Below, piece by piece: positions 1 through 64,000 of a stretch of DNA of 64,000 bases; position 1 is the stretch's first letter, and each line of letters opens with the position of its first letter. Source of the DNA: Geomonas ferrireducens (GTDB lineage: Bacteria; Desulfobacterota; Desulfuromonadia; Geobacterales; Geobacteraceae); assembly GCF_004917065.1 (NCBI RefSeq), contig NZ_SSYA01000001.1, positions 1 to 64,000 of the forward strand. Direction: 5' to 3'. A program made the translations under genes and the position numbers. A model generated the notes under the pieces. That model did no database searches and was not told where the DNA came from. It saw only the letters and a program-made list of their open reading frames with translations.

Positions 1-161
1 TCGTCCGGATTCTGCTGGATGGCAAGGCAGGGCTCGGCGACCCCCGGAGAGTAGGCGAGCGACAGGTCCGCCGCGGTCTGGCACGGCTTGGTGGCGATGA
101 CTTCGATCTTTCCCTTCCTGCCGCCGGAATGGTAGTCCAGGGCTGACAGCTTCTTACTCAC
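1..161 (-). CDS. maeB: Malic enzyme, N-terminal part (runs off left edge)
   Basis: These are the first 53 residues of a malic enzyme, which converts malate to pyruvate and CO2 with NAD(P)+. The stretch YSPGVAEPC (residues 37-45) is the N-terminal signature of the bacterial malic enzyme family. The GTG at 159-161 is chosen as start because GGGAGG lies 8 nt upstream. The gene follows dctA on the same strand but is separated from it by a strong terminator, so it probably has its own promoter. Malate uptake by DctA and decarboxylation by this enzyme make a sensible pair. The C-terminal part, which would show whether a phosphotransacetylase-like domain is fused, is outside the window. Confidence 0.85.
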   Translation of the reverse strand, partial: MSKKLSALDYHSGGRKGKIEVIATKPCQTAADLSLAYSPGVAEPCLAIQQNPD

Positions 162-258
162 TAGGCGTTCCTCCCATTGTTACTGGAATTTTGTTTAAAA
201 AAAGAGGGCAGCAGCAACAGCGTGCTCGCCCTCTTCGAAAGGCTCCCTCTCGGGAGCC

Positions 259-291
259 CAAAAAAGGCGGGCGGCCCAACAGGCCGCCCGC
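259..291 (-). terminator. Rho-independent terminator of dctA
   Basis: On the minus strand a 10-bp perfect stem (arms 267-276 and 282-291, 5-nt loop) is followed by a run of T (A on the plus strand, 260-265). It lies just after the dctA stop codon. A second perfect 7-bp hairpin (241-258) follows at once without a T run. Confidence 0.85.
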
Positions 292-299
292 ACACGTTT

Positions 300-1616
300 C
301 TACGCCTCTTCCGGCTCGAGCTCCGGCTCCATGAGCCCAAGCTCCGGAACGTCGAGCTCCTCGTGGTTCAGCACGCGCCTCATGCGATCCACGTCGAGTT
401 CCTTCTCCCAGCGGGAGACCACGATGGTGGCGACGCCGTTGCCGACCAGGTTCGTGAGCGCGCGCGCCTCGGACATGAAGCGGTCGATGCCGAGGATGAG
501 GGCAAGACCTGCGACCGGTATGGTCGGGATCGCGGCGAAGGTCGCGGCGAGGGTGACGAAGCCGCTGCCGGTGACGCCGGCCGCACCCTTGGAGGTGAGC
601 ATCAGCACGCCGAGGATGGTGATGGTCTGGGTCATGGTGAGCGGGGTGTTGGTCGCCTGGGCCACGAAGATCGCCGCCATGGTCAGGTAGATCGAGGTGC
701 CGTCAAGGTTGAAGGAGTAACCGGTCGGGATGACGAGACCGACCACGGACTTGGTGCAGCCGAGATTCTCGAGCTTCGCCATCATGCGCGGCAGCGCCGA
801 CTCGGAAGACGAAGTCCCCAGCACGACCAGGAGCTCTTCCTTGATGTAGGCGATGAACTTGAAGATGTTGAATCCGCAGATCTTGCCGATGGTGCCGAGC
901 ACCACGAAGATGAAGAGGAGACAGGTGAGGTAGAAGCTGCCCATCAGCATGCCGAGTTTCGCGAGGGAGCCGAGACCGAACTTGCCGATGGTGAAGGCCA
1001 TGGCCCCGAAGGCGCCGATGGGGGCGAACTTCATGATCAGGTTGACGACGCCGAAGAGTGCGTGGGAGACGTCATCGATGAACTTGTAGATCGGCTTTCC
1101 CTTCTCGCCGAGCGCGGAGAGGGCGATACCGAAGAAGATGGCGAAGAAGAGCACCTGGAGGATCTCACCCTTCGCGAAGGCGTCCACGACGCTGTTCGGG
1201 ATAATGCCCAGGGCGAAGTCGGCGAAGCTGTGCGACTTGGCGGCGGTGGCGGTATAGGTGGCGAGCCCCTTGGTGTCGAGCTTGGTGACGTCCGCGTTCA
1301 TGCCGACGCCGGGCTGGATCATATTGATGACGAGGAGACCGATGCCGAGGGCCACGGTGGAGACGAGTTCGAAGTACAAAAGGGCCTTGCCGCCTACGCG
1401 CCCGACCTTTTTCATGTCGTCCATGCCGGCGATGCCGGTCACCACGGTACAGAAGATCACGGGCGTGATGATCATCTTGATCATCTTGATGAAACCGTCC
1501 CCAAGCGGCTTCATCTCCGCCCCGGTATCGGGCAGGTAGTAGCCGAGGGCCACCCCGATCGATATCGCCATCAATACCTGGAAGTACAGAACCTGGTAAA
1601 ACTTCTTCGCTTTCAT
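300..1616 (-). CDS. dctA: C4-dicarboxylate:cation symporter DctA
   Basis: This 438-residue membrane carrier takes up succinate, fumarate and malate with cations. It belongs to the DAACS family (glutamate/dicarboxylate carrier fold). The hairpin signature SSSESALP is at residues 269-276 and the substrate-site NLDGT at 303-307. Hydrophobic segments run along the whole protein, and the length matches the family. ATG at 1616 has AGGAGA just upstream. The upstream region holds a sigma-54 promoter and palindromes, and a sensor kinase/sigma-54 activator pair lies immediately beyond it, so inducible DctBD-type control is likely. In Geobacter this carrier supports growth on fumarate as electron acceptor. 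That role is inferred here. Confidence 0.95.
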
Positions 1617-1704
1617 GGTCTCTCCTTTGAAAATGTTTCTATTGCAAAACCGCTCATGGAATCTGCAGCTCTTTTCGCCGGAACATCGTTTGACACTTCA
1701 TATC

Positions 1705-1721
1705 AGCAAGACGAATACCAA
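1705..1721 (-). promoter_or_regulatory. Predicted sigma-54 promoter of dctA
   Basis: On the minus strand the 17-mer starts with TTGG and ends with TTGCT, so the invariant GG and GC are exactly 10 nt apart. It matches 9 of 13 informative positions of the sigma-54 consensus. The expected start site is near 1694, leaving an 80-nt leader before dctA. Confidence 0.6.
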
Positions 1722-1791
1722 GGTGTGTATACGAATGTAAGATACCGAAATTGAATACAAAAATAACGTTTTAAGCGCGAGAGGCACCATC

Positions 1792-1819
1792 AAAGGTGTT
1801 AACCAAAGAAAACACCTTT
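1792..1819. promoter_or_regulatory. Inverted repeat upstream of the dctA promoter (possible activator site)
   Basis: AAAGGTGTT at 1792-1800 and AACACCTTT at 1811-1819 form a perfect 9-bp inverted repeat with a 10-nt spacer. It lies about 100 bp upstream of the predicted dctA start site, a normal distance for an enhancer-type activator. No T run follows it, so it does not look like a terminator. Confidence 0.45.
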
Positions 1820-1865
1820 ACTATTGCAATTGAGAAAACTGTGGTGTTTCGGTGAGATGCGGCAC

Positions 1866-1897
1866 TTAACCCTGGTTAAGGTCTTAACCATGGTTAA
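1866..1897. promoter_or_regulatory. Two TTAACC-NN-GGTTAA palindromes upstream of dctA
   Basis: Two near-identical palindromes, TTAACCCTGGTTAA (1866-1879) and TTAACCATGGTTAA (1884-1897, perfect), have centres 18 bp apart. They are about 180-195 bp upstream of the sigma-54 promoter. The half-site TTAACC also occurs at 1799-1804 inside the nearer inverted repeat. Together these sites suggest binding by the adjacent sigma-54 activator. The 1617-2013 gap holds only these elements and the terminator at 1962. Confidence 0.5.
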
Positions 1898-1961
1898 CAC
1901 CATTGCCAGTTGCGAAGCGCGTTGGAGGGTACTGGAGGGTGTGCTGGGGGAAAAAAACGGT

Positions 1962-1988
1962 GAAAAAAATCGCGCCCCGAAGGGCGCG
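1962..1988 (-). terminator. Terminator of the kinase/regulator operon
   Basis: On the minus strand a 7-bp GC stem (arms 1971-1977 and 1982-1988) with a 4-nt loop is followed by a T-rich run (1963-1969). It sits 26 nt after the regulator stop codon. Confidence 0.8.
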
Positions 1989-2013
1989 GCGAGCTACTTT
2001 CTTCTGTGTCTGG

Positions 2014-3420
2014 CTACTTACGTGACATCTTGATACGCTTGTTGAGTGCGGGTGCCGAGATGCCGAGAAGGCGCGCCGCAATGGCCTGTACGCCGTTGGC
2101 CCGGGATATCGCCTCCTCCACGAGCAGTTCCGCCGCCTCGGCAAAAGTGGGAAGGCGTTCGAAAACGGCAAAGGGGTTTTGCCCCTGCGCCGGCAGCGGT
2201 TCATCGCTGCGGCTCTGCCCGATGGCTTTAAGGAAGCTGTCCATGGAAAGGATACGCTCCTTGTGCAGGCTCACCGCGTTGTACACCATGCCGCGCAGCT
2301 CCCTCACGTTTCCGGGGAAGCTGTAGGTGGCGAGGATCTGGGCCAGCTCCTTTGGCGGGGTCGGCTTCTTTTTCCCCAGCGATTTCGCCGCTTCGGCCAA
2401 AAGATACTCCAGGAGCAAAGGTATGTCACCGACCCGGTCACGCAAGGGGGGTATGTGGATCTTATGGGTGCAGAGGCGGTAGTAAAGGTCGCGCCGGAAC
2501 TCTCCGGCCGCCTCCCGCGCCGCCAAGTCGCGGTGCGTTGCCACGATGATGCGGGCGTTCATCCGCTTGGGCCGGTCCCCTCCCAGCGGGAAGTACTCAC
2601 CCTCCTGCAGCAGGCGCAAAAGCTTCACCTGCGACGCGATGCTCAGGTCGCCGATCTCGTCCAGAAACAGCGTGCCGTTACCCGCCTGCTCGATCATCCC
2701 AGGGCGCGCCTGATCGGCACCGGTATAGGCGCCGCGGACGTGCCCGAAAAGGGTATCGGCAAACACCGTGTCATCAAGCCCCGCTACGTTGACGGCAACA
2801 AGCGGCCCGGAACAGCCGCTCAGCGTATGTACGGCCCTCGCGATAAGCTCCTTGCCGACGCCGCTCTCCCCTGTGATCAGAAGGGGCTGGTGGCTTGGCG
2901 AAACGGCCTCGACGTAGTTGAAGAGGTCCTGCATGCGCGGGTCCCCGGTCACGATGTCGGTGAAGGCCTCCGGATGCTGCAGTTGCCTCGACAGCATGCG
3001 GTCCGACATGGTGCGGAACTCCTGCTGCAGCTCCAGTATCCGGATGGCGCGCATTACCCCGCCGACCAGCCGGTCCTCCTCATCGGTTTTCACGATGTAG
3101 TCGAAGGCGCCAAGCTTCATGCAGCGCACCGCGGTCTCAAGCTGGTTCATGCCGCTCACGATGATGGTCATGATCCCCGGGTGCCGCTCGCCGATCTGCT
3201 GCAAGAGCGTCTCGCCGGCAAGCTGCGGCATGGTGAGGTCCAGGAGCACGAGGCCGATCCCTCCCTGGTCGAGGAGCCCCATCACCTCGCGGCTCTCCTG
3301 GCAGGTCACGATGTTGTTGATCCCGGCGCAGCTTTTGAGCGTGAGCGAGAAGGACTTGAGCCAGGCCGGCTCGTCGTCGACCAGTAGGATGCTGAAGGCG
3401 GGGAAGAGGGTCTTTTTCAT
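2014..3420 (-). CDS. Sigma-54-dependent response regulator (DctD-like)
   Basis: This cytoplasmic transcription activator has three domains: a receiver (residues 8-125, phospho-acceptor D61, K111), an AAA+ domain (about 155-385) and a Fis-type HTH (about 425-465). The Walker A is GESGVGKE (184-191) and the Walker B is LFLDEIG (251-257). The sigma-54 contact loop reads GAYTGA (230-235) instead of GAFTGA, a conservative aromatic swap. The start overlaps the kinase stop by 4 nt, so the two are translated together. Its neighbour is dctA with a sigma-54 promoter, so dctA is the most likely target. K111 is followed by T where receivers usually have P. Confidence 0.85.
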   Translation of the reverse strand: MKKTLFPAFSILLVDDEPAWLKSFSLTLKSCAGINNIVTCQESREVMGLLDQGGIGLVLLDLTMPQLAGETLLQQIGERHPGIMTIIVSGMNQLETAVRCMKLGAFDYIVKTDEEDRLVGGVMRAIRILELQQEFRTMSDRMLSRQLQHPEAFTDIVTGDPRMQDLFNYVEAVSPSHQPLLITGESGVGKELIARAVHTLSGCSGPLVAVNVAGLDDTVFADTLFGHVRGAYTGADQARPGMIEQAGNGTLFLDEIGDLSIASQVKLLRLLQEGEYFPLGGDRPKRMNARIIVATHRDLAAREAAGEFRRDLYYRLCTHKIHIPPLRDRVGDIPLLLEYLLAEAAKSLGKKKPTPPKELAQILATYSFPGNVRELRGMVYNAVSLHKERILSMDSFLKAIGQSRSDEPLPAQGQNPFAVFERLPTFAEAAELLVEEAISRANGVQAIAARLLGISAPALNKRIKMSRK

Positions 3421-5231
3421 GCTTCCTTACTCCTGTTGGGGACGGGGAGCGAGAGGATGACGGTGGTGCCGGAGCCGGCAGCGGAAGAAAACTGCAGCGC
3501 GCCGCCGTGTTCCTCCACGATCCCCGCGGAAACCGAGAGCCCGAGGCCGGTTCCGCCGCTGTCCCTTTTGGTGGTGAAGAAGGGGTCCATGAGGTACGGC
3601 AGATGCTCCTCCGCCACCCCCACCCCCTGGTCGGTGACCTGGAGCCGGACCACCCCTTCGTCCTGCTGATAGCTAGTGCCGATGAACACGCCGCACTCCC
3701 GGTCCGGGAGCGCCTGGCAGGCGTTCAGCACGAGATTGACGATGACCTGCTCCAGGCGCTGGGCGTTGCCGAGCACGCTTGGAAGCGAGCCGTGCAGCGC
3801 GGACTGGAGATGGTTCGTCGAGGAGCGGATGGTGGGGTCGACGAGGCGCAGCGCCGTTCGCACCACCGCGTCCAAGTCGATGAGCGTCTTCTGCCCCATG
3901 TCCTTGCGGGCGAAGTCCTTAAGGTCGTTGACGATGCGCTTGATGCGCTGGGCGCCGTCCTGCATCTCGTCCAGGATGCGCGGGATCTCCTCGCGCATCT
4001 CCGAATATGGAACGCCCCCCAGCATGAAGTCGCCGTGCTCCTGGAAATGGGTCTCCAGGATCTCACCCGCGTCGTCGTGCACCCTTTTCAGCACCGGGAT
4101 GTCGAGGAGCAACAGGCCGTTGGGGTTGTTGATCTCGTGGGCGACGCCGGAAACGAGCGTGCCGAGGGAAGCCATCTTGTCCGCCTGGATCAGCTTGTCC
4201 TGGTGGCGTTTCAACTCATCCAGCGCCTTGTTGCGCTCGGCCACCTCCTGGGCGAGAGCGGTCGTGCGCTCGGCAACCCGCTTGTGGAGGGTCTTCGACC
4301 AGAGTGCTGTGACCGCCAGGATCACGAGAAGCGGCACGAGGATCATCGCGCCGTACCTGATGGCAAGCTCCCGTGTCACCCTCGGAGGATCGTTCACGCC
4401 GAGCCAGCGGTTGTAGATCTCGGCGTACTGCCCGGTTTTGATGACGATGGCAAGCCCCTCGTTGAAGCGTGTGAGCAGTTCCCGGTTGCCGCGGTTCACC
4501 GCGTAGCAGTACTGCTCGCTCACCACGGCCTTCGCCACCGGCACCACGTTGGTCAGGTGCAGCTCGCGGATCAGGTACATCCCCGGCAACTGCGCCACAA
4601 CCGCGTAGTCGCATTGACCGGAGGCTAAAAGCCGCATCGCCTCGGCGGGGGTGGGGGTGAGCACCAGATCCTTCGCGAAGCCCAACTGCTTCAGGCGCTC
4701 GTGCATGATGCCGTCCTGAAAGACCAGCACCTTCTTGCCGCGCAGCTCCTCGAGCCCCCGCACAGGTTTCGTATCGCGTCTTGCGAAGATGGCGTGGTGC
4801 ACGATGGTGTGCGGCGGAGAGAAGTCGACCGATTGCAGGCGCTGCGCCGAGTAGGAAAGCCCCTGCAGGATGTCGATGTGGCCGTCCTGAAGTCCGGCGC
4901 GCACCTCGGACCAGTTGCCGAAACGGAACACGACCTTCATCCCCATCACCTCGGCGATGGCGCGGGTCAGGTCGACGTTGTAACCGGCGGGGTTGCCGTC
5001 CTTGTCGATGAACTCGTAGGGTGGGTAGGCACGGTCTCCCCCCACCACGATGGTCGAAGCGGGGTCGAAGTGGACCGGCTGGTCGGGGAGGAGCCCCCCG
5101 GAAGCGGCGAGGGCCGCGTGGGTGAAGAGCAGGAAGGTGAGGAAGATAAGACCGGCTACGGGATGGAAGATGCGGATCCTGAACTTCTTGTCGAAGGACT
5201 TTCTTGTGCCTGTGCAGGCGTCGTGAACCAC
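3417..5231 (-). CDS. Sensor histidine kinase with fused solute-binding domain
   Basis: This membrane sensor kinase pairs with the regulator that follows it. It starts with a membrane segment or signal anchor, then a bacterial extracellular solute-binding domain of family 3 (typical start VVGGDRAYPPYEFIDKDG). A second membrane segment follows (ILVPLLVILAVTALW), then a coiled linker. The HisKA H-box is HEINNP, and the ATPase domain has N-box NLVLNACQALP, DQGVGV and GGTGLGLSV. Classical DctB has a Cache-type sensor, so the ligand-binding part here is different. The frame is open to 5324, but GTG at 5229-5231 is preferred because AAGGA lies 7 nt upstream and the extension looks non-coding. The ligand may be a dicarboxylate, inferred from context. 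Confidence 0.85.
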   Translation of the reverse strand: MVHDACTGTRKSFDKKFRIRIFHPVAGLIFLTFLLFTHAALAASGGLLPDQPVHFDPASTIVVGGDRAYPPYEFIDKDGNPAGYNVDLTRAIAEVMGMKVVFRFGNWSEVRAGLQDGHIDILQGLSYSAQRLQSVDFSPPHTIVHHAIFARRDTKPVRGLEELRGKKVLVFQDGIMHERLKQLGFAKDLVLTPTPAEAMRLLASGQCDYAVVAQLPGMYLIRELHLTNVVPVAKAVVSEQYCYAVNRGNRELLTRFNEGLAIVIKTGQYAEIYNRWLGVNDPPRVTRELAIRYGAMILVPLLVILAVTALWSKTLHKRVAERTTALAQEVAERNKALDELKRHQDKLIQADKMASLGTLVSGVAHEINNPNGLLLLDIPVLKRVHDDAGEILETHFQEHGDFMLGGVPYSEMREEIPRILDEMQDGAQRIKRIVNDLKDFARKDMGQKTLIDLDAVVRTALRLVDPTIRSSTNHLQSALHGSLPSVLGNAQRLEQVIVNLVLNACQALPDRECGVFIGTSYQQDEGVVRLQVTDQGVGVAEEHLPYLMDPFFTTKRDSGGTGLGLSVSAGIVEEHGGALQFSSAAGSGTTVILSLPVPNRSKEA

Positions 5232-5355
5232 TGTTCCATCCTTGTGCGTTGGTGCGGCGCTCCCCCTCGGGTCGGCAGCGGGAGAGCCCGTCCCACTATC
5301 GCACGCGCAAGGCGCACAAGTCAATGAAGCTCATTATAAAAAGTCTTTCCATCCC

Positions 5356-5376
5356 CCCTCTCCCTTCGGGAGAGGG
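5356..5376 (-). terminator. Hairpin after the ETF:quinone oxidoreductase gene
   Basis: A perfect 9-bp stem (5356-5364 and 5368-5376) with a 3-nt loop abuts the stop codon of the upstream gene. There is no clear T run, so it may be a weak terminator or a 3' stabilising hairpin. Confidence 0.45.
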
Positions 5377-7362
5377 CTAGGCAAGCCGCTGCGCCACGAG
5401 CTCCGCGAGGTCCTTAGCAGCCATATCCCCCTCGTACCCGCCGGTCTTGATGCCGTCCTCGAACATGGTGAGGCAGAAGGGGCAGTTCGATACGAGCATC
5501 GGCGCACGGGTCTCCCCGGCCATCTGCACGCGCGCCACGTTCACCCGGGTCCCGACCCGCTCCTCGGCGAGGATGCGTCCCCCTCCCCCGCCGCAGCAAA
5601 AACTCTCCATGCGGTTTCTGTCCATCTCGGTGATGTTCCCGCCGAGCCTCTCTATGATCTCGCGCGGCGGCTCGAAGATGTCGGCGTAGCGCCCGACGTA
5701 GCAGGAATCATGATAGGTGCAGTCGAAGCTCTCCCCCTTCGTGAGCTGCAGGCGCCCCTGTTCGATCAGCTCGGCCACGAAGACGGTGTAGTGCTGCACG
5801 GGAAGGTCGAAGTCCAGCTCCTTGTAATCGCGGGCGAGCGTGTTGAAGCAGTGCGGGCAGGTGGTGACGATTCGCTTGACGCCGTACCCCTTGATCCTCT
5901 CTATGTTCTCCCGCGCCATGGTCTGGTAGAGGTACTCGTTCCCCAGCTTCCTCGGGGGCTCGCCGCAACACTTCTCCTCCTTGCCCAGGATGCCGAGCCT
6001 CACCCCGGCGGCGGAGCAGATCCTCGCGAAGGCACGCGCCACCTCCTGGTTTCTGCGGTCGAAGGAGGCGTAACAGCCGACGAAGTACATGACGTCGAAG
6101 GGCTCGCCGCTTTCCAGGGTCACAACGTCGACCCCCTCCGCCCACGCGCCACGCTCGGCCCACCCGAGCCCGAAGGGGTTGCCGTTCACCTCGTAGTTGG
6201 CGATGGCACCGCGCACCTCGTCGCCGGGAAACTTCCCTTCCATGAGAGCCAGGTTTCTGCGCATCTCGAGGATCTTGTTCACGTGCTCGATGTCGACCGG
6301 ACAGATCTCCTGGCAGGCCCGGCAGGTGGTGCAGTCCCAGAGCACCTCTTCGGTCACGCAGCGGCAGAGATCCCCCTGCGGGTCGTTGAGCGCCATCTCC
6401 CCGACCTGCTGCACCACCCGCATCGGCGAGAGCGGCTTTCCGGTGGTCCAGGCGGGACAGCGATCCTGGCAGCGCTTGCACAGGGTGCAGGCGTCTGCGT
6501 CGTAGACGTCCTTCCAGGCGAGATCGGTCGCCTTGGCGGCGCCGAACTGCTCCGCGCTCTCGTCCTCGAGATCGATGGTCGCGATGCTCCCCTTCGGGCG
6601 CAGGTCGGTGAATAGGTAGTTCGCAGGGTCGGTGAAGAGGTGCCTAAGCTTCGTGCCGGGGATGGCGATGATGAACCCCATGGCAAGAAAGAAGTGCCCC
6701 CACCAGAGCACCTTGTGCGCCAGGGAGATCCTCCCGAGGTCCCAGCCGGTAAAAAGCGGCGTGAGCAGGAGGCCACCGGGGGAGAAGCGGGCAAGCTCCG
6801 GGTTCACGGTCACCTCGGTAGCCGCCATGCGCAGCGCCTCGATGACGAAGCCGGACACGAGGATGGTGAAGAGGAGGGCATGGGCCAGGTAGTCGTCCCG
6901 CTTGGTCACGAGCCCCTCGGGCTTCACGAAGAAGCGGCGCACGAAGAGCCCCGCCAGCATGAGGATCGCGACCATCCCAGCGATATCGAGAGTTATGGAG
7001 TAGGTCTTGTAGAAGGTACCCTTGAGAAAGGTGAGGTCGAAGAGGGGAACGGTGAAATCCACCTGCAGCATGATGAGTAGGGTGCCGATGAACAGCAGCA
7101 AAAAGCCCCAGAAGAAAAAGGCATGCAGCGTTCCCGGCTCAGGCACCCGGAGCACCTTGGCCTGGGTCAGGGCCCCCTGCAGCATGAGTTTTATGCGCAG
7201 CGCAAGACGATCGAGGCGCTCCAGCGGCTTTGCCTGCCGGTACATGGGGAGCCGCTTCCAGAATCCGAAACCGCAGGCGCCTACGGCCAGGAACGCGAAG
7301 AGGTACATGACCCAGATGAGGCCGTGGTTGACGTTCCAGTAGATCTCGCGCGTCGCTTCCAT
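5377..7362 (-). CDS. Membrane ETF:(mena)quinone oxidoreductase-like, HdrD-type iron-sulfur protein
   Basis: This 661-residue protein has an N-terminal five-to-six-helix membrane part like the gamma subunit of nitrate reductase (about residues 12-240). A ferredoxin-type domain with two CxxCxxCxxxCP clusters follows (CTLCKRCQDRCP and CTTCRACQEICP). Two CCG domains of the heterodisulfide reductase D type complete it (CCGEPP and CCGGGGG as core motifs). The architecture matches the family proposed to move electrons between electron transfer flavoprotein and menaquinone during acyl-CoA oxidation. The etfAB genes usually found with it are not in this window. The start at 7362 is ATG. A 3' hairpin abuts the stop codon. 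Confidence 0.85.
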   Translation of the reverse strand: MEATREIYWNVNHGLIWVMYLFAFLAVGACGFGFWKRLPMYRQAKPLERLDRLALRIKLMLQGALTQAKVLRVPEPGTLHAFFFWGFLLLFIGTLLIMLQVDFTVPLFDLTFLKGTFYKTYSITLDIAGMVAILMLAGLFVRRFFVKPEGLVTKRDDYLAHALLFTILVSGFVIEALRMAATEVTVNPELARFSPGGLLLTPLFTGWDLGRISLAHKVLWWGHFFLAMGFIIAIPGTKLRHLFTDPANYLFTDLRPKGSIATIDLEDESAEQFGAAKATDLAWKDVYDADACTLCKRCQDRCPAWTTGKPLSPMRVVQQVGEMALNDPQGDLCRCVTEEVLWDCTTCRACQEICPVDIEHVNKILEMRRNLALMEGKFPGDEVRGAIANYEVNGNPFGLGWAERGAWAEGVDVVTLESGEPFDVMYFVGCYASFDRRNQEVARAFARICSAAGVRLGILGKEEKCCGEPPRKLGNEYLYQTMARENIERIKGYGVKRIVTTCPHCFNTLARDYKELDFDLPVQHYTVFVAELIEQGRLQLTKGESFDCTYHDSCYVGRYADIFEPPREIIERLGGNITEMDRNRMESFCCGGGGGRILAEERVGTRVNVARVQMAGETRAPMLVSNCPFCLTMFEDGIKTGGYEGDMAAKDLAELVAQRLA

Positions 7363-7472
7363 TGAGTCCCCCCGAGGTGCGGAATTGGGAAACTATAACC
7401 GAAGCGGGACGCGAGGGACAGGAAATTATGCAGTGAAGACCAGTCCCCCTCTTTAGGCGGACTGACCAGGGC

Positions 7473-7520
7473 AAATCCCCCATGTCCCCGGTCTATACAC
7501 CCTTCGCAAAGGGGGGGACG
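7473..7520. repeat. Interspersed C/G-rich repeat, family A (degenerate copy)
   Basis: The copy reads AAATCCCCC, then GTCCCC, then an 11-nt insertion, then CCTTCGCAAAGGGGGGG. Cleaner copies are at 30067, 52303 and 54689, and an inverted copy is at 45100. The right half can fold as CCCTTCGCAAAGGG. All copies are intergenic. Confidence 0.7.
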
Positions 7521-7551
7521 CTTGGGCGAGCTGTCCTCCGTTCCTTTTGAA

Positions 7552-8511
7552 TTAGGCGTGGTTGCGCAGCATGAGCTCTGCGGGATGGGGGGCGAGGTAG
7601 ACCTGCTTTGCCAGATACTCCTGCCGGTATTTGGCGACATAGTGCCGCAGCAGGGTGATGGGAACAACGAGCGGTACGAGGCCGTCGTGATAGTCGCCGA
7701 TGACGCCTAGAAGCTCCTGCTTCTCTTCCCCGGAGAGTTCCTTCTTGAAATAGCCCATCACGTGCATCAGCACGTTGGTCTGCTTCTTTACCGTGGCGTG
7801 CAGCTCCAGGGCGGTCATGAAGAGCTCCTCGTAGCGCTCGAGGAGTTCGGGAAGCGCGATCTCCCGACCATGCGCCACCAGCGCCCCCATCTCCCGGTAG
7901 TGCTGCGTCGAGTGGGACATAACGAGGAGCTTGTGTCGGGTGTGGAAATCGACGAGGCCGCCAAGATCGGGGTTGCCGGCGAGAAAATCCTTCCAGCGCC
8001 TGCAGCTGAAGACGCGCTCGATGAAGTTCTCACGCAGCACCGGATCGTTCAGCCTCCCCTCTTCCTCCATCGGGAGGTGCGGAAACCGCCTTACCATCGC
8101 CTGCGCGAAGAGGCCGCTGCCGCTTCTGGCCGGCATGCCGTCACGGTACACCTTGACACGGAAGAGCCCCGAAGAGGGGGACCCCTTTTTGAAGACGAAC
8201 CCGCACAGTTCCTCCCGGGCAAGGGCCGCGACCTTATCGCGGCAGAAGGCAAGCATCTGGCCGGTTTTGTCTATGCGGGTCTTGTGGGTGATGAGGCGCG
8301 GATGCTCGGGGTCTCCCTCCAGGCGCATCGCCTCGCGCGGCACGCTCATGCCCGACTCGACCTCAGGGCAGACAGGAACGAAGGCGAAGAAACGTCCGAG
8401 CACGTCGGTCAGGTAGCGGTCGTGCTTGTGACCGCCATCATAGCGTACCTTCTCGCCTAGCAGGCAGGAGCTCACCCCGATCTTTATGGGCGCCGCACTC
8501 GTTTGCGTCAT
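7552..8511 (-). CDS. DUF523-DUF1722 (YbgA-type) protein
   Basis: This 319-residue protein fuses an N-terminal DUF523 domain (about 8-160, motif GVSSCLLGEKVRYDGGHK with conserved cysteines) to a C-terminal DUF1722/YbgA domain (about 190-310, LVDFHTRHKLLVMSHS). The fusion is common in bacteria, and a link to DNA repair or photolyase genes has been noted for YbgA. A biochemical role is not established. It is monocistronic here, on the minus strand, with a family A repeat downstream. The length fits the family. Confidence 0.8.
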   Translation of the reverse strand: MTQTSAAPIKIGVSSCLLGEKVRYDGGHKHDRYLTDVLGRFFAFVPVCPEVESGMSVPREAMRLEGDPEHPRLITHKTRIDKTGQMLAFCRDKVAALAREELCGFVFKKGSPSSGLFRVKVYRDGMPARSGSGLFAQAMVRRFPHLPMEEEGRLNDPVLRENFIERVFSCRRWKDFLAGNPDLGGLVDFHTRHKLLVMSHSTQHYREMGALVAHGREIALPELLERYEELFMTALELHATVKKQTNVLMHVMGYFKKELSGEEKQELLGVIGDYHDGLVPLVVPITLLRHYVAKYRQEYLAKQVYLAPHPAELMLRNHA

Positions 8512-8594
8512 GGGGAAGACCTCACGTCAAAGTAACGGCTTTAGGCGGATTCTGGCAGAAAGATTGGTATTGCGCCAGCTCAAAATCTCGCGTT

Positions 8595-8864
8595 TCAGAC
8601 CATAGGGGGAGACGGCTGCGCGAAGATCCCCTCTCCGACGTAGAGCCGCACCTGCCTTGGGGGCTGCGGCACTCTTGAGTCGTGCTTCGGAACGGAGGGG
8701 ACGGAGCGATGGAGCATCTGCTGCTGCTTCAGCGAGTTCTCGCGGTGGGTTGGGTAGGACTGGAACGATGAAAGCACGTCTTGCTCCTTTTGCGACAGGA
8801 TGAAGAAACAGACCCATAGGAGCAAATACCCGGCCAAAACCGTAACCAGCTGATTTATCGACAA
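8595..8864 (-). CDS. Small single-pass membrane protein, hypothetical
   Basis: This 89-residue frame has one N-terminal hydrophobic segment (about residues 6-23, LVTVLAGYLLLWVCFFIL), a Gln/Ser-rich middle and a proline-rich tail. Third codon positions are mostly G or C, as in neighbouring genes, which favours real coding. The only plausible start is TTG at 8864 and it lacks a good ribosome-binding site. An overlapping 129-residue frame (8527-8916) begins at an ATG that overlaps the EF-G stop, but its composition looks less protein-like. The 8512-8915 gap holds nothing else visible. I do not recognise a family. Confidence 0.4.
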   Translation of the reverse strand: MSINQLVTVLAGYLLLWVCFFILSQKEQDVLSSFQSYPTHRENSLKQQQMLHRSVPSVPKHDSRVPQPPRQVRLYVGEGIFAQPSPPMV

Positions 8865-8915
8865 ACCACTTACAGGAGGGGTGCGAAAAACACGACAGCC
8901 GCAAAAATAGTGTCA

Positions 8916-11048
8916 TCAGCCGGACGTCGTCCCGCCGGACCTTCCCTTTCCCGCCAGGCCGAAACGTTCCTGCACCTCCGCAGGCGCCTCGTCGAAGCCC
9001 TGGAACTCCATGGTGTAGCTCCCTCTCCCCTTGGTCGCACTGCGCAGCTCCGTCATGTAACCGAACATCTCCGCCAAGGGGACGCTCGCCCGCACGACTT
9101 CGACCTCGCCCCGCCGGTCCAGCCCTTCCACCTTCCCCCTTTTCTGCTGCAGCCCTCCCAGCACCTTTCCAAGGTAATCGGCAGGAGTCTCCAGTTCCAG
9201 CTTCATGATCGGCTCGAGAAGCATCGGCTCCCCCTCCCGGGCCGCCAGCACAACTCCCCGCTGCGCCGCCCCTCTTAAAGCAGGCTCGCTAGGGGCGACA
9301 CCCGGCTCGACGGGAACTTCCACGACCTGCACCTCGAGATCGGTCATGGCATAGCCGGTGAGGCACCCTCCATGGCACGCCTCCATGATCCCCTGCTCGA
9401 CCGCCGCGAGCAGCTCGGGGGTGATCGGTGCGACCGGGGTGGGCAGGATGATGCGGACCCCGGAACCGCGCGACGTGGGCGTCAGGCGCAGGAGAAGCTC
9501 CGCCTGCTCGGGACGACGCTCGGCGATGGTCTGGAAGACCTCACGGCGCACCACCTCGCGCCGCATGGCCTCACGGTACACCACGCGCGGGCGCCCCGTT
9601 TTCACCTGAACACCGTACTCGCGGCGCAGCCGGTCGACGATGATCTCCAGGTGCAGTTCCCCCATCCCGGTCAGGATAGTCTGCCCTGTCTCTTTGTCCT
9701 CGTGCACCCTGAAGGTCGGGTCTTCCCACTGGAAGTAATCCAGCGTACCGAGAAGGTTCCCGCGGTCCTCAGCCCCTTTCGCTTCCACCGCCACCGACAC
9801 CACCGGCTCGGGCACGGCTACCCCCTCGAGAAGCAGTGGATGCTCGGGAGCGCAGAGGGTGTCGCCGGTAAGGGTCGTCTGGCATCCGGTCACCGCGACG
9901 ATGTCCCCCGCCACGGCCTCGGGAACCTCCTCCCTGCGATGGGCGTGCATCCTGAAGAGGTGCCTGATGCGCTCGCCCGCGCCGCGCCCGGGGTTCAGCA
10001 CGCTCGCGCCCTGCTTCATCCTGCCGCTGTAGATGCGCACATAGGTAAGCCGCCGCCCCTCTTCCGCCATCACCTTGAAGGCCAGGGCGCGCAGCGGCAG
10101 GTCCGCGTCGCAACTGAAGCTTTCCGCCTCTCCGCTTCCGGGGTGCCGCCCTATCATCGCCGGGAGGTCAAGCGGTGACGGGAGGTAGAGGCAAACCGCG
10201 TCCAGTACCGGCTGCACCCCTTTGTTGCGCAAGGCCGATCCGAGCAGCACGGGGAAGATACGGCAGGATATGGTTCCGCGACGCAGCGCGACCTTCAGGC
10301 GTTCACTCTCTACCGCGCGTCCCTCGAGAAAGTCCGACATGACCTGATCGTCGAAGTCCGCGGCGGCCTCGGTGACGGCCATGCGGGCGTTTCGGAGGGT
10401 TTCCTCGTGCTGTAAAGGGACAGGCTTACGCTCTACCGTCCGTCCGAGGTCGGTCTCAGAGAAAACGATCATGTCCTCTTCAATCACGTCGATGACGCCG
10501 CTAAAGCCCCCCTCGGTGCCGACGGGAAGCTGCAAGAGCATCGGCCTCGCCGCAAGACGTTGCTCCATCTGGCGCAGCACCTGCTCGTGATCCGCACCGA
10601 GCCGGTCCATCTTGTTGATAAGGCAGACCCTCGGCACCCGGTAGCGATCCGCCTGGCGCCATACCAGTTCACTTTGCGGCTGCACCCCTTCCACGGCACT
10701 GAAGATCGCCACTGCGCCGTCCAGGACACGGACGCTCCGCTCCACCTCGATGGTGAAGTCGATGTGCCCGGGCGTATCGATCAGGTTGATGCGGTGCTCG
10801 CCCCAGCGGCAAGAGGTTGCGCTGGCGGTGATGGTGATGCCGCGCTCCTGTTCCTGAGGCATCCAGTCCATGACCGCCTGGCCGTCGTGCACCTCCCCCA
10901 TCTTGTGCGTCTCGCCGCTGTAGAAGAGGATGCGCTCGGTGACGGTGGTCTTGCCCGCGTCGATATGGGAGATGATGCCGATATTGCGTATGTGGGAAAC
11001 GTCGCTCGCGGTAATGGTGCTTCTCCTTTTGCTGGTTTTTCTCGTCAC
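8916..11048 (-). CDS. fusA: Elongation factor G-like GTPase (EF-G2)
   Basis: This translational GTPase has the full EF-G domain set. The G1 motif HIDAGKTT is close to the N-terminus, RGITI is the switch I threonine loop, DTPGHIDF is G3 and NKMDR is G4. EF-G domains II to V follow (for example [10 protein letters not shown]). It stands alone, away from any str operon, which suits a second EF-G paralogue rather than the housekeeping copy. The start is uncertain. The frame is open to 11153, and GTG at 11048 gives 710 residues but has no spaced ribosome-binding site. An AAAAGGAG motif 7 nt before an ATT codon at 11013-11015 would give 699 residues, with the usual short lead before RNIGI. Confidence 0.9.
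11013..11030 (-). promoter_or_regulatory. Ribosome-binding site in front of an ATT codon (possible EF-G2 start)
   Basis: On the minus strand AAAAGGAG (11023-11030) is followed after 7 nt by ATT (11015-11013). No ATG, GTG or TTG is at that spacing. The position fits the conserved start of EF-G proteins, so a rare ATT initiation codon is possible. Confidence 0.4.
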
Positions 11049-11146
11049 CTTCGAAAAGTTCAATGATATCGGACCAGACACAGAAGTCAAAACGTCGTCT
11101 CTGCCACTCCTCGCTCCGGGCTCATTGCACGTTCCTCGCACTAGCG

Positions 11147-11174
11147 TTGACATTTCGGCATTTTATATTAAATT
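11147..11174 (+). promoter_or_regulatory. Predicted sigma-70 promoter of the BON-domain gene
   Basis: TTGACA at 11147-11152 is a perfect -35 box. TAAATT at 11169-11174 is a 4/6 -10 box after a 16-nt spacer, in an AT-rich stretch. The gene starts 57 nt further on. Confidence 0.5.
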
Positions 11175-11230
11175 TTTCCAACCAAACAAAAGAGCATCTC
11201 TTACATCACACCCAAGGAGGAAGTCAAAGC

Positions 11231-11665
11231 ATGAAAAAGATGAGCATGATGCTAGCAGTGAGCCTGTCGGCTGCCGTCGCACTGAGCGCCCCGGTCAAGA
11301 TCCATGCTGCCCAACAAAGCACAAGCAAAGCGGACAACACCCAAAAGAACGCCGAAAAGGGAGTAACCGCCGAGCAGCAGAAAGAGAACAAGACTGACCG
11401 CGAGATAACCAGGGAAATTCGGCGCAGCGTGGTAAAGGACAAGTCCCTTTCGATAAAGGCGCACAACGTGAAGATCATCACCAAAGATGGTCACGTGACA
11501 TTGAAAGGCCCTGTGAAGAACGCAGACGAAAAGAAAGCGGTTGAGAAGGCAGCGGAAGAGGTTGTTGGGAAGGGTAAGATAACCAACGAAATCGAGATTG
11601 CCCCCGCCAAAACCAAGAAGGGAAAAAAGGAAGACAAGGAGAAAAAGGAACAGACGGAGAAGTAG
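11231..11665 (+). CDS. Exported BON-domain protein
   Basis: This 144-residue periplasmic protein has a signal peptide (about 1-26, cleavage near HAAQQ) and one BON domain (about 58-125, with VTLKGPVKNADEKKAVEKAA and a closing VTNEIEI-type strand read here as ITNEIEI). The charged tail is Lys/Glu-rich. BON domains bind phospholipid surfaces, and OsmY-like members are induced by osmotic or envelope stress. ATG at 11231 has AAGGAGGAA 8 nt upstream. It is transcribed divergently from EF-G2 with its own promoter. Confidence 0.8.
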   Translation: MKKMSMMLAVSLSAAVALSAPVKIHAAQQSTSKADNTQKNAEKGVTAEQQKENKTDREITREIRRSVVKDKSLSIKAHNVKIITKDGHVTLKGPVKNADEKKAVEKAAEEVVGKGKITNEIEIAPAKTKKGKKEDKEKKEQTEK

Positions 11666-11692
11666 CCGCAGGCGAACCGTAGTCCTCCTCAT

Positions 11693-11753
11693 CCCCCTCC
11701 CGCTTGACGGACCTGCGCGTCGCGGCGCTAAGGTCCTTGAAGGCGGGAGGGGG
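11693..11753. repeat. Nested inverted repeat
   Basis: CCCCCTCCCGC (11693-11703) pairs with GCGGGAGGGGG (11743-11753). Inside it GGACCT (11709-11714) pairs with AGGTCC (11731-11736). It follows the BON gene by 28 nt and has no T run on either side. It may be a REP-type element or a 3' structure. Confidence 0.5.
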
Positions 11754-11824
11754 CCGGGGTGGGTAAAGCCCCAACCTGCGGGTGTAGTGGCCTACCCCAA
11801 GCCGCAATAGGAGTGGAACGCTCC

Positions 11825-12019
11825 TTACGTATCGGGGTCACCATCCTGCCCAGACCGGCGCTGCTGCTTACGGGCCAGGATTGCCGCCCATTGCTGCTGC
11901 ACCTCCTCTGGAGCGTACTTTTTAAAAAAACGCGGGAAGAATCGCGCGATGAGCCGATCTTCCCAGGTAAAGGTCGCCACCCAACGCTCCGCCGGGTCGG
12001 CGCGCTTCTCTTCTTTCAT
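11825..12019 (-). CDS. Small hypothetical protein (64 residues)
   Basis: This short cytoplasmic protein is rich in Arg, Lys, Gln and aromatic residues (for example WVATFTWEDRLIARFFPRFF). GGAGG lies 8 nt before the ATG at 12019, and its codon use matches its neighbours, so it is probably real. It lies 15 nt after the next gene on the same strand, so the two probably form an operon. I do not recognise a family. Confidence 0.6.
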   Translation of the reverse strand: MKEEKRADPAERWVATFTWEDRLIARFFPRFFKKYAPEEVQQQWAAILARKQQRRSGQDGDPDT

Positions 12020-12034
12020 AATCCAGCCTCCGGA

Positions 12035-12397
12035 TCACCAATGCCCCGTCAGACTGACCCGGCGGGGCGACGCGGAAATCCACAGCTTGCCGTTTATCAG
12101 CTCCCCAGCCACCACCCCGGTCGCAGACCCCAGTCCATCAGCCAAAAGGTCATACCAACTGAAGTGCGTTCCGCTGAATTCATCGACCACCTCTATGGCA
12201 AAACCGGGGATGAAAGCGAGTCCCCCGGAAATGACCATGCGCTGCGGCTGCTCCCAGTCCTTCGTGTGATAGATAATTGTATCAGCGGTGAGGCCCAACA
12301 CGCCCCCCCCTGCGAAGTGGGAAACTTTGTCTTTATCGATGGCGTAGGCCGGAAACGCCGTAATAAACAGCACGATCAGAAAAACCAACGTTTTCAT
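12035..12397 (-). CDS. Exported YfiM-like protein
   Basis: The first 19 residues are a signal peptide (KTLVFLIVLFITAFPAYA). The mature part has two or three weakly hydrophobic segments and the pattern DKVSHFAGGG near the start and SWYDLLADGLGSATG near the end. This layout resembles YfiM-type periplasmic proteins of unknown role. ATG at 12397 is chosen because AGGAGG lies 9 nt upstream, although the frame extends seven codons further. The assignment is by pattern only. Confidence 0.6.
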   Translation of the reverse strand: MKTLVFLIVLFITAFPAYAIDKDKVSHFAGGGVLGLTADTIIYHTKDWEQPQRMVISGGLAFIPGFAIEVVDEFSGTHFSWYDLLADGLGSATGVVAGELINGKLWISASPRRVSLTGHW

Positions 12398-12572
12398 GGC
12401 TGCTCGTCCTCCTGTCATGATGCGTTTGCGAGCTATGGCATCAGTACGCTTGCAGGAAGCATTGCTGCTTTAAATTGTACCGAACAGTAGCCTTCTCACC
12501 ATGCCCTACCGTCGGTTTTTGTAGGTGAAAGAAAGGACCTGCCGTTACTCATCTGATCATTCTTGCAGATAA

Positions 12573-12595
12573 CGGGATTGTTGTATAATATCCCG
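12573..12595 (+). promoter_or_regulatory. -10 box flanked by an inverted repeat (possible operator)
   Basis: A consensus TATAAT (12584-12589) is enclosed by CGGGAT (12573-12578) and ATCCCG (12590-12595). The upstream -35 is weak. A repressor on this dyad would block the promoter of the gene at 12641. Confidence 0.5.
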
Positions 12596-12640
12596 TATCT
12601 CAGCCACCGGCGATGATCACCGCCCGTAAAGGAGTGCCCC

Positions 12641-13063
12641 ATGACTAGAAATGAAATACTGATGTTTCTGAACTCGAATCCTATTTTCCACATGGCCACC
12701 GTCGACGGCGACATTCCGCATGTAAGGGGGATGCTGCTCTACCGGGCCGATGAAAACGGCATCGTTTTTAATACCGGCAAGATCAAGGATCTTTACCGTC
12801 AGTTGAACAAGAACCCGAGGGTCGAGCTCTGTTTCAGCAACGGCATATTTGAGAACCTGATCCAGGTGAGGATCGCAGGGACCGTAGAAGCGCTCGAGGA
12901 CCTGGATCTCAAGAAAGAAATCGTGGCTAAGCGGGAGTTCCTGAGGCCGTGGGTGGAAAAAGTGGGTTACGAACAGTTGGCCGTGTACGTCTTGAAAAAA
13001 GGGAACGCCACCGTATGGACCATGTCGACCAACACCGAACCCAAGGAGTACATCCAGCTCTAA
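12641..13063 (+). CDS. Pyridoxamine 5'-phosphate oxidase-family protein
   Basis: This 140-residue split-barrel protein probably binds a flavin. The typical start has IFHMATVDGDIPHVRGML (about 16-33), followed by FNTGKIKDLYRQLNKNP and VELCFSN, as in small general stress or flavin-binding members of the family. A pyridoxine biosynthetic role is unlikely, because the C-terminal PNPOx signature is absent. It is a single gene with its own promoter and a strong terminator 30 nt after its stop. The substrate is unknown. Confidence 0.8.
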   Translation: MTRNEILMFLNSNPIFHMATVDGDIPHVRGMLLYRADENGIVFNTGKIKDLYRQLNKNPRVELCFSNGIFENLIQVRIAGTVEALEDLDLKKEIVAKREFLRPWVEKVGYEQLAVYVLKKGNATVWTMSTNTEPKEYIQL

Positions 13064-13092
13064 GCGCTGAGCACACCCTTCTCAAAGAGGAA

Positions 13093-13124
13093 GGCGTCTC
13101 CCCAAGGGGAGACGCCTTTTTTTA
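13093..13124 (+). terminator. Rho-independent terminator
   Basis: An 11-bp perfect stem, GGCGTCTCCCC against GGGGAGACGCC, with a 2-nt AA loop is followed by seven T. It ends the gene at 12641-13063. Confidence 0.9.
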
Positions 13125-13134
13125 TTGCTTCGTC

Positions 13135-13761
13135 CTATTTCGGGAAGAAGGTGACCGGCGGCGACCACGGCCCCGCGCCGGAGCGGTTGTGTCCCCTGAC
13201 GCGAAAGCCGTGTTCCCGGTCGACGGTCAAGCCGTGGACCACCATGGTTTCACCAGCGTTGAAAACGTGAGGGCGCCAGTTGCTTTCAACGGAAAGGTCC
13301 CCTTCCCCCACCTTCAGTTCCCACAGTATTACCCCCGGGAGCGGATTCACCGTGATAGCGGCACTGCCGGAAACAGGCCCCTGATATATGGCGACCCCTT
13401 GCGGCATCAACAGGATAGGGTCCCCCTTACGCGGAGCATTTGGCGTGAAGCCTGTGTACTGAACTACACCCGGATCGCTCACGGCGGCGAGGTTATAGTA
13501 TGCCGCCACCGAGTCCAATTTTTTCACAGCTTCAGCCTCAGCCGACTTGCGTTCCTGGATCTTGTTCGAATCATGTGTCAATGCCCCTTCATGGGTGTAC
13601 TTGAGCCTCTCTCTGGTGGTCAGTAGCTCGGCTGCACTTGGCACGCCTTGAGGTATTCCGTTTTTGAAAGCGGCGTTACTTTCCATCGCAGCAGCTACCG
13701 AACCTAGCTCATTAATCAGAGCGACGGCGTTCATCCTCCGGTACGCAGTTGGTATTTGCAT
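13135..13761 (-). CDS. Hypothetical protein with fibronectin type III-like C-terminus
   Basis: This 208-residue protein has an alpha-helical N-terminal half (charged, with KIQERKSAEAEAVKKLDS) and a beta-rich C-terminal half. The C-terminal half ends with a pattern like the last strands of a fibronectin type III domain (FRVRGHNRSGAGPWSPPVT). No signal peptide is visible. ATG at 13761 has GGGAGG 4-5 nt upstream. It is single on the minus strand, next to the 21-bp repeat block. The function is unknown. Confidence 0.7.
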   Translation of the reverse strand: MQIPTAYRRMNAVALINELGSVAAAMESNAAFKNGIPQGVPSAAELLTTRERLKYTHEGALTHDSNKIQERKSAEAEAVKKLDSVAAYYNLAAVSDPGVVQYTGFTPNAPRKGDPILLMPQGVAIYQGPVSGSAAITVNPLPGVILWELKVGEGDLSVESNWRPHVFNAGETMVVHGLTVDREHGFRVRGHNRSGAGPWSPPVTFFPK

Positions 13762-13885
13762 GTCGCCTCCCGTTTGAATTGGTTTTTTTTAATACATCTG
13801 GAAGGGAGTATACTCAGCTGGGGCGAGTTGGCAACCGTAATTCAACCAAAGGCGCGCCCCCTTCCCCCGACATGCTGGGCTTGGG

Positions 13886-14178
13886 GAGAGCTCTTGCACA
13901 CTGCGGGAGAGCTCTTGCACACTGCGGGAGAGCTCTTGCACACTGCGGGAGAGCTCTTGCACACTGCGGAAGACCTCTTGCACACTGCGAGAGACCTCTT
14001 GCGCACTGCGAGAGACCTCTTGCGCACTGCGGAAGACCTCTTGCACACTGCGAGAGACCTCTTGCACACTGTGGAAGACCTCTTGCACACTGCGAGAGAC
14101 CTCTCGCACACTGCGGAAGACCTCTTGCGCACTGCGGAAGACCTCTTGCACACTGCGGAGACCTCTTGCACACTGCGG
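13886..14178. repeat. Tandem repeat, 14 copies of a 21-bp unit
   Basis: The unit is close to GAGACCTCTTGCACACTGCG plus one base. The first four copies (13886-13969) are identical and carry AGAGCTCT. The next ten vary at a few positions, and the last full copy lacks one base. A decayed unit follows to about 14196. The unit is a multiple of three, so most frames stay open, but no frame has a ribosome-binding site or a protein-like composition. The gap 13762-14265 holds only this block and a terminator. Confidence 0.95.
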
Positions 14179-14206
14179 AGACCTTCTGCGATCTGGTCGT
14201 GCTGAC

Positions 14207-14237
14207 AAAAAAGCCCTGTCCCCGTAAGGGGCAGGGC
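14207..14237 (-). terminator. Terminator of the Gly/Met-rich exported protein gene
   Basis: On the minus strand GCCCTGCCCC pairs with GGGGACAGGGC around a TTAC loop, followed by six T (14207-14212). Confidence 0.85.
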
Positions 14238-14265
14238 TGTAAAGGTGCCTGGGCTGTGGCCGACG

Positions 14266-14637
14266 CTATAAGCTGCCGGGTGTGGAAGAAGTCGGTGCCG
14301 CAGGCTGGTGCATGGCGGCATGTGCCAGAGCCCTATCCTTCATGGACTGCTGCATAGTCGACTGCTTCGTAGTCGCCGTGGCCGACATGGCCTGGCCGGT
14401 CATCGACGCGGAGGCGCTGGTTCCGAGATGGGTGCCAGCCATCGCCGCGCCTGTGCCCATCCCGGCACCTGTACCCGTCCCGGAACCTGCGCCGGACCCC
14501 ATGCCGGTACCGTGCCCGGAGCCCATGCCGGAACCGTGGCCGGAGCCACCTCCCATCCCACCGCGAGCTATGCCCTGGGAGGCAAAGGAAAGCAGGGTAA
14601 GCGCTGTCACTGCATAAATGGCCATTGTTCTCTTCAT
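14266..14637 (-). CDS. Exported Gly/Met/Ser-rich low-complexity protein
   Basis: This 123-residue protein has a signal peptide (about 1-24, ending SFASQGIARG). A run of imperfect GMGSG/GHGTG repeats follows (about 25-62), then an Ala/Thr/Met-rich helical tail. ATG at 14637 is chosen because AAAGGAG lies 7 nt upstream. Similar glycine-rich exported proteins occur in Geobacter-like genomes without a known role, and metal binding by Met and His is only a guess. It has its own terminator. Confidence 0.7.
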   Translation of the reverse strand: MKRTMAIYAVTALTLLSFASQGIARGGMGGGSGHGSGMGSGHGTGMGSGAGSGTGTGAGMGTGAAMAGTHLGTSASASMTGQAMSATATTKQSTMQQSMKDRALAHAAMHQPAAPTSSTPGSL

Positions 14638-14849
14638 GATGGTTCTCCTTTGATGTTTTTTGCGACTGCACCTCCTTTCTACATAAGACGTGCCAACGGG
14701 ACAGCTTCCCCCTGAACACGTGGTAACGCACACTTACCGCATTACAACGGATCGAGGTGGTGCAAAGAGTCGTTGCCTAGGTGAAACAGGTTGCACTCTA
14801 ACGGTGCCGGTATGCGGGGGCATGTTGCTGCGTCGGGAACCGATTTCCG

Positions 14850-14878
14850 TTGACACGGCAAACGGTCCTTATTACATT
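14850..14878 (+). promoter_or_regulatory. Sigma-70 promoter of the first manganese riboswitch
   Basis: TTGACA (14850-14855) and TACATT (14873-14878) are separated by exactly 17 nt. Transcription would start near 14885, just before the aptamer. Confidence 0.75.
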
Positions 14879-14887
14879 GGCAGTAAA

Positions 14888-15025
14888 TAAAGGGGAGTAG
14901 TTATCGGTCACCGGAAAAGACCGATCCGGTTCTCGTCAATACGGCCTAAGGCCTGGGACCCGGAGCAGCAGAACGCCAACAAGACCTTTATCCAGGCACA
15001 TGCCCGGGTAAAGGTCTTTTTTTTT
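14888..15025 (+). ncRNA. yybP-ykoY manganese riboswitch with terminator
   Basis: The aptamer has the family landmark GGGGAGTAG (14892-14900) and a second conserved block with GGCCTAAGGCCTGGGA. The outer stem pairs TAAAGG (14888-14893) with CCTTTA (14985-14990). The same CCTTTA can instead pair with TAAAGG at 15009-15014 in a terminator ending in nine T (15017-15025). The two pairings exclude each other, so ligand binding should keep the terminator open and turn expression on. This family senses Mn2+ and commonly controls TerC/Alx exporters, which fits the downstream gene. Confidence 0.9.
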
Positions 15026-15061
15026 ATGCCACGGCAGATAAATGCCGACGGAGGAGTAAAA

Positions 15062-15202
15062 ATGAAGAGGTCGATGAAGGAAACAGTTACGAAGATAGGG
15101 GATCGCATCCGTGAGTGGCTGGACTCGTTGTTGCCCGTCGTTCTGCCGCCGGTCCCCGTCCCGGTACCGGTCAAAGATGACCGGCGCAGCCGCAATTCTT
15201 AA
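15062..15202 (+). CDS. 46-residue small protein under riboswitch control
   Basis: ATG at 15062 has GGAGGAG 5 nt upstream and the frame ends with TAA at 15200-15202. The protein has a basic amphipathic N-terminal half (MKRSMKETVTKIGDRIREWL), a short hydrophobic stretch with a PVPVPVPV run and a charged end. It begins 37 nt after the riboswitch terminator and ends 16 nt before terC. It should therefore rise with manganese together with the exporter. I do not recognise a family. A membrane-associated helper or a leader peptide are both possible. Confidence 0.7.
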   Translation: MKRSMKETVTKIGDRIREWLDSLLPVVLPPVPVPVPVKDDRRSRNS

Positions 15203-15217
15203 TTGGGGTGACATGCC

Positions 15218-16405
15218 ATGGAACTACTTCTTGCGACGATATTCTTGGGTAAGCCGATCTGGATGTGGCTTGTCTTTGTTGCTGTGGTTATCGTGCTGCT
15301 CGTACTCGACCTGGGAGTGCTGCACAAGGACCAGCATGAGATCGGCGTGAAGGAGAGTCTGCTGCTCTCCTCGTTCTACATCACCATCGCTCTCGCCTTC
15401 GGCGGATGGATCTGGTTCGAGATGGGAAGGGAGCCGGCACTGGAGTACCTGACCGGTTTCGTCGTCGAGAAATCGCTGGCGATGGACAATATCTTCGTCA
15501 TCGCCATGATCTTCTCCTTCTTCGCCGTTCCACGGAAATACCAGCATCGGGTGCTCTTTTGGGGCATCCTCGGGGTCATCATCCTGCGCGCCATCATGAT
15601 CGCGCTTGGGGCCACCCTCGTCTCCCAGTTCGGGTGGGTGCTTTACATCTTTGCGCTGTTTCTGCTGCTGACCGGATACAAGCTGCTGGTGCTGACCGAG
15701 GGAGCGCAGTCGGTGCTTGAGTCGTTCCGCGGCGCTCGTCACGCTGCCGCCATGGCCTGGGCAGTGGTTTGCACCGCCCTCGGGTTCGCCGCCTATGTCG
15801 GCATGGCGAAAAGCGGCGAAGGGGTCGCGGTCCAGGCTTCGGTCTACCTGCTCACCGCGGCGACTGCCTTGCTCGGGGGGAAGATTGCCTTTCTGACACA
15901 CCAGGAAGAAACGGATCTGGCGGGAAACCCCTTGCTCATGTGGCTTCGACGGCATCTGCGCGTGACCGATGCCATCGAAGGTCAGGATTTCAGCGTGCGC
16001 CTTCCCGATACCAGGTCAGGAAAGGTGGGCACCCATTTCACGCCGTTGTTCCTCACCCTGCTCATGATCGAGATCGCCGACGTGATCTTCGCCGTAGACA
16101 GCGTTCCGGCGATATTTGCCATCACCACCGATCCTTACATCGTCTACACCTCCAACATCTTCGCTATACTGGGGCTGCGTGCCCTTTACTTCGCCCTGGC
16201 AGCGATGATGGCGCGCTTTGCCTACCTCAAGTACGCGCTGTCCCTGGTCCTCATCTTCATCGGCTCCAAGGTGTTCATCTCCAATCTGATGGGATGGGAA
16301 AAGTTCCCGGCATCGTGGTCGCTGGCGATCACGTTGGGGCTGCTTGCAGGCGGGTTTGCATACTCGATCTGGAAAACGCGCGGGACGGACGCGCATGGCG
16401 GCTGA
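15218..16405 (+). CDS. TerC-family membrane protein (predicted Mn2+ exporter) with insertion
   Basis: This 395-residue inner-membrane protein belongs to the TerC family, whose Alx and MeeF-type members export manganese. The family signatures are EKSLAMDN (84-91) and DVIFAVDSVPA (288-298), whose acidic residues sit in the membrane. About 75 extra residues (roughly 159-233), with one or two more hydrophobic segments, interrupt the protein between the fourth helix and the NPLL loop. The paralogue at 42511-43431 lacks this insert. The upstream manganese riboswitch supports an export role. ATG at 15218 has GGGGTGACATGCC just upstream. Confidence 0.88.
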   Translation: MELLLATIFLGKPIWMWLVFVAVVIVLLVLDLGVLHKDQHEIGVKESLLLSSFYITIALAFGGWIWFEMGREPALEYLTGFVVEKSLAMDNIFVIAMIFSFFAVPRKYQHRVLFWGILGVIILRAIMIALGATLVSQFGWVLYIFALFLLLTGYKLLVLTEGAQSVLESFRGARHAAAMAWAVVCTALGFAAYVGMAKSGEGVAVQASVYLLTAATALLGGKIAFLTHQEETDLAGNPLLMWLRRHLRVTDAIEGQDFSVRLPDTRSGKVGTHFTPLFLTLLMIEIADVIFAVDSVPAIFAITTDPYIVYTSNIFAILGLRALYFALAAMMARFAYLKYALSLVLIFIGSKVFISNLMGWEKFPASWSLAITLGLLAGGFAYSIWKTRGTDAHGG

Positions 16406-16426
16406 GGCAAGTGGGGAGAAAGAGAA

Positions 16427-17098
16427 CTACGGCTTTGCGCGCTCGATGATCTCCTCCAGGGAGAGCCCGCGGTTGGCCCAGAGCGGGAGCTGATCGACCG
16501 TCTCGAAGAAAGCTATCTCCTCGGCGAATGCCTCCTGCCATGGTTCTCCATCCGGAGTGAATTTGCCGCAGGGAACGAAGGTGACGTAGCCTGGGTAGGA
16601 AGCATCGACGTAGTCAGGATCGGGTTCGCCGGGCATGGGAGGGGGAGCCAGTTCTCCCTCCTGTATGGTAAGCGGGAAGAGCCAGCAGGCGGTCGGCTTG
16701 AAGGTCCACTTGTGGACGCCAAGTTCAACGGCCAGCGCCTGCAGCAGGCACATGTGATCCGAGGTGGCGAAAACGCACTTGGTTTTGTTGAAATGGGGGG
16801 GAAAACCGTCTATCGAAAAGGCGAACGGGCGCGTCGCAGTCTTTACCCCCTCGGTCCCATCAGGCCATGCACCGCTCACGATGAAATCGGCGGGGAGACT
16901 CCGGAAGTGCTCTGGGTATCTCTGCACCACGGCGCGGATCATCTCAGCCTCCCCGGGCAGGAGGTAGACCCCGTCGTAGCAGCAAAGGGCCTGGCATCCG
17001 GCCGGATCGCACCCCTTGACCATCATCTGCGCACCTTTTTCCATGAGCGTTTCTTCCATCACCTGGGCTAAGGCTGTCGTCACCATCGGGGACAGCAC
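16427..17098 (-). CDS. YkgJ-type cysteine cluster protein (DUF3109-like)
   Basis: This 223-residue protein carries several Cys motifs (CDPAGCQALCC near residue 30, CVFATSDHMC, ACW, CGKF), as in the YkgJ/DUF3109 families that probably bind zinc or an iron-sulfur cluster. Its function is not known. The start is uncertain, because GTG at 17098, ATG at 17086 and later ATG codons are in frame and none has a strong ribosome-binding site. It is convergent with terC. The tRNA-Leu terminator lies directly upstream. Confidence 0.7.
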   Translation of the reverse strand: MLSPMVTTALAQVMEETLMEKGAQMMVKGCDPAGCQALCCYDGVYLLPGEAEMIRAVVQRYPEHFRSLPADFIVSGAWPDGTEGVKTATRPFAFSIDGFPPHFNKTKCVFATSDHMCLLQALAVELGVHKWTFKPTACWLFPLTIQEGELAPPPMPGEPDPDYVDASYPGYVTFVPCGKFTPDGEPWQEAFAEEIAFFETVDQLPLWANRGLSLEEIIERAKP

Positions 17099-17100
17099 TG

Positions 17101-17133
17101 AAAAAAAGAGGGGCCGCTTTCAGCGGCCCCTCT
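17101..17133 (-). terminator. Terminator after tRNA-Leu
   Basis: On the minus strand a 12-bp perfect stem (17107-17118 with 17122-17133, 3-nt loop) is followed by T (17101-17107). It ends the tRNA transcript and possibly the rpsA-ihfB read-through. Confidence 0.9.
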
Positions 17134-17157
17134 TCGTGTTCAATTTTCGGGTATGCG

Positions 17158-17244
17158 TGGTGCCCGGAGCCGGGGTCGAACCGGCACGTCCTTGCGAACG
17201 AGGGATTTTAAGTCCCTTGCGTCTACCAATTCCGCCATCCGGGC
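17158..17244 (-). tRNA. tRNA-Leu (anticodon UAA)
   Basis: The acceptor stem GCCCGGA (minus strand, 17244-17238) pairs with TCCGGGC and is followed by an encoded CCA. The anticodon loop CTTAAAA gives UAA. The long variable arm (CTCGTTCGCAAGGACG) and the T arm with GGTTCGACCCC are typical of tRNA-Leu. The length is 87 nt. It lies 21 nt after ihfB on the same strand. Confidence 0.98.
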
Positions 17245-17265
17245 CGATTCCCGTTCAACTTGCTG

Positions 17266-17547
17266 CTAGATGTTGTTCACGCGCTCGCGCAGGTCCTTCC
17301 CGGTCTTGAAAAACGGGGTTTTCTTGCTCGGAATGCTGACGATCTCGCCGCTCTTCGGGTTTCTGGCCTCGCGCGGCTCGCGGTCACGGATGGTGAAGCT
17401 GCCAAAGCCACGGATCTCCACCTTGTCGCCCTTGGTGAGGGCCTCGCTCATGGCGTCGAATACCATGGAGACTACTGCTTCGGAATCTTTGCGGGTGAGG
17501 GCACCACGCACTTCCACCAGTTTGTCGATCAGTTCGCTCTTTGTCAT
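17266..17547 (-). CDS. ihfB: Integration host factor beta subunit (HU/IHF family)
   Basis: This 93-residue DNA-bending protein has the HU/IHF signature FGSFTIRDREPREARNPKSGE (about 49-69) with the DNA-contact proline arm. Its position just after rpsA is the conserved rpsA-ihfB arrangement of proteobacteria, which supports the beta subunit rather than HU. ATG at 17547 has TGAGGTG 5 nt upstream. IHF assists sigma-54 promoters by bending DNA, which is relevant to the regulators in this window. Confidence 0.9.
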   Translation of the reverse strand: MTKSELIDKLVEVRGALTRKDSEAVVSMVFDAMSEALTKGDKVEIRGFGSFTIRDREPREARNPKSGEIVSIPSKKTPFFKTGKDLRERVNNI

Positions 17548-17601
17548 TTAAACACCTCAGTCAAAAAACTATTAGATTACTCAGTCGGCGAAGTGACTGG
17601 T

Positions 17602-19353
17602 CTATTCTTCAGTGCTCTTCTTCAGCTTCTCCTTGAGGAGATCGCCGAAGCTGGAGGTTGCCTCGCCCTGGCTGCCCATGTAGGAGGCCATCTCGGCTTT
17701 CTCCATCGCGGTCTGCAGCGCCTTGATGGAGAGGGCGATCTTCTTCTCGACCATGTCCACGTTCAGGACGGCCGCCTCGAGCTCATCGCCTACGTTGGCG
17801 AAGTCTTTCGGGGAAGCGACTTTCTCGTAGGAGATCTCGGAGACATGGATCAGACCTTCGATCCCTTCCTCGATCTCGACGAAGATGCCGAAGTCGGTCA
17901 CGGAGGTCACCTTGCCGTTGACCTTGGAGCCCGGCTTGTACTTCCTGGGGATCTCTTCCCACGGATCCGGAACCAGCTGCTTGATGCCGAGGGAGAGACG
18001 CTCGTTCTCGACGTCGATGTTGAGAACGACGGCCTGAACGGTCTGCCCTTTGGAGAAGAGCTCGCCCGGGTGCTTCACGCGGCGGGTCCAGGAGATGTCG
18101 GAGACGTGGACCAGGCCGTCGATGCCGTCTTCGATGCCGATGAAGACACCGAAGTCGGTGATGTTCTTGATCTGGCCTTCGATCTTGGTACCGACCGGGT
18201 AACGCTCCCCGATCACGGTCCAAGGGTTCACTTCGGTCTGCTTGATGCCCAGGGAGATCCTGCGGTTGCCCGGATCGACCCCGAGGATCACTGCCTCGAC
18301 GTCCTCACCTACCTTGAGGATTTCGGACGGATGACGTACACGGCGGGTCCAGGACATCTCGGAGACGTGCACCAGGCCTTCGATGCCGTCCTCGAGGGAG
18401 ATGAATGCGCCGTAGTCGGTGAGGCTCACGACCTTGCCGCTGACGCGCTCGCCTTCCCTGTAACGATCGCCCACGTTGAGCCACGGATCGGGCACGGTCT
18501 GCTTGAGGCCCAGGGAGATTTTCCCTTTCTCGCGGTCGTACTTGAGGACCATCACCTTCAGGGTGTCGCCCACCTTCACCATCTCGGAGGGGTGGCCAAG
18601 CCTGCCCCAGGACATGTCGGTGACGTGGAGGAGACCGTCAACGCCGCCCAGGTCGACGAACGCACCGTACTCGGCGATGTTCTTCACCTGGCCGTTCACG
18701 ATGTCGCCTTCTTTCAGGGTCGCGAGGGTTTCGGTCCTTGCCTTGTCGCGCTCCTCCTCGAGAAGGACGCGGCGGGAAAGCACGAGGTTGCCGCGCTTTC
18801 TGTTCAGCTTGAGGATGCGGAACTGGTAGGTCTGGCCGATGAAGCGGTCCATGTTGCCGCCGGGACGCAGGTCAACCTGCGATGCCGGGAGGAACGCCTC
18901 GACGCCGACGTCTACGGTCATGCCGCCTTTCACCTTGCCGGTGATCTTCCCTTCGATTACGCCACCCTCGCCGGCTGCGGCGATGGTCTCCCAGGCGACC
19001 TGGGAATCGGCCTTCTTCTTGGAAAGGACCATGTGGCCGCGGATGTTCTCACCGCGCTCGAAGTAGACGTTCACCTCGTCGCCGACCTTGACGGTCAGGT
19101 CGCCGTTCTCGTCGATGAACTCGGCAATGCGGATGGCACCCTCGGACTTGTAGCCGACATCGACCAGCACCACGTCCTGCTCGATCTGGACCACGACGGC
19201 CTTGACCACTTCGCCGCTCTGCGGCTGCCTCAGGCTGTCCTGGAAAAGGTCGGCAAACTCGCCACCTTCGGCCTGGTCCAGCTCCTCGTCATTATCGTGT
19301 AACCGCCTAATCGGCATATCTTTTTTCTTGAAGCTGCGTTTTTCTTCACCCAT
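17602..19353 (-). CDS. rpsA: 30S ribosomal protein S1
   Basis: This 583-residue protein contains six S1 RNA-binding repeats. The last four are very clear, each with a G(A/V)FV or GVFI strand, a GLVHVS segment and an HPSE or HPGE turn. S1 brings mRNA to the small ribosomal subunit. The order cmk-rpsA-ihfB is conserved in proteobacteria, here with ispH between cmk and rpsA. ATG at 19353 has GAGGGGG some 11 nt upstream. A second ATG, 12 codons on, is possible. Confidence 0.97.
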   Translation of the reverse strand: MGEEKRSFKKKDMPIRRLHDNDEELDQAEGGEFADLFQDSLRQPQSGEVVKAVVVQIEQDVVLVDVGYKSEGAIRIAEFIDENGDLTVKVGDEVNVYFERGENIRGHMVLSKKKADSQVAWETIAAAGEGGVIEGKITGKVKGGMTVDVGVEAFLPASQVDLRPGGNMDRFIGQTYQFRILKLNRKRGNLVLSRRVLLEEERDKARTETLATLKEGDIVNGQVKNIAEYGAFVDLGGVDGLLHVTDMSWGRLGHPSEMVKVGDTLKVMVLKYDREKGKISLGLKQTVPDPWLNVGDRYREGERVSGKVVSLTDYGAFISLEDGIEGLVHVSEMSWTRRVRHPSEILKVGEDVEAVILGVDPGNRRISLGIKQTEVNPWTVIGERYPVGTKIEGQIKNITDFGVFIGIEDGIDGLVHVSDISWTRRVKHPGELFSKGQTVQAVVLNIDVENERLSLGIKQLVPDPWEEIPRKYKPGSKVNGKVTSVTDFGIFVEIEEGIEGLIHVSEISYEKVASPKDFANVGDELEAAVLNVDMVEKKIALSIKALQTAMEKAEMASYMGSQGEATSSFGDLLKEKLKKSTEE

Positions 19354-19421
19354 CGAAAACTGTACCCCCTCGTGTAATCTCCGTATAAAATCGAGCTAAT
19401 CTAGCACATCGGCCAAAAATA

Positions 19422-20273
19422 TCAACCTATTTTATCTTCATCTATAGCCGAAATGCGAGCTATCACCTCATCGATCAACCACTTCGGCGTCGAAGCGCCC
19501 GCCGTGACCCCCACGCGACTCACCCCCTCGAACCAGGCCGGATCGATCTGCCCGGCGGTCTCGATATGGTGCGTGCGCGGCAGGAGCTCCCGGCAGATCT
19601 GGGCCAAGCGTTTCGTGTTGGCGCTGTTGAAACCGCCGATGACGATCATGCAATCGACCTCTCCGGCAAGCTTCTTGGTCTCGTACTGGCGCACCGCCGT
19701 GGCATCGCAAATGGTGTTGTAGACGCGGGTTTCCCCCCCGCGCTCCAGGCAGGAGGCGACGACGTCATTCAGGTGTTCGAAGGACTGGGTCGTTTGCGCC
19801 ACCACCCCCATCTTGGCCATGCGCGGCAGCCGGTCTACTTCCTTGCCGGAACTGACCACGTATACCCGCCCCGTCGCATAGGATACGATCCCCTGCACCT
19901 CGGGGTGCACGGCGTCACCCACGACGATCACGTCGTACCCCTCCTTGGAAAGGGTCGCCACGTGCTCCTGGGCCTTCTTGACGAACGGGCAGGTTGCGTC
20001 TACCACCTCGAGTTCCGCCTGCACCGCAGCCTCAAGCTCGCTCGAGGCGACGCCGTGGGAGCGGATGATGATGGTGCCGCCGTTTTTGACCTCCTCGACG
20101 CTCTCCACCGACTTGACCCCCATCTCTTCGAGCCGCTGCACGACCTGCGGCGAATGGATGATGGGACCCAAGGTGTAGGTGTCACCGCCGCGGTCGGCTG
20201 CGTCGAAGGCCAGGTGCGTCGCCCTTTTGACCCCGAAGCAGAACCCTGCGTGTTTTGCGAGTATGACTTCCAT
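19422..20273 (-). CDS. ispH: 4-hydroxy-3-methylbut-2-enyl diphosphate reductase
   Basis: This [4Fe-4S] enzyme makes IPP and DMAPP in the last step of the MEP isoprenoid pathway. The three cluster cysteines are visible at C12 (HAGFCFGVKRA), in DATCPFVKKAQEH and in YNTICDATAVRQ. The catalytic and binding motifs SHGV, THHIETA and TAGASTPKWLI are present. The 283 residues match the family. It is 3 nt downstream of cmk, so the two are co-transcribed. Confidence 0.96.
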   Translation of the reverse strand: MEVILAKHAGFCFGVKRATHLAFDAADRGGDTYTLGPIIHSPQVVQRLEEMGVKSVESVEEVKNGGTIIIRSHGVASSELEAAVQAELEVVDATCPFVKKAQEHVATLSKEGYDVIVVGDAVHPEVQGIVSYATGRVYVVSSGKEVDRLPRMAKMGVVAQTTQSFEHLNDVVASCLERGGETRVYNTICDATAVRQYETKKLAGEVDCMIVIGGFNSANTKRLAQICRELLPRTHHIETAGQIDPAWFEGVSRVGVTAGASTPKWLIDEVIARISAIDEDKIG

Positions 20274-20276
20274 GCT

Positions 20277-20981
20277 TTACCCCTTCTCCCCTTTGGCAAT
20301 GCGTTCGCGCACTGCCCTCTCCATGACCGCGAGCACCTCATCGATGGAGAGGCTGGTCGAATCGATGGGGAGTGCGTCGGCTGCCTGCTTGAGCGGCGCG
20401 TGTTCGCGCCCCTCGTCCTGCCGGTCGCGCTGGATCACCTTGGCGATGGTCTCTTCGAGGGTGGCGCTGTCGCCTCGAGCGGCAAGCTCCAGGTAGCGGC
20501 GCCTGCCGCGCTCTTCGGCGCTGGCGGAGAGGAAGAACTTCACCTCGGCGTCAGGGAAGACCACCGTGCCGATGTCGCGCCCTTCGAGGATCACTCCCCC
20601 CTTGGCACCCATGGCACGCTGCATGGTCAAAAGCGCCGCGCGCACCGGCTTTCTGGCCGATACGGCAGAGGTCAAAAGGCCGATCTCCTCGGTGCGGATC
20701 TCCCTGGAGACGTCCTCGCCGTTCGCAAGGACGCGGCACCCCTCGCCGTCCCGCACGAAGGTAATCTCAAGGGTTCGGCAGAGCTCGGCAAGTCCCGCGT
20801 CGTCGTCCGCGGCGATTCCCGCCCGCTTGGCCATCAGTGCCACGGCGCGGAACATGGCGCCGGTGTCTATGTGAATGTATCCGAGCCGCCTTGCCAAGAG
20901 CTTCGTGAGGCTGCTCTTCCCGGCCCCGGAGGGGCCATCTATCGCTACGATTACTCCGTTTTCTCTTACTGTGTCGCTCAA
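20277..20981 (-). CDS. cmk: Cytidylate kinase
   Basis: This enzyme phosphorylates CMP and dCMP using ATP. The P-loop GPSGAGKS is at 16-23, and the CMP-binding parts YIHIDTGAMFRA and LEGRDIGTVVFPDAEVKFFL follow, with a lid arginine region near RDRQDEGRE. The length of 234 is normal. Its start overlaps the aroA stop by 4 nt, giving translational coupling in the pheA-tyrA-aroA-cmk-ispH-rpsA run. Confidence 0.96.
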   Translation of the reverse strand: MSDTVRENGVIVAIDGPSGAGKSSLTKLLARRLGYIHIDTGAMFRAVALMAKRAGIAADDDAGLAELCRTLEITFVRDGEGCRVLANGEDVSREIRTEEIGLLTSAVSARKPVRAALLTMQRAMGAKGGVILEGRDIGTVVFPDAEVKFFLSASAEERGRRRYLELAARGDSATLEETIAKVIQRDRQDEGREHAPLKQAADALPIDSTSLSIDEVLAVMERAVRERIAKGEKG

Positions 20982-22267
20982 CGCCTTACTACCCCCTCAA
21001 GGAGTTCGCGGAAGCCGGGGAAGGATGTGGCGATGCACTCGACGTCGGAGATCGTGGTGTTCCCTTTTGCGGTAAGACCTGCCACCGTCATGGACATGGC
21101 TATCCTGTGGTCGCCGAAGCTGTCCGCCGCACACCCCTTCAGCGAGGCGACGCCGGTTATTTCCATGCCGTCCGGCGTCTCCGTCACGGTAACCCCGGCG
21201 CGTCTTAGGTTGTCCGCCATGGCGGCGATGCGGTCGGTTTCCTTCACCCTAAGTTCGGAGGCGTCCCGCACGACGGTGGTCCCTTCGGCGAGCGCTGCCG
21301 CGACGCAGATGGAGGGGAACTCGTCGATGGCGCGCGGCACCACCTCACCGGAGATCTCCATCGCCTTCAGCTTCGAGGAGCGCACCAGGAGGTCCGCCAC
21401 AGGTTCACCGGACTCCTCGCGCTCGTTCAGGAGCTCGATATCTCCCCCCATCCCCTTCAGGATGTCGAGGATGCCGGTGCGGGTCGGGTTGACGCCGACG
21501 CCGCGGATCAGGAGCTCGGAGCCCGGTACGATGAGCGCCGCCACCATGAAGAAGGCTGCCGAGGAGATGTCCCCGGGGACCACGATATCGCGTCCGGTAA
21601 GCTCGGGGCCGCCGAAGACCCGCACGCCCCCGGGGAAAGTCTCGACCCTGGCGCCGAAGGCGCGCAGCATGCGTTCCGAGTGGTCACGGGAGAGGTGCGG
21701 TTCGCGCACCACGGTCTCGCCGTCCGCGTACAGCCCTGCGAGCATGATGGCCGACTTCACCTGGGCGCTGGAAACCGGGGAGTCGTACTCGATGCCGGTC
21801 AGCTTTCCCCCCTGGATGGCGAGAGGCGCCTTTTCACCGCCGGCGCGTCCGCTGATGCGGGCGCCCATCCGGCTCAAGGGGCCCACCACGCGCTTCATCG
21901 GGCGGGCGCGCAGGTACTTGTCGCCGGAGAGAACCGAGAAGAAATTCTGGCCGGCAAGAAGGCCGGTAAGAAGGCGCATGGAGGTGCCGGAGTTGCCGCA
22001 ATCCAGCACGTCGCCCGGCTCTTCCAGGCCGTGCAGACCTTTGCCGTGGATGGTGACCGTCTCGCCGTCATCGTCGATTTGCACCCCCATGGCGCGAAAC
22101 GCCTCCAGGGTAGCCAAGGCGTCCTCGCCGCGCAGGAAGCCGGAAACCCGGGTGATCCCGCTGGCGATGGAGCCGAACATGATGGAGCGGTGCGAAATGG
22201 ACTTGTCCCCGGGGACACGGATTTCGCCGCGGATGCCGGTGGCGGGTTCAACGGTATAGCTTTGCAT
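20978..22267 (-). CDS. aroA: 3-phosphoshikimate 1-carboxyvinyltransferase (EPSP synthase)
   Basis: This enzyme joins shikimate 3-phosphate and PEP in the shikimate pathway. The PEP and shikimate site motifs are GDKSISHR (20-27), GNSGTSMRLL (near 95) and LRVKETDRIAAM near the C-terminus. The 429 residues match the family. ATG at 22267 has GAGGTG 5 nt upstream. It follows tyrA after a 147-nt gap holding a 9-bp tandem repeat. Confidence 0.97.
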   Translation of the reverse strand: MQSYTVEPATGIRGEIRVPGDKSISHRSIMFGSIASGITRVSGFLRGEDALATLEAFRAMGVQIDDDGETVTIHGKGLHGLEEPGDVLDCGNSGTSMRLLTGLLAGQNFFSVLSGDKYLRARPMKRVVGPLSRMGARISGRAGGEKAPLAIQGGKLTGIEYDSPVSSAQVKSAIMLAGLYADGETVVREPHLSRDHSERMLRAFGARVETFPGGVRVFGGPELTGRDIVVPGDISSAAFFMVAALIVPGSELLIRGVGVNPTRTGILDILKGMGGDIELLNEREESGEPVADLLVRSSKLKAMEISGEVVPRAIDEFPSICVAAALAEGTTVVRDASELRVKETDRIAAMADNLRRAGVTVTETPDGMEITGVASLKGCAADSFGDHRIAMSMTVAGLTAKGNTTISDVECIATSFPGFRELLEGVVRR

Positions 22268-22300
22268 GAAGCACCTCGGTGCGAGCTTTCACAATTTTTT

Positions 22301-22379
22301 GTCGGACTGGTCGGACTGGTCGGACTGGTCGGACTGGTCGGACTGGTCGGACTGGTCGGACTGGTCGGACTGGTCGGAC
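22301..22379. repeat. Tandem repeat of GTCGGACTG, about 8.8 copies
   Basis: Eight perfect 9-bp units plus 7 nt of a ninth lie between tyrA and aroA, inside the operon. They are followed by an imperfect GCTGCTG-rich run (22380-22416) that reaches the tyrA stop. Perfect identity suggests recent expansion and likely length variation between strains. Confidence 0.97.
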
Positions 22380-22414
22380 GGCGGCTGCTGGCTGCTGGCT
22401 GCTGACTGCTGCTG

Positions 22415-23275
22415 TTACAGAATCGCGTCCCGCTTTTGCTTGGAGTTCAGGAAGAAAGCCCGCAGCCCTTCGGCATCTTCGGCGGCAACCAAGCCGCGCA
22501 GCTTTTCCAGATACCCGGAGAAGAAATCCATCATCTCCAGAATCGCATCCTTGTTGGTGAGCGCGATATCACGCCACATCACCGGATCGGACGAGGCAAT
22601 CCGCGTGAAATCCCTGAACCCGCCGGCGGAAAAGGAGAGCAGATCGCCGCCGAACCGGTCGTAACCGTCAACGGCATTGACCAGCGAGTAGGCGACCATG
22701 TGGGGAAGATGCGATATCGCCGCCACCACCAAGTCGTGCTGCACCGGATCCATAAGCGGCACGTTTGACCCGGCCACCTTCCAGAGCTCGACCACCTTCT
22801 CCAGTGCGGCCGGATCGGTGTTCCCGGTCGGGGTGACGATGCACCGCCTCCCCTGGTACAAAGTGGAGAAGGACGCCTCTACACCGGAGTGTTCGGTACC
22901 GGCTATGGGATGCCCGCCGACGAACCAGGTTCCTTCCGGCATGAGCGGCTCGCATGCCGCAACCACGTACTCTTTCACGCTCCCGCCGTCGGTCACGATG
23001 CATCCTTTTGAGAGATGCGGCGCGATCTCAGCCACCACCTGCGGAATACTGCAAACCGGTGTCGCAACAAAGACCAGATCGGCCCCTTCGACTCCTTTTT
23101 TCGCATCGGTGGTGTAACTGTCCAAAACGCCCAGCTCGACGCCGCGCTTCAGGTTCGCCTCGCCGCGGCCGATGCCGACGACCTCACCCACGGCCTTCTT
23201 CTCACGCAGGACACGCGCGAGCGAACCGCCGATCAGACCGACGCCGATCACGGCCATCTTCTTGAAGTAGACCAT
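22415..23275 (-). CDS. tyrA: Prephenate dehydrogenase
   Basis: This enzyme oxidises prephenate (or arogenate) to the tyrosine precursor. The NAD-binding Rossmann motif GVGLIGGS is at 11-18, and the active-site pattern GGHPIAGTEHSG lies near 120 with the catalytic His. HDLVVAAISHLPH follows. The 286 residues fit a stand-alone TyrA without chorismate mutase or ACT domain. ATG at 23275 has GGGAG 7 nt upstream. It follows pheA closely. Confidence 0.95.
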   Translation of the reverse strand: MVYFKKMAVIGVGLIGGSLARVLREKKAVGEVVGIGRGEANLKRGVELGVLDSYTTDAKKGVEGADLVFVATPVCSIPQVVAEIAPHLSKGCIVTDGGSVKEYVVAACEPLMPEGTWFVGGHPIAGTEHSGVEASFSTLYQGRRCIVTPTGNTDPAALEKVVELWKVAGSNVPLMDPVQHDLVVAAISHLPHMVAYSLVNAVDGYDRFGGDLLSFSAGGFRDFTRIASSDPVMWRDIALTNKDAILEMMDFFSGYLEKLRGLVAAEDAEGLRAFFLNSKQKRDAIL

Positions 23276-23287
23276 GCTAGGACTCCC

Positions 23288-24367
23288 TCATTGGCGTGCT
23301 CGTGGGTAGGAGCCCAGCACCTTCACGAATTGGCAGCAGGTGGAGAGTTCTTTCACCGCCTCGGCCACTTCCGGGTCGTCGATGTGCCCGGTGAGGTCAA
23401 GGTAGAAGATGTACTCCCACGCCTTCCTCTTAAGCGGTCGCGATTCGATCTTGGAGAGGTTTATGTTGCGCTTGGCGAACGGCTCCAGCATGCGGTGCAG
23501 GATGCCGGCCTCGTCGCGGACCGAGAACATGAGCGAGGTCTTGTCGTCGCCGCAACGCTCGGCCATCTTCCGTCCGATGACCAGGAACCGGGTGAAGTTG
23601 TTCACCTGGTCCTCGATGCGCGCCTTGACGATCTTCAGGTTGTAGATCGACGAGGCGTACTCGCTGGCAATGGCCGCAGCGGTGTAATCCTCGGCGACGA
23701 TCTGCGCCGCGAGTGTCGTCGAGGCGACATCCACGAGCGGCACGTTGGGGAGGTTCTCGGCGAGCCACTTGCGGCACTGGGCCAAGGGCTGCGGGTGCGA
23801 ATAGACCTTCTTGATGTCCTCGAAACGCCCGGTGCGGGAGAGCAGGAAGTGGGAAACCTCGAGGAGCACCTCCGCGTTGATCTTCAGCTCGCTCTCCATG
23901 AACATGTCGAGCGTGTGCGAGATCATCCCCTCGGTGGTGTTCTCCACCGGGACCACGCCGTAATACGCCTCACCCTTCTCGACCGCCTCGAAGACGGCTG
24001 GGATGGAGCGCTCCGGCGAAAGCGAGGCGGAGAGTCCGAAATGCTGCATGGAGGCCAGGTGGCTGAAGGTGGCGCTGGGCCCCAGGAAGGCGACCTTGAG
24101 CGGCTTCTCCAAGGCAAGCGAGGCGGAGATGATCTCGCGGAACACGTCGCGGACCGCCTCAGACGGGAAGGGTCCCGGGTTCTCCGCGGTAAGCCGGTCG
24201 TAGATCTCCCTCTCGCGGCTGGGGACGTGGAAGTCGCTGCGGTTCTCGGTCTTCACCGCGCCGACCTGCATCACGAGCCTTGCCCGCTCGTTCAGAAGTT
24301 CCAGGATGTGGTCGTCAACCGCATCTATGTCCTGACGGAGTTTTGACAGAGTCTGCTTTTCTTTCAA
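23288..24367 (-). CDS. pheA: Bifunctional chorismate mutase/prephenate dehydratase (P-protein)
   Basis: This enzyme makes phenylpyruvate from chorismate. The domains are an AroQ chorismate mutase (about 1-85, IDAVDDHILELLNERARLV), a prephenate dehydratase (about 90-270, VAFLGPSATFSH, VPVENTTEGMI and the TRFLVIG signature) and an ACT regulatory domain (about 280-355, with ESRPLK, expected to bind phenylalanine). The start is TTG at 24367, with AAGG close upstream. It is the first gene of the aromatic operon and has a promoter at 24418-24446. Confidence 0.95.
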   Translation of the reverse strand: MKEKQTLSKLRQDIDAVDDHILELLNERARLVMQVGAVKTENRSDFHVPSREREIYDRLTAENPGPFPSEAVRDVFREIISASLALEKPLKVAFLGPSATFSHLASMQHFGLSASLSPERSIPAVFEAVEKGEAYYGVVPVENTTEGMISHTLDMFMESELKINAEVLLEVSHFLLSRTGRFEDIKKVYSHPQPLAQCRKWLAENLPNVPLVDVASTTLAAQIVAEDYTAAAIASEYASSIYNLKIVKARIEDQVNNFTRFLVIGRKMAERCGDDKTSLMFSVRDEAGILHRMLEPFAKRNINLSKIESRPLKRKAWEYIFYLDLTGHIDDPEVAEAVKELSTCCQFVKVLGSYPRARQ

Positions 24368-24401
24368 AGCCTTGGGTCGCCTTTCAGGAGGGATGGTGGC
24401 A

Positions 24402-24446
24402 CTTTGCGGAGCTGATACTTATAAGATACCCGCCGCAAAGATGCAA
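24402..24446 (-). promoter_or_regulatory. Promoter of the pheA operon with a centred dyad
   Basis: On the minus strand TTGCAT (24446-24441) and TATAAG (24423-24418) are 17 nt apart. The dyad CTTTGCGG (24402-24409)/CCGCAAAG (24433-24440) is centred on the -10 box, as an operator would be. No leader-peptide attenuator was seen. Confidence 0.5.
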
Positions 24447-24460
24447 CTTTTTTCTGTTTA

Positions 24461-25204
24461 CTATGAGACCTCGGCACGCGCCTCGGGGTTCATCGGGTTC
24501 ATGCGGACCGCCAGCGAGAAGAGGTATGGGTAGTCCTTCTGCAGGTGCGCCATGTAGGAGAGCCACTCGATGAGAAGGTAGGTATGGGCGCGTTTCATGT
24601 CGCCGCTTAGGTGGTCCATATCGCTTGCCGGCAGGCCCAAGAGCGAATGGCGCGCCTGGAGTTCCTCGATCAGGTGGAAAACGGCCCAGAGCAGGTCGGT
24701 GAAGGAATCGTGCTCGAGGAGGTTCGGGTTTTCCATGAGGGACAGCATCACCCCCTTCTTCTCGGCGAGAAAGCTCTTCAAAGCGGCGAGGTCGCCGACG
24801 CGGGAGTCGGGACGGACGTCGTGCGTGTCGAGGAAAAGACGGGCGGAGCGGTAATCATCATTCTTCCAGCGCACGTTGACCCTGAGATTCCTGGAGAGCT
24901 CCTCCCCGTCCTGATAGAAGGCCTGCAGATCCTTCAGAAGCGGCGTACCCACCTCGCTGAAAAAGATGCCGATCACCATATTGAGCTTCTTGATCATCGC
25001 CTCGCGTTCGCGCTCCTTCAGCACCCGCTCGATCATCAGGGTGACGAAGAGGACGTAGACCGGCAGGAAAGCGACGTTGGACATGAACCCGAAGCCGATC
25101 TCCTGCAGGCGGCCGAACGCGAAGTAATCCGCTAGGTACAGGACGAGGGACACCACGAGCAAAAGCAAGACGATGCGGTCCTTAGGCATGCGGAAAAATC
25201 TCAA
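24461..25204 (-). CDS. Hypothetical protein with two N-terminal membrane helices
   Basis: The protein begins with two hydrophobic segments (IVLLLLVVSLVLYLADYFAF and FMSNVAFLPVYVLFVTLMI). A cytoplasmic helical domain of about 170 residues follows, with no motif I recognise. TTG at 25204 is the preferred start because AGGAGG lies 6 nt upstream, and ATG at 25189 is the alternative. The frame also stays open upstream to 25285, into the repeat element. It is encoded directly after the ABC exporter operon and could belong to it, but about 200 bp with a repeat separate them. Confidence 0.65.
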   Translation of the reverse strand: MRFFRMPKDRIVLLLLVVSLVLYLADYFAFGRLQEIGFGFMSNVAFLPVYVLFVTLMIERVLKEREREAMIKKLNMVIGIFFSEVGTPLLKDLQAFYQDGEELSRNLRVNVRWKNDDYRSARLFLDTHDVRPDSRVGDLAALKSFLAEKKGVMLSLMENPNLLEHDSFTDLLWAVFHLIEELQARHSLLGLPASDMDHLSGDMKRAHTYLLIEWLSYMAHLQKDYPYLFSLAVRMNPMNPEARAEVS

Positions 25205-25242
25205 AGGGAGCCTCCTGAAGAAATAAAAGGCGTCAAGGCGAG

Positions 25243-25403
25243 AGGCTCTAACGCAAAGGCGCAGAGCCGCAAAGACGCAAAGCAAACCGAGTAATGGTTC
25301 AAAACCAAAGGCAGGGGGGTCTTATACTGGGTTTTCATCGAAAATACAAGAGTTTGGTTTCCTCTTTGCGCCTTCGCGGCTTGGCGTCTTTGCGTTAGAG
25401 CCT
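25243..25403. repeat. 160-bp element with 16-bp perfect terminal inverted repeats
   Basis: AGGCTCTAACGCAAAG (25243-25258) is the exact inverse of 25388-25403. The interior carries more copies of the CGCAAAG/CTTTGCG motif in both directions (25265-25281 and 25362-25380). It encodes nothing and lies between two minus-strand genes. The shape is that of a MITE or a paired REP element. Confidence 0.75.
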
Positions 25404-25404
25404 T

Positions 25405-26562
25405 TCACCCGATGCGCTTGAGGCCGTCGGCGATGCGGATGGTGGCGCCGCGCCAGGTGGGGAAGATACCGGAGACGACACCTACCGAGAGCGCCGCCAA
25501 AACCTCGAAGAGCAGGGTCTGCGGGGAGACGGTGAAGTAGGGAAAGTACTGGGCGAGCTCGCTCTCGATCCAGTGTGCGGCCGGGAAGGTCAAGGCAACG
25601 CCCAGGAGCCCGCCCAGAAGGGATATGGCGACCGATTCCCCGAAGATGAGCCCGGCCAGGTGCCCCCCTTTGAACCCCAGCGTTTTCAGGGTCGCGTACT
25701 CGCCGATCCGTTCGCGTGCCGTCATGGCCATGGTGTTGGCCGCGACCACCATGATGATGGCGATCACCATGTACGAGACGATCTGGATCGCGACCATGAT
25801 CGCCTCGGTCATCGAGACGAAGCTCATATGGAAGGCCTTCTCCGTCTCGGTCAGGGTCTCGGCCAGGGAATTCTTGAACATGGAGTCCACGGCGAGCGCC
25901 ACATCGGGGGCAAGCCCGGGGTTCTTCACGCCGACAACGAAATAGCCCACCTGGTCGGCGCGCCTGGGCACGGTGCGACGCATGGTCTCGTTCAGGTAGG
26001 TCCAGTGGAAAAGGAAGATGCGCTCCTCGGTCGCCTTCTCCTTGCCGTGGTAAATGCCGCGCAGCACGAACTCCCAGTCGCCCGGGTAGATGGTCCCTTT
26101 CAGGGTGATCAGGTCCCCCACCTTCCAGCCGTAGGTCCGGGCCAGGCGCTCCCCGACGATGCACCCCTTGCGGTCGAGGAGAAAGTCGTTTTTCTCCTTG
26201 GGAGGGAGGATGAACTCAGGGTAGAGCTCTAAGTAGCTGCGCGGTTCGATGGCGTAGTTGGCGAAGAAGTTCTTCTGCTCCTTGTAATAGGCCCCGAACC
26301 AGTTTCCGTAGGAGGCCGTGGTGACCCCGGGCACGCCGCGGATCCTCTCCAGGTAGGAGATGGGGAGCGGGAAGACGAGCGAGATGGCATTGCGGGTGAT
26401 GAGCCTCGTGTCCGAGGCATGCTCGGCGCCTGAGTACCAAAGCCCGACGAGGGTCGTCAAGAGGCCGTAGGCGAGCACCGCCACCGCCACTCCGACGACG
26501 GTGAGCACGGAGCGGAGCCTGTGTCGGAAAAGATTCCGGAGGATGTATTTCAGGATGAACAT
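25405..26562 (-). CDS. ABC transporter permease, FtsX/MacB type (second permease)
   Basis: This 385-residue inner-membrane protein has one N-terminal helix (about 18-40), a large periplasmic MacB-like domain (about 45-255) and three C-terminal helices forming the FtsX domain, with the coupling motif GEYATLKTLGFKGGHL. It is one of two permeases encoded after the same ATPase and adaptor. Classical MacB fuses permease and ATPase in one chain. The substrate is unknown; lipoprotein, peptide or drug export are typical for the family. It starts 7 nt after the previous gene. Confidence 0.88.
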   Translation of the reverse strand: MFILKYILRNLFRHRLRSVLTVVGVAVAVLAYGLLTTLVGLWYSGAEHASDTRLITRNAISLVFPLPISYLERIRGVPGVTTASYGNWFGAYYKEQKNFFANYAIEPRSYLELYPEFILPPKEKNDFLLDRKGCIVGERLARTYGWKVGDLITLKGTIYPGDWEFVLRGIYHGKEKATEERIFLFHWTYLNETMRRTVPRRADQVGYFVVGVKNPGLAPDVALAVDSMFKNSLAETLTETEKAFHMSFVSMTEAIMVAIQIVSYMVIAIIMVVAANTMAMTARERIGEYATLKTLGFKGGHLAGLIFGESVAISLLGGLLGVALTFPAAHWIESELAQYFPYFTVSPQTLLFEVLAALSVGVVSGIFPTWRGATIRIADGLKRIG

Positions 26563-26569
26563 CGAAACC

Positions 26570-27736
26570 TCATGTGGCCCGAAGCGCCTCCACTATCTTC
26601 ATGCGCGAGGCCCGGAAAGCCGGGAGCACACCTCCCACGAGCCCCATGACGGCGGAAAAGAGAAGCGACTTCCAGACGATGCCGAAGGTGAGCGTGAAGG
26701 AAAAGGCGAGCTCGGAGAACGAGGCCCAGTTCATGGTCGAGATGGTGATGAGCTGCATGAACGAGGCCGCGAAGATGCCGAGAAGGCCGCCGCACACTCC
26801 CAAAAGAAGCGATTCAATGATGAAGGCGGAGAGGATGCTCTTTCTCTGGAAGCCGAGCGCCCTCAGGGTGCCGATCTCGGTCACCCGGTTGGCAACCGCG
26901 GCGTACATGGTGATGGTCGCGCCGATCACCGCACCGATGGAGAAAACCACGGTGAGCACCATCCCGAGGATGCGCAGAAACTTCGCCATCGCCTCGGACT
27001 GGTCCAGGTAGTACCGGGTCTCCCGCTTCGCCTCTACGGTGAGGCGCGGGTCCCCCTCCACGCGCGCCTTGTAGGCGTCGAAAGAGGTGGTGTCGCGCAG
27101 CCTGAAGATGATCGACGAGTACACCGGCCGCCTGAAGGCCTGCATCATCTGGTCGCGATCGCCCCAGATCTCCGAGGAGAAGCCGGTCGCCCCGGCATCG
27201 AACACCCCCACGACGCGCCAGTCACGCATGGCAAAACGAAGCGTCTCGCCAAGTCCGCACCCTTTGAAGCGGCGCGCCACGCTCTCCCCGGTCACCACCT
27301 CAGCGGAGCCGGCCCTCGGCATGCGCCCCTCCTTCAGATGGACCGCCGGCCGCAGCTTGAGGGAAGCGGGTGTGATTCCCCTGATGATGACGTTGGACGG
27401 CGTGTCGGTCACCCGTTTCTTCAGGTTGATGAGAACCACCAGCTCCTTCGCGAGAAGCGGCTCGCCGTCCTCCCCCACGGCGACCTCAGGCTGGCTCTCC
27501 AGAAGCGCCGCCTGGTCCCGTTCCACCGCGCTTTGCACCTCGGAGTTGGAAGACTTCCGCAAAAGCATGACGTTGTCCGGCGAGCCGGTCTGCACCAGGG
27601 TCTTTTGCAACCCCTCGGTGAGCATCAGCGTCGCGGCGAAGACGAAGACGACGAGCCCCATGCCGCTCGCGGTGAGGACCGTTGTGAGCCGCCGGGTCCA
27701 TAGGTTTCGGAAGCTGTAGGAGTAGGGAATGCCCAT
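26570..27736 (-). CDS. ABC transporter permease, FtsX/MacB type (first permease)
   Basis: This 388-residue permease has the same layout as its neighbour: an N-terminal helix (about 20-42), a periplasmic domain and three C-terminal helices, with the coupling sequence EIGTLRALGFQRKSIL. It ends with MKIVEALRAT, typical of the family. It abuts the ATPase gene, whose stop is the preceding codon region (27737). The two permeases are similar in layout and probably form a heterodimer with one ATPase pair. Confidence 0.88.
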   Translation of the reverse strand: MGIPYSYSFRNLWTRRLTTVLTASGMGLVVFVFAATLMLTEGLQKTLVQTGSPDNVMLLRKSSNSEVQSAVERDQAALLESQPEVAVGEDGEPLLAKELVVLINLKKRVTDTPSNVIIRGITPASLKLRPAVHLKEGRMPRAGSAEVVTGESVARRFKGCGLGETLRFAMRDWRVVGVFDAGATGFSSEIWGDRDQMMQAFRRPVYSSIIFRLRDTTSFDAYKARVEGDPRLTVEAKRETRYYLDQSEAMAKFLRILGMVLTVVFSIGAVIGATITMYAAVANRVTEIGTLRALGFQRKSILSAFIIESLLLGVCGGLLGIFAASFMQLITISTMNWASFSELAFSFTLTFGIVWKSLLFSAVMGLVGGVLPAFRASRMKIVEALRAT

Positions 27737-28426
27737 CTAGGTCACGCTCAGCTCGCCCTTCTCCAGGTGCCGCACGAGATGGGCCTTCTCGGCGGCGCGG
27801 GGATCGTGGGTCACCATGATGACGGTCTTGCCGAACTCGTGTACCAGGCGGTCCATGAGCTGGAGGATCTCTTCCGCGGAGGCGCGGTCGAGGTCACCGG
27901 TCGGCTCGTCGGCCACGAGGATCTCCGGGTCGGTGACGATGGCGCGGGCGATGGCGACGCGCTGCTGCTGTCCGCCGGAGAGCTGGGAGGGGTAGTGGTC
28001 CATCCGGTCGGCAAGCCCCACCACGTTCAGCACCGCCTCCACGTGCTCACGGCGTTCGCGCCGGTTCAGGTGGGTGAGCAAAAGGGGGAGTTCCACGTTC
28101 TCGAAGGCGGTCAGGACGGGGATAAGGTTGTAGAACTGGAAGATGAAGCCGACGCTGACGGCGCGCCAGCGGGCAAGATCGCTCTCTCCAAGGCGGGTGA
28201 TCTCCACGCCGCCGATCTCGATCTCCCCCTCGTCGGCACTGTCGATCCCCGCGACCAGGTTCAAAAGGGTGCTCTTGCCGGAGCCGGAGGGCCCCATGAG
28301 GGCGACGAATTCGCCCCTCGCGATATCGAAGCTGATGCCGGAGAGGACCGGGATGATCTGGGTGCCGCGGCGGTAGGACTTGGAGAGGTTCCTGATCCTT
28401 ACGATGGGCTCGGTCGTTTGCGCCAT
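27737..28426 (-). CDS. ABC transporter ATPase, LolD/MacB type
   Basis: This 229-residue cytoplasmic ATPase drives the two adjacent permeases. The Walker A is GPSGSGKST (45-53), the Q-loop lies in [21 protein letters not shown], the signature is [14 protein letters not shown] and the Walker B is [12 protein letters not shown]. Its size and the [15 protein letters not shown] stretch are those of the LolD/MacB/FtsE class, which move substrates from the periplasmic side. It starts 1 nt after the adaptor gene. Confidence 0.93.
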
Positions 28427-28427
28427 G

Positions 28428-29639
28428 CTACTTTTCCGCCGTCTTCACGCGGCTGCCGTCGCGCAGCTTGTCCAGGGGCTTCGTGGCGATGCGGTCACCC
28501 GCTTTCACTCCGGAATCGACCTGCACCAGGTCGCCCAGTTTTCCACCCAGGGTAACGGGGGTGAGCTGCGCCCGGTCCTTCACCACCTTGAAGACGTAAT
28601 CCTTGTCGTCGCGGTGCACGACGGCCGCGGGAGGGAGACCCACGCGCGGCGTCCCCTCACCCTGCCGCAGTTCGCGCTCCAAAAAGGCGACCTTGGCGCT
28701 CATCTCCGGGAGGATGCGCGGGTCCTTGTCCAGGAAGCGGACCTTGACCATGACGCTCCCCTTGCTGCGGTCCGCGGTCGGGACGATGGTGTAGAGGGCG
28801 CCGCGGAAACGGACGTCGGGAAGGGCGTCGAGAAGGATCTCGCACGGCTGTCCCACCTTCACCCTGGCGAGGTTCGCCTCGGAGACGTCGGCCTCCACCT
28901 GCAGCGAGCCCATGTCGGCCATGGTGACCACGGCGGCCTTCGCGTTGGCAGCGGCGGCAAGGGGGGAAACGATGTCGCCGACGTCGGCGTTCTTGGTGAG
29001 GACAACGCCGTCGAAGGGGGCGCGGATCAGGGTGTAGTCAAGGGAAGCATCCGCCCCCTTGAGGGCGCTTTGCGCCTGCCTCACGTTGGCGCGGGCCGCC
29101 GCCACGGCGGCCACGGCGCGCTGATAGCGGGCTTCGGCGGTGTCGTAATCGGCCTGGGCGATGATCCCCTGCCCCACCAGTTCTTTTGCGCGGGAAAGCG
29201 CCCGGGCGGCGTCCTTTTGTTCCACCCCGGCCTGCTCCAGGTTGTCCTGCGCCGCGGAGACGGCAGCCGAGGCCTCCCCCTTCACCGCGGCAACGTCCCG
29301 GTTCTCCAGGCGGGCGATCAGCTGTCCCGCACGCACCACGCTCCCCTCCTCCACGCCGAGCCATTCGAGGCGCCCGGTCGCCTTGGAGGCGACGGCGGCC
29401 TTTCGCTGTGCCACGACGTAGCCGCTTGCGTTCAAAAGGGAAAATGTCTGGGAAGGGTAGATGAGGGAAACGGTGGCAACCTCAATCTCGACGCTGCGCC
29501 TGGAAATAAAGGTCCAAAGTCCCAGGAGAAGGGCGATGAGCACCACGGCTGCGACGAGGCGCGGGCGCCGGGTTCTGGCGCCGCCGGGAGTATAGCGTTT
29601 CTTGTCGATGGTCAGTCTGTTCAGGTCGTCTTGCGCCAT
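28428..29639 (-). CDS. Periplasmic adaptor (membrane fusion protein) of an ABC/RND-type exporter
   Basis: This 403-residue protein has one N-terminal membrane anchor (about 28-47), a biotinyl-lipoyl half (VVAQRKAAVASKATGRLEWL), an alpha-helical hairpin with coiled-coil character (about 115-205), a beta-barrel (APFDGVVLTKNADVG) and a C-terminal membrane-proximal domain. It links the inner-membrane ABC unit to an outer-membrane channel such as TolC, which is not encoded here. It is the first gene of the four-gene operon. Export of a toxic compound or envelope component is likely by family, but the substrate is unknown. Confidence 0.9.
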   Translation of the reverse strand: MAQDDLNRLTIDKKRYTPGGARTRRPRLVAAVVLIALLLGLWTFISRRSVEIEVATVSLIYPSQTFSLLNASGYVVAQRKAAVASKATGRLEWLGVEEGSVVRAGQLIARLENRDVAAVKGEASAAVSAAQDNLEQAGVEQKDAARALSRAKELVGQGIIAQADYDTAEARYQRAVAAVAAARANVRQAQSALKGADASLDYTLIRAPFDGVVLTKNADVGDIVSPLAAAANAKAAVVTMADMGSLQVEADVSEANLARVKVGQPCEILLDALPDVRFRGALYTIVPTADRSKGSVMVKVRFLDKDPRILPEMSAKVAFLERELRQGEGTPRVGLPPAAVVHRDDKDYVFKVVKDRAQLTPVTLGGKLGDLVQVDSGVKAGDRIATKPLDKLRDGSRVKTAEK

Positions 29640-29719
29640 GCCCGGTCACCCCGATAAAGCGGATTCAATAAAAGCGGAAGCTAACACATTTTAAGGCAGC
29701 GGGGAAGTCCGCAATTTTC

Positions 29720-30001
29720 CTAGAGCTCCTCGAGCTGGACATCGGTTATCTCCACATCCGGGCGCTCCGAAACGAGCCAGGATTCCAGTTCCTGCAGCAG
29801 TTGCCTCGCGCGCATCGGGCTTGCCGCCACGGTGACGAAGCAAAGTTCCGCGTCGGCGGGCTGGTCGTGCAGCGCACTCTCGGAGCAGGCGACGTTGAAG
29901 CGGTTACGCGACCGCGACAGCACGCTCTTCACGATGGCGCGCTTCTCCTTCAGGGTGCGGCTGGTGAGGAGAAGTCTCATTTGCAGCAGGGCTACGTGCA
30001 T
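29720..30001 (-). CDS. DUF503 (YlxP-like) protein
   Basis: This 93-residue single-domain protein matches DUF503, starting with a conserved strand (MHVALLQMRLLL) and the motif SLKEKR, here TLKEKRAIVKSVLSRSRNRFNVAC. In many bacteria such proteins are encoded near infB and rbfA, but here it stands alone. Its role is unknown. ATG at 30001 has AAAGGAG 7 nt upstream. Confidence 0.85.
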   Translation of the reverse strand: MHVALLQMRLLLTSRTLKEKRAIVKSVLSRSRNRFNVACSESALHDQPADAELCFVTVAASPMRARQLLQELESWLVSERPDVEITDVQLEEL

Positions 30002-30066
30002 CGGGTTGCTCCTTTTCCGGGTTAATGGAGGAAACTCCGGGTTGGGTACGCGGTCGGACCGAGGCT

Positions 30067-30102
30067 AAATCCCCCCTGTCCCCCCTTCGCAAAGGGGGGG
30101 AC
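30067..30102. repeat. Interspersed repeat, family A
   Basis: This is a clean copy: AAATCCCCCCTGTCCCCCC, then TTCGCAAAGGGGGGG and AC. CCCCCCTTCGCAAAGGGGGG can fold on itself. Nothing else is visible in the 30002-30283 gap. Confidence 0.8.
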
Positions 30103-30283
30103 GTCAGGGCACATGCGGCTCTTCGTGGACTCTATTTTCTCTGCAAGGCGAGCCCGGCAGCGGCGCGGGTGGCGGCTGCACGCGGTAATCCAGTATACAC
30201 GCACACCCTTTCTGCGCAGCCTTTGCGTGTTGTTTTGGGCGGATAAAACGAGTACACTGGCGCCTCGCCGAACGGAGGTACTC

Positions 30284-31399
30284 ATGAAGAAAGCTCTGTC
30301 AGCCCTGCTGCTCGTAATCGCCATGGGCTCTTTTACCGGCTGCGCCACCACCCTGCCGGCACAGCTGCCGGAAGGGTTCCGGGTGCAGGCACTCGCCCGC
30401 TGCGACGCCGGGTCACCATTTGATGCCGGCGCGAAAGGTGCGGTCGCCTGCGTCGACCGCGGCTCGATCCGCCTTTTCGACCTGCAGGGGGTGGAAAAGG
30501 CCGCCGCTGGTTCCGCGGCCAAGCTCCTTAGCTTCTCGCCTTCGGGGGACCGGGTGGCTGTGGCCATAGCTCCCGGTGAGAGCACCGTCCTGCGCATCCT
30601 GGACAGCACCGGGAACAGCGTGGGGGAGACGCGTGTCGATGGGCGGGTCACCTCGCTCGTCTGGCGCTCGGATAAGGAGCTCCTGGCGGGCGCCCTCGTG
30701 GTCAAGAAGTTCAGCTTCGGAACCCAGATGGCGTCGCGTCTTTACCGCTGGGACGGCGCCGGAAAGCCTGAGATCACCCTTCTGGGCGATGTGACGCTCC
30801 GCCCCAAGGTGGCGCGTCTGCCCGAGGCGCTGCTTTACAACCAGATGATCGTGGCACTCTCGCCGTACCGCGACGAGATCGCTTACACCACGGTGAAAGA
30901 CCCGCCGCTTTTCAACCCGTACCTCAAGGTGAACGTCCAGAACCTTTCGACGGGCACCGGCGGCAGCATCGCCGAGGCGCAGTTGGGAGCCGGCAAGGTA
31001 GCTTACGCCCCCGACGGGGAGTCGCTCGTCCTCGGCGGCTCGCCGGGGCGCCGCATCTCGCTCCCCGCCGGAAAAGACGTGGAGACCTGGAACGCCTCCG
31101 GGGCCGCGCCCGCCCTCTCCCCTTCGGGAGCCTATCTCCTCCTTGGGGGGCACCTCTTCCATAAAAACAAGGAAATCGCAACCTTCCCACCCGACGCCGC
31201 AGGGGTCTTCCTGCCGGACGGGACGGGCGCGCTCATCATGTACAAGGAGCGGCTGTACCTCGTCTCCGGACTGAAGGACGAGCAGCCCGCTCCCCTCGCA
31301 GGCGACCTGGAACGGACGCTCAAACTGCGCGCCCTGCGCAGCCAGGGGCTCATCACCGACACGGAGTACCGGAAACAGCTTAAGAAGGAGAGTAAATGA
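30284..31399 (+). CDS. Lipoprotein with WD40-like repeats and SHOCT-like tail
   Basis: The N-terminus is a lipoprotein signal (SFTGC, Cys at about 20). The body is beta-rich and propeller-like (SFSPSGDRVAVA, ALSPYRDEIAYT, VAYAPDGESLVLGG, PALSPSGAYLLLGG). The last 25 residues (LKLRALRSQGLITDTEYRKQ) match the short C-terminal oligomerisation (SHOCT) pattern. ATG at 30284 is chosen for its GGAGG, although the frame is open upstream to 30113. Its stop overlaps the start of the next gene, so it should be made together with the nine-heme cytochrome, whose C-terminus has the same kind of tail. Confidence 0.8.
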   Translation: MKKALSALLLVIAMGSFTGCATTLPAQLPEGFRVQALARCDAGSPFDAGAKGAVACVDRGSIRLFDLQGVEKAAAGSAAKLLSFSPSGDRVAVAIAPGESTVLRILDSTGNSVGETRVDGRVTSLVWRSDKELLAGALVVKKFSFGTQMASRLYRWDGAGKPEITLLGDVTLRPKVARLPEALLYNQMIVALSPYRDEIAYTTVKDPPLFNPYLKVNVQNLSTGTGGSIAEAQLGAGKVAYAPDGESLVLGGSPGRRISLPAGKDVETWNASGAAPALSPSGAYLLLGGHLFHKNKEIATFPPDAAGVFLPDGTGALIMYKERLYLVSGLKDEQPAPLAGDLERTLKLRALRSQGLITDTEYRKQLKKESK

Positions 31400-32673
31400 T
31401 GATCCGAGCAGTCCTGACGGCGACCATCCTCGCTGCACTCATCGCGCCCCGCGTATCCAGCGCCGCCGAACCATGCATCCCCTGCCACACCGAGAAGACT
31501 CCGGCCGCGGTGGCCCAGTGGCAGGGAAGCGCACACGCCAAGGCCGGTGTCGGGTGCGAGAAGTGCCACGGCAGCGACCACGACAAGATCGTGAGGGGCG
31601 AGGCGAAGGTCGGCATGAAGGTCTGCGCCCCCTGTCACAAGAAGGCGTACGAGGAGCATCGCTTAAGCAGGCACGGCATGGGGCTCCACTCCGGGTGGGG
31701 ATGCACCAGGGGGCTTCCCGACCGCAAGAAGGACGAATGCCGCTTCTGCCACCAGCCGGGCGACGAAATGCCGCGCTCGGACGTGCAGTGCGCCCGCTTT
31801 TTGAAGCAGTCCCCGGAGATGGGAGAGATCGGCTGCAACTACTGCCACAGCGTCGAGGACGCCTGCGATTCCTGCCACTCAAAGCACATGACCGACCTGA
31901 AGATCGTGCGCGATCCAAACTCCTGTGCCAAGTGCCACATGGGGCCGGACCACCCGCAGTGGGAGATGTGGCAGACCTCGCTGCACGGCACGCTGAACGT
32001 AAGTGCAGGCGCTAAGGCGGGTCCGGACTGCCAGACCTGCCACATGCCCAAGGGGACCCACAACGTCTCCATCGGCATCACCATGAACTCGGGCGGCGTC
32101 CCCTATCCCGCCGCCAAGGCGGAACCGGCGCGCAAGGAGATGGTGAACATCTGCAGCGCCTGCCACGCACCCGCCTTCGCCAAACGCGAGCTCGAGCGCG
32201 GCGACCTCGTGCGCACCCAAAGCCTCGCCATCCTGAAGGAGGCGGAGCACATCATCTGGGACCTGAATGATCGGGGGCTCCTCGATCCCATGCCGGAAAA
32301 CCGACCGCAGCACCCGTTGAGCGGTCCGCGCCTCGTGACCGACAGCCAGATGCTCTACGAGGACACCTCCCACATCGAGCGGCTCTTCTTCAAGATGAAG
32401 AAGTACGACTACGCCCGCACCGTGAAGGGAGCCTACCATCAGAACCCCTCATACACCCACTGGTACGGCAATGCCGAACTTAAGATGGACTTAGTCGACA
32501 TCAAGAGCGAGGCGAGCCGCTTGAAGGAGCGGGGCCAGAAAGGTGCAGGCGTGAAGCCCCAGGCGGGCGCGGAGGACGAGCTGAAGGCGCTCAAGAACAA
32601 GTTCGACAGAGGGGCGCTGAGCGCCGAGGAGTACGCCAAAGAGAAGGGAAAAGTGCTCGAGCAGATGAAGTGA
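31396..32673 (+). CDS. Nine-CXXCH multiheme cytochrome c, hydroxylamine oxidoreductase-like
   Basis: After a signal peptide (about 1-24) the protein has nine CXXCH sites, at residues 27, 54, 77, 115, 147, 157, 177, 212 and 253. The pattern CHMGPDHPQWEMWQTSLHG and the later AYHQNPSYTHWYG are characteristic of the octaheme hydroxylamine oxidoreductase family (HAO and the reductive IhOCC type). Canonical members have eight hemes, so one site is extra or replaces another. The C-terminal tail (about 385-425) has a SHOCT-like segment ending KEKGKVLEQMK. Nitrite or hydroxylamine turnover in the periplasm is the family role. Whether this one is catalytic is not known. Confidence 0.85.
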   Translation: MMIRAVLTATILAALIAPRVSSAAEPCIPCHTEKTPAAVAQWQGSAHAKAGVGCEKCHGSDHDKIVRGEAKVGMKVCAPCHKKAYEEHRLSRHGMGLHSGWGCTRGLPDRKKDECRFCHQPGDEMPRSDVQCARFLKQSPEMGEIGCNYCHSVEDACDSCHSKHMTDLKIVRDPNSCAKCHMGPDHPQWEMWQTSLHGTLNVSAGAKAGPDCQTCHMPKGTHNVSIGITMNSGGVPYPAAKAEPARKEMVNICSACHAPAFAKRELERGDLVRTQSLAILKEAEHIIWDLNDRGLLDPMPENRPQHPLSGPRLVTDSQMLYEDTSHIERLFFKMKKYDYARTVKGAYHQNPSYTHWYGNAELKMDLVDIKSEASRLKERGQKGAGVKPQAGAEDELKALKNKFDRGALSAEEYAKEKGKVLEQMK

Positions 32674-32768
32674 CGCCCCGTTTTTAACTTGCCCCTCGGG
32701 GGCAAAAGGTGTATCCATGCTCTCCCGCTCACGCGGAGAAGAAACGTAAAACCGAAGGAGAAACATCG

Positions 32769-33962
32769 ATGGGCATTCTCGCCAACACAGTAAGCGTCTG
32801 TCACTTCAAGGTTCAGGGTGAGATCCCGCAACAGCAGGACCTCCACGACTTCGTCACCAAGCAGTTGGCGGCGAACCGGTTCAACCCGATTGACCAGGGG
32901 AGCGAGGAGATCTCGGTCGGCTGGGCGCACCTGGACGACCCCAGGGTCTCCGACTTCGATTCCCCCGCGGCCTGCTGCCGCGAGCACTACTTCATGTTCA
33001 CCCTGCGCCGCGACAAGCGCTCCGTTCCTTCCGCGGTGCTGAAGGCACACCTTGAAAAAGCGCAGGAGGAATTCCTGGCGGAAAACCCGGGCATGACCAA
33101 GGTGCCCAAGCAGAAGCGGGAGGACCTGAAGGAGGCGGTGCGCGGCATGCTCCTATCCCAGACCCTCCCCACCCCGGCGACCTATGACGCGGTCTGGGAC
33201 ACGAAGAGCGGCATCCTCACCTTCAGCTCGCTTTCGCCCAAGGTGATCGAGCTCTTCGAGGAGCAGTTCAAGAAGACCTTCGAGGGGCTCAGGGTCTCCG
33301 CGTTTCACCCGTACGCCCGCGCCGAGAGCGTACTAGACGATGAGTACAAGGCGCTCCTGCAGCAGGCGAACAAGGCGGGGGGCGACAACTACCTGGAGCT
33401 CATCAAGGAAAACCAGTGGTTAGGCGCCGACTTCATGCTCTGGCTCATGTACCAGACCATGAACGAGTCCTCCGAGTACACCGTGAACCAGCCGGGGGTG
33501 CTCCTCGCCAAGGAAGGTTTCGTCGCCTATCTCGACGACCGCGTCGTGCTCCTGGGGTCGGGGGAGAACGGGGCCCAGAAGATCACCGTGGCGGGTCCCC
33601 AGGACCATTTCAATGAGGTGAGAAGCGCGCTTCTCAACAAGAAGCAGATCACCGAGGCGACCCTCCATATGGAGAGCGGCGACGACCACTACAAGCTGAC
33701 GCTCAAGGGTGAGCTCTTCCACTTCGCCTCCTTCAAGTCCCCTGCGGTGAAGCTCGAGAAGGACAGCACGGTGGACGAGGCGATGGAGCGCGAGGCGGTG
33801 TTCTTCGAGAGGATGCTCCTTCTGGAGAAGGGGAACCAGCTCTTCGACTCCGTCTTCGCGGCCTTCCTTGAACTGAGGCTTGGAAACCAGTGGGCGGAGC
33901 AGGCCGAGGCGATCCAGAAGTGGCTGAACGTTTGCAGCTTCTGCAACAGGCCGCTGGAATAA
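32769..33962 (+). CDS. rdgC: RdgC-family recombination-associated protein
   Basis: This 397-residue protein matches the RdgC family along its length (SVGWAHLDD near 50, HYFMFTLRRDKRSVPSAVLK near 73-92, PKQKREDLKEAVRGMLL near 112-130). E. coli RdgC is a ring-shaped DNA-binding protein of 303 residues that restrains RecA. This one is about 95 residues longer. ATG at 32769 is preferred, with AAGGAG 9 nt upstream (two short codons before it are also in frame). It is monocistronic with a strong terminator. Confidence 0.75.
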   Translation: MGILANTVSVCHFKVQGEIPQQQDLHDFVTKQLAANRFNPIDQGSEEISVGWAHLDDPRVSDFDSPAACCREHYFMFTLRRDKRSVPSAVLKAHLEKAQEEFLAENPGMTKVPKQKREDLKEAVRGMLLSQTLPTPATYDAVWDTKSGILTFSSLSPKVIELFEEQFKKTFEGLRVSAFHPYARAESVLDDEYKALLQQANKAGGDNYLELIKENQWLGADFMLWLMYQTMNESSEYTVNQPGVLLAKEGFVAYLDDRVVLLGSGENGAQKITVAGPQDHFNEVRSALLNKKQITEATLHMESGDDHYKLTLKGELFHFASFKSPAVKLEKDSTVDEAMEREAVFFERMLLLEKGNQLFDSVFAAFLELRLGNQWAEQAEAIQKWLNVCSFCNRPLE

Positions 33963-33978
33963 AAGAGAAAAGGTTGGC

Positions 33979-34045
33979 AAAAAAATAAGGGCGCAGGGAC
34001 GGCTCCCCGGACCGAAATCCGGGAGCCGCCTCTGCGCCCTTTGCT
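33979..34045. terminator. Bidirectional terminator between rdgC and mnmA
   Basis: A long stem joins GGGCGCAG (33990) with CTGCGCCC (34033-34040) and, inside it, GGCTCCCCGGA with TCCGGGAGCC. On the minus strand it is followed by TTATTTTTTT, on the plus strand by TTTGCTTT. It serves both convergent genes. Confidence 0.85.
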
Positions 34046-34073
34046 TTGAGGCTGTTGCTTTGATGCGAGGGGG

Positions 34074-35153
34074 CTACTCCTCCGTGCCGAGGGCGCGGAC
34101 GATGCGGCCGCCCCCCACCAGCTCGTCCCCCTGGTAAAAGACCACGGACTGTCCAGGGGTGACCGACTTCTGCGGCTCCGCGAAGCGGACCTCGCCGCGC
34201 CCTTCCCCCAGAAGCCTCACGCTGCACTCGATCGGCTGCTGGCGATACCTGATCTTGCAGGTGGTCCGCACCTCTTCCCCATGCACCGGAACGACCCAGT
34301 TCAGCTCGCAGGCAACGAGCCCGGAGGCGTAGAGGATACCCACCTCCCCCACCACCACCTTCCCCCCGACCGCGTCGATGGCCACGACGTAGAGCGGTTC
34401 CTTCCAGGCGATACCGAGCCCCCTTCGCTGCCCGATGGTGTAGCGGTGCGTGCCGCTATGACGCCCGAGCACGGTCCCGTTCACGTGGACGATGTCCCCC
34501 TTTTTGCCGGCAACACGTCCCCCCTGCTCCAGAAACGCCACATAGTCGTCGCCGGGGACGAAGCAGATCTCCTGGCTGTCGCTTTTCTGGGCCACGGGGA
34601 TGCCGAAGCCCCCGGCAAGCCGTCGCACCTCATCCTTGCTGGGCATTTCCCCGAGCGGAAAGATGACGTGTGAGAGCTGCCGCTGGGTGAGCGTGTACAG
34701 AAAGTAGGACTGGTCCTTCGCGAGGTAATGCGCCTTAAGCAGGTGGTAGGTCCCCTCCTCGTCGCAACCGGTACGCACGTAGTGGCCGGTGGCGAGGTAA
34801 TCGGCGCCGAGCTCGAGCGCCTTGTCCAGGAGAAGGCCGAACTTCACGTAGCGGTTGCAGCGCACGCAGGGGTTCGGCGTCTCCCCCGCCTGGTACTGGG
34901 TGCGGAAATCGTCCATGATGAGGCGCCCGAACTCCTCTTCCAGATGCACCTGGTGAAACTCTATCCCGAGGTACTCGGCGACCACCTGGGCGTCCCCCTT
35001 TGCCTGCGGGTCCTCCCCCTCGCGCCGAAACAGCTTCATGTTGATGCCGATCACCTCCGCACCCTGCTCTTTCAAAAGGGCGGCGACCGTCGATGAATCC
35101 ACCCCGCCGCTCATGGCGACGGCTATCTTCCTGCCTTTATAATCTGCCGACAT
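34074..35153 (-). CDS. mnmA: tRNA-specific 2-thiouridylase
   Basis: This enzyme makes 2-thiouridine at the wobble position of tRNA-Lys, -Glu and -Gln. The PP-loop SGGVDSS is at 15-21. The catalytic cysteines are in NPCVRCNRYVKF (near 103) and ICFVPG (near 200), and the GQRRGLGI element is present. ATG at 35153 is chosen for ACGGAG 5 nt upstream. A long 5' extension of the frame (to 35348) is ignored. The length of 359 fits the family. Confidence 0.95.
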   Translation of the reverse strand: MSADYKGRKIAVAMSGGVDSSTVAALLKEQGAEVIGINMKLFRREGEDPQAKGDAQVVAEYLGIEFHQVHLEEEFGRLIMDDFRTQYQAGETPNPCVRCNRYVKFGLLLDKALELGADYLATGHYVRTGCDEEGTYHLLKAHYLAKDQSYFLYTLTQRQLSHVIFPLGEMPSKDEVRRLAGGFGIPVAQKSDSQEICFVPGDDYVAFLEQGGRVAGKKGDIVHVNGTVLGRHSGTHRYTIGQRRGLGIAWKEPLYVVAIDAVGGKVVVGEVGILYASGLVACELNWVVPVHGEEVRTTCKIRYRQQPIECSVRLLGEGRGEVRFAEPQKSVTPGQSVVFYQGDELVGGGRIVRALGTEE

Positions 35154-35359
35154 ATCTGCTCCGTGTTCCTGATTAGCTGCGCATCCATACTTGACCGAAT
35201 CGCCTTCGTAAGGCAACACTTTTTCGCCTGCCCACCCCTCGACGGGAATGCTGCGTTGCGTACTCAAGTTTGAGCGCCGGATGCCGATTTGTACTGGTAT
35301 CACCTTCTTTTCTGAACTACACTGGCCGCCGGCCCGTAAACCGTTCAAGGAGAATCACC

Positions 35360-36190
35360 ATGCCCCTCTCCCTCACCATCAGGCGTCTGCTGGGTAACCA
35401 GCCGATCGACCTTCCCGTATTCCACCCCATCGCGCTGAGGCTCGTCCACCTTTTGCAAACGACGGACTTCACGATGGGCCAGGTGACGGACCTGGTCAAC
35501 GAGGACCAGTCGCTCGCCGGCCAGATCCTCAAGATGGCGAACTCCCCGCTGTACATCGGGCGGGTACGCGCCGAGACGGTGAAGGAGGCTACGGTGAGGT
35601 TGGGGGCGCAGGAGATAACGAACCTCGCCATGGCGGCCTCCCAGGCGAGCCTCCACGCCTCGGATAACCGCATCATCAACGGGTTCATGCAGTCGCTTTG
35701 GCTGCACAGCCACGCCTGCGCCCTGGGGAGCCGCTGGCTCATGCGCCGGGCGGGATACCCGCAGCACGCCGACCAGGCGTACATGGCGGGGCTTCTTCAC
35801 GACATCGGCAAGCTGTACCTTTTGAAGTCGCTGGAGCGGCTGAACCAGATGGGTGTGGCACAGGCGGCGCTGGAAGAGGACCTGTTGCTGGAGATCTTCG
35901 AGGAGCTGCACATAGAGCAGGGATGCCGGCTCATGGAGCACTGGAACATGCCGAAGGTCTATTACAACGTGGTCGCCAATCACCACGATGAGAACTTCGA
36001 CACCCAGGACATCGTACTGACCGTGGTACGGCTCGTTAACACGGCATGCCGGATGAAAGGGATCGGGCTGGTGCGGGATGCCGACCTCGATCTCGCCGAG
36101 CAGACCGAGGCGGCGATCCTGCAGCTCACCCAGGAAGAGATGGACGACCTGCTGGACGTTCTCGAGGACTCCCAGGAGCTGGTTCTCTAG
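35360..36190 (+). CDS. HDOD-domain signalling protein
   Basis: This 276-residue protein has an HDOD domain over residues 15-210 (for example QILKMANSPLYIG, VRLGAQEITNLAMA and HDIGKL). HDOD proteins are HD-related but usually lack activity, and act in stress, motility and virulence signalling. Here one HD-like motif, GLLHDIGK, and a second pattern HHDENF remain, so activity cannot be excluded. ATG at 35360 has AAGGAG 7 nt upstream. Its stop overlaps the convergent Nudix stop within a shared CTAG. Confidence 0.88.
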   Translation: MPLSLTIRRLLGNQPIDLPVFHPIALRLVHLLQTTDFTMGQVTDLVNEDQSLAGQILKMANSPLYIGRVRAETVKEATVRLGAQEITNLAMAASQASLHASDNRIINGFMQSLWLHSHACALGSRWLMRRAGYPQHADQAYMAGLLHDIGKLYLLKSLERLNQMGVAQAALEEDLLLEIFEELHIEQGCRLMEHWNMPKVYYNVVANHHDENFDTQDIVLTVVRLVNTACRMKGIGLVRDADLDLAEQTEAAILQLTQEEMDDLLDVLEDSQELVL

Positions 36191-36609
36191 AAAAGCCCCT
36201 GATACTCCAGGATGATGGGGAGGTCGGCGTCGGCCCAGTCGAGCTCCAGCATCCGTGCCGGAGGAAGCCAGGTCATCGCCGAATGTTCATGCAGGGTGAT
36301 TTCACCGGATACGATGCTGCAGATGTAGGGGTAGAGCGTCACATCGAAGGCGGGATAGCTGTGGGTGACCGGCGTGAGCGGGCGCTCGACGGCGATCTCC
36401 ACACCCATTTCCTCCACCAGTTCACGCTTTAGGCATTCCTCCCGTCCTTCCCCGGGCTCGATCTTCCCACCCGGAAACTCCCACCTAAGCGGCAGGTTCA
36501 TTGATGCGCTGCGCCGGGCCGACAGGACCAGCCCGTCCCGCTCGATCACGGCGCAGGCGACGTGGACGTGCTTTCTTGTATGCGCAGCACCGGCGGAAAC
36601 CATGTTCAT
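36187..36609 (-). CDS. Nudix hydrolase, MutT-like 8-oxo-dGTP diphosphatase
   Basis: This 140-residue enzyme has the complete Nudix box (GKIEPGEGREECLKRELVEE, followed by MGV). The surroundings (VACAVIERDGLVLSARRS, LPLRWEFPGGKIE) are those of MutT/CTP-pyrophosphohydrolase type proteins that clean oxidised nucleotides. ATG at 36609 is preferred because GAGGTG lies 6-8 nt upstream; the frame is open to 36657. It ends 4 nt inside the HDOD gene in convergent orientation. Confidence 0.88.
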   Translation of the reverse strand: MNMVSAGAAHTRKHVHVACAVIERDGLVLSARRSASMNLPLRWEFPGGKIEPGEGREECLKRELVEEMGVEIAVERPLTPVTHSYPAFDVTLYPYICSIVSGEITLHEHSAMTWLPPARMLELDWADADLPIILEYQGLF

Positions 36610-36698
36610 TTCAATCACCTCGTGCAAGAACGTACGCGACCGTAGATAACAGGTCAAGCGAATATTGGCAGCACGGGGCGCTCAGGAAGCGGACGCGG

Positions 36699-37802
36699 TT
36701 ACGGGAGCACCAGCGGGATCTGCAGTTGGAAAACGGAGCCTCCCTCGGGCGCGTTCTCGGCCCAGATGCTGCCGTCCATGAGCTCGGTCATGCGGCGCGC
36801 GAGGGTGAGCCCGAGCCCCAGCCCGGGGAAGGAACGGGTGATCGAGCCGTCGGACTGGGTGAAGTCGCTGAAGATGCGTTCGAGATCCGCGGGATCGATG
36901 CCGACGCCGGTGTCGGAGACCGAGAACTGCAGCATCGGGATCCCGGCCGTCTCCTGAACGCGCACCTCCAGCCCCACCCCTCCCTCGGCGGTGAACTTGA
37001 CCGCGTTGCCGAGCAGCATGCAGAGCACCTTGTGCAGCATCACCTGGTCGCTCACCACGGCGGCCGGCAGCGCCGGGTCGAGAAGGATGGCACACTGCAG
37101 CCCCTTCGCCTGCGCCAAGGCGCGCGCTTCCATGGCAACCGTGTCCAGGAATGGCTTCAACTGGAACGGCGCGTTCTCCGGGGCTCCCCCCTCCCCTTCC
37201 AGCCTGCTGGTCTCGATGAGGTCCTCCACGATCCCCAGAAGCCGCAGGGCCGATTTCTGGACCATCTCCAAGTACTTGCGCTTGTTGTCATCCTCCTCGC
37301 TGTTCAGCACGAGGTCGGTCATCCCGATGATCGGGGTGAGCGGCGTGCGCAGTTCGTGGCTTACGCTGCGCAGGAACTCTTTTTTGGCCCGATCGGCGGC
37401 ACTCGCCAGGGTCTCCAGGAGGTCGCGGTAGCGCTTGAGCTCCAGGTGGTTCTTGACCCGCGCCCTCACGATGTGCGGGCTGATCGGCTTGGTGAGGTAG
37501 TCGATGGCGCCCAGCTCGAGCCCCTTGATCTCCTGTTCCTCCTCGATCATGGCGGTGACGAAGATGATCGGGATGTCGCGCGTGGCGGGGTCGCTTTTCA
37601 GGATGGTGCAGAGCTCGAAGCCGTCCATCCCGGGCATCATGATGTCGAGCAGGATCAGGTCCGGCTTGTCCGCACGGATGAGTTCCAGGGCGTCGGCTCC
37701 GCTGGTCGCGAAGAAAAGCTCGTAGTCATCCCCCAGGCTCTCGCTCAGGATCTCGATGTTGGCAGGTGTATCGTCGACGATCATGACCGTCTGGCGTTTC
37801 AT
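36699..37802 (-). CDS. Response regulator-histidine kinase hybrid (REC-HisKA-HATPase)
   Basis: This 367-residue soluble protein has an N-terminal receiver (D53, K near 105), a HisKA domain (H149 in SVSHELRTPLTP) and an ATPase domain (LLGNAVKF, SDTGVGI, GLGLGLTLARR). It has no membrane segment, so its input must come by phosphotransfer to its receiver, most likely from the kinase encoded just upstream (gap 23 nt). ATG at 37802 has GGGAG 5 nt upstream. Confidence 0.92.
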   Translation of the reverse strand: MKRQTVMIVDDTPANIEILSESLGDDYELFFATSGADALELIRADKPDLILLDIMMPGMDGFELCTILKSDPATRDIPIIFVTAMIEEEQEIKGLELGAIDYLTKPISPHIVRARVKNHLELKRYRDLLETLASAADRAKKEFLRSVSHELRTPLTPIIGMTDLVLNSEEDDNKRKYLEMVQKSALRLLGIVEDLIETSRLEGEGGAPENAPFQLKPFLDTVAMEARALAQAKGLQCAILLDPALPAAVVSDQVMLHKVLCMLLGNAVKFTAEGGVGLEVRVQETAGIPMLQFSVSDTGVGIDPADLERIFSDFTQSDGSITRSFPGLGLGLTLARRMTELMDGSIWAENAPEGGSVFQLQIPLVLP

Positions 37803-37825
37803 GTATTCTCCCTCGCTCGGGGCGC

Positions 37826-40585
37826 TTACTGGGGCGCCGGGAATATGGCGAGCAGTTGCCGCGCCTTTCTGAAATCGAGTTTTTCCATGCAGGCCTGCAA
37901 CGCCTGCAACTCGTTGGTGTATTCGCCGCGGGGGACCTGGGCGCAGAATTTCTCGAACTGCCGCTTGGCATCAAGGCTGTTGCGGGCCAAAAGCCGCTCC
38001 AGCTTCCCCTTCTCCGCGGTGAAGCGCTGCGGTTCGAAAGCGCCTTCGGATGCGGTCTTCACCGCCCTTGCCGCGCCCGCAGCGGTCGCCCGTGCCTGCG
38101 GTTGCTCCGCCGCGCGGGAGAGCGCCCGGATCATGCCGTCCACCATGAGCGAGGGACGCACCGGAGCTGCGTACACCGCACTCACCCCCCACTCGTCCCC
38201 GGCCTGCTGCACCTCTTCCAACTGCTCCGCGGCTGCGGCAACGATTACCGGAATGCGACCGTGGTACCGGCTGCCGATACTGCGGCAGAGCTTTTCCACC
38301 CCGCCGACGCCCGCAGTGGCGCCGTCGACTACCACCAGGTCGAAAGGATGCGCCGTGTCGTCCTCGAGCGCATCGAGCGCCTCCGCCACGTCGGCAACGG
38401 AGCAGAGCTCCATCGGCATCCCATGCAGCATCTCACCGACCCCCTCGACCGAAGCGGCGTCGCCGTCGACGAAGAGCAGGCGCATGCTGCGCAACTGTAC
38501 CTCTTTGCTCTCTACCACGGCCTTGCCGGCGGGTGGAAGGGCGAAGCCGACCGTGAAGAAGAAGCTGCTTCCGGCGCCGGGAACGCTATGCACCTTGAGC
38601 TCGCTCCCCATGAGCTCGACCAGCTGCCGGCTGATGGAGAGGCCAAGCCCCGTACCGCCGAAGCGCCGCGTGGTGGAGCTGTCCGCCTGGGTGAACGGGG
38701 TGAAGATGCGCTCCATCTGTTCGGGGGTGATGCCGATGCCGGTGTCCTGGACGCTGAACTCCACGGCGACCTCCCCCTCATCATGGCCGACCGGCTTCAC
38801 AGCGAGCACCACTTCGCCGCGCTGGGTGAACTTGAGGGCGTTGCCGATCAGGTTGTTCAGCACCTGGGTAAGGCGCAGCGGGTCCCCCATGAGCTTTTTG
38901 GGGAGCTCGGGGGCGAGACGCACCCTGAACTCGATCCCCTTCTCCTGCGCCTTCAGGTGGTGCATGTCGGAGATGTTTCCCAGCACCTCATGAAGGCTCA
39001 GTTCGGTCTTTTCCAGCTCGACCTTCCCCGCCTCGATCTTCGAGAAGTCGAGGATGTCGTTGATGATGTTCAAAAGGGTCCGGCTCGACGAGCAGATCTT
39101 CTCCAGGTAGTCACGCTGCTTCGGGGTAAGCTCGGTCTTCAGGGCCAGGCGGCTCAGCCCCATGACGGCGTTCATCGGGGTGCGGATCTCGTGCCCCATG
39201 TTGGCGAGGAATTCGCTCTTGGCGCGGCTTGCCGCCTGCACCAGGTCGCGCTCGCGGCGCAGCTCCAGCGCCTCGCGCTTTGCGGTCACGTCCTCGACCA
39301 CGCCGATCAGGTACTTGGGCTCCCCTCCCGGGGCGCAGACGAGCGACTTGGTCAGGTTGACCCATACGAGCGAGCCGTCTTTTCGGATCTGCCGGATCTC
39401 TATGCTGTAGTTGTCGATCTCCCGGTTTATGAGCCGCGAGAGGTGGCTCTGCTCGGCGGTGCGGTCTTCCGGATGGATGGTCTGCTCGAGGGTCCATCCC
39501 ATCAGTTCGTCCTGGCCGTACCCCAGGATGTCGCAGAAGCGGCTGTTGATCCTGATCAGGATGTCGGAGAGGGCGATATGGCAGATGCCGACCGCGGCCT
39601 GCTCGAAGGTGTTGCGGAAGCGCTCCTCGCTCTCCTTCAGCTGTTCCTCGGCCTTTTTCCTGAAGGTGATGTCGGTAAGAACCCCCAGAAGGCCGTAAAC
39701 CCGCCCGCGATCGTCCTTAAGCGGTGTGAGGGACTTGCTGACCCAGGTGCCGTCCTTCTCGCGCAGCTCGTCGTGCTCCACGGCGCACCCTTCCTGCATC
39801 ACCCTGGCGTCCTCCTCCTGCCGCTTTTTGGCGAGGGGGGGGGCGACGATATCGTAGTCGGTCTTGCCGAAGACCTCGGCCGGCTGCAAGCCCAGTTCAC
39901 GCGCGAAGCTGGAGTTGCAGGAGAGATAGACGAGGTTGCAGTCCTTGAGGAAGATGCGCTGCGGCAGGTTCTCGATCAGGCCGCGGTAGCGCTTTTCGAA
40001 GAAGAGCGCGCTTTCCGCCTCCTTGCGCTCGGTCACGTCGTGCACCACGCTGACGACCCTAAGCGGCGTCCCGGAGGTATCACGGAAAACCTCGCCGACC
40101 TCCTCGAGGATGCGCTCTCCCCCTCCCGGCCGGAGCAGGGCGTACTCCACGGCGAAGGAATCCCCGCCGTTCAGCGCCTTTTCGACCGCGATGGCCACCG
40201 TCTCGCGCCCAGTCTCCGGCAGCAGCGCGAGAAAGGCCCGGTAACTCGCGGGCGCCTTCTCGAAGGGGACGGCGAAGATCCGGCAGAGCTCTTCGGAGCA
40301 GTCCAGCCTCCCGCTTGCCATGTCCCAGTCCCAGCTTCCGATCTGTGCTATGCGCTGCGAGATGCGGAGCTGTTCTTCGCTGCGGCGCAATTCGTCCTCG
40401 GCCTGCCGGCGCCACTTAAGGCGCAGGAGGTGAATGCCCGCCACAAACAGCATCGCCACCGCACTCACCGACCATGCCTGGGGGCGCAGCGCCGCGACGT
40501 ACAGGAGGAGCAGCAGCAAGGCGCAGATCGCCAGGAGCATGGTATTTCTGCTGATACACTGAAGTGACCTGTAACCAGAGGGCAT
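37826..40585 (-). CDS. Multi-PAS hybrid sensor kinase with degenerate receiver
   Basis: About 919 residues. Two N-terminal membrane helices are followed by three PAS/PAC units (starting near 75, 200 and 330), HisKA (GHEIRTPMNAVM), ATPase (NLIGNALKF, DTGIGI, GGTGLGLSISR) and a C-terminal receiver. The receiver keeps an acidic pair (VDGD) and a candidate phospho-Asp (LVVVDGAT), but the conserved Lys is missing (AAPVRPS). A helical C-terminal end with no His phosphotransfer motif closes the protein. ATG at 40585 has AAAGG 6 nt upstream. It forms an operon with the REC-HisKA protein. Confidence 0.9.
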   Translation of the reverse strand: MPSGYRSLQCISRNTMLLAICALLLLLLYVAALRPQAWSVSAVAMLFVAGIHLLRLKWRRQAEDELRRSEEQLRISQRIAQIGSWDWDMASGRLDCSEELCRIFAVPFEKAPASYRAFLALLPETGRETVAIAVEKALNGGDSFAVEYALLRPGGGERILEEVGEVFRDTSGTPLRVVSVVHDVTERKEAESALFFEKRYRGLIENLPQRIFLKDCNLVYLSCNSSFARELGLQPAEVFGKTDYDIVAPPLAKKRQEEDARVMQEGCAVEHDELREKDGTWVSKSLTPLKDDRGRVYGLLGVLTDITFRKKAEEQLKESEERFRNTFEQAAVGICHIALSDILIRINSRFCDILGYGQDELMGWTLEQTIHPEDRTAEQSHLSRLINREIDNYSIEIRQIRKDGSLVWVNLTKSLVCAPGGEPKYLIGVVEDVTAKREALELRRERDLVQAASRAKSEFLANMGHEIRTPMNAVMGLSRLALKTELTPKQRDYLEKICSSSRTLLNIINDILDFSKIEAGKVELEKTELSLHEVLGNISDMHHLKAQEKGIEFRVRLAPELPKKLMGDPLRLTQVLNNLIGNALKFTQRGEVVLAVKPVGHDEGEVAVEFSVQDTGIGITPEQMERIFTPFTQADSSTTRRFGGTGLGLSISRQLVELMGSELKVHSVPGAGSSFFFTVGFALPPAGKAVVESKEVQLRSMRLLFVDGDAASVEGVGEMLHGMPMELCSVADVAEALDALEDDTAHPFDLVVVDGATAGVGGVEKLCRSIGSRYHGRIPVIVAAAAEQLEEVQQAGDEWGVSAVYAAPVRPSLMVDGMIRALSRAAEQPQARATAAGAARAVKTASEGAFEPQRFTAEKGKLERLLARNSLDAKRQFEKFCAQVPRGEYTNELQALQACMEKLDFRKARQLLAIFPAPQ

Positions 40586-40831
40586 GGGTGACCTTTGCAC
40601 CGGAATTGCGACGTTGTTGACGCGACGAGGACCTTATCGGCGCCGCGCCGAAAAACATTAATGAAATTAGCGGAGAAGGGATCGGTTTCATGGTGCAACG
40701 GCTCACGACATCCGCGTTTTTTTTTTACAGTGGTACGGCACCGATGCTGTCGTTTTTGGAACGCTCTGTGCTCTTTACCTGTCGTCCTGTCATTTCAAGG
40801 CGGTGTCAATCGTCGTAAGGGGGTGAAACAC

Positions 40832-41407
40832 ATGGGAAAAGCGGTCCTGTACATGCGCGACGAGGAACTCCTGGTCAGCCTAAAAAAGAGGCTCAGGGAT
40901 CGAGGTTTTGCTGAAATAATAGCACCGGGGAGCCCGGGAGAGCTGTTGAACGAGACGCTGTCCAACCATCCAGAGGTGGCCGTCATCGAATACCTCGCCG
41001 CAGACCAAGAGATCAAAAGCGTGGCGAAACGGCTTTGGGAAAAGCTTAGCCTGCCGATCATCATGATCGCGGAGAGCAGCGAGGTGGAGGAGGTGCAGAC
41101 CTGGGGTGAAGCGACGGTATCCACCATCCTCGCGAAGCCGGTGCGCGAAGACGAGCTGGTGGCGGCGCTCGTCCTCTCCATCGCGGCGGCGCGGCGCGTG
41201 GAGCGTTTGAAGGAGGAGGTATCTTCTCTAAAGGAGAGCATCGAGAGCAGGAAGGTGATCGAGAAGGCGAAGGGGCGCCTCATGGAGCGGGACAAGCTCT
41301 CCGAGGCGGAGGCGTTCCGCCGGATGCAGAGGCTCGCCATGGACCGGAGGATTTCCATGCGCCAGCTGGCCGACGCCATTCTCCTCACCGAAAGCATCGC
41401 CGGCTGA
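40832..41407 (+). CDS. Pseudo-receiver ANTAR-domain regulator
   Basis: This 191-residue protein has a receiver-like domain (1-120), a coiled-coil linker and a C-terminal ANTAR domain (about 132-188, with SRKVIEKAKGRLMERDKLSE and MRQLADAILL). ANTAR proteins bind twin hairpins in RNA and prevent termination. The receiver has E53 where the phospho-Asp belongs (VAVIEYLAAD) and no acidic pair, though K102 is kept. It may therefore be constitutively active or controlled another way. ATG at 40832 has AGGGGG 8 nt upstream. Its neighbour downstream is the second manganese riboswitch. Confidence 0.85.
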   Translation: MGKAVLYMRDEELLVSLKKRLRDRGFAEIIAPGSPGELLNETLSNHPEVAVIEYLAADQEIKSVAKRLWEKLSLPIIMIAESSEVEEVQTWGEATVSTILAKPVREDELVAALVLSIAAARRVERLKEEVSSLKESIESRKVIEKAKGRLMERDKLSEAEAFRRMQRLAMDRRISMRQLADAILLTESIAG

Positions 41408-41443
41408 AGCCGTTTCCCCGGCGCGGCGTGGGAAAAGAAACGG

Positions 41444-41472
41444 TTGACACCCGGCCGACCATTACCTATATT
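41444..41472 (+). promoter_or_regulatory. Sigma-70 promoter of the second manganese riboswitch
   Basis: TTGACA (41444-41449) and TATATT (41467-41472) have a 17-nt spacer. Transcription would begin near 41479. It is laid out like the promoter of the first riboswitch. Confidence 0.8.
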
Positions 41473-41481
41473 TCACCAAGG

Positions 41482-41625
41482 TAAAGGGGAGTAGCCAACG
41501 GTTGAACCGCAACCGACCCGTGTTCGTCAAGACGGCCAAAAGGCCCGGACATGGGGCATGACAATCCTGTCGGCAGGCAAGACCTTTATCCAGTGCTTCA
41601 AGCGCCTGGGTAAAGGTCTTTTTAT
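41482..41625 (+). ncRNA. yybP-ykoY manganese riboswitch with terminator
   Basis: This second copy has the same GGGGAGTAG landmark (41486-41494) and a GGCCAAAAGGCCCGGA block. The outer stem TAAAGG (41482-41487) pairs with CCTTTA (41583-41588). A terminator can pair that CCTTTA with TAAAGG at 41611-41616, followed by T (41619-41624). The mechanism is as for the first copy, ON with Mn2+. The sequence between the landmarks differs, so it is not a simple recent duplication. Downstream genes are htpX and terC. Confidence 0.9.
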
Positions 41626-41658
41626 TTGACCAGTCCACGAGGCTCAGGAGGTAACGTC

Positions 41659-42498
41659 ATGAACAGATTCAAGACCGCAGTCCTGCTCACCACGCTCACG
41701 CTGATCATGGTAGCCCTGGGAAGCGCCATCGGCGGCCGGGGCGGCATGTACCTCGCCTTCTTCATGGCGTGCGTGATGAACCTCTTCTCCTACTGGTTCT
41801 CCGACAAGATCGTGCTGCGCATGTACGGAGCGCAGGAGATCACCGAAAGCGAGAACCCCGCCTTCTACGGCATGGTGCGCCGACTGGCGCTGCAGGGGGG
41901 GCTTCCCATGCCCAAGGTCTACATCATCCCGTCCGAATCCCCCAACGCCTTCGCCACCGGGCGAAACCCCGAACATGCGGCGGTGGCCGCGACCGAGGGG
42001 ATCCTGCGCATCCTCACCCCGGAGGAACTGGAGGGGGTGATGGCGCACGAACTAAGCCACGTGGCAAACCGCGACATCCTCATATCCACCATAGCCGCGA
42101 CCATAGCCGGCGCCATCTCCATGCTGGCGAACATGGTGCAGTGGGCCGCCATCTTCGGCTCCCGCAGTGACGATGACGAGGGAGGGGGATGGGGCGGCCT
42201 GGCACTCGCCATCATAGCCCCCATCGCCGCCATGCTGATCCAGTTGGCGGTGTCGAGAAGCCGCGAGTACCTGGCGGACGAGAGCGGTGCCAGGCTTTGC
42301 GGCAGGCCGCGCGCCCTCGCCAACGCGCTCAGGAAGCTGGACCAGGCCTCGCACGTCTTGCCGATGCAGGAGGCGCGCCCCGCAACGGCGCACATGTTCA
42401 TCGTGAACCCGCTGAGCGCCGGTGCCCTTATGAGGCTTTTTTCCACGCACCCTCCCATGGAGGAGCGGATCGCGCGGCTTGAACAGATGGAACGTTAA
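41659..42498 (+). CDS. htpX: Membrane zinc protease HtpX
   Basis: This M48 inner-membrane protease degrades misfolded membrane proteins. HELSH is at 130-134 and the third ligand Glu lies in [13 protein letters not shown]. Two N-terminal and two central hydrophobic segments are present, and the length of 279 matches the family. ATG at 41659 has AGGAGGT 5-6 nt upstream. It is the first gene after the second manganese riboswitch, with terC 12 nt downstream, so membrane quality control and Mn export would be induced together. Confidence 0.93.
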
Positions 42499-42510
42499 CC
42501 GGGGGGAGTT

Positions 42511-43431
42511 TTGACAAACAATGAGATGATGTGGATCGCCTTCGCGGTGATCATGACGGTGATGTTCGTTCTGGACCTCTTCGTCTTCAACCGGAAGAGC
42601 CATGAGATCAAGTTTAGGGAGGCGCTCACCTGGACCGTGGTCTGGATCGGGCTCGCCATGCTCTTCAACGCCGGGGTGTGGTACGTCCTTGGATCGGCAA
42701 AGGCTCTGGAGTTCTTCACCGGTTACATCATCGAGGAATCGCTCTCCGTCGACAACCTCTTCGTCTTCATCATGATCTTCTCCTACTTCAAGGTCCCGCG
42801 GGCGCTGCAGCCCAAGATACTGAAGTGGGGGATCATAGGCGCCCTGGTGATGCGCGGCATCTTCATCATGGTGGGGATCGGACTGATCGAGCGCTTCCAC
42901 TGGATGGTGTACGTCTTCGGCGTCGTCCTGATCTACACCGGGTTCAAAATGGCCTTCGGCGGCGACGAGGAGGTGCACCCGGAGAACAACCCGATGGTAC
43001 GCTTGGTCCGGCGCTTCGTTCCCATCACCAAGAGGGCGCGGGGCGACCGCTTCTTCATAAAAAGGCGCGGCATCTGGGCCGCCACCCCGCTCTTCCTGAC
43101 CCTGGTCGTGGTGGAATCAAGCGACGTGATCTTCGCGGTGGACTCCATTCCGGCGGTGCTCGCGGTCACCCACGACCCCTTCATCGTGTACAGCTCCAAC
43201 ATCTTCGCCATCATGGGGCTGCGCTCGCTCTACTATCTGCTGGCCCACGTCATGGAGATGTTCACCCATCTCAAACTGGGAGTGTCGGTCATCCTCGCCT
43301 TCGTCGGCGCGAAGATGCTCCTTTCCAACGTGGTGGAGATCCCGCTCGTGCTCTCCCTCGGCGTCATCATCGGCGCCCTCACCATCTCCATCCTGACGTC
43401 GGTGCTCCTGACCAAAAAGCAGCACAGGTAA
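42511..43431 (+). CDS. TerC-family membrane protein (predicted Mn2+ exporter)
   Basis: This 306-residue TerC protein has the usual length. The signatures EESLSVDN (about 75-82) and DVIFAVDSIPA lie in membrane helices and supply acidic metal ligands in the family. It starts at TTG (42511) with GGGGAG just upstream. It is the second gene of the riboswitch-controlled htpX-terC unit. The paralogue at 15218-16405 has the same core with a large insertion. Export of Mn2+ is known for riboswitch-linked TerC homologues and is inferred here. Confidence 0.92.
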   Translation: MTNNEMMWIAFAVIMTVMFVLDLFVFNRKSHEIKFREALTWTVVWIGLAMLFNAGVWYVLGSAKALEFFTGYIIEESLSVDNLFVFIMIFSYFKVPRALQPKILKWGIIGALVMRGIFIMVGIGLIERFHWMVYVFGVVLIYTGFKMAFGGDEEVHPENNPMVRLVRRFVPITKRARGDRFFIKRRGIWAATPLFLTLVVVESSDVIFAVDSIPAVLAVTHDPFIVYSSNIFAIMGLRSLYYLLAHVMEMFTHLKLGVSVILAFVGAKMLLSNVVEIPLVLSLGVIIGALTISILTSVLLTKKQHR

Positions 43432-43470
43432 AGGTGACCGGACCTCGTGAGGTCGCCGCCGGGCGCGGCA

Positions 43471-44793
43471 TCACTCCGGTTCTGTTACTTTCTCCTCCTC
43501 CCGCTTCACGATCCGGACCTGGGTGATACCGGTCCGGGTCACTTCCTCGCAGGTGAGCAGATACTCGCCGAACGCCACTTTCTCCCCCTGTTCGGGGAAA
43601 CGACCGATCCGGTCCAGGATGAGCCCGGCCAGGGTGTCGTAGGGAAGGTCCTCACCCAGGTCGATCTCCAGCAGGTCCTCCAGATCGGAGACCGAGATGA
43701 AGGCATCGACCAGATAGCTCCCGTCCGCCATCACCTGCACCCGGCTAGGCTCCCCGACATCATGCTCGTCCTCGATCTCCCCAACCAGCTCCTCGAGCAG
43801 ATCCTCGGTGGTGACGATGCCGCTGATACTGCCGTACTCGTCCACCACGAACGCCATATGCACGCGGGTCTTCTGCATCTCCTTTAGAAGGTCGCTCACC
43901 TTCTTTCCTTCCGGAACGAAGACGGGGGGACGGACGATGGAGCGGATGTCGAAGTCCGGCTCGCGCACCATGCGCCCCAGGAGGTCCTTGCCGTGGATGA
44001 ACCCCACCGTCTCCTCGATGCTCCCTAGGTAGACCGGGTAGCGCGAGTACATGTTGTCCAGCACCCCGTTCAGGATCTCCTCGTTGGACTGGTTCAGGTC
44101 GAAGGCGACGATGCGGGTACGCGGCACCATGACCTCCCGCACGGCGGTGTGTGTGAAATCGAAGAGGTTGTCGATGAAGGTGTGCTCGGTTTCGCTGAAG
44201 ATGCCGCTCTCGTGTCCCTCGGCGACGATATGCTGCACCTCCTCCCGGGTGACGAAGGCCTCCCCCTCGCTCTTCAGCCCGAACAGGGCAAGCGTCGCCT
44301 TGGTGGAGAAGCTGAGCACCGAGACCAGGACGCCGGCTACGCGGGCGAGGAGGTTGATCGGTTGCGCCACGCGCAGCGCCACCTGTTCCGCGTACTGAAG
44401 CCCGATGGTCTTCGGGACCAGTTCCCCGAGGATGAGGGAGAGGTAGGAGATGGCGCTTACCACCAGGCCGATGGAGAGCGGCTCAGCGGCGTTTCTGACC
44501 ATCGCGAAGGGGGACATGAGAAACACGGGACGGATGTAATCGACCGCGATGACACCGCCCACCGCGGAAGCGGTCGAGCCGACGACGGTGACGCCGATCT
44601 GCACGATGGCGAGCAGTCGGTGCGGGTCCTTTTGCAGCGACTCGATCAGTGCGGCGCGCTGGTTCCCCATGGAGACCAGTTGCGCAACGCGGCTTTTTCT
44701 TATGGAGACGATGGCGAATTCAGCGCAGGAGAAAAATCCGTTCAGCAGTATGAGGACGGCTATGACCAGCAGTTCGACGAAGACGGTGTCCAA
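43471..44793 (-). CDS. CNNM/CorC-type membrane protein with CBS domains (hemolysin family)
   Basis: This 440-residue protein has an N-terminal DUF21 membrane domain (four helices, about 1-190, with [18 protein letters not shown]), a CBS pair (about 205-335, with MVPRT and [16 protein letters not shown]) and a C-terminal CorC_HlyC domain (about 345-430). The family is tied to Mg2+ or Co2+ transport and efflux. The hemolysin name is historical. TTG at 44793 is the likely start, with GGAGGG close upstream. It is convergent with terC. Confidence 0.9.
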
Positions 44794-45022
44794 TTACCCT
44801 CCGGTAGTTCATGGCTCGCCAAGAAGGTGCCCTGGCTTGCTAATCTCAACAGGTGCTCATTTTCAACGCTAACCGGCACCTTGTCAACCTTTTGTAGTGG
44901 TTGGACGGCAGAAGCGGTCGTCTGGACGGGGATGCGGAGGGGGCATCGCCCTTTCAAGGGTTATAGGAAAATTCCCCGAAAGAAGAACAGAGCAGTCCAC
45001 GAAGCGTCGCAGGTGACCTCGC

Positions 45023-45126
45023 GCTCCCCCCTTTGCGAATGAGGAGCCTGCCCCCCGTAGCGCAGTTAGCGAAGGGGGAGCCTGCCCCCCGTAGCGCGGT
45101 TCGCGAAGGGGGGACAGGGGGATTTG
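45023..45126. repeat. Family A repeat cluster with a 34-bp tandem duplication
   Basis: Two 34-bp direct copies (45044-45077 and 45078-45111), each starting GAGCCTGCCCCCCGTAGCGC, are followed by an inverted family A core (TTCGCGAAGGGGGGACAGG...). A fragment CCCCCCTTTGCGAA lies at 45027-45039. The rest of the gene-free stretch 44794-45187 shows no other structure I can support. Confidence 0.75.
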
Positions 45127-45187
45127 TCTTGAGGGAACCGAGCGGAGGTGCGGCGGCCACCGCTTGGGTGGCCGCTAAAGGGGGGGG

Positions 45188-45688
45188 CTACTTGCCGATC
45201 TTGAAGGAAAGCAGGAAACGATCGTCGCCGCAGATGAAGGGCATCACGAGGGACTCGGCACTGGAGACGCTCTCAAGGGCGTAGTCGTTGCCGTAGATGA
45301 CGGTTGGGATGGAGAGGTTGATGTCCGCCCCGCCGGGGGAGAAGATGTGCTTCACGTCCCCGCCGACCATGTTGGCGATCTCTCCCATGGCGTCGTTCAC
45401 ATCGTCATCCACCTCGGTGATATCCATTCCGAGCATGTTCGAGGTGACCTGGAGCGCCAGCCGCTTCGGGCAGTGTATTGCGAGGATCCCGGTATGGCTC
45501 CCGGCGAGGCCGACCATACTGGTGACCGTCTCGTGGAAGTTGAGCACCGGCTCGTCCAGAGGGGGTTCGTCTACCACGTCGAGCATGACCATCGTGGAGA
45601 ACACCCCGCGGGTTATATCGGCTATGGTCTTCCGGACCGCTTCTTCGGTGGTATTGGCATCGCTCAAGACCGCGGCATCAAGCCCCAT
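45188..45688 (-). CDS. CheX-type chemotaxis phosphatase family protein
   Basis: This roughly 166-residue cytoplasmic protein has the CheX/CheC layout, with the catalytic pattern E-x2-N in MGEIANMVGGDVK. CheX removes phosphate from CheY-type receivers. No che gene is adjacent, so the partner may be any of the many receivers in the genome. ATG at 45688 is preferred over the in-frame ATG at 45694 because AGGAGG is then 6 nt upstream. Confidence 0.85.
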   Translation of the reverse strand: MGLDAAVLSDANTTEEAVRKTIADITRGVFSTMVMLDVVDEPPLDEPVLNFHETVTSMVGLAGSHTGILAIHCPKRLALQVTSNMLGMDITEVDDDVNDAMGEIANMVGGDVKHIFSPGGADINLSIPTVIYGNDYALESVSSAESLVMPFICGDDRFLLSFKIGK

Positions 45689-45792
45689 TTCCATCCTCCT
45701 CGCTTCCGAGTTGAACTACCATATCGGCTCATCAGCCGGCAAAACAGTACACAGGTGTATTCGGCAGTAATCACTGCGACTTTAGAAACTTT

Positions 45793-46998
45793 TCAGCAGA
45801 CCCGGTACTCTCCCCTGGCAAGGGCGAGACAGAAGTCGTTAATCGAGGCGAACTCACGCCGCATGACCTCCCGCACCGCCTCTTCAACCTGGGCGACCTC
45901 CCCCCCCGGCTCCATGACGAGTTGGGCGTCGGCCATCTGCGGCTCGTCCACCGGCGCGCCGATCCTGCTCAGGAGCATGACGTTCGCACCCTGCACCCCG
46001 GGGACCGACTTGCAGATGGAGCGGGCCATCTTGTGCGACAGGAGGTTGTAGATCTTGCCGACGTGGCTTACCGGGTTCTTACCGGCCGCGGCCTCGGTGC
46101 CGATGGGACGCCCGATCGGGATGACGCCGTTCACCCGGTTGCCGCGCCCGACCTGTCCGGAATCCGCGTCCTCGGCCGAGGTACCGAGAAGCGAGAGGTA
46201 GACGCCCCCAAGTCCCCGCCCCGCCTGATCCAGGGTGTTGTAGTAGACCCGCACCCGGGCGAAGCCGGTACAGGTCGCCTCCAAAAAGCACCGCATCTCT
46301 GCCGCGACGGCCTCTTTCCTCTCGAAGTATTCCCGCTCGGAGTTCACCTTTGCCGCGAGCAGGGGCATCGCGACGGTCAGCTCCAGTTCGTCACCGTAGC
46401 GAAGCCCCATCACCTTCACGTCCTCGCCGGTCTCCGGGAAGAGGTGCTTGAAGCGCTCGCCGTTCAGCTCCCGTTCCAGGGAAAGGACGGCGCACTCGGT
46501 GGGGCTCAAGGGATAGTAGCCTACCGCGGCGGAGGTGTCGTTCGCCCCCCTCACCGCTCCGGGGCGTGCGAAGATGTCGGTCAGCTCTTGGGAGCCGGGG
46601 GCGAGCTTGAAGCGGTAGGCCAGGTGCCGTTCCGGGTCGACGTGGCGCAGGTTCCCCCTGATCCACCCTTTAGCCGCATCGAGGGCGATGTCGCGTACCG
46701 GGATCTCCCTGCCGGCAACCGTAAAGGTAGCGCGGTCGCCGATGGTGAGTTCCATGGGCTCCAGCACCTCACCGCCGCCAAAACGCTTCTCGACGCGCCC
46801 GGCCGCGAGGAGCCCCTTGTCGATGTTGTGGTGCAGGATGACGCCGAACTCGGCGAGGTAGGCCTGGGAAAGGGCGACCGAGATGGCGTCCATGATGCAG
46901 TCGCAGATCTGGTCCGGGTGCCCGGTCCCCTTGCGCTCCACCATTTCGACCCGCTGCTCGGTAACTTTAGTGCCGCGAAACTCCTCAACGACCAGCAT
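45793..46998 (-). CDS. S-adenosylmethionine synthetase, archaeal type
   Basis: This 401-residue protein matches the archaeal methionine adenosyltransferase family, not bacterial MetK. Supporting patterns are VERKGTGHPDQICD near residue 22, LHHNIDKGLL near 55, RVNGVIPIGRP and ANVMLLSRIGAPVDEP in the C-terminal half. It makes SAM from methionine and ATP. A bacterial MetK elsewhere in the genome is possible, and the archaeal type often sits beside one in bacteria. It is monocistronic with GGAGGA upstream of ATG at 46998. Confidence 0.88.
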   Translation of the reverse strand: MLVVEEFRGTKVTEQRVEMVERKGTGHPDQICDCIMDAISVALSQAYLAEFGVILHHNIDKGLLAAGRVEKRFGGGEVLEPMELTIGDRATFTVAGREIPVRDIALDAAKGWIRGNLRHVDPERHLAYRFKLAPGSQELTDIFARPGAVRGANDTSAAVGYYPLSPTECAVLSLERELNGERFKHLFPETGEDVKVMGLRYGDELELTVAMPLLAAKVNSEREYFERKEAVAAEMRCFLEATCTGFARVRVYYNTLDQAGRGLGGVYLSLLGTSAEDADSGQVGRGNRVNGVIPIGRPIGTEAAAGKNPVSHVGKIYNLLSHKMARSICKSVPGVQGANVMLLSRIGAPVDEPQMADAQLVMEPGGEVAQVEEAVREVMRREFASINDFCLALARGEYRVC

Positions 46999-47110
46999 CG
47001 GCTCCTCCTTTCACCCCGGACGGCGCGGCAGTCCGGGCAATTGAAGAATAGTAGCGGAAAAAGGAGGGGGTGCAATTAATGGGAAAGACGGGGTGAAGAA
47101 GGGGGATGGA

Positions 47111-47506
47111 TCAGAAGTGCCGGCGCACCACGAAGCCGCCGCGGGCAATTTTCGCCTGCAGCCAGAGACCGAGCCACATCTTGATGACGCGCCTGGTAGC
47201 GGGGATGAGGAAGAAGATGCCGAGAAAGTCGGTGAAAAAGCCGGGCGTGGTGAGGAGCACGCCGCCGATGAAGATAAGGGCGCCGTCTAAAAGCTGCGCC
47301 GCGGGAAGCCGCCCCTGGGCCAGCTCGTCGCGGATCTGGCCGAGCACCCGCCCTCCCTGGTGGCGTATGAGCCAGGCGCCCAGAAGGCTCATGGCAAGGA
47401 GGATCGAGACGGTGGCGACGCCGCCGATGACCTGCCCCACCTTTATGATGAGGTAGATCTCGATGACCGGGACGATGAGGAAGATGAGAAATAGTCTGAA
47501 GAACAT
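47111..47506 (-). CDS. fxsA: FxsA-family membrane protein
   Basis: This 131-residue inner-membrane protein has four hydrophobic segments and the FxsA pattern (PVIEIYLIIKVG early, then GALIFIGGVLLTTPGFFTDFLG). E. coli FxsA relieves exclusion of phage T7 by F plasmids. The normal cellular role is unknown. A basic C-terminus (VVRRHF) follows the last helix. It is a single gene downstream of the ParDE pair. Confidence 0.9.
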   Translation of the reverse strand: MFFRLFLIFLIVPVIEIYLIIKVGQVIGGVATVSILLAMSLLGAWLIRHQGGRVLGQIRDELAQGRLPAAQLLDGALIFIGGVLLTTPGFFTDFLGIFFLIPATRRVIKMWLGLWLQAKIARGGFVVRRHF

Positions 47507-47536
47507 GGCTCCCCTTTTTTCTTTGCAGCTTTGTAC

Positions 47537-47842
47537 TCAGCGGCCGAGAAGGCGATCCTTGACATGCATCGCTTGGTGCAAGACACGGATGATATCAACG
47601 TCTCCGTCGACGGTGTCCTTAAAAAAGATCAGATGCCGTTGGCAGTGATACCGCTTATATTCGGGCAAAATATGTGAGCAGTCCTGCACGTGCAGCCCAC
47701 CAGCGGCCAGCTTCTCAAAGCACTTGTATAACGCCGCCAGGTAGGCGTCTCTTTGCTTTCGCCCCCATGTCTTAGACGTGTATCGGCCTATCTCCATGAG
47801 GTCTTCCTTTGCCTTTTGCCTCAGGAAATATCTGCCTGCCAC
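47537..47842 (-). CDS. parE: ParE-family toxin
   Basis: This 101-residue protein has the RelE/ParE fold pattern (LRQKAKEDLMEIGRYT near 7-22, YKRYHCQRHLIFFK and IIRVLHQAMH). ParE toxins poison DNA gyrase. The gene lies 2 nt after the antitoxin gene on the same strand, as in typical parDE modules. All parts of the toxin appear intact. Confidence 0.88.
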   Translation of the reverse strand: MAGRYFLRQKAKEDLMEIGRYTSKTWGRKQRDAYLAALYKCFEKLAAGGLHVQDCSHILPEYKRYHCQRHLIFFKDTVDGDVDIIRVLHQAMHVKDRLLGR

Positions 47843-47844
47843 GA

Positions 47845-48084
47845 TTAGGCCTCTTCCGCATTCAACTCGGCAAGGAGCTGGTCAAGTGAACATGCCACCC
47901 TTTCACTCGCCTCGCCTTCCTGCAGTGCCTTGCGCAGGAGTTTGAGCTTCACGTCGTTTTCCTCAAGAAGGCGCAATCCCGCGCGGACGGTTTCACTTAC
48001 CGAACTGAAGTTACCTTCACGGATCTGCTCGTTGATGAAATCTTCGAAGTGCTCTCCGAGCGTTATGCTGGTGTTCTTAGCCAT
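47845..48084 (-). CDS. parD: ParD-family antitoxin
   Basis: This 79-residue antitoxin has an N-terminal ribbon-helix-helix (NTSITLGEHFEDFINEQI, SSVSETVRAGLRLLEE) that binds its own promoter, and an acidic C-terminal tail that should wrap the toxin. ATG at 48084 is chosen because GGAGG lies 7 nt upstream; the frame is open seven codons further. The toxin gene follows directly. Confidence 0.88.
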   Translation of the reverse strand: MAKNTSITLGEHFEDFINEQIREGNFSSVSETVRAGLRLLEENDVKLKLLRKALQEGEASERVACSLDQLLAELNAEEA

Positions 48085-48178
48085 AACCTGTCCTCCCCCG
48101 CACACTATATATTATTTTTTGGTACCGCTCAACCATCTCCAGCTCCGCTCTCAGTGCCGACAATTGTTGACCGTCTTT

Positions 48179-48216
48179 GAAAAAAAAAGCGCCGTGACCA
48201 GGGAAAGTCACGGCGC
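48179..48216 (-). terminator. Terminator of the NtrX-like regulator
   Basis: On the minus strand a 10-bp perfect stem, GCGCCGTGAC with GTCACGGCGC, and an 8-nt loop are followed by ten T (48179-48188). Confidence 0.92.
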
Positions 48217-48244
48217 AAGATTTCGGATACGGTACTGACGGCTT

Positions 48245-49618
48245 CTATTTCTTCATGTCGATGCCGTAGCTCTTGATCTTTCTGTGCAGGTTGCTCCGCT
48301 CCAGTTCGATCGCTTCGGCGGTCTTGGAGACGTTCCAGTCGTTCTCCTCGAGCTTCTGGATGATGAACTCGCGCTCGAACTCCTCGCGCGCCTCCCTTAA
48401 ACTGGAAAGCTCCAGCACGCTGTCGAGTTTCCCCGCGCCCGCCTCGCGCTCGGCCGCGGTGTTCAGGTAGTCGGGGAGGTGGTTCAGCGTAATGGTGCCG
48501 CCGGGGGTCATGATCACCAGGCGCTCGACGATGTTCTTCAACTCCCGGACGTTACCGGGCCAGTCGTAGCGCTTGAGTGCATCCATCGCCTCGGGGACGA
48601 TGCGCTTTCTCTCCCTCCCCTCCTGATCGCAGAACGCCTCCAGAAAGTAGCCGGCCAGGAGCGGGATGTCCTCGCGACGCTCGCGCAGGGGGGGCACTTT
48701 GAAGGGGACCACGTTGAGGCGGTAGTAGAGGTCCTCGCGGAAGGTGCCGTTTTTGATCTCCTCCTCGAGGAGCTTGTTGGTGGCGGCCACGATGCGGACG
48801 TCGACCTCCATGGTCCGCGTCCCCCCTACCCTTTCGAACTTCTTCTCCTGCAGGATGCGCAGCACCTTCGCCTGGGTCTTGAGCGACATGTCGCCGATCT
48901 CGTCCAGGAAAAGGGTCCCGCCGTCGGCCAGGTCAAACTTCCCCTTCTTCTGCGCGACGGCACCGGTAAAGGCGCCCCGCTCGTGACCGAAGAGCTCGCT
49001 CTCGATGAGTTCCTCTGGGATGGCGGCGCAGTTTATCTCGATGAAGGGCTTGTCGCGGCGCTGGCTGTGATAGTGCACCGAGCGGGCCACGAGCTCCTTG
49101 CCGGTGCCGTTCTCGCCGGTGATGAGGACCGAGGCGTTGGTGGGGGCGACCAAGCGGATCTGGTCGGCCAGTTGCTGCATGGGGGCCGAGGTTCCGATCA
49201 TCTCGTGTCCCTGCTGCACCTGGCCCCGAAGCGCCGCGTTCTCTTCCTTCAGGCGCGTCATGGCGAGGGCGTTTTCCACCGTGACCACCACCTTCTCCAG
49301 GGAGAGCGGCTTCTCGATGAAATCGTAGGCACCGAGTTTCGTGGACTTGACCGCGGTCTCGATGGTGCCGTGACCGCTCATCATGATGACGTTCAGCCCC
49401 GGATGCAGCTCCTTCAGGCGCTTGAGCGTCTCGATGCCGTCCATCCTGGGCATCCAGATGTCGAGGAGCACGAGCCCCGGGAGCTCCTTGTTGCACATGG
49501 CGAGCGCCTCGACGCCGTCCGCGGCGCACACGGTGCGGTACCCTTCGTCCTCGAGGATCCCGGCGAGCGAGGAGCGGATTCCCTCCTCGTCGTCCACTAT
49601 CAGAATGGTGTCGGTCAT
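48245..49618 (-). CDS. Sigma-54-dependent response regulator, NtrX/NtrC type
   Basis: This 457-residue activator has a receiver (D53, K103), an AAA+ domain and a C-terminal Fis-type HTH. Walker A is GENGTGKE (168-175), the sigma-54 loop is a canonical GAFTGA (215-220), and LFLDEIGD is Walker B. The HTH has WNVSKTAEAIELERSNLHRKI. The C-terminal sequence resembles NtrX. No kinase gene is adjacent. The gene lies 12 nt after the aminotransferase gene on the same strand. Confidence 0.9.
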   Translation of the reverse strand: MTDTILIVDDEEGIRSSLAGILEDEGYRTVCAADGVEALAMCNKELPGLVLLDIWMPRMDGIETLKRLKELHPGLNVIMMSGHGTIETAVKSTKLGAYDFIEKPLSLEKVVVTVENALAMTRLKEENAALRGQVQQGHEMIGTSAPMQQLADQIRLVAPTNASVLITGENGTGKELVARSVHYHSQRRDKPFIEINCAAIPEELIESELFGHERGAFTGAVAQKKGKFDLADGGTLFLDEIGDMSLKTQAKVLRILQEKKFERVGGTRTMEVDVRIVAATNKLLEEEIKNGTFREDLYYRLNVVPFKVPPLRERREDIPLLAGYFLEAFCDQEGRERKRIVPEAMDALKRYDWPGNVRELKNIVERLVIMTPGGTITLNHLPDYLNTAAEREAGAGKLDSVLELSSLREAREEFEREFIIQKLEENDWNVSKTAEAIELERSNLHRKIKSYGIDMKK

Positions 49619-49630
49619 TACGCTCCCTTG

Positions 49631-50824
49631 CTAGCCGGAAAGCCCCGCTTCGCGGGCGAGGTTCCTCCAGGCGGGGAGGCTCCTCTCGATCATCCCCTTG
49701 TCCACGCAGTAGGCGATGCGGAAAAAGCCCGGTGCGCCGAAGCCCGCCCCGGGGACGAGGAGGATGCGGTGCTTCTGGGCCATCTTGACGAACTCGACGT
49801 CATCGGCCAGGGGCGACTTCGGGAAGAGGTAGAAGGCACCGTCGGGCTTAACCATGGAGAAGCCCATGGCGGTGAGCGAATCGTAGAGGAGGTCGCGCTT
49901 CACGCGGTAGGCGTCGATGTCCACGGAGACGTGCTGCAGCCCCGCCACCAGGCGCTGCATGAGGGCGGGCGCGTTCACGAAGCCGAGCACGCGGTTGGAG
50001 AAGACCGCCCCCTCCATGAACTGCTCCACGTTCTTCATGTTCGGGCTCGCAGCTAAGTAGCCTATGCGCTCGCCGGGAAGGGCGAGGTCCTTGGAGTGCG
50101 AAGTGACGATGACCGAGTTCTGCACGTAACGGAAGATGTTCGGGACGTTCTTGCCGTCGTAGGCGATGCGGGCGTACGGTTCGTCGGAGATGACCAGGAT
50201 CTGCCGGTTAAGCTCCTTCTCCTTTGCCGCCACCATGTCGCCCAGGGCCTTGAGGCTTTCCGCCGGGTAGATGACGCCGGTCGGGTTGTTCGGGGAGCAG
50301 ATGATTATGGCGCGGGTCTTATGGGTGACCGCGGCGGCGATGGCCGGGACATCGAGCTGGAAGGTCTCGCGGTCGGTCCAGACCTCGACCGGGACGCCGC
50401 CGTGGTTGTCGATGTAGAAGCGGTACTCGACGAAGAACGGCGTCAGGAGGATCACCTCGTCCCCCTGGTTGAGGATCGTCTTCAGCACCACGTTGAGCGC
50501 GCCGCCGGCACCGCAGGTCATCACCACCTGGCTGCCTTGGACCGGGAGCTCGCTTGCCGCGGCCAACATGCGGGCCACGGCGTCTCTGGTCTCCTGATAC
50601 CCGGCGTTGTTCATGTAACGGTGCATGCCCGGAACCGGGTCCTTGGCGAGTTTTGCGAACTCGTCCTGGAACGCCGCGGGGGGCTCGACGTCGGGGTTCC
50701 CCAGGGTGAAGTCGTACACCTGGTCGGCGCCGAATTCCTTTCTGAGCTTCTCCCCTTCCTCGAACATCTTCCTGATCCACGACGATTTCGCAATGAAACC
50801 GGCTATCTTGTCGGCAACAGGCAT
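49631..50824 (-). CDS. Pyridoxal phosphate aminotransferase (class I/II)
   Basis: This 397-residue cytoplasmic enzyme has fold-type I aminotransferase features: SPNNPTGVIYP (near 175), SDEPYARIAYDG and the PLP-lysine region SHSKDLALPGERIGY near 245. It resembles aspartate or aromatic aminotransferase-like proteins (annotated as pyridoxal phosphate-dependent aminotransferase). The substrate cannot be set from sequence alone. It is divergent from metY with 179 nt between. Confidence 0.9.
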   Translation of the reverse strand: MPVADKIAGFIAKSSWIRKMFEEGEKLRKEFGADQVYDFTLGNPDVEPPAAFQDEFAKLAKDPVPGMHRYMNNAGYQETRDAVARMLAAASELPVQGSQVVMTCGAGGALNVVLKTILNQGDEVILLTPFFVEYRFYIDNHGGVPVEVWTDRETFQLDVPAIAAAVTHKTRAIIICSPNNPTGVIYPAESLKALGDMVAAKEKELNRQILVISDEPYARIAYDGKNVPNIFRYVQNSVIVTSHSKDLALPGERIGYLAASPNMKNVEQFMEGAVFSNRVLGFVNAPALMQRLVAGLQHVSVDIDAYRVKRDLLYDSLTAMGFSMVKPDGAFYLFPKSPLADDVEFVKMAQKHRILLVPGAGFGAPGFFRIAYCVDKGMIERSLPAWRNLAREAGLSG

Positions 50825-50933
50825 GCTACCCTCCTTGGTTTGGTGTTCAGTTTTATTAACACATTACGTAAACCGGGGCAAGGCGTATTCCCCCCCGGCG
50901 ATCACCCTACCGAAGCACCATTTTAATATTTCC

Positions 50934-50962
50934 CTGCATTCGCCCGGACAATCTGCTATGAT
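50934..50962 (+). promoter_or_regulatory. Predicted promoter of the sulfhydrylase gene
   Basis: CTGCAT (50934-50939) and TATGAT (50957-50962) have a 17-nt spacer, and the gene starts 42 nt later. No SAM riboswitch was recognised here. Confidence 0.45.
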
Positions 50963-51003
50963 ACGCGCCTTGCCTTGTCATCAGAACCTAGAAGGAGGGA
51001 ACA

Positions 51004-52287
51004 ATGAAGAAGCATTGGCGCATCGAGACCCAGGCGATCCAGGAGGGATTCACCCCGAAGGACGGTGACCCGCGCATCCTGCCCATCTACCAGAGCACCA
51101 CCTACAAGTTTTCCAGCGCGGAGCACGTGGCGAAGCTGTTCGACCTCGAGGTGGGGGGACACTTCTACACCCGGCTATCGAACCCGACCGCGGAAGGTTT
51201 CGAGGTGAAGATCGCGGCCATGGAGGGGGGCGTCGCAGCGATGGCGACCTCGAGCGGCCAGGCGGCCTCGACCATGGCGGTGATGAACATCTGCCAAGCC
51301 GGTCAGCATGTGGTCGCCGCCAGCACCCTGTACGGCGGCACCTACTCGCTCTTCGCCAACACCTTCCCGAAAATGGGGATCGAGGTGACCTTCGTGGACC
51401 CGGAGGCCGACGAGGCGACCATCTGTGCGGCCTTTCGCCCCGAGACCCGCTGCCTGTTCGGTGAAACCATCGGCAACCCCGGGCTCAACATCCTTGATTT
51501 CGACAAGTTCTCCCGCATCGCGAAGAAGATGCAGGTACCGCTCATCATCGACAACACCTTCCCGACACCCTACCTCTGCCGTCCCTTCGAGCACGGCGCC
51601 GACATCATTGTCCATTCGGCCACCAAGTACATCGACGGGCACGCGACCAGCGTCGGCGGGGTGATCATCGACAGCGGCAACTTCGACTGGGGGTGCGGCA
51701 AGTACCCCGAGATGACGGAGCCCGACGAGAGCTACCATGGCCTCAAGTACCTGGAGACCTTCGGCAAGCTCGCCTACATCGTCAAGGCGCGCGTGCAGCT
51801 CATGCGCGATCTGGGCCCCTGCCCCGCCCCGATGAATGCCTTTTTGTTCAACCTGGGGCTCGAGACGCTCCCGCTTCGGATGCAGCGCCACTCCGAGAAC
51901 GCGCTCGCCATGGCGAAATACCTCGAAAAGCACGAGGCGGTCTCGTGGGTGAACTACCCCGGGCTTGAAAGCCACAAGAGCCACGAGCGTGCCAAGAAGT
52001 ACCTCCCCAAGGGGGCGAGCGGCGTGCTTACCTTCGGCATCAAGGGTGGCGCCGCGGCTGGCAAGAAGTTCATGGAGAGCTGCCAGTTAGTTGCGCTCGT
52101 GGTGCACGTAGGGGATGCGAGGAGCTGCGTTTTGCACCCGGCGAGCACGACGCACCGCCAGCTCTCCGAGGAGCAGCAGATCGCTTCCGGCGTCTCGCCG
52201 GACCTGATCAGGCTCTCGGTAGGGATCGAGCACATCGACGACCTGATCGAGGACGTGAACCAGGCGCTTTTAGCCAGCCAAAAGTAA
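51004..52287 (+). CDS. O-acetylhomoserine sulfhydrylase-like (Cys/Met metabolism PLP enzyme)
   Basis: This 427-residue enzyme belongs to the Cys/Met metabolism PLP family. Features are GGHFYTRLSNPT (near 50), the substrate and PLP segments TSSGQAAS, IDNTFPTPYLCRP and the PLP lysine in HSATKYIDGHA. The extra-long form and the segment SGVLTFGIKGG match O-acetylhomoserine aminocarboxypropyltransferase (MetY), which makes homocysteine from sulfide. ATG at 51004 has AAGGAGGGA 4 nt upstream. Confidence 0.9.
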   Translation: MKKHWRIETQAIQEGFTPKDGDPRILPIYQSTTYKFSSAEHVAKLFDLEVGGHFYTRLSNPTAEGFEVKIAAMEGGVAAMATSSGQAASTMAVMNICQAGQHVVAASTLYGGTYSLFANTFPKMGIEVTFVDPEADEATICAAFRPETRCLFGETIGNPGLNILDFDKFSRIAKKMQVPLIIDNTFPTPYLCRPFEHGADIIVHSATKYIDGHATSVGGVIIDSGNFDWGCGKYPEMTEPDESYHGLKYLETFGKLAYIVKARVQLMRDLGPCPAPMNAFLFNLGLETLPLRMQRHSENALAMAKYLEKHEAVSWVNYPGLESHKSHERAKKYLPKGASGVLTFGIKGGAAAGKKFMESCQLVALVVHVGDARSCVLHPASTTHRQLSEEQQIASGVSPDLIRLSVGIEHIDDLIEDVNQALLASQK

Positions 52288-52302
52288 GATAGGCTGAAAA
52301 AC

Positions 52303-52338
52303 AAATCCCCCCTGCCCCCCCTTCGCAAAGGGGGGGAC
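52303..52338. repeat. Interspersed repeat, family A
   Basis: This copy has AAATCCCCCCTG, CCCCCC and TTCGCAAAGGGGGGG, and lies just after the sulfhydrylase stop. It lacks the T of the other copies (CTGCC instead of CTGTCC). Confidence 0.8.
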
Positions 52339-52379
52339 GCCGGGGCGGCGGCAGCAGCGAAAAAATCCCCAAAAAGAAA

Positions 52380-52415
52380 GGGGCGAGTGGATTTCCACTC
52401 GCCCCTTTTGCTTTA
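52380..52415. terminator. Terminator between the sulfhydrylase and ychJ genes
   Basis: A 12-bp perfect stem, GGGGCGAGTGGA with TCCACTCGCCCC, is followed by TTTTGCTTT on the plus strand and by CTTTCTTTTT on the minus strand. It can serve both convergent genes. Confidence 0.85.
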
Positions 52416-52426
52416 ACACGGCCGGG

Positions 52427-52915
52427 TTACTTGCCGCAGCACTTCTTGTACTTCATTCCGCTGCCGCAGCTGCACGGATCGTTGCGCCCGATCTTAGGAG
52501 AGGTCCTCATGATCGGCTGCTGGGTCACCGGTTTGCCGTCGGTGAAGAGCCAACCCTGCTTCTCCTTCTTGAACAGGGCACGCTCGTGGTGCACACGGTC
52601 CTGCCCCTGCTCCTTCCAGCGCGCGATGAACTCGACCTCACCGGTCGTATCATCCTTGCCGCCGTCCTTGGTGGCGACGATCTCCAGCCCCACCCATTCG
52701 GACTTCTCAGCCCACTCGCGGGTTCCGTCGGCGTCATACCCTTCGCGGTGCTTCGGGTGGGTGCTCTCGAAAATGAAATCGGTCTCCACGTTGACGTACG
52801 CGGCGTAGCGCGCACGCATCAACGCCTCGGCCGTCTCGGCTGCACGCTCACCCTTGATGATGGGGCGGCAGCATTCGGCGTAAGCCAGGGCGCTGCCACA
52901 GGCACAAAGCTCCAT
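52427..52915 (-). CDS. ychJ: YchJ-family protein with SEC-C motifs
   Basis: This 162-residue protein has Cys motifs at both ends ([13 protein letters not shown] near the start, [13 protein letters not shown] at the end), matching SEC-C zinc motifs. The middle ([23 protein letters not shown]) is a SnoaL/NTF2-like YchJ domain. The family role is unknown; SEC-C motifs also occur on SecA. It is followed by a shared terminator and belongs to no obvious operon. Confidence 0.9.
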
Positions 52916-52949
52916 CAGTTACTCCTCCTCTTGTTGTTTATAGTTCCCG

Positions 52950-53240
52950 TTAGATCTCGTAGTCGGCGGCTACCACGGAAGAGCAGACGCTCTTCATGTA
53001 GGCGGCGACCTCGTTGGCGTGATACGGGTGCACCTGGTAGGCCTGCAGGTCCTCCAGGGAGTCGAACTTTGTATAAAGGGCGACGTCGGCGGAACGCTCG
53101 GAACGGATCAGGTCGACACCGACTTCAAGGTGGCGAAGCATCTCTACCTTCCCCTCCATGCTGAGCAGGCGCATCTTTGCCTTCTCCACGTTCTCTGCGG
53201 TCGCCTCTTTCAGCTTGAACAGCACTATATGCACGATCAT
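52950..53240 (-). CDS. Dabb-family stress-responsive protein
   Basis: This 96-residue alpha/beta-barrel protein starts IVHIVLFKLKE and has the pattern ALYTKFDSLEDLQAYQVHPYH, typical of the Dabb fold. Plant and bacterial members respond to stress, but no enzyme activity is assigned. ATG at 53240 has GGGGG 6 nt upstream, which is better than the in-frame ATG at 53246. The longer frame (to 53411) has no support. Confidence 0.85.
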   Translation of the reverse strand: MIVHIVLFKLKEATAENVEKAKMRLLSMEGKVEMLRHLEVGVDLIRSERSADVALYTKFDSLEDLQAYQVHPYHANEVAAYMKSVCSSVVAADYEI

Positions 53241-53422
53241 CGTCATCCCCCAATAAGATAGTGGCGTCACAAGGACATCTGTTAATACATCGGCGCCCGC
53301 CCCCCTGTCAACGATGGTGGACGATGGCGCAAAAAAAAGGTTGCACGGCGAAAACAATGCTGATATAAGGACCAACAGGATCGAAAAGGTCTTATTTAAA
53401 ATTTTATGCAATGGAGGATTAA

Positions 53423-54175
53423 ATGACTGGCGCTTTGAAATTCATGAGTATACTTGTACTGGCCTGCCTCGTCTTCGCTTCCAACGGGGAGGCGGCCCAG
53501 AAGGTCCTTTTCGACAACGCCCACGGTGAACGCTTCCAGATCGGGGACAAGGGCCCCTTGCAACTCTCCGGTCTCGCCGAGGTGTTCCAGGGTGCCGGGC
53601 TCCAGACCGCGGTGATCGACCAGCCCTTCACCGACGCGACCCTCTCGGGTGCCGGAGCTCTGGTTATCTCGGGCGCTTTCACGCCGCTGCTTCCGAGCGA
53701 GGTCGAGGCGGTGGCGAGGTTCCTGCAAAACGGCGGCAAACTGGTGGTGATGCTCCACATCGCCCCGCCGCTCAGGTCGATCCTGGACCGGCTCGACGTG
53801 GCGTACACGAACGGCGTCATCCTGGAGCATGAGAACGTCATCGACGGGGATCCCCTCAAGTTCAAGGTGAACCGCCTCGAGGCGCACCCGGTCCTCACCG
53901 GATTGAGCGACTTCAGCCTTTACGGTGTCTGGGGCGTCATCAACCGCACCGAAAGCGCCCGGGTCATCGCTTCCACCGGCCCCAGCGCCTGGATCGACCT
54001 GAACCAGGACAAGGTGCAGACCAAGGATGAAACCGCAAGCATCGGCGTTGCCGTTGCCGGCGACCTCGGCAAGGGTAGCTTCCTCGTCTTCGGCGACGAC
54101 GCCATCTTCCAGAACAAGTTCCTCGAAGGGAACAACAAGACTCTCGCAGCAAACTTGGCCGCCTGGCTCAAGTAG
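53423..54175 (+). CDS. Exported protein with GATase1/DUF4350-like fold, hypothetical
   Basis: This 250-residue protein has a signal peptide (about 1-24, cleavage near GEAAQK). The mature part has a flavodoxin-like alpha/beta pattern (KVLFDNAHGER, ALVISGAFTPLLPSE, GKLVVMLHIAPPLRS, GSFLVFGDDAIFQN) like DUF4350 or ThuA-like class I glutamine amidotransferase folds. I see no catalytic Cys in a nucleophile elbow. The function is unknown. ATG at 53423 has GGAGG 7 nt upstream. It precedes desulfoferrodoxin by 39 nt and is probably transcribed with it. Confidence 0.75.
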   Translation: MTGALKFMSILVLACLVFASNGEAAQKVLFDNAHGERFQIGDKGPLQLSGLAEVFQGAGLQTAVIDQPFTDATLSGAGALVISGAFTPLLPSEVEAVARFLQNGGKLVVMLHIAPPLRSILDRLDVAYTNGVILEHENVIDGDPLKFKVNRLEAHPVLTGLSDFSLYGVWGVINRTESARVIASTGPSAWIDLNQDKVQTKDETASIGVAVAGDLGKGSFLVFGDDAIFQNKFLEGNNKTLAANLAAWLK

Positions 54176-54214
54176 CGCTGTATACTCATCAAGCAAACCG
54201 ACAGGAGGGATTCA

Positions 54215-54589
54215 ATGGCACAGGCTTTGGAAATCTACAAGTGTGAGATGTGCGGCAACATAGTCGAGGTGTTCCACCCGGGCGGCGGCCAACTGGTCTG
54301 CTGCGGCGAGGAGATGGCCCTGCAGAAAGAGAATACGGTCGACGCCGCCAAGGAGAAGCACGTACCGGTCATCGAGCGCGGCGAGGGGACCATCACCGTC
54401 AAGGTCGGCAGCGTGCCGCACCCGATGGAGAGCGCCCACTACATCGAGTGGATCGAGTTGATCGCCGATGGCAAGATCCACCGCGCCCAGTTACAGCCGG
54501 GTCAGGCGCCGGAGGCGACCTTCCAGGTCACCGCTACCGACGTGAAAGCCCGCGAGTACTGCAACCTGCACGGCCACTGGGCCGCCTAG
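54215..54589 (+). CDS. dfx: Desulfoferrodoxin (superoxide reductase, 2Fe type)
   Basis: This 124-residue enzyme reduces superoxide to peroxide in anaerobes. The N-terminal desulforedoxin-like domain has C10, C13, C29 and C30. The C-terminal superoxide reductase centre has H49, H69, H75, C116 and H119, so all ligands are present, along with the catalytic Lys region (EKH). ATG at 54215 has AGGAGG 8 nt upstream. It is followed by a strong terminator. Confidence 0.96.
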
Positions 54590-54617
54590 GCAAGCTCCCG
54601 CATCCACGCATGCAAAA

Positions 54618-54653
54618 GGGGGGACGGCTTTAAGCCGTCCCCCCTTTCTTTTT
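54618..54653 (+). terminator. Terminator of the desulfoferrodoxin transcript
   Basis: An AAGGGGGGACGGCTT arm pairs with AAGCCGTCCCCCCTT, followed by TTCTTTTT. It is 28 nt after the dfx stop. Confidence 0.9.
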
Positions 54654-54688
54654 GTCTGTCCGGGTAAAAGCAAATTTCACCTAACGGC

Positions 54689-54723
54689 AAATCCCCCCTG
54701 TCCCCCCTTCGCAAAGGGGGGAA
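54689..54723. repeat. Interspersed repeat, family A
   Basis: This clean copy has AAATCCCCCCTGTCCCCCC and TTCGCAAAGGGGGGA. It lies between the dfx terminator and the HD-GYP gene. Confidence 0.8.
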
Positions 54724-54833
54724 CATTTGGCCCGCACAGTGCTTCGTGGCAGCTGTACTCCGCGTTACACCTGTAGCGGCAACTTCACCAAAAATCCTCG
54801 CAGGAACTTCTCTTGTCCCCGCCTGCGGAGCGG

Positions 54834-56207
54834 TTAAGCGGCGAGGAGATGCTGCGCCAGCGAGACGTTTTTCAGAAGCGGGTCGACCGGGGCGACGATG
54901 CTCGCGTAGCGCCTGCCGTTTTCCTCGGCGAGGCTCACAAGGCGCGGCGTCTCCAGGGTCTCCCCGTGCGCCCCGATAAGCACCTTCACCGCAGGCTCCA
55001 CGCTCTCCATCGGGTGGGGCCTCAGCACCAGGGCGATCTCGTTCGTGTCGAGACGCACGAGGCTCCCCACCGGGTATTCCCCCATCATCGCCTCGAACTG
55101 CTGCACGAGTTCCCCGTTCAGCGAGGTTCCTGACAGGCGCCGCATGATCTCCATCGCCTCCTTGGGAAGGGTCGGCCTCTGGTAGGTGCGCAGCGTGGTG
55201 ATGGCGTCGTAGCAGTCCGCGACGGAGACGATCTCGGTGTAGAGCCCGAAGGGGATCTCCCTCGCCCACTCCGGGTACCCGGTGCGGTCGTGCCTTATGT
55301 GGTGCCCGAGCACCGCCTCGGCCACCTGCGGCGGGATGTTCTTCATCTGGCGAACGATCTCCGCCCCCTCCTCGGTGTGCCGCTTCATCTGCTTGAATTC
55401 GTCGTCGGAGAGTCTACCCGGGCTGTTCAGGATGGTCTTGTCGATCCGGGTCTTGCCGATGTCGTGCAAAAGCCCGGCGGTGTTCACCTCGTGCAGCGCT
55501 TCCTTCTCGAGCCCCAGGAACGCGGCGAGGGTGAGCGCCAGGATGCCGACGTTCACCGAGTGGCTGAAGGTGTAGTTGTCGTAGTCCTTGATCATGGCGA
55601 GCCCCAGGAGGGTGGTCGGCTCTTCCATGGTCACCTGGACCATGTTTTCCACCACGCCGTTGATCCAGTCGCCGCTCGGGATCCTGCCGTTGTCGATCTC
55701 GCGCATGGTGTCGCGCACCGCTTTGAGGGCGTCCCGGTAGATGGCGGCAGGTACCAGCGCCTCCCCCTTTTCGCCCCCCTCGCCCGCCACCACGTCTTCT
55801 ATACCCAGCCGGATGTTGACGATCCCCTTTCCCTCCAGCTCGGCGGGGATGGTATCGGCACTGCTGTTGCGGGCGGCAAGGGCCGCGGCGAATCCGAAGA
55901 GGTCGTCCGGGGTCACGCCGGAAAAGACGGTGCAGGCGTCGATCTCTTTCTGGGTCAGACGCTCCACCAGTTCGGTGACGGCGGCGTTCGGGGTCACCAA
56001 GAGGCACCCCTCTATGAAGAAGGTCCCCTCAACCACCCCGAGGTGCAGCTCGTGCTTCTCACCCATCATGCCGGTCAGGAGGCCGACCAGCTCCTGCAGG
56101 GGCTGGCGCACCGCGGGGTGTGCCAGGGGGTAGAGCAGCACCGACTTGATCGAGGCGGTCAAGAGCATCGCCGCCCGCTGCACGTCTTGTTTGTTGATCT
56201 CACTCAT
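54834..56207 (-). CDS. HD-GYP-type phosphodiesterase with YPxxHP N-terminal domain
   Basis: This 457-residue protein has an N-terminal domain (about 5-130, with LLYPLAHPAVRQ and IEGCLLVTPN) shared with the neighbouring HEAT protein. An HD-GYP domain (about 185-380) follows, with HSVNVGILA and LLHDIGKTRIDK, then HHIRHDRTGYPE. The usual HHExxDGxGYP reads HHIxxDRTGYP, so Glu and Gly are lost, which may affect cyclic-di-GMP hydrolysis. A C-terminal domain (about 385-455) completes it. ATG at 56207 overlaps the stop of the HEAT gene, so the pair is co-translated. Confidence 0.9.
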   Translation of the reverse strand: MSEINKQDVQRAAMLLTASIKSVLLYPLAHPAVRQPLQELVGLLTGMMGEKHELHLGVVEGTFFIEGCLLVTPNAAVTELVERLTQKEIDACTVFSGVTPDDLFGFAAALAARNSSADTIPAELEGKGIVNIRLGIEDVVAGEGGEKGEALVPAAIYRDALKAVRDTMREIDNGRIPSGDWINGVVENMVQVTMEEPTTLLGLAMIKDYDNYTFSHSVNVGILALTLAAFLGLEKEALHEVNTAGLLHDIGKTRIDKTILNSPGRLSDDEFKQMKRHTEEGAEIVRQMKNIPPQVAEAVLGHHIRHDRTGYPEWAREIPFGLYTEIVSVADCYDAITTLRTYQRPTLPKEAMEIMRRLSGTSLNGELVQQFEAMMGEYPVGSLVRLDTNEIALVLRPHPMESVEPAVKVLIGAHGETLETPRLVSLAEENGRRYASIVAPVDPLLKNVSLAQHLLAA

Positions 56208-57822
56208 GCTCGTCGCCTCTATGCTGCATCGCTTCCAGCACCACTTGGGCGGGGCGCGCAAGTTCGCCGCCGCCTGCCGAGATTTCCTGCAGAAACGCCC
56301 GGGCCTGCTCCCCGCCAAGCGCTGCTATCGCCTCGATGGCGGACAACTTCTGCTCAAGGCGGCGCGCGGGAGCGATCAGATGGCGCCTGCGCACGAGCCG
56401 GAACAGCGGGTCGAGCGCCCGCCGGTCTCCGATGCGCCCGACGGCCCGCAGCGCCTCCTTCTTAAGCACCTGCAGTTTCCCCATCAGATCGCGGCGCGCC
56501 ACGAGCTGCAGCAGCGGCTCGAGGGCCGCGTGGTTGCGGCAATTGCCGAGCCAGGTGATCGCCTGGACCGCGGCGGCCTCGTCCTCCGCCTGGATGAGCG
56601 AGAGGACAACGCCGGTTGCCTCCATGCCGCCTATGCGCGCTAGGGACCGGATGCTTTCCATGCGCACGCGCTGGTCCGGATGCTGGAGCGTCACGGTGAG
56701 CGCCCGGACCGCATCCCTCGTGCCGATCTCGCCCAGTATGGCTACGGCCATCTGCACCACCGCGATCCTGCCGTCCTTTAAAAGCGGCAGCACCTTCGGC
56801 TGGGCCGCGGTCCCCATGCGCACGAGGGCAGTGCCGAGGGCTTTACGTGAGGCTCTGCTGCCGGTAGCCGCCAGGCGCCGGGCAATCGCCTCCGCCACGG
56901 CCCCGCCGCCTAGCTTCAGGATGCGGCAGATCTCCTCTTTCTGCGGGAAATCGACGTCCTCCAGGTGGTCCAGCAGGTGCTCGGCCATCTCGCCTAGACA
57001 GAGCTGCTCCAAGACCTCCTGCGCCGCATCACGGCAGGCGGCGCTGCGCGCGGGATCGGATAGCTGCGGTATCAGGCGCAGAAAGACCACGTAGAGCCGG
57101 TCGAAGTTCCCCTCGAGCTTCAGGGGGAGCGCCTTCTTCAGCAAAAGGCGCGTAAGCTGCCGGTAGCGGGACTCGTCCTTTTCGGCCGCCAGCGCGGCAA
57201 GGATCTGGTCGATCCCCGGCTCGCCCTGCGGCGCCGTACCGCTCTGCGCTGCCACCGTTTCCGGCTCCGGCTCGGGCTCCGGCTCACGCTCCTCGTCGCC
57301 GGCCGCCCCTTCTTCGGGGGCATCCAGTTCGGGCTGTCCCGCGGTCTTTTTGGTGAAGACGGCGGTGACGTCGATCTGGTTCACCGTGACGGTCGCGACA
57401 CCCGCCTTGGCAAGCATCTCGCCCACCCCCCCCTCCTCGGCGATCTTCTGTGGGGCGACCGCGAGAATGGAGAGCAGGGCCGAGAAGTCGGCGAGTGACA
57501 GTTCCGGGTGGATGGTGATGCGCTGCAGTTCGCGAGCGAAGAGTTCCTGGGCGAGCGCCTTGGTCATCGGGTTAGCTTCGATGACGCTCTGGCTGCCGGC
57601 GAGGGCGAAGCCGCCGCGCTGCACTATGAGGGAGATGCGGCCCATTGAGGCGAGGGCGGCCATGGATTGATAGGCGGAGTCGAAGATCTGCCGGCGCAGG
57701 GGATGGTTTTCCGGATAGAAGGCAAAGGCCTTCAATGCCTTTGAGGTATCGCCCAGCGCTTTTTGACATGCCGGGGCGAGCCGCTCGCTGTCATCAGCTA
57801 TGTTTTTCATGTCTTCCGGCAT
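56200..57822 (-). CDS. HEAT-repeat protein with YPxxHP N-terminal domain
   Basis: This 540-residue protein starts with a domain (about 18-155, FAFYPENHPLRRQ, FALAGSQSVIEANP) that lines up with the N-terminus of the neighbouring HD-GYP protein. A proline/Glu-rich linker follows (about 165-205). HEAT-like alpha-helical repeats continue to the end (for example GTALVRMGTAAQPKVLPLL, VQMAVAILGEIGTRDAVRAL and RMESIRSLARIGG). It has no membrane segment. It may be the scaffold partner of the HD-GYP protein, inferred from overlap and shared domain. Confidence 0.85.
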   Translation of the reverse strand: MPEDMKNIADDSERLAPACQKALGDTSKALKAFAFYPENHPLRRQIFDSAYQSMAALASMGRISLIVQRGGFALAGSQSVIEANPMTKALAQELFARELQRITIHPELSLADFSALLSILAVAPQKIAEEGGVGEMLAKAGVATVTVNQIDVTAVFTKKTAGQPELDAPEEGAAGDEEREPEPEPEPETVAAQSGTAPQGEPGIDQILAALAAEKDESRYRQLTRLLLKKALPLKLEGNFDRLYVVFLRLIPQLSDPARSAACRDAAQEVLEQLCLGEMAEHLLDHLEDVDFPQKEEICRILKLGGGAVAEAIARRLAATGSRASRKALGTALVRMGTAAQPKVLPLLKDGRIAVVQMAVAILGEIGTRDAVRALTVTLQHPDQRVRMESIRSLARIGGMEATGVVLSLIQAEDEAAAVQAITWLGNCRNHAALEPLLQLVARRDLMGKLQVLKKEALRAVGRIGDRRALDPLFRLVRRRHLIAPARRLEQKLSAIEAIAALGGEQARAFLQEISAGGGELARPAQVVLEAMQHRGDEHE

Positions 57823-57870
57823 TTCCCATTCCCGTTAAGAGGAGGCGGACGCCCGATTCTAGCCGAGGTA

Positions 57871-57882
57871 ATGATAATTATC
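57871..57882 (+). promoter_or_regulatory. Fur/MntR-like palindrome upstream of the NRAMP gene
   Basis: TGATAATTATCA is a perfect 12-bp palindrome, extended on the left by GTAA, and resembles the GATAATGATAATCATTATC core of Fur and related metal-regulator sites. It lies 200 nt before the NRAMP start. The leader between them has small hairpins but no riboswitch I recognise. Confidence 0.5.
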
Positions 57883-58081
57883 AAACAATTTCAGCGGTCG
57901 CTCCGTTGGCACAGGGCGTCGCCTGCCTCGCTTTGCAAGGCCCTTGCGAGCAGTTGCCATCCTTTCCAGGGAAAAAAAGCAGCTTCGGGACGGTAAAGAG
58001 AGGCATAACTATTGAACTTGAGCCTCCCGCAGCTAGAATTAGCTGGACGTTCAGCCAGACAAGCCAAGCAGTGAGGACTTA

Positions 58082-59365
58082 GTGCCAAAGAACAACCTAG
58101 ATTCAAAGACCGTCCAGTCCGCCCTCGATGCGCTCTCGCGCCAGCCGCGCGGGTCTCGCCTCACCCGCGTCCTCCCTTTCCTTGGTCCAGCCTTCATCGC
58201 CAGCGTCGCCTACGTAGACCCCGGCAACTTCGCCACCAACATCCAAGGGGGCGCCCAGTTCGGCTACCTCCTTTTGTGGGTGATCATTGCGAGCAACCTG
58301 ATCGCCATGCTCATTCAGACCCTCTCGGCGAAGCTCGGGCTCGCCACCGGTCACAACCTCGCCGAACACTGCCGCCTTCACTTCCCGAAGGCGGTTTCCC
58401 TCGGCATGTGGCTCATCATGGAGGCGGTAGCCATGGCCACGGACCTCGCCGAATTCATGGGGGCGGCGCTTGGCTTCCAGCTTTTGTTCGGCATTCCGCT
58501 TATGGCCGGCGCCCTGCTGACCGCGCTCACCACCATCGGCATCCTCGGTATGGAGCGCTTCGGCTTCAGGCCGCTTGAGGCGGTGATCTCCGCCATGGTC
58601 GCGGTGATCGCCCTTTGCTACGTGGCGGAAATCTTCATCGTGCGGCCGGACTGGGCCGACATCGCCGCGCACGTCGTGCGTCCGAGGTTCAGCGGCAGCG
58701 AAAGCGTCCTCCTCGCCACCGGTATCATCGGTGCGACGGTGATGCCGCACGCGATCTTTTTGCACTCCTCGCTCATGCAGGGAAGGATCGTCGTGAAGGA
58801 CAGGAAGAAACTGCGCACCCTGTACCGCTACGAGATCATGGACGTGGTGATCGCCATGGGGATCGCGAGCTTCGTCAACATGTCCATGCTCATCATGGCG
58901 GCGGCCACCTTCTACGCCACCGGCAAGACCTCGGTTGCGACCATCGAGGAGGCGTACCGCACCCTGGAGCCGCTTTTGGGCCCGGCGGCCAAGTTCATCT
59001 TCGGCATATCCCTGCTTTTCTCCGGGCTCTCCTCGAGCAGCGTCGGCACGAGTGCTGGTCAGGTGATCATGCAGGGTTTCATACAGCGTCACATCCCGCT
59101 CTGGATCAGGCGCATCATCACCATGGCCCCCTCGCTCTTCGTCATCGCCATGGGGTTCGATCCCACCCGCACCCTCGTCATAAGCCAGGTGGTGCTAAGC
59201 TTCGGCCTCCCCTTCGCCATAGTCCCGCTGGTCATGTTCACCCGCCGCGCCGACATCATGGGTGACCTCGTCAACCGGCGCACCACCACGATGTTCGCCG
59301 GCTTCGCTGCCGCCGTCATCGTGGCGCTCAACATGTACCTGCTCTACACAACCTTCACAGGATGA
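58082..59365 (+). CDS. mntH: NRAMP-family metal (Mn2+/Fe2+) transporter
   Basis: This 427-residue carrier imports manganese or iron with protons. The metal-site motifs are DPGN (46-49, helix 1) and MPH (221-223, helix 6). Eleven or so hydrophobic segments are present. GTG at 58082 is the start, with GAGG 5 nt upstream. The upstream Fur/MntR-like palindrome supports metal control. It overlaps the universal stress gene. With two riboswitch-driven TerC units in the same window, import and export of manganese are likely balanced. Confidence 0.93.
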   Translation: MPKNNLDSKTVQSALDALSRQPRGSRLTRVLPFLGPAFIASVAYVDPGNFATNIQGGAQFGYLLLWVIIASNLIAMLIQTLSAKLGLATGHNLAEHCRLHFPKAVSLGMWLIMEAVAMATDLAEFMGAALGFQLLFGIPLMAGALLTALTTIGILGMERFGFRPLEAVISAMVAVIALCYVAEIFIVRPDWADIAAHVVRPRFSGSESVLLATGIIGATVMPHAIFLHSSLMQGRIVVKDRKKLRTLYRYEIMDVVIAMGIASFVNMSMLIMAAATFYATGKTSVATIEEAYRTLEPLLGPAAKFIFGISLLFSGLSSSSVGTSAGQVIMQGFIQRHIPLWIRRIITMAPSLFVIAMGFDPTRTLVISQVVLSFGLPFAIVPLVMFTRRADIMGDLVNRRTTTMFAGFAAAVIVALNMYLLYTTFTG

Positions 59366-60279
59366 CCGTCATGTTCAAGCACATTCTAGTACCGATGGAT
59401 GGTTCCAAACTGGCCGAGGCCGCGCTTCCCGCCGCGCGCTACATAGCCGACAAGTTCGCGGCCCAGGTGACGTTGTTCCACGTCGTGGAGAAGGACGCCC
59501 CGAGCCAGGTGCACGGCCAGAAGCACCTGACCAGCTTCGAGGAGGCACGGCGCTACCTTGAGGAGGTGGTGCAGCGCTGGTTCCAGGGGGTACACCAGGT
59601 CGAGTGTCACGTGCACGAGACCGAGACGGAGCTGGTCTCCCAGAGCATCATCGCGCACGCCGCGGAACTGGGGCACGACCTGGTAGTGATGTGCTCCCAC
59701 GGGCGGGGCAAGGCCTTCCACCTCCTGTTCGGCAGCATCGCCCAGAAGGTCATCGCGGGGGGGACCCTGCCGGTACTCATCACCCATCCCGACGAGCAGG
59801 GGGAGCCTCCCCCCTTCGCCTGCCGGCAGATACTGGTACCGCTCGACACCGATCCGGAGCACGAAAAGGGGCTTCCCGTGGTGCGTGCCGTGGCCCTTGC
59901 CTGCTCTTCCGAACTGCACATAGCCACGGTGATCCCGACCTACGAATCGCTTCCCCCCGAGGAGAAGGTCTCGGCCCGGACCCTCCCCTCGACCGCCTCG
60001 CGCATGCTGGAACTGGAGGTGCGCGACGCGTCCGAACACCTGGACCTTCTGGCACGGGAACTGACCGACGCCGGGATACGCACCTCCTCGCATGTCTTAA
60101 GAGGCGATCCGGCGGAAACCATCGCGCTGGCCGCTACCGAGGCGAAGATCGACCTGATGGTGCTGGCGACCCACGGCAAGACCGGCATGAAGGCCTTCTG
60201 GACCGGAAGCGTCGCCCACGCCATCTGCAGCCGCAGCCGTTGCCCTCTTCTGCTGGTGCCGATCAGCGAGGCGTCCTGA
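59362..60279 (+). CDS. Tandem universal stress protein
   Basis: This 305-residue cytoplasmic protein has two UspA domains (about 4-145 and 150-300). Both show the ATP-binding type pattern, with LVVMCSHGRGKAFHLLFGS in the first and LMVLATHGKTGMKAFWTGS in the second. It starts inside the NRAMP stop (ATGA overlap), so the two are co-translated. A link to metal or oxidative stress is likely from context. A strong terminator follows. Confidence 0.92.
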   Translation: MTVMFKHILVPMDGSKLAEAALPAARYIADKFAAQVTLFHVVEKDAPSQVHGQKHLTSFEEARRYLEEVVQRWFQGVHQVECHVHETETELVSQSIIAHAAELGHDLVVMCSHGRGKAFHLLFGSIAQKVIAGGTLPVLITHPDEQGEPPPFACRQILVPLDTDPEHEKGLPVVRAVALACSSELHIATVIPTYESLPPEEKVSARTLPSTASRMLELEVRDASEHLDLLARELTDAGIRTSSHVLRGDPAETIALAATEAKIDLMVLATHGKTGMKAFWTGSVAHAICSRSRCPLLLVPISEAS

Positions 60280-60309
60280 GCGCGCTCTGATACACCCCTA
60301 AACACGAAG

Positions 60310-60346
60310 AAGGGGAGGAACCGTTTGAGGTTCCTCCCCTTTTTTT
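60310..60346 (+). terminator. Terminator of the NRAMP-Usp operon
   Basis: A 13-bp perfect stem, AAGGGGAGGAACC with GGTTCCTCCCCTT, and a 6-nt loop are followed by T. Confidence 0.93.
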
Positions 60347-60368
60347 GACGCTCTACTGTGATGCTTTT

Positions 60369-60491
60369 CTATTTCTTCCCGCTCCCTTTGCACATGGTGC
60401 AGGGAACTTCCACCGGGTCGTATCCTGTCTGGCGGGAAGCGGTCATGATTTTACCTTTGCCGTTGCATTTCGGGCATCTGGATTCAAACAT
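60369..60491 (-). CDS. 40-residue zinc-ribbon microprotein
   Basis: ATG at 60491 has AAAGGAGGAA 4 nt upstream, and TAG at 60369-60371 ends it. The sequence has two CxxC-GxG units (CPKCNGKGK and CTMCKGSGKK), like the zinc-binding region of DnaJ or a zinc ribbon, joined by about 20 residues. It is too short for standard gene callers but has an ideal ribosome-binding site. The usp terminator on the other strand follows its 3' end. It may bind nucleic acid or be a small chaperone-type zinc protein. The function is unknown. Confidence 0.7.
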   Translation of the reverse strand: MFESRCPKCNGKGKIMTASRQTGYDPVEVPCTMCKGSGKK

Positions 60492-60615
60492 GGCGTTCCT
60501 CCTTTATCTGCCGTAACTGCTTTCTTTATCTATATATTTTATCAAATCTGAATAAAAGAAAGTAGCGACAACTGCCTATTAGACTGGCCTGCAGGGTCAT
60601 GACGGCACCGAAAGC

Positions 60616-60652
60616 AAAAGGGGGAAAGGCGCCTGCCTTTCCCCCTCTTTTG
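60616..60652 (-). terminator. Terminator of the DEAD-box helicase gene
   Basis: AGGGGGAAAGGC pairs with GCCTTTCCCCCT around a 4-nt loop. On the minus strand it is followed by TTTGCTTTC. It also ends with CTTTT on the plus strand. Confidence 0.75.
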
Positions 60653-60726
60653 TCAGTTGCTGAAACTGTACCCGCTGTAACGCCGCGCTCACCTACCGGG
60701 AGCAGGGGGCGAAAGGCGCTAGTTCG

Positions 60727-62118
60727 CTAGTTGCTGCGGCGGGGACGGTTTCCGGGGCGGCCGCCGGGGCGTGCCGGCTTCGGGGCCGCGCCGTTGGCGC
60801 CCGGCGCACCGGGGCCACGCCTTTCGTCGCCGCCTCGACCGGCGGGACGGCCGGAACCGGCGCTCCTGTTGCCTTGGGAGGGTTTGGCAGGGGCCGCTCC
60901 CTTCGCTTCGGCGGGCTTTCCGGCGGGTTTGGCCTCCTTCCTGCGCTGCGGCTCACGGGGGGGACGTGCGAACTCCACGTCTTTCTTCGGTGCCGGGACG
61001 GTGTAATCGAAGCCCTCCACCCGGCGCCGCTCGATCTTCGCGCCAAGCACCCGCTCGATGCTGCGCACCATCGCCTCGTCTTCACCGGTCACCATGGTGA
61101 AGGCGTCGCCGGTCTTCGCGGCGCGGCCGGTGCGGCCGATCCGGTGCGTGTACGCCTCCGGGGTGTCCGGGATGTCGTAGTTGATGACGTGCGAGATCTG
61201 GGAGACGTCGATACCGCGGGCGGCGATATCGGTCGCCACCATGATCTGGTAGGTGCCGTCCCTGAAACCGTCCAGGGCCGCCTGCCTGCGGTTCTGGGAG
61301 AGGTTCCCCTGCAGGCTGGTCGCCTTGTAGCCGCTTTTCTCGAGCTGCTCGCCCAGCCTTTTCGCACGGTACTTGGTCTTGGTGAAGATGAGCACGCTCT
61401 CCGTGTCGGAATGCTTCAAAAGCTCGAAGAGAAGCGGGGTCTTCAGGTGCTGTCCCACCGGGTAAAGCGCGTGCGAGACCGTGGCCGCGGGTGCGATGCG
61501 GCTCACCTGGATCGTTTTCGGGCGGTGCAGGATCTCGTGGGCGAGAACGCGGATGTCGTCGGGCATGGTGGCCGAGAACATGAGGTTCTGCCGCTTGTTG
61601 GGAAGCGCCCTCAGGATCTTCCTCACGTCGGGGAGAAAGCCCATGTCGAACATCTGGTCCGCCTCGTCCAGCACAAGCACCTCGATCTTCGAGAGGTCGA
61701 TCGTCCCTTGGGAGATGTGATCCAAAAGGCGGCCGGGACAGGCGACCACGATATCGGCCCCTTCCTTCAGTCTCTTTATCTGGGTGTTGATGTTTACCCC
61801 GCCGTAGACAGTGATGCTTTTCAGCCGGGTCTGCTGCGCCAAGGCGATGAGCGATTCGTTGATCTGCTCGGCGAGCTCGCGGGTCGGGGCAAGCACGAGG
61901 CCGCGCAACCGGCCGCGCTCACCGTCGACCAGACGGTGCAGCATGGGAAGGCCGAAGGCGGCTGTCTTGCCGGTGCCGGTCTGGGCGAGGCCCAGGACGT
62001 CCTGTCCGGCCATGACCGTAGGGATTGCCTGCAACTGGATGGGTGTCGGGGTGAGATACCCCACGGTCTCGACGCCTGCCTGGACCTTGGGGTGAAAATT
62101 GAACTGTTTGAAATCCAC
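60727..62118 (-). CDS. DEAD-box RNA helicase, RhlE type
   Basis: This 463-residue ATP-dependent RNA helicase has all motifs: Q motif (PTPIQLQAIP), Walker A AQTGTGKT, PTRELAEQ, VLDEADQMFDMGF, SAT, then the second domain with ARGIDV and HRIGRTGR. The C-terminal 90 residues are a basic, Pro/Gly/Arg-rich disordered tail, typical of RhlE-like proteins for RNA binding. GTG at 62118 is chosen because AGGAG lies 5 nt upstream; the frame is open to 62295 but the conserved part begins here. Confidence 0.95.
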   Translation of the reverse strand: MDFKQFNFHPKVQAGVETVGYLTPTPIQLQAIPTVMAGQDVLGLAQTGTGKTAAFGLPMLHRLVDGERGRLRGLVLAPTRELAEQINESLIALAQQTRLKSITVYGGVNINTQIKRLKEGADIVVACPGRLLDHISQGTIDLSKIEVLVLDEADQMFDMGFLPDVRKILRALPNKRQNLMFSATMPDDIRVLAHEILHRPKTIQVSRIAPAATVSHALYPVGQHLKTPLLFELLKHSDTESVLIFTKTKYRAKRLGEQLEKSGYKATSLQGNLSQNRRQAALDGFRDGTYQIMVATDIAARGIDVSQISHVINYDIPDTPEAYTHRIGRTGRAAKTGDAFTMVTGEDEAMVRSIERVLGAKIERRRVEGFDYTVPAPKKDVEFARPPREPQRRKEAKPAGKPAEAKGAAPAKPSQGNRSAGSGRPAGRGGDERRGPGAPGANGAAPKPARPGGRPGNRPRRSN

Positions 62119-62149
62119 TACTACTCCTGTTTCTTGGTTGTCGCGCCAC

Positions 62150-62182
62150 AAAAAACCCCAGAAGCCTATAAAGCCCATGGGG
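62150..62182 (-). terminator. Terminator-like hairpin in the helicase leader
   Basis: On the minus strand CCCCA (62182-62178) pairs with TGGGG (62160-62156), with partial pairing inside, followed by six T. It lies about 32 nt before the helicase start, so it could be an attenuator. RNA helicase leaders are often autoregulated. Confidence 0.35.
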
Positions 62183-62343
62183 TCGTGACTCATTAGAGTG
62201 GTGACTATAACACGAAACAGGAGAAAAGACGGCTCAAATTTATCTAATAGTGCGATTTTTCGATATTCGGCTTTCGCAGCTTCCGGAGTAGGCACATAGA
62301 GGGGGATGTCCGGCGCGAGAGCCAGGCTTTCCCCCCTCCTGCC

Positions 62344-62398
62344 CCTCTCCAGCCTGCGGACCGAAGCCCTAGGGTGGGCGAAGGCCCGCAGGGAGAGG
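62344..62398. repeat. Imperfect inverted repeat
   Basis: CCTCTCC (62344-62350) pairs with GGAGAGG (62392-62398) and CCTGCGG (62353-62359) with CCGCAGG (62386-62392). It lies between the helicase leader and the secreted-protein gene and has no T run. The rest of 62183-62414 shows no gene. Confidence 0.4.
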
Positions 62399-62414
62399 AG
62401 ATCCGGACGGAAAA

Positions 62415-63014
62415 TCAGTGGCGTTCGCGATAATCCCTGCGGTCGTCGTGCCGATCGTCCCTGCGGTCATCGCGGTGCTGGTAGCCGTCACGGTAGTAAT
62501 CCCTGCGTTCGCCCCAGCGACCGTCGCGCCTTTCCGCTACCGGGCGGTACCAGTTGCCGCGGTAGTGGTCCCGGTCGTGCAGATAAGCGCGGTATTCGTA
62601 GTCGCGGTAGTAGCGGATCTGTTCGTAGCGGTGACGGCTCAGCCCGTAAGGGAGCCTGCGGTAGGACGTGTAGGTCCAGGGCCCGCGGTAGCTGGCCGCC
62701 GTGTACCATCTGCCGTCACGGTACTGGTAGTAGCAGTTGTCGACGTACACCACATCGTAGGGGAGCCCGACGGAGACGTAGAAGCCGAGGGCCGGCGAGA
62801 AGATGAAGCTTGGCGGTTCGGCATAGGCCACCGGGACGGCGGGCACCGGGTAGGCTACCGGAGCGGGTGCCGGATACACAACCTGAGGGGGTGCCACCGG
62901 TACCGGGGTGACCGCCACAGGTACCCCGACATTCACGCTGACGTCAAATCTCGCCTGTGCCGTAGCAGCCCCGGCGAGCACGAAAAGAACTGCGAGTGCG
63001 ATGAACCTTTTCAT
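62415..63014 (-). CDS. Exported protein with Pro/Val and Arg/Asp/Tyr-rich parts
   Basis: This 199-residue protein has a signal peptide (about 1-22, ending TAQARF). A Pro/Ala/Val-rich stretch follows (about 30-70, VTPVPVAPPQVV), then a Tyr/Trp-rich core (VYVDNCYYQYRDGRWYTAAS, YRGPWTYTSYRRLP) and a highly charged Arg/Asp/Tyr/His tail. ATG at 63014 is chosen because AAGGAGGAA lies 3-5 nt upstream. Similar proteins with a YRDGRWY core occur in many deltaproteobacteria, with no known role. A sensor kinase is divergent from it. Confidence 0.75.
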   Translation of the reverse strand: MKRFIALAVLFVLAGAATAQARFDVSVNVGVPVAVTPVPVAPPQVVYPAPAPVAYPVPAVPVAYAEPPSFIFSPALGFYVSVGLPYDVVYVDNCYYQYRDGRWYTAASYRGPWTYTSYRRLPYGLSRHRYEQIRYYRDYEYRAYLHDRDHYRGNWYRPVAERRDGRWGERRDYYRDGYQHRDDRRDDRHDDRRDYRERH

Positions 63015-63234
63015 GATTTCCTCCTTGCGGCCTAGGCCGTCTTTCGTTTCGTGATCGTTCCAGAGTGTCAATGCGACTGTTCGCTATCTCTATCTTTGAG
63101 AACAAAGCTAACAGCACAATGAGGAACAATTGTGGAGCAAATATGGAATTTCCTGAGCGGCTAAAGATGCAATGGAAGAATCATGACAACTGTGTTAATA
63201 ACAAATTGTGTAACGACTTTAACGGTGGATCGTC

Positions 63235-64000
63235 ATGAAGATAAAGATCAAATACAGACTGTTTTGCGCCATACTGGCCGCGACCGGCGTCGTCGTAATC
63301 AGTATGTTCCTCATCATGCAGTGGAGCGTCGGGCGCGGCTTTCTCGCCTACGTCAACACCATGGAGAAGGACCGCCTGCAGCGGCTGGCGCACATCTTGG
63401 AGCGCTCCTACGACAGCAATGGGAGTTGGGAGTTTCTGCGCGGGAACCCCGAGGTGTGGCCGGAGCTGCTTGCATCGACCCGCGAAGGGCGCGAGGGGCG
63501 CGAAAGCGGTGAAACGGAGAACGTGCAGCGCAGAATGGGTCGGCGCGACCTGGCCTTCTCCAACCTGAGCGGCCAGGGACGGCACATGCCGCAGCGTTTC
63601 GCCTACCGTTTCGAGGCGCGCGTGGTGCTGCTCGATGCCGACAAAGGGGTCGTCATCGGCACCCCCGGCAACCTGGACAGCGCACAGATGAGGAAACTCA
63701 CCAGCGGCGGCGACCTGGTAGGTTACGTGGCGCTCCGCCCGAGGCAGCGGCTGACCGACACCTACCAGCTCCTCTTCGTGAAGCAGCAAAAGCTCACCAT
63801 GGGGCTCGTCGCCGTCATCATGCTCCTGGTCTCCGCGGCGCTCTCCCTGCCGCTCTCAAACCGCCTGGTGGAGCCGATCAAGCGCCTGGCCGCCTCCATG
63901 CACCGCCTTGCCTCCGGCGAGTTCGGCACGAGGGTTCCGGTGTGGTCACAGGACGAATTGGGGCAGCTCGCGCGCGATTTCAACACGCTTGCCCTCGCCC
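63235..64000 (+). CDS. Two-component sensor histidine kinase, N-terminal part (runs off right edge)
   Basis: The 255 visible residues include a first membrane helix (about 10-30, CAILAATGVVVISMFLIMQW), a periplasmic domain (about 31-182) and a second helix (about 187-207). A HAMP domain follows (PIKRLAASMHRLASGEFGTR, ELGQLARDFNTLA). This is the layout of CpxA/BaeS-type envelope-stress kinases. The catalytic part is outside the window. ATG at 63235 is the first start in frame. The divergent exported protein may be one of its targets, which is only a guess. Confidence 0.85.
   Translation, partial: MKIKIKYRLFCAILAATGVVVISMFLIMQWSVGRGFLAYVNTMEKDRLQRLAHILERSYDSNGSWEFLRGNPEVWPELLASTREGREGRESGETENVQRRMGRRDLAFSNLSGQGRHMPQRFAYRFEARVVLLDADKGVVIGTPGNLDSAQMRKLTSGGDLVGYVALRPRQRLTDTYQLLFVKQQKLTMGLVAVIMLLVSAALSLPLSNRLVEPIKRLAASMHRLASGEFGTRVPVWSQDELGQLARDFNTLALA

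Follow-up and report, generated by a model that had tools for sequence, protein, structure and literature searches.

The leader upstream of an enlarged terC gene in Geomonas ferrireducens is very probably an alx-like yybP-ykoY Mn2+ riboswitch that would turn on a small protein and TerC by Mn2+-dependent antitermination. By homology the leader is a member of a known riboswitch class, and sequence comparison places it in a lineage-wide, alx-like subfamily found in most sampled Geobacterales (the order to which Geomonas belongs) and beyond. New here are the subfamily itself, which lies outside the reach of Rfam, its link to htpX, and the small protein.

Within the window, by which we mean the whole 64,000-nucleotide stretch of DNA that was analysed, positions 14850 to 16405 of the + strand form one unit consisting of promoter, leader, terminator, small ORF, and terC; our re-reading of these positions bears out an earlier note that had placed a promoter, a riboswitch, a 46-residue ORF, and TerC in a single unit. 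The sigma-70 promoter named there (14850..14878, +) consists of TTGACA (14850-14855), a spacer of 17 nt, and TACATT (14873-14878), matching 10 of 12 hexamer bases; TTGACA stands at the equivalent place in 5 of 5 related units, and the second hexamer varies. The window TerC is 94% identical to its counterpart in G001, 87% to that in G017, and 84% to that in G005, genomes which we take as Geomonas edaphica, Geomonas agri, and Geomonas paludis.

Structure and covariation of the leader

A search pattern drawn from L1, L3, and the 3' strand (GGGAGTAG, GTCAA, and AGACYTT, with spacings) matched 113 of 196 genomes, and the reversed pattern had a single match in each of 7 of these genomes. The loci examined held 108 distinct leader copies with 104 distinct 95-nt cores; removal of near-identical copies left 74, and setting aside L031 (kept as a test) together with L185 and L194 (which the pattern truncated) left 71 aptamers, which were aligned and made into a covariance model, R1, with the E. 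coli alx leader and L031 outside the training set. Because the anchors GGGAGTAG, GTCAA, and AGACYTT were set by the search pattern, their invariance in alignment A2 is no evidence.

RNAalifold on the 71 aptamers gave 28 pairs, 18 of them changed on both sides. The structure comprises P1.1, P1.2, P2, P3 (which carries the L3 loop), and a P4 region that varies, and is the four-way junction already known for the class. The cell statistics were taken over 29 pairs, one of them misplaced (columns 2-118, paired in 0 of 71, pulling helix 1 down to 82.9%, and absent from the 28-pair structure); on that basis 93.3% of the cells in the named pairs are paired, against 53-57% (at most 56.6%) when partners are slid by one base, and 243 cells have both sides changed, against a shuffle mean of 65.8.

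In the window the aptamer, so called by homology, spans 14887..14991 (+), as judged from covariation, single-sequence folding, and the R1 match. Covariation and single-sequence folding agree on P1.1 (14887-14893/14985-14991), whose outer part pairs TAAAGG (14888-14893) with CCTTTA (14985-14990), on P2 (14904-14909/14919-14924), and on P3 (14925-14946/14950-14964); P1.2 (14900-14902/14978-14980) comes from covariation, and P4, a 2-bp stub in this copy (14965-14966/14975-14976), from single-sequence folding, completing the P1-P2-P3-P4 junction of the yybP-ykoY class. The folding z-score of 14885-15026 is -3.85, and equally stable folds arose in 1 of 200 shuffles.

Both recognition loops of the class can be assigned. 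Crystal structures show Mn2+ coordinated by phosphates and by the N7 of a single L3 adenosine; L3 reads UCA41AU43UC in L. lactis and ACA48U49ACU52 in X. oryzae (PMC6754395). L1 of the window, GGGGAGUAG, occupies 14892..14900 and probably corresponds to L1 of those structures (PMC6754395), with A14896 as the likely equivalent of the cross-helix adenosine A10. L3, GUCAAUAC, occupies 14935..14942, and its core UCAAUAC, when set against UCA41AU43UC, suggests that A14938 corresponds to the Mn2+-binding adenosine (A41 in L. lactis, A48 in X. oryzae); with a putative Mn2+-contacting adenosine at this place, the window L3 resembles the L. lactis form, from whose core, UCAAUUC, it is one base apart.

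Sharing of a strand between aptamer and terminator

An intrinsic terminator occupies 14982..15025 (+), with a stem (14982-14997/15002-15017) broken by one mismatch and a run of nine T (15017-15025). A simple terminator scan of the window called no terminator here, presumably because it wants an unbroken stem and a loop of 3-8. The hexamer CCTTTA at 14985-14990 lies in the terminator's 5' arm and is at the same time the 3' strand of P1.1, so that P1.1 competes with the expression platform by strand sharing; by text pattern, the same overlap is present in 100 of 108 copies. The dual role of CCTTTA had been pointed out in the earlier note, and sequence and folding agree with it: single-sequence folding without the terminator gives an aptamer that forms P1.1, and with the terminator included the best fold contains the terminator and is 13.5 kcal/mol more stable than the fold in which P1.1 is forced, a gap that is thermodynamic, the switch itself being kinetic.

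The earlier note had also held that an ON response to Mn2+ could be read from the sequence, and the comparative evidence speaks for this, with ligand and direction carried over by homology from established work. In L. lactis, where the 3' strand of P1.1 is likewise shared with a terminator, Mn2+ stabilises P1.1 and blocks the terminator, and in the absence of ligand the terminator takes the 3' segment of P1.1 (PMC11087558). By analogy, RNA polymerase would start just 5' of the aptamer. At low Mn2+ the stronger terminator hairpin would capture the P1.1 3' strand (CCUUUA) and transcription would stop, making OFF the default; at high Mn2+ the ion would bridge L1 and L3, dock the two legs of the junction, and hold P1.1, the terminator would be kept from forming, and transcription would continue into the small ORF and terC. 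TerC would then export Mn2+ or supply it to exported proteins.

In many leaders (for example L136 near 1600-1660) a stretch after the T-run complements the 3' arm of the terminator (GCCGAGGGTAAA / TTTACCCTCGGC) and could, to judge from its sequence, re-pair that arm in readthrough RNA. We rejected this as a third switch state: the stem score is at least 18 in 74 of 107 loci, compared with 57% after arms were exchanged among loci and 13% after shuffling, and the figure for swapped arms indicates that the complementarity is mostly shared consensus. The score in the window copy is 12.

The enlarged TerC and the 46-residue protein

The last gene of the unit (15218..16405, +) encodes a TerC family membrane protein of 395 residues (Pfam TerC, PF03741, 161 bits against a cut-off of 27.8) with an extra two-helix hairpin evident from the alignment and in a structural model. 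That TerC is enlarged here, as already noticed, is borne out by seven aligned shorter forms (326-338 residues), all of which lack residues about 160-228. AlphaFold2, run on 31 sequences (mean pLDDT 80.6 for the best of five models, 61.5-78.9 for the others), models residues 171-199 and 203-224 of the insert as helices; by hydropathy the first scores as a membrane segment and the second does not. Among the best 120 of 8000 scored clusters, 41 (P0004-P0043 and P0053) align over 94% or more of the query, with identities of 58-95%; one more, P0044, is an apparent fragment of the enlarged form. The TerC profile found no solved structure at E<=0.01, nor did Foldseek find any PDB match at E<=0.001. 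Of 19 genus genomes searched, 4, including that of the window, have the enlarged TerC. One further candidate, on G026:C3 (65% over residues 70-160), was rejected, being by eye a TerC without the insert, and the leader pattern is absent from its locus, L195. Mn2+ export or delivery, as reported for other TerC members in PMC10550928, is by analogy the probable function of the window TerC.

Between terminator and terC, the small ORF runs from ATG 15062 to a stop at 15200-15202 (15062..15202, +), preceded by a ribosome-binding site GGAGGAG (15050..15056, +); a mechanical ORF list gives instead a 58-residue form from ATG 15026, which lacks the GGAGGAG site. The predicted protein of 46 residues, reported as such in the earlier note, has a conserved part made up of an amphipathic helix (hydrophobic moment about 0.6), then PPVPVPVPV, then a charged tail. 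It was unfamiliar to the author of that note and is unfamiliar to the databases as well: Pfam gave no match, and when 5.8 billion proteins were searched with a profile of six members, 10 clusters came up at E<1e-8, one of them that of the window protein itself. Of 117 genomes, 5 have the ORF at E<1e-10, and all 5 belong to the genus; outside the genus the same 117 genomes gave nothing better than E 0.018. Values of dN/dS are 0.11-0.47 over 10 pairs; given the shortness of the ORF and the saturation of synonymous changes in several pairs, they are rough. From its recurrence in these genomes and clusters and from the signs of purifying selection, the small ORF looks real. A weak Rfam match inside it, SECIS_4, was taken as chance.

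The small ORF might act as a leader peptide, with ribosomes slowing at PPVPVPVPV and so tuning translation of TerC 15 nt downstream. Ribosomes pause at consecutive prolines, an established phenomenon; the proline-rich stretch is present in 6 of 6 aligned members, and 15 nt separate the small-ORF stop from the TerC start. We nonetheless consider this role rather unlikely, given that the N-terminal helix is conserved too, that a hairpin between the 3' end of the ORF and the TerC ribosome-binding site can be drawn by eye in the two closest units only, and that in the genome G008 the small ORF sits behind a leader without TerC. There a leader of this kind precedes 17 codons with similarity to the end of HtpX (12 identities in 17, E 6e-5). 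The small ORF comes next, with no TerC after it, and no enlarged TerC was found in G008; the small ORF is thus not strictly tied to TerC.

Our conjecture is that the small protein, with a ribosome-binding site of its own, most likely has its place at the membrane and is induced by Mn2+ to assist export or envelope quality control; it is a candidate Mn2+-switched microprotein of metal homeostasis. It can be likened, by its proposed role, to E. coli MntS, a small protein of Mn2+ homeostasis; MntS is made at low Mn2+, whereas the window protein would be made at high Mn2+.

Class membership and the blind spot of Rfam

The earlier note had called for a covariance search with the Rfam yybP-ykoY model and had held that a below-threshold score would count against the riboswitch, and below threshold is literally what was found. 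RF00080 (Rfam 15, gathering cut-off 45 bits) does not match the window leader at the gathering cut-off or at E<=10, and finds nothing at E<=0.001 over the whole genome from which the window comes (81 candidates scored). The same model, however, also fails on E. coli: the alx leader is absent from its matches at E<=1, and mntP, at 41.6 bits, falls short of its cut-off. Since RF00080 misses alx and underscores mntP, its failure on the window leader is uninformative, a property of the model and not of the class, and we file the leader by homology to alx.

That homology was recovered by R1, which reports the alx leader, on which it was not trained, at 28.6 bits (E 1.8e-5 over 76 kb). L031, a leader before what is by eye a GDT1-type gene, scores 26.1 bits with R1 and 33 bits with RF00080, which calls it Manganese; mntP, another Mn2+ riboswitch of E. 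coli, is not reported by R1 at E<=10. Homology to validated members thus holds through alx, with mntP missed, and the original identification of a yybP-ykoY riboswitch stands on covariation and on the untrained alx match, despite the RF00080 negative. R1 also scores the window leader (14888-14990) at 86.6 bits and a second copy in the window at 84.2 bits, scores that prove nothing alone, both copies being in the training set.

The alx leader resembles that of the window in several respects: it has L1 (GGGGAGUA) and L3 (GUCAUUAC), the latter followed by a stem and CGG, the gene behind is a TerC-family Mn2+ exporter, and by eye GACCTT can pair with a downstream GAGGTC as a hairpin. The two differ in that the 3' hairpin region of alx is longer (28 nt are inserted in the R1 alignment) and has no T-run directly after the GACCTT hairpin, whereas in the window P4 is a stub and the terminator is formed by the shared hairpin itself. 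The L. lactis riboswitch controls yoaB, a P-type ATPase, whereas that of the window would control TerC. To our knowledge B. subtilis meeY (ykoY) has no small ORF or extra hairpin. It resembles the window unit in being a TerC-family gene under a Mn2+ riboswitch (PMC10550928).

A leader with the yybP-ykoY fold might sense some other ion or signal, as could be argued from its escaping RF00080, from the variation of L3 within the subfamily (UCAAUAC, UCAAGAC, and UCAACAC), and from the protease and Tim44-like genes among those downstream; we regard this as very improbable, because L1 and the predicted Mn2+-contacting adenosine are conserved, the targets include TerC and GDT1, and the untrained R1 match, alx, is an annotated Mn2+ exporter. 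Least probable, and scarcely to be entertained, is a plain attenuator or terminator that senses no ligand, a reading which would suit the strong terminator and the negative Rfam result, since attenuation needs no covarying four-way junction with a conserved unpaired core.

The Mn2+ riboswitch reading would apply well beyond the window. Under stricter filters R1 matches 98 of 117 related genomes and RF00080 2 of them, both below cut-off (with 20 candidates scored per listed genome), so that Rfam 15 annotation overlooks the leader in most sampled genomes. R1 further matches 85 of 146 genomes of the class and 13 of 99 in a phylum sample (nine outside the class), and makes four matches at E<=0.001 in the genome of the window. 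Geobacterales include metal reducers that release Mn2+ at their surface, which gives Mn2+ handling in this order practical interest. PMC3766115, a paper that names yybP-ykoY and Geobacter, states that it left the delta-proteobacterial lineage unanalysed.

Genes downstream of the riboswitch

The 3.8 kb (or the remainder of the contig) after 107 copies, all but L031, was compared by tblastn with eleven representative proteins; the copies had been chosen from part of the listed matches, by spread over genomes plus a few for the small ORF. The first recognised gene is most commonly HtpX (65 of 107, counting one upstream member of a tandem pair with HtpX beyond the second copy), a YkoY-type TerC is first in 14 and a ribbon-helix-helix protein in 12, and none was recognised in 3; the tblastn E cut-off missed 3 of 5 small ORFs, two before TerC and one in G008. 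TerC of any type lies within 3.8 kb at 65 of 107 loci and TerC, HtpX, or GDT1 at 87 of 107, and 43 of the 65 HtpX-first loci have TerC as well. When the six loci from the TerC search are excluded, HtpX comes first at 63 of 101 loci, and TerC and any of the three are found at 59 and 81 of 101. Counting from the first base of GGGAGTAG, the HtpX match begins after a median of 196 nt. The second copy in the window (41482..41588, +) follows this plan, lying upstream of htpX (ATG 41659) and of a terC (42511-43431, 306 residues) in a unit of 41482-43431. In the open-access literature we found no report of htpX under a yybP-ykoY or Mn2+ riboswitch.

Among the 65 HtpX-first loci, 57 have a match that spans 80% or more of HtpX; in the other 8 the match spans 10-64%, and htpX is therefore shortened there. 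Shortened or remnant htpX lies behind the riboswitch at L119, L126, L187, L190, L193, L196, L206, and L219, and in G008 (L155). The G008 remnant and the 8 shortened genes suggest, at the level of sequence, that the unit with the small ORF arose from an htpX operon through loss of htpX, and that the small protein is independent of the enlarged TerC that adjoins it.

In PMC10550928, HtpX co-purified with the TerC protein MeeF, and TerC proteins are proposed to metalate exported proteins. The pairing of htpX and terC under one switch bears on this metalation proposal and makes it testable in a new lineage. Tentatively, and with doubt outweighing belief, we suggest that in Geobacterales a lineage-specific Mn2+ riboswitch, which escapes present RNA annotation, ties Mn2+ to membrane protein quality control via HtpX and TerC, such that loading exported proteins with Mn2+ and clearing misfolded ones would form one programme, and that in a few Geomonas a decayed htpX may have been replaced by a new Mn2+-induced microprotein, mostly beside an enlarged TerC.

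Several loci depart from the common arrangement. At L154 (G000:C2:1474950-1479500, 219-1723) the genes behind the copy encode a ribbon-helix-helix protein (RHH_1, 29.1 bits) and a Tim44-like protein; small ORFs of this ribbon-helix-helix kind number 13, as clustered among the loci examined, and it would be unusual for a Mn2+ switch to govern a probable DNA-binding protein. L153 (G000:C2:223000-227500), the fourth copy of its genome, is followed by HtpX, a YkoY-type TerC, and, downstream, an ORF whose cluster by eye resembles an outer-membrane efflux protein. At L189 (G044:C82:20700-26050) two riboswitch copies lie 981 bp apart, and the only ORF listed between them has 132 codons. Elsewhere in the window, positions 13884-14184 hold a tandem array of a 21-bp unit in 14.4 copies, open in several frames.
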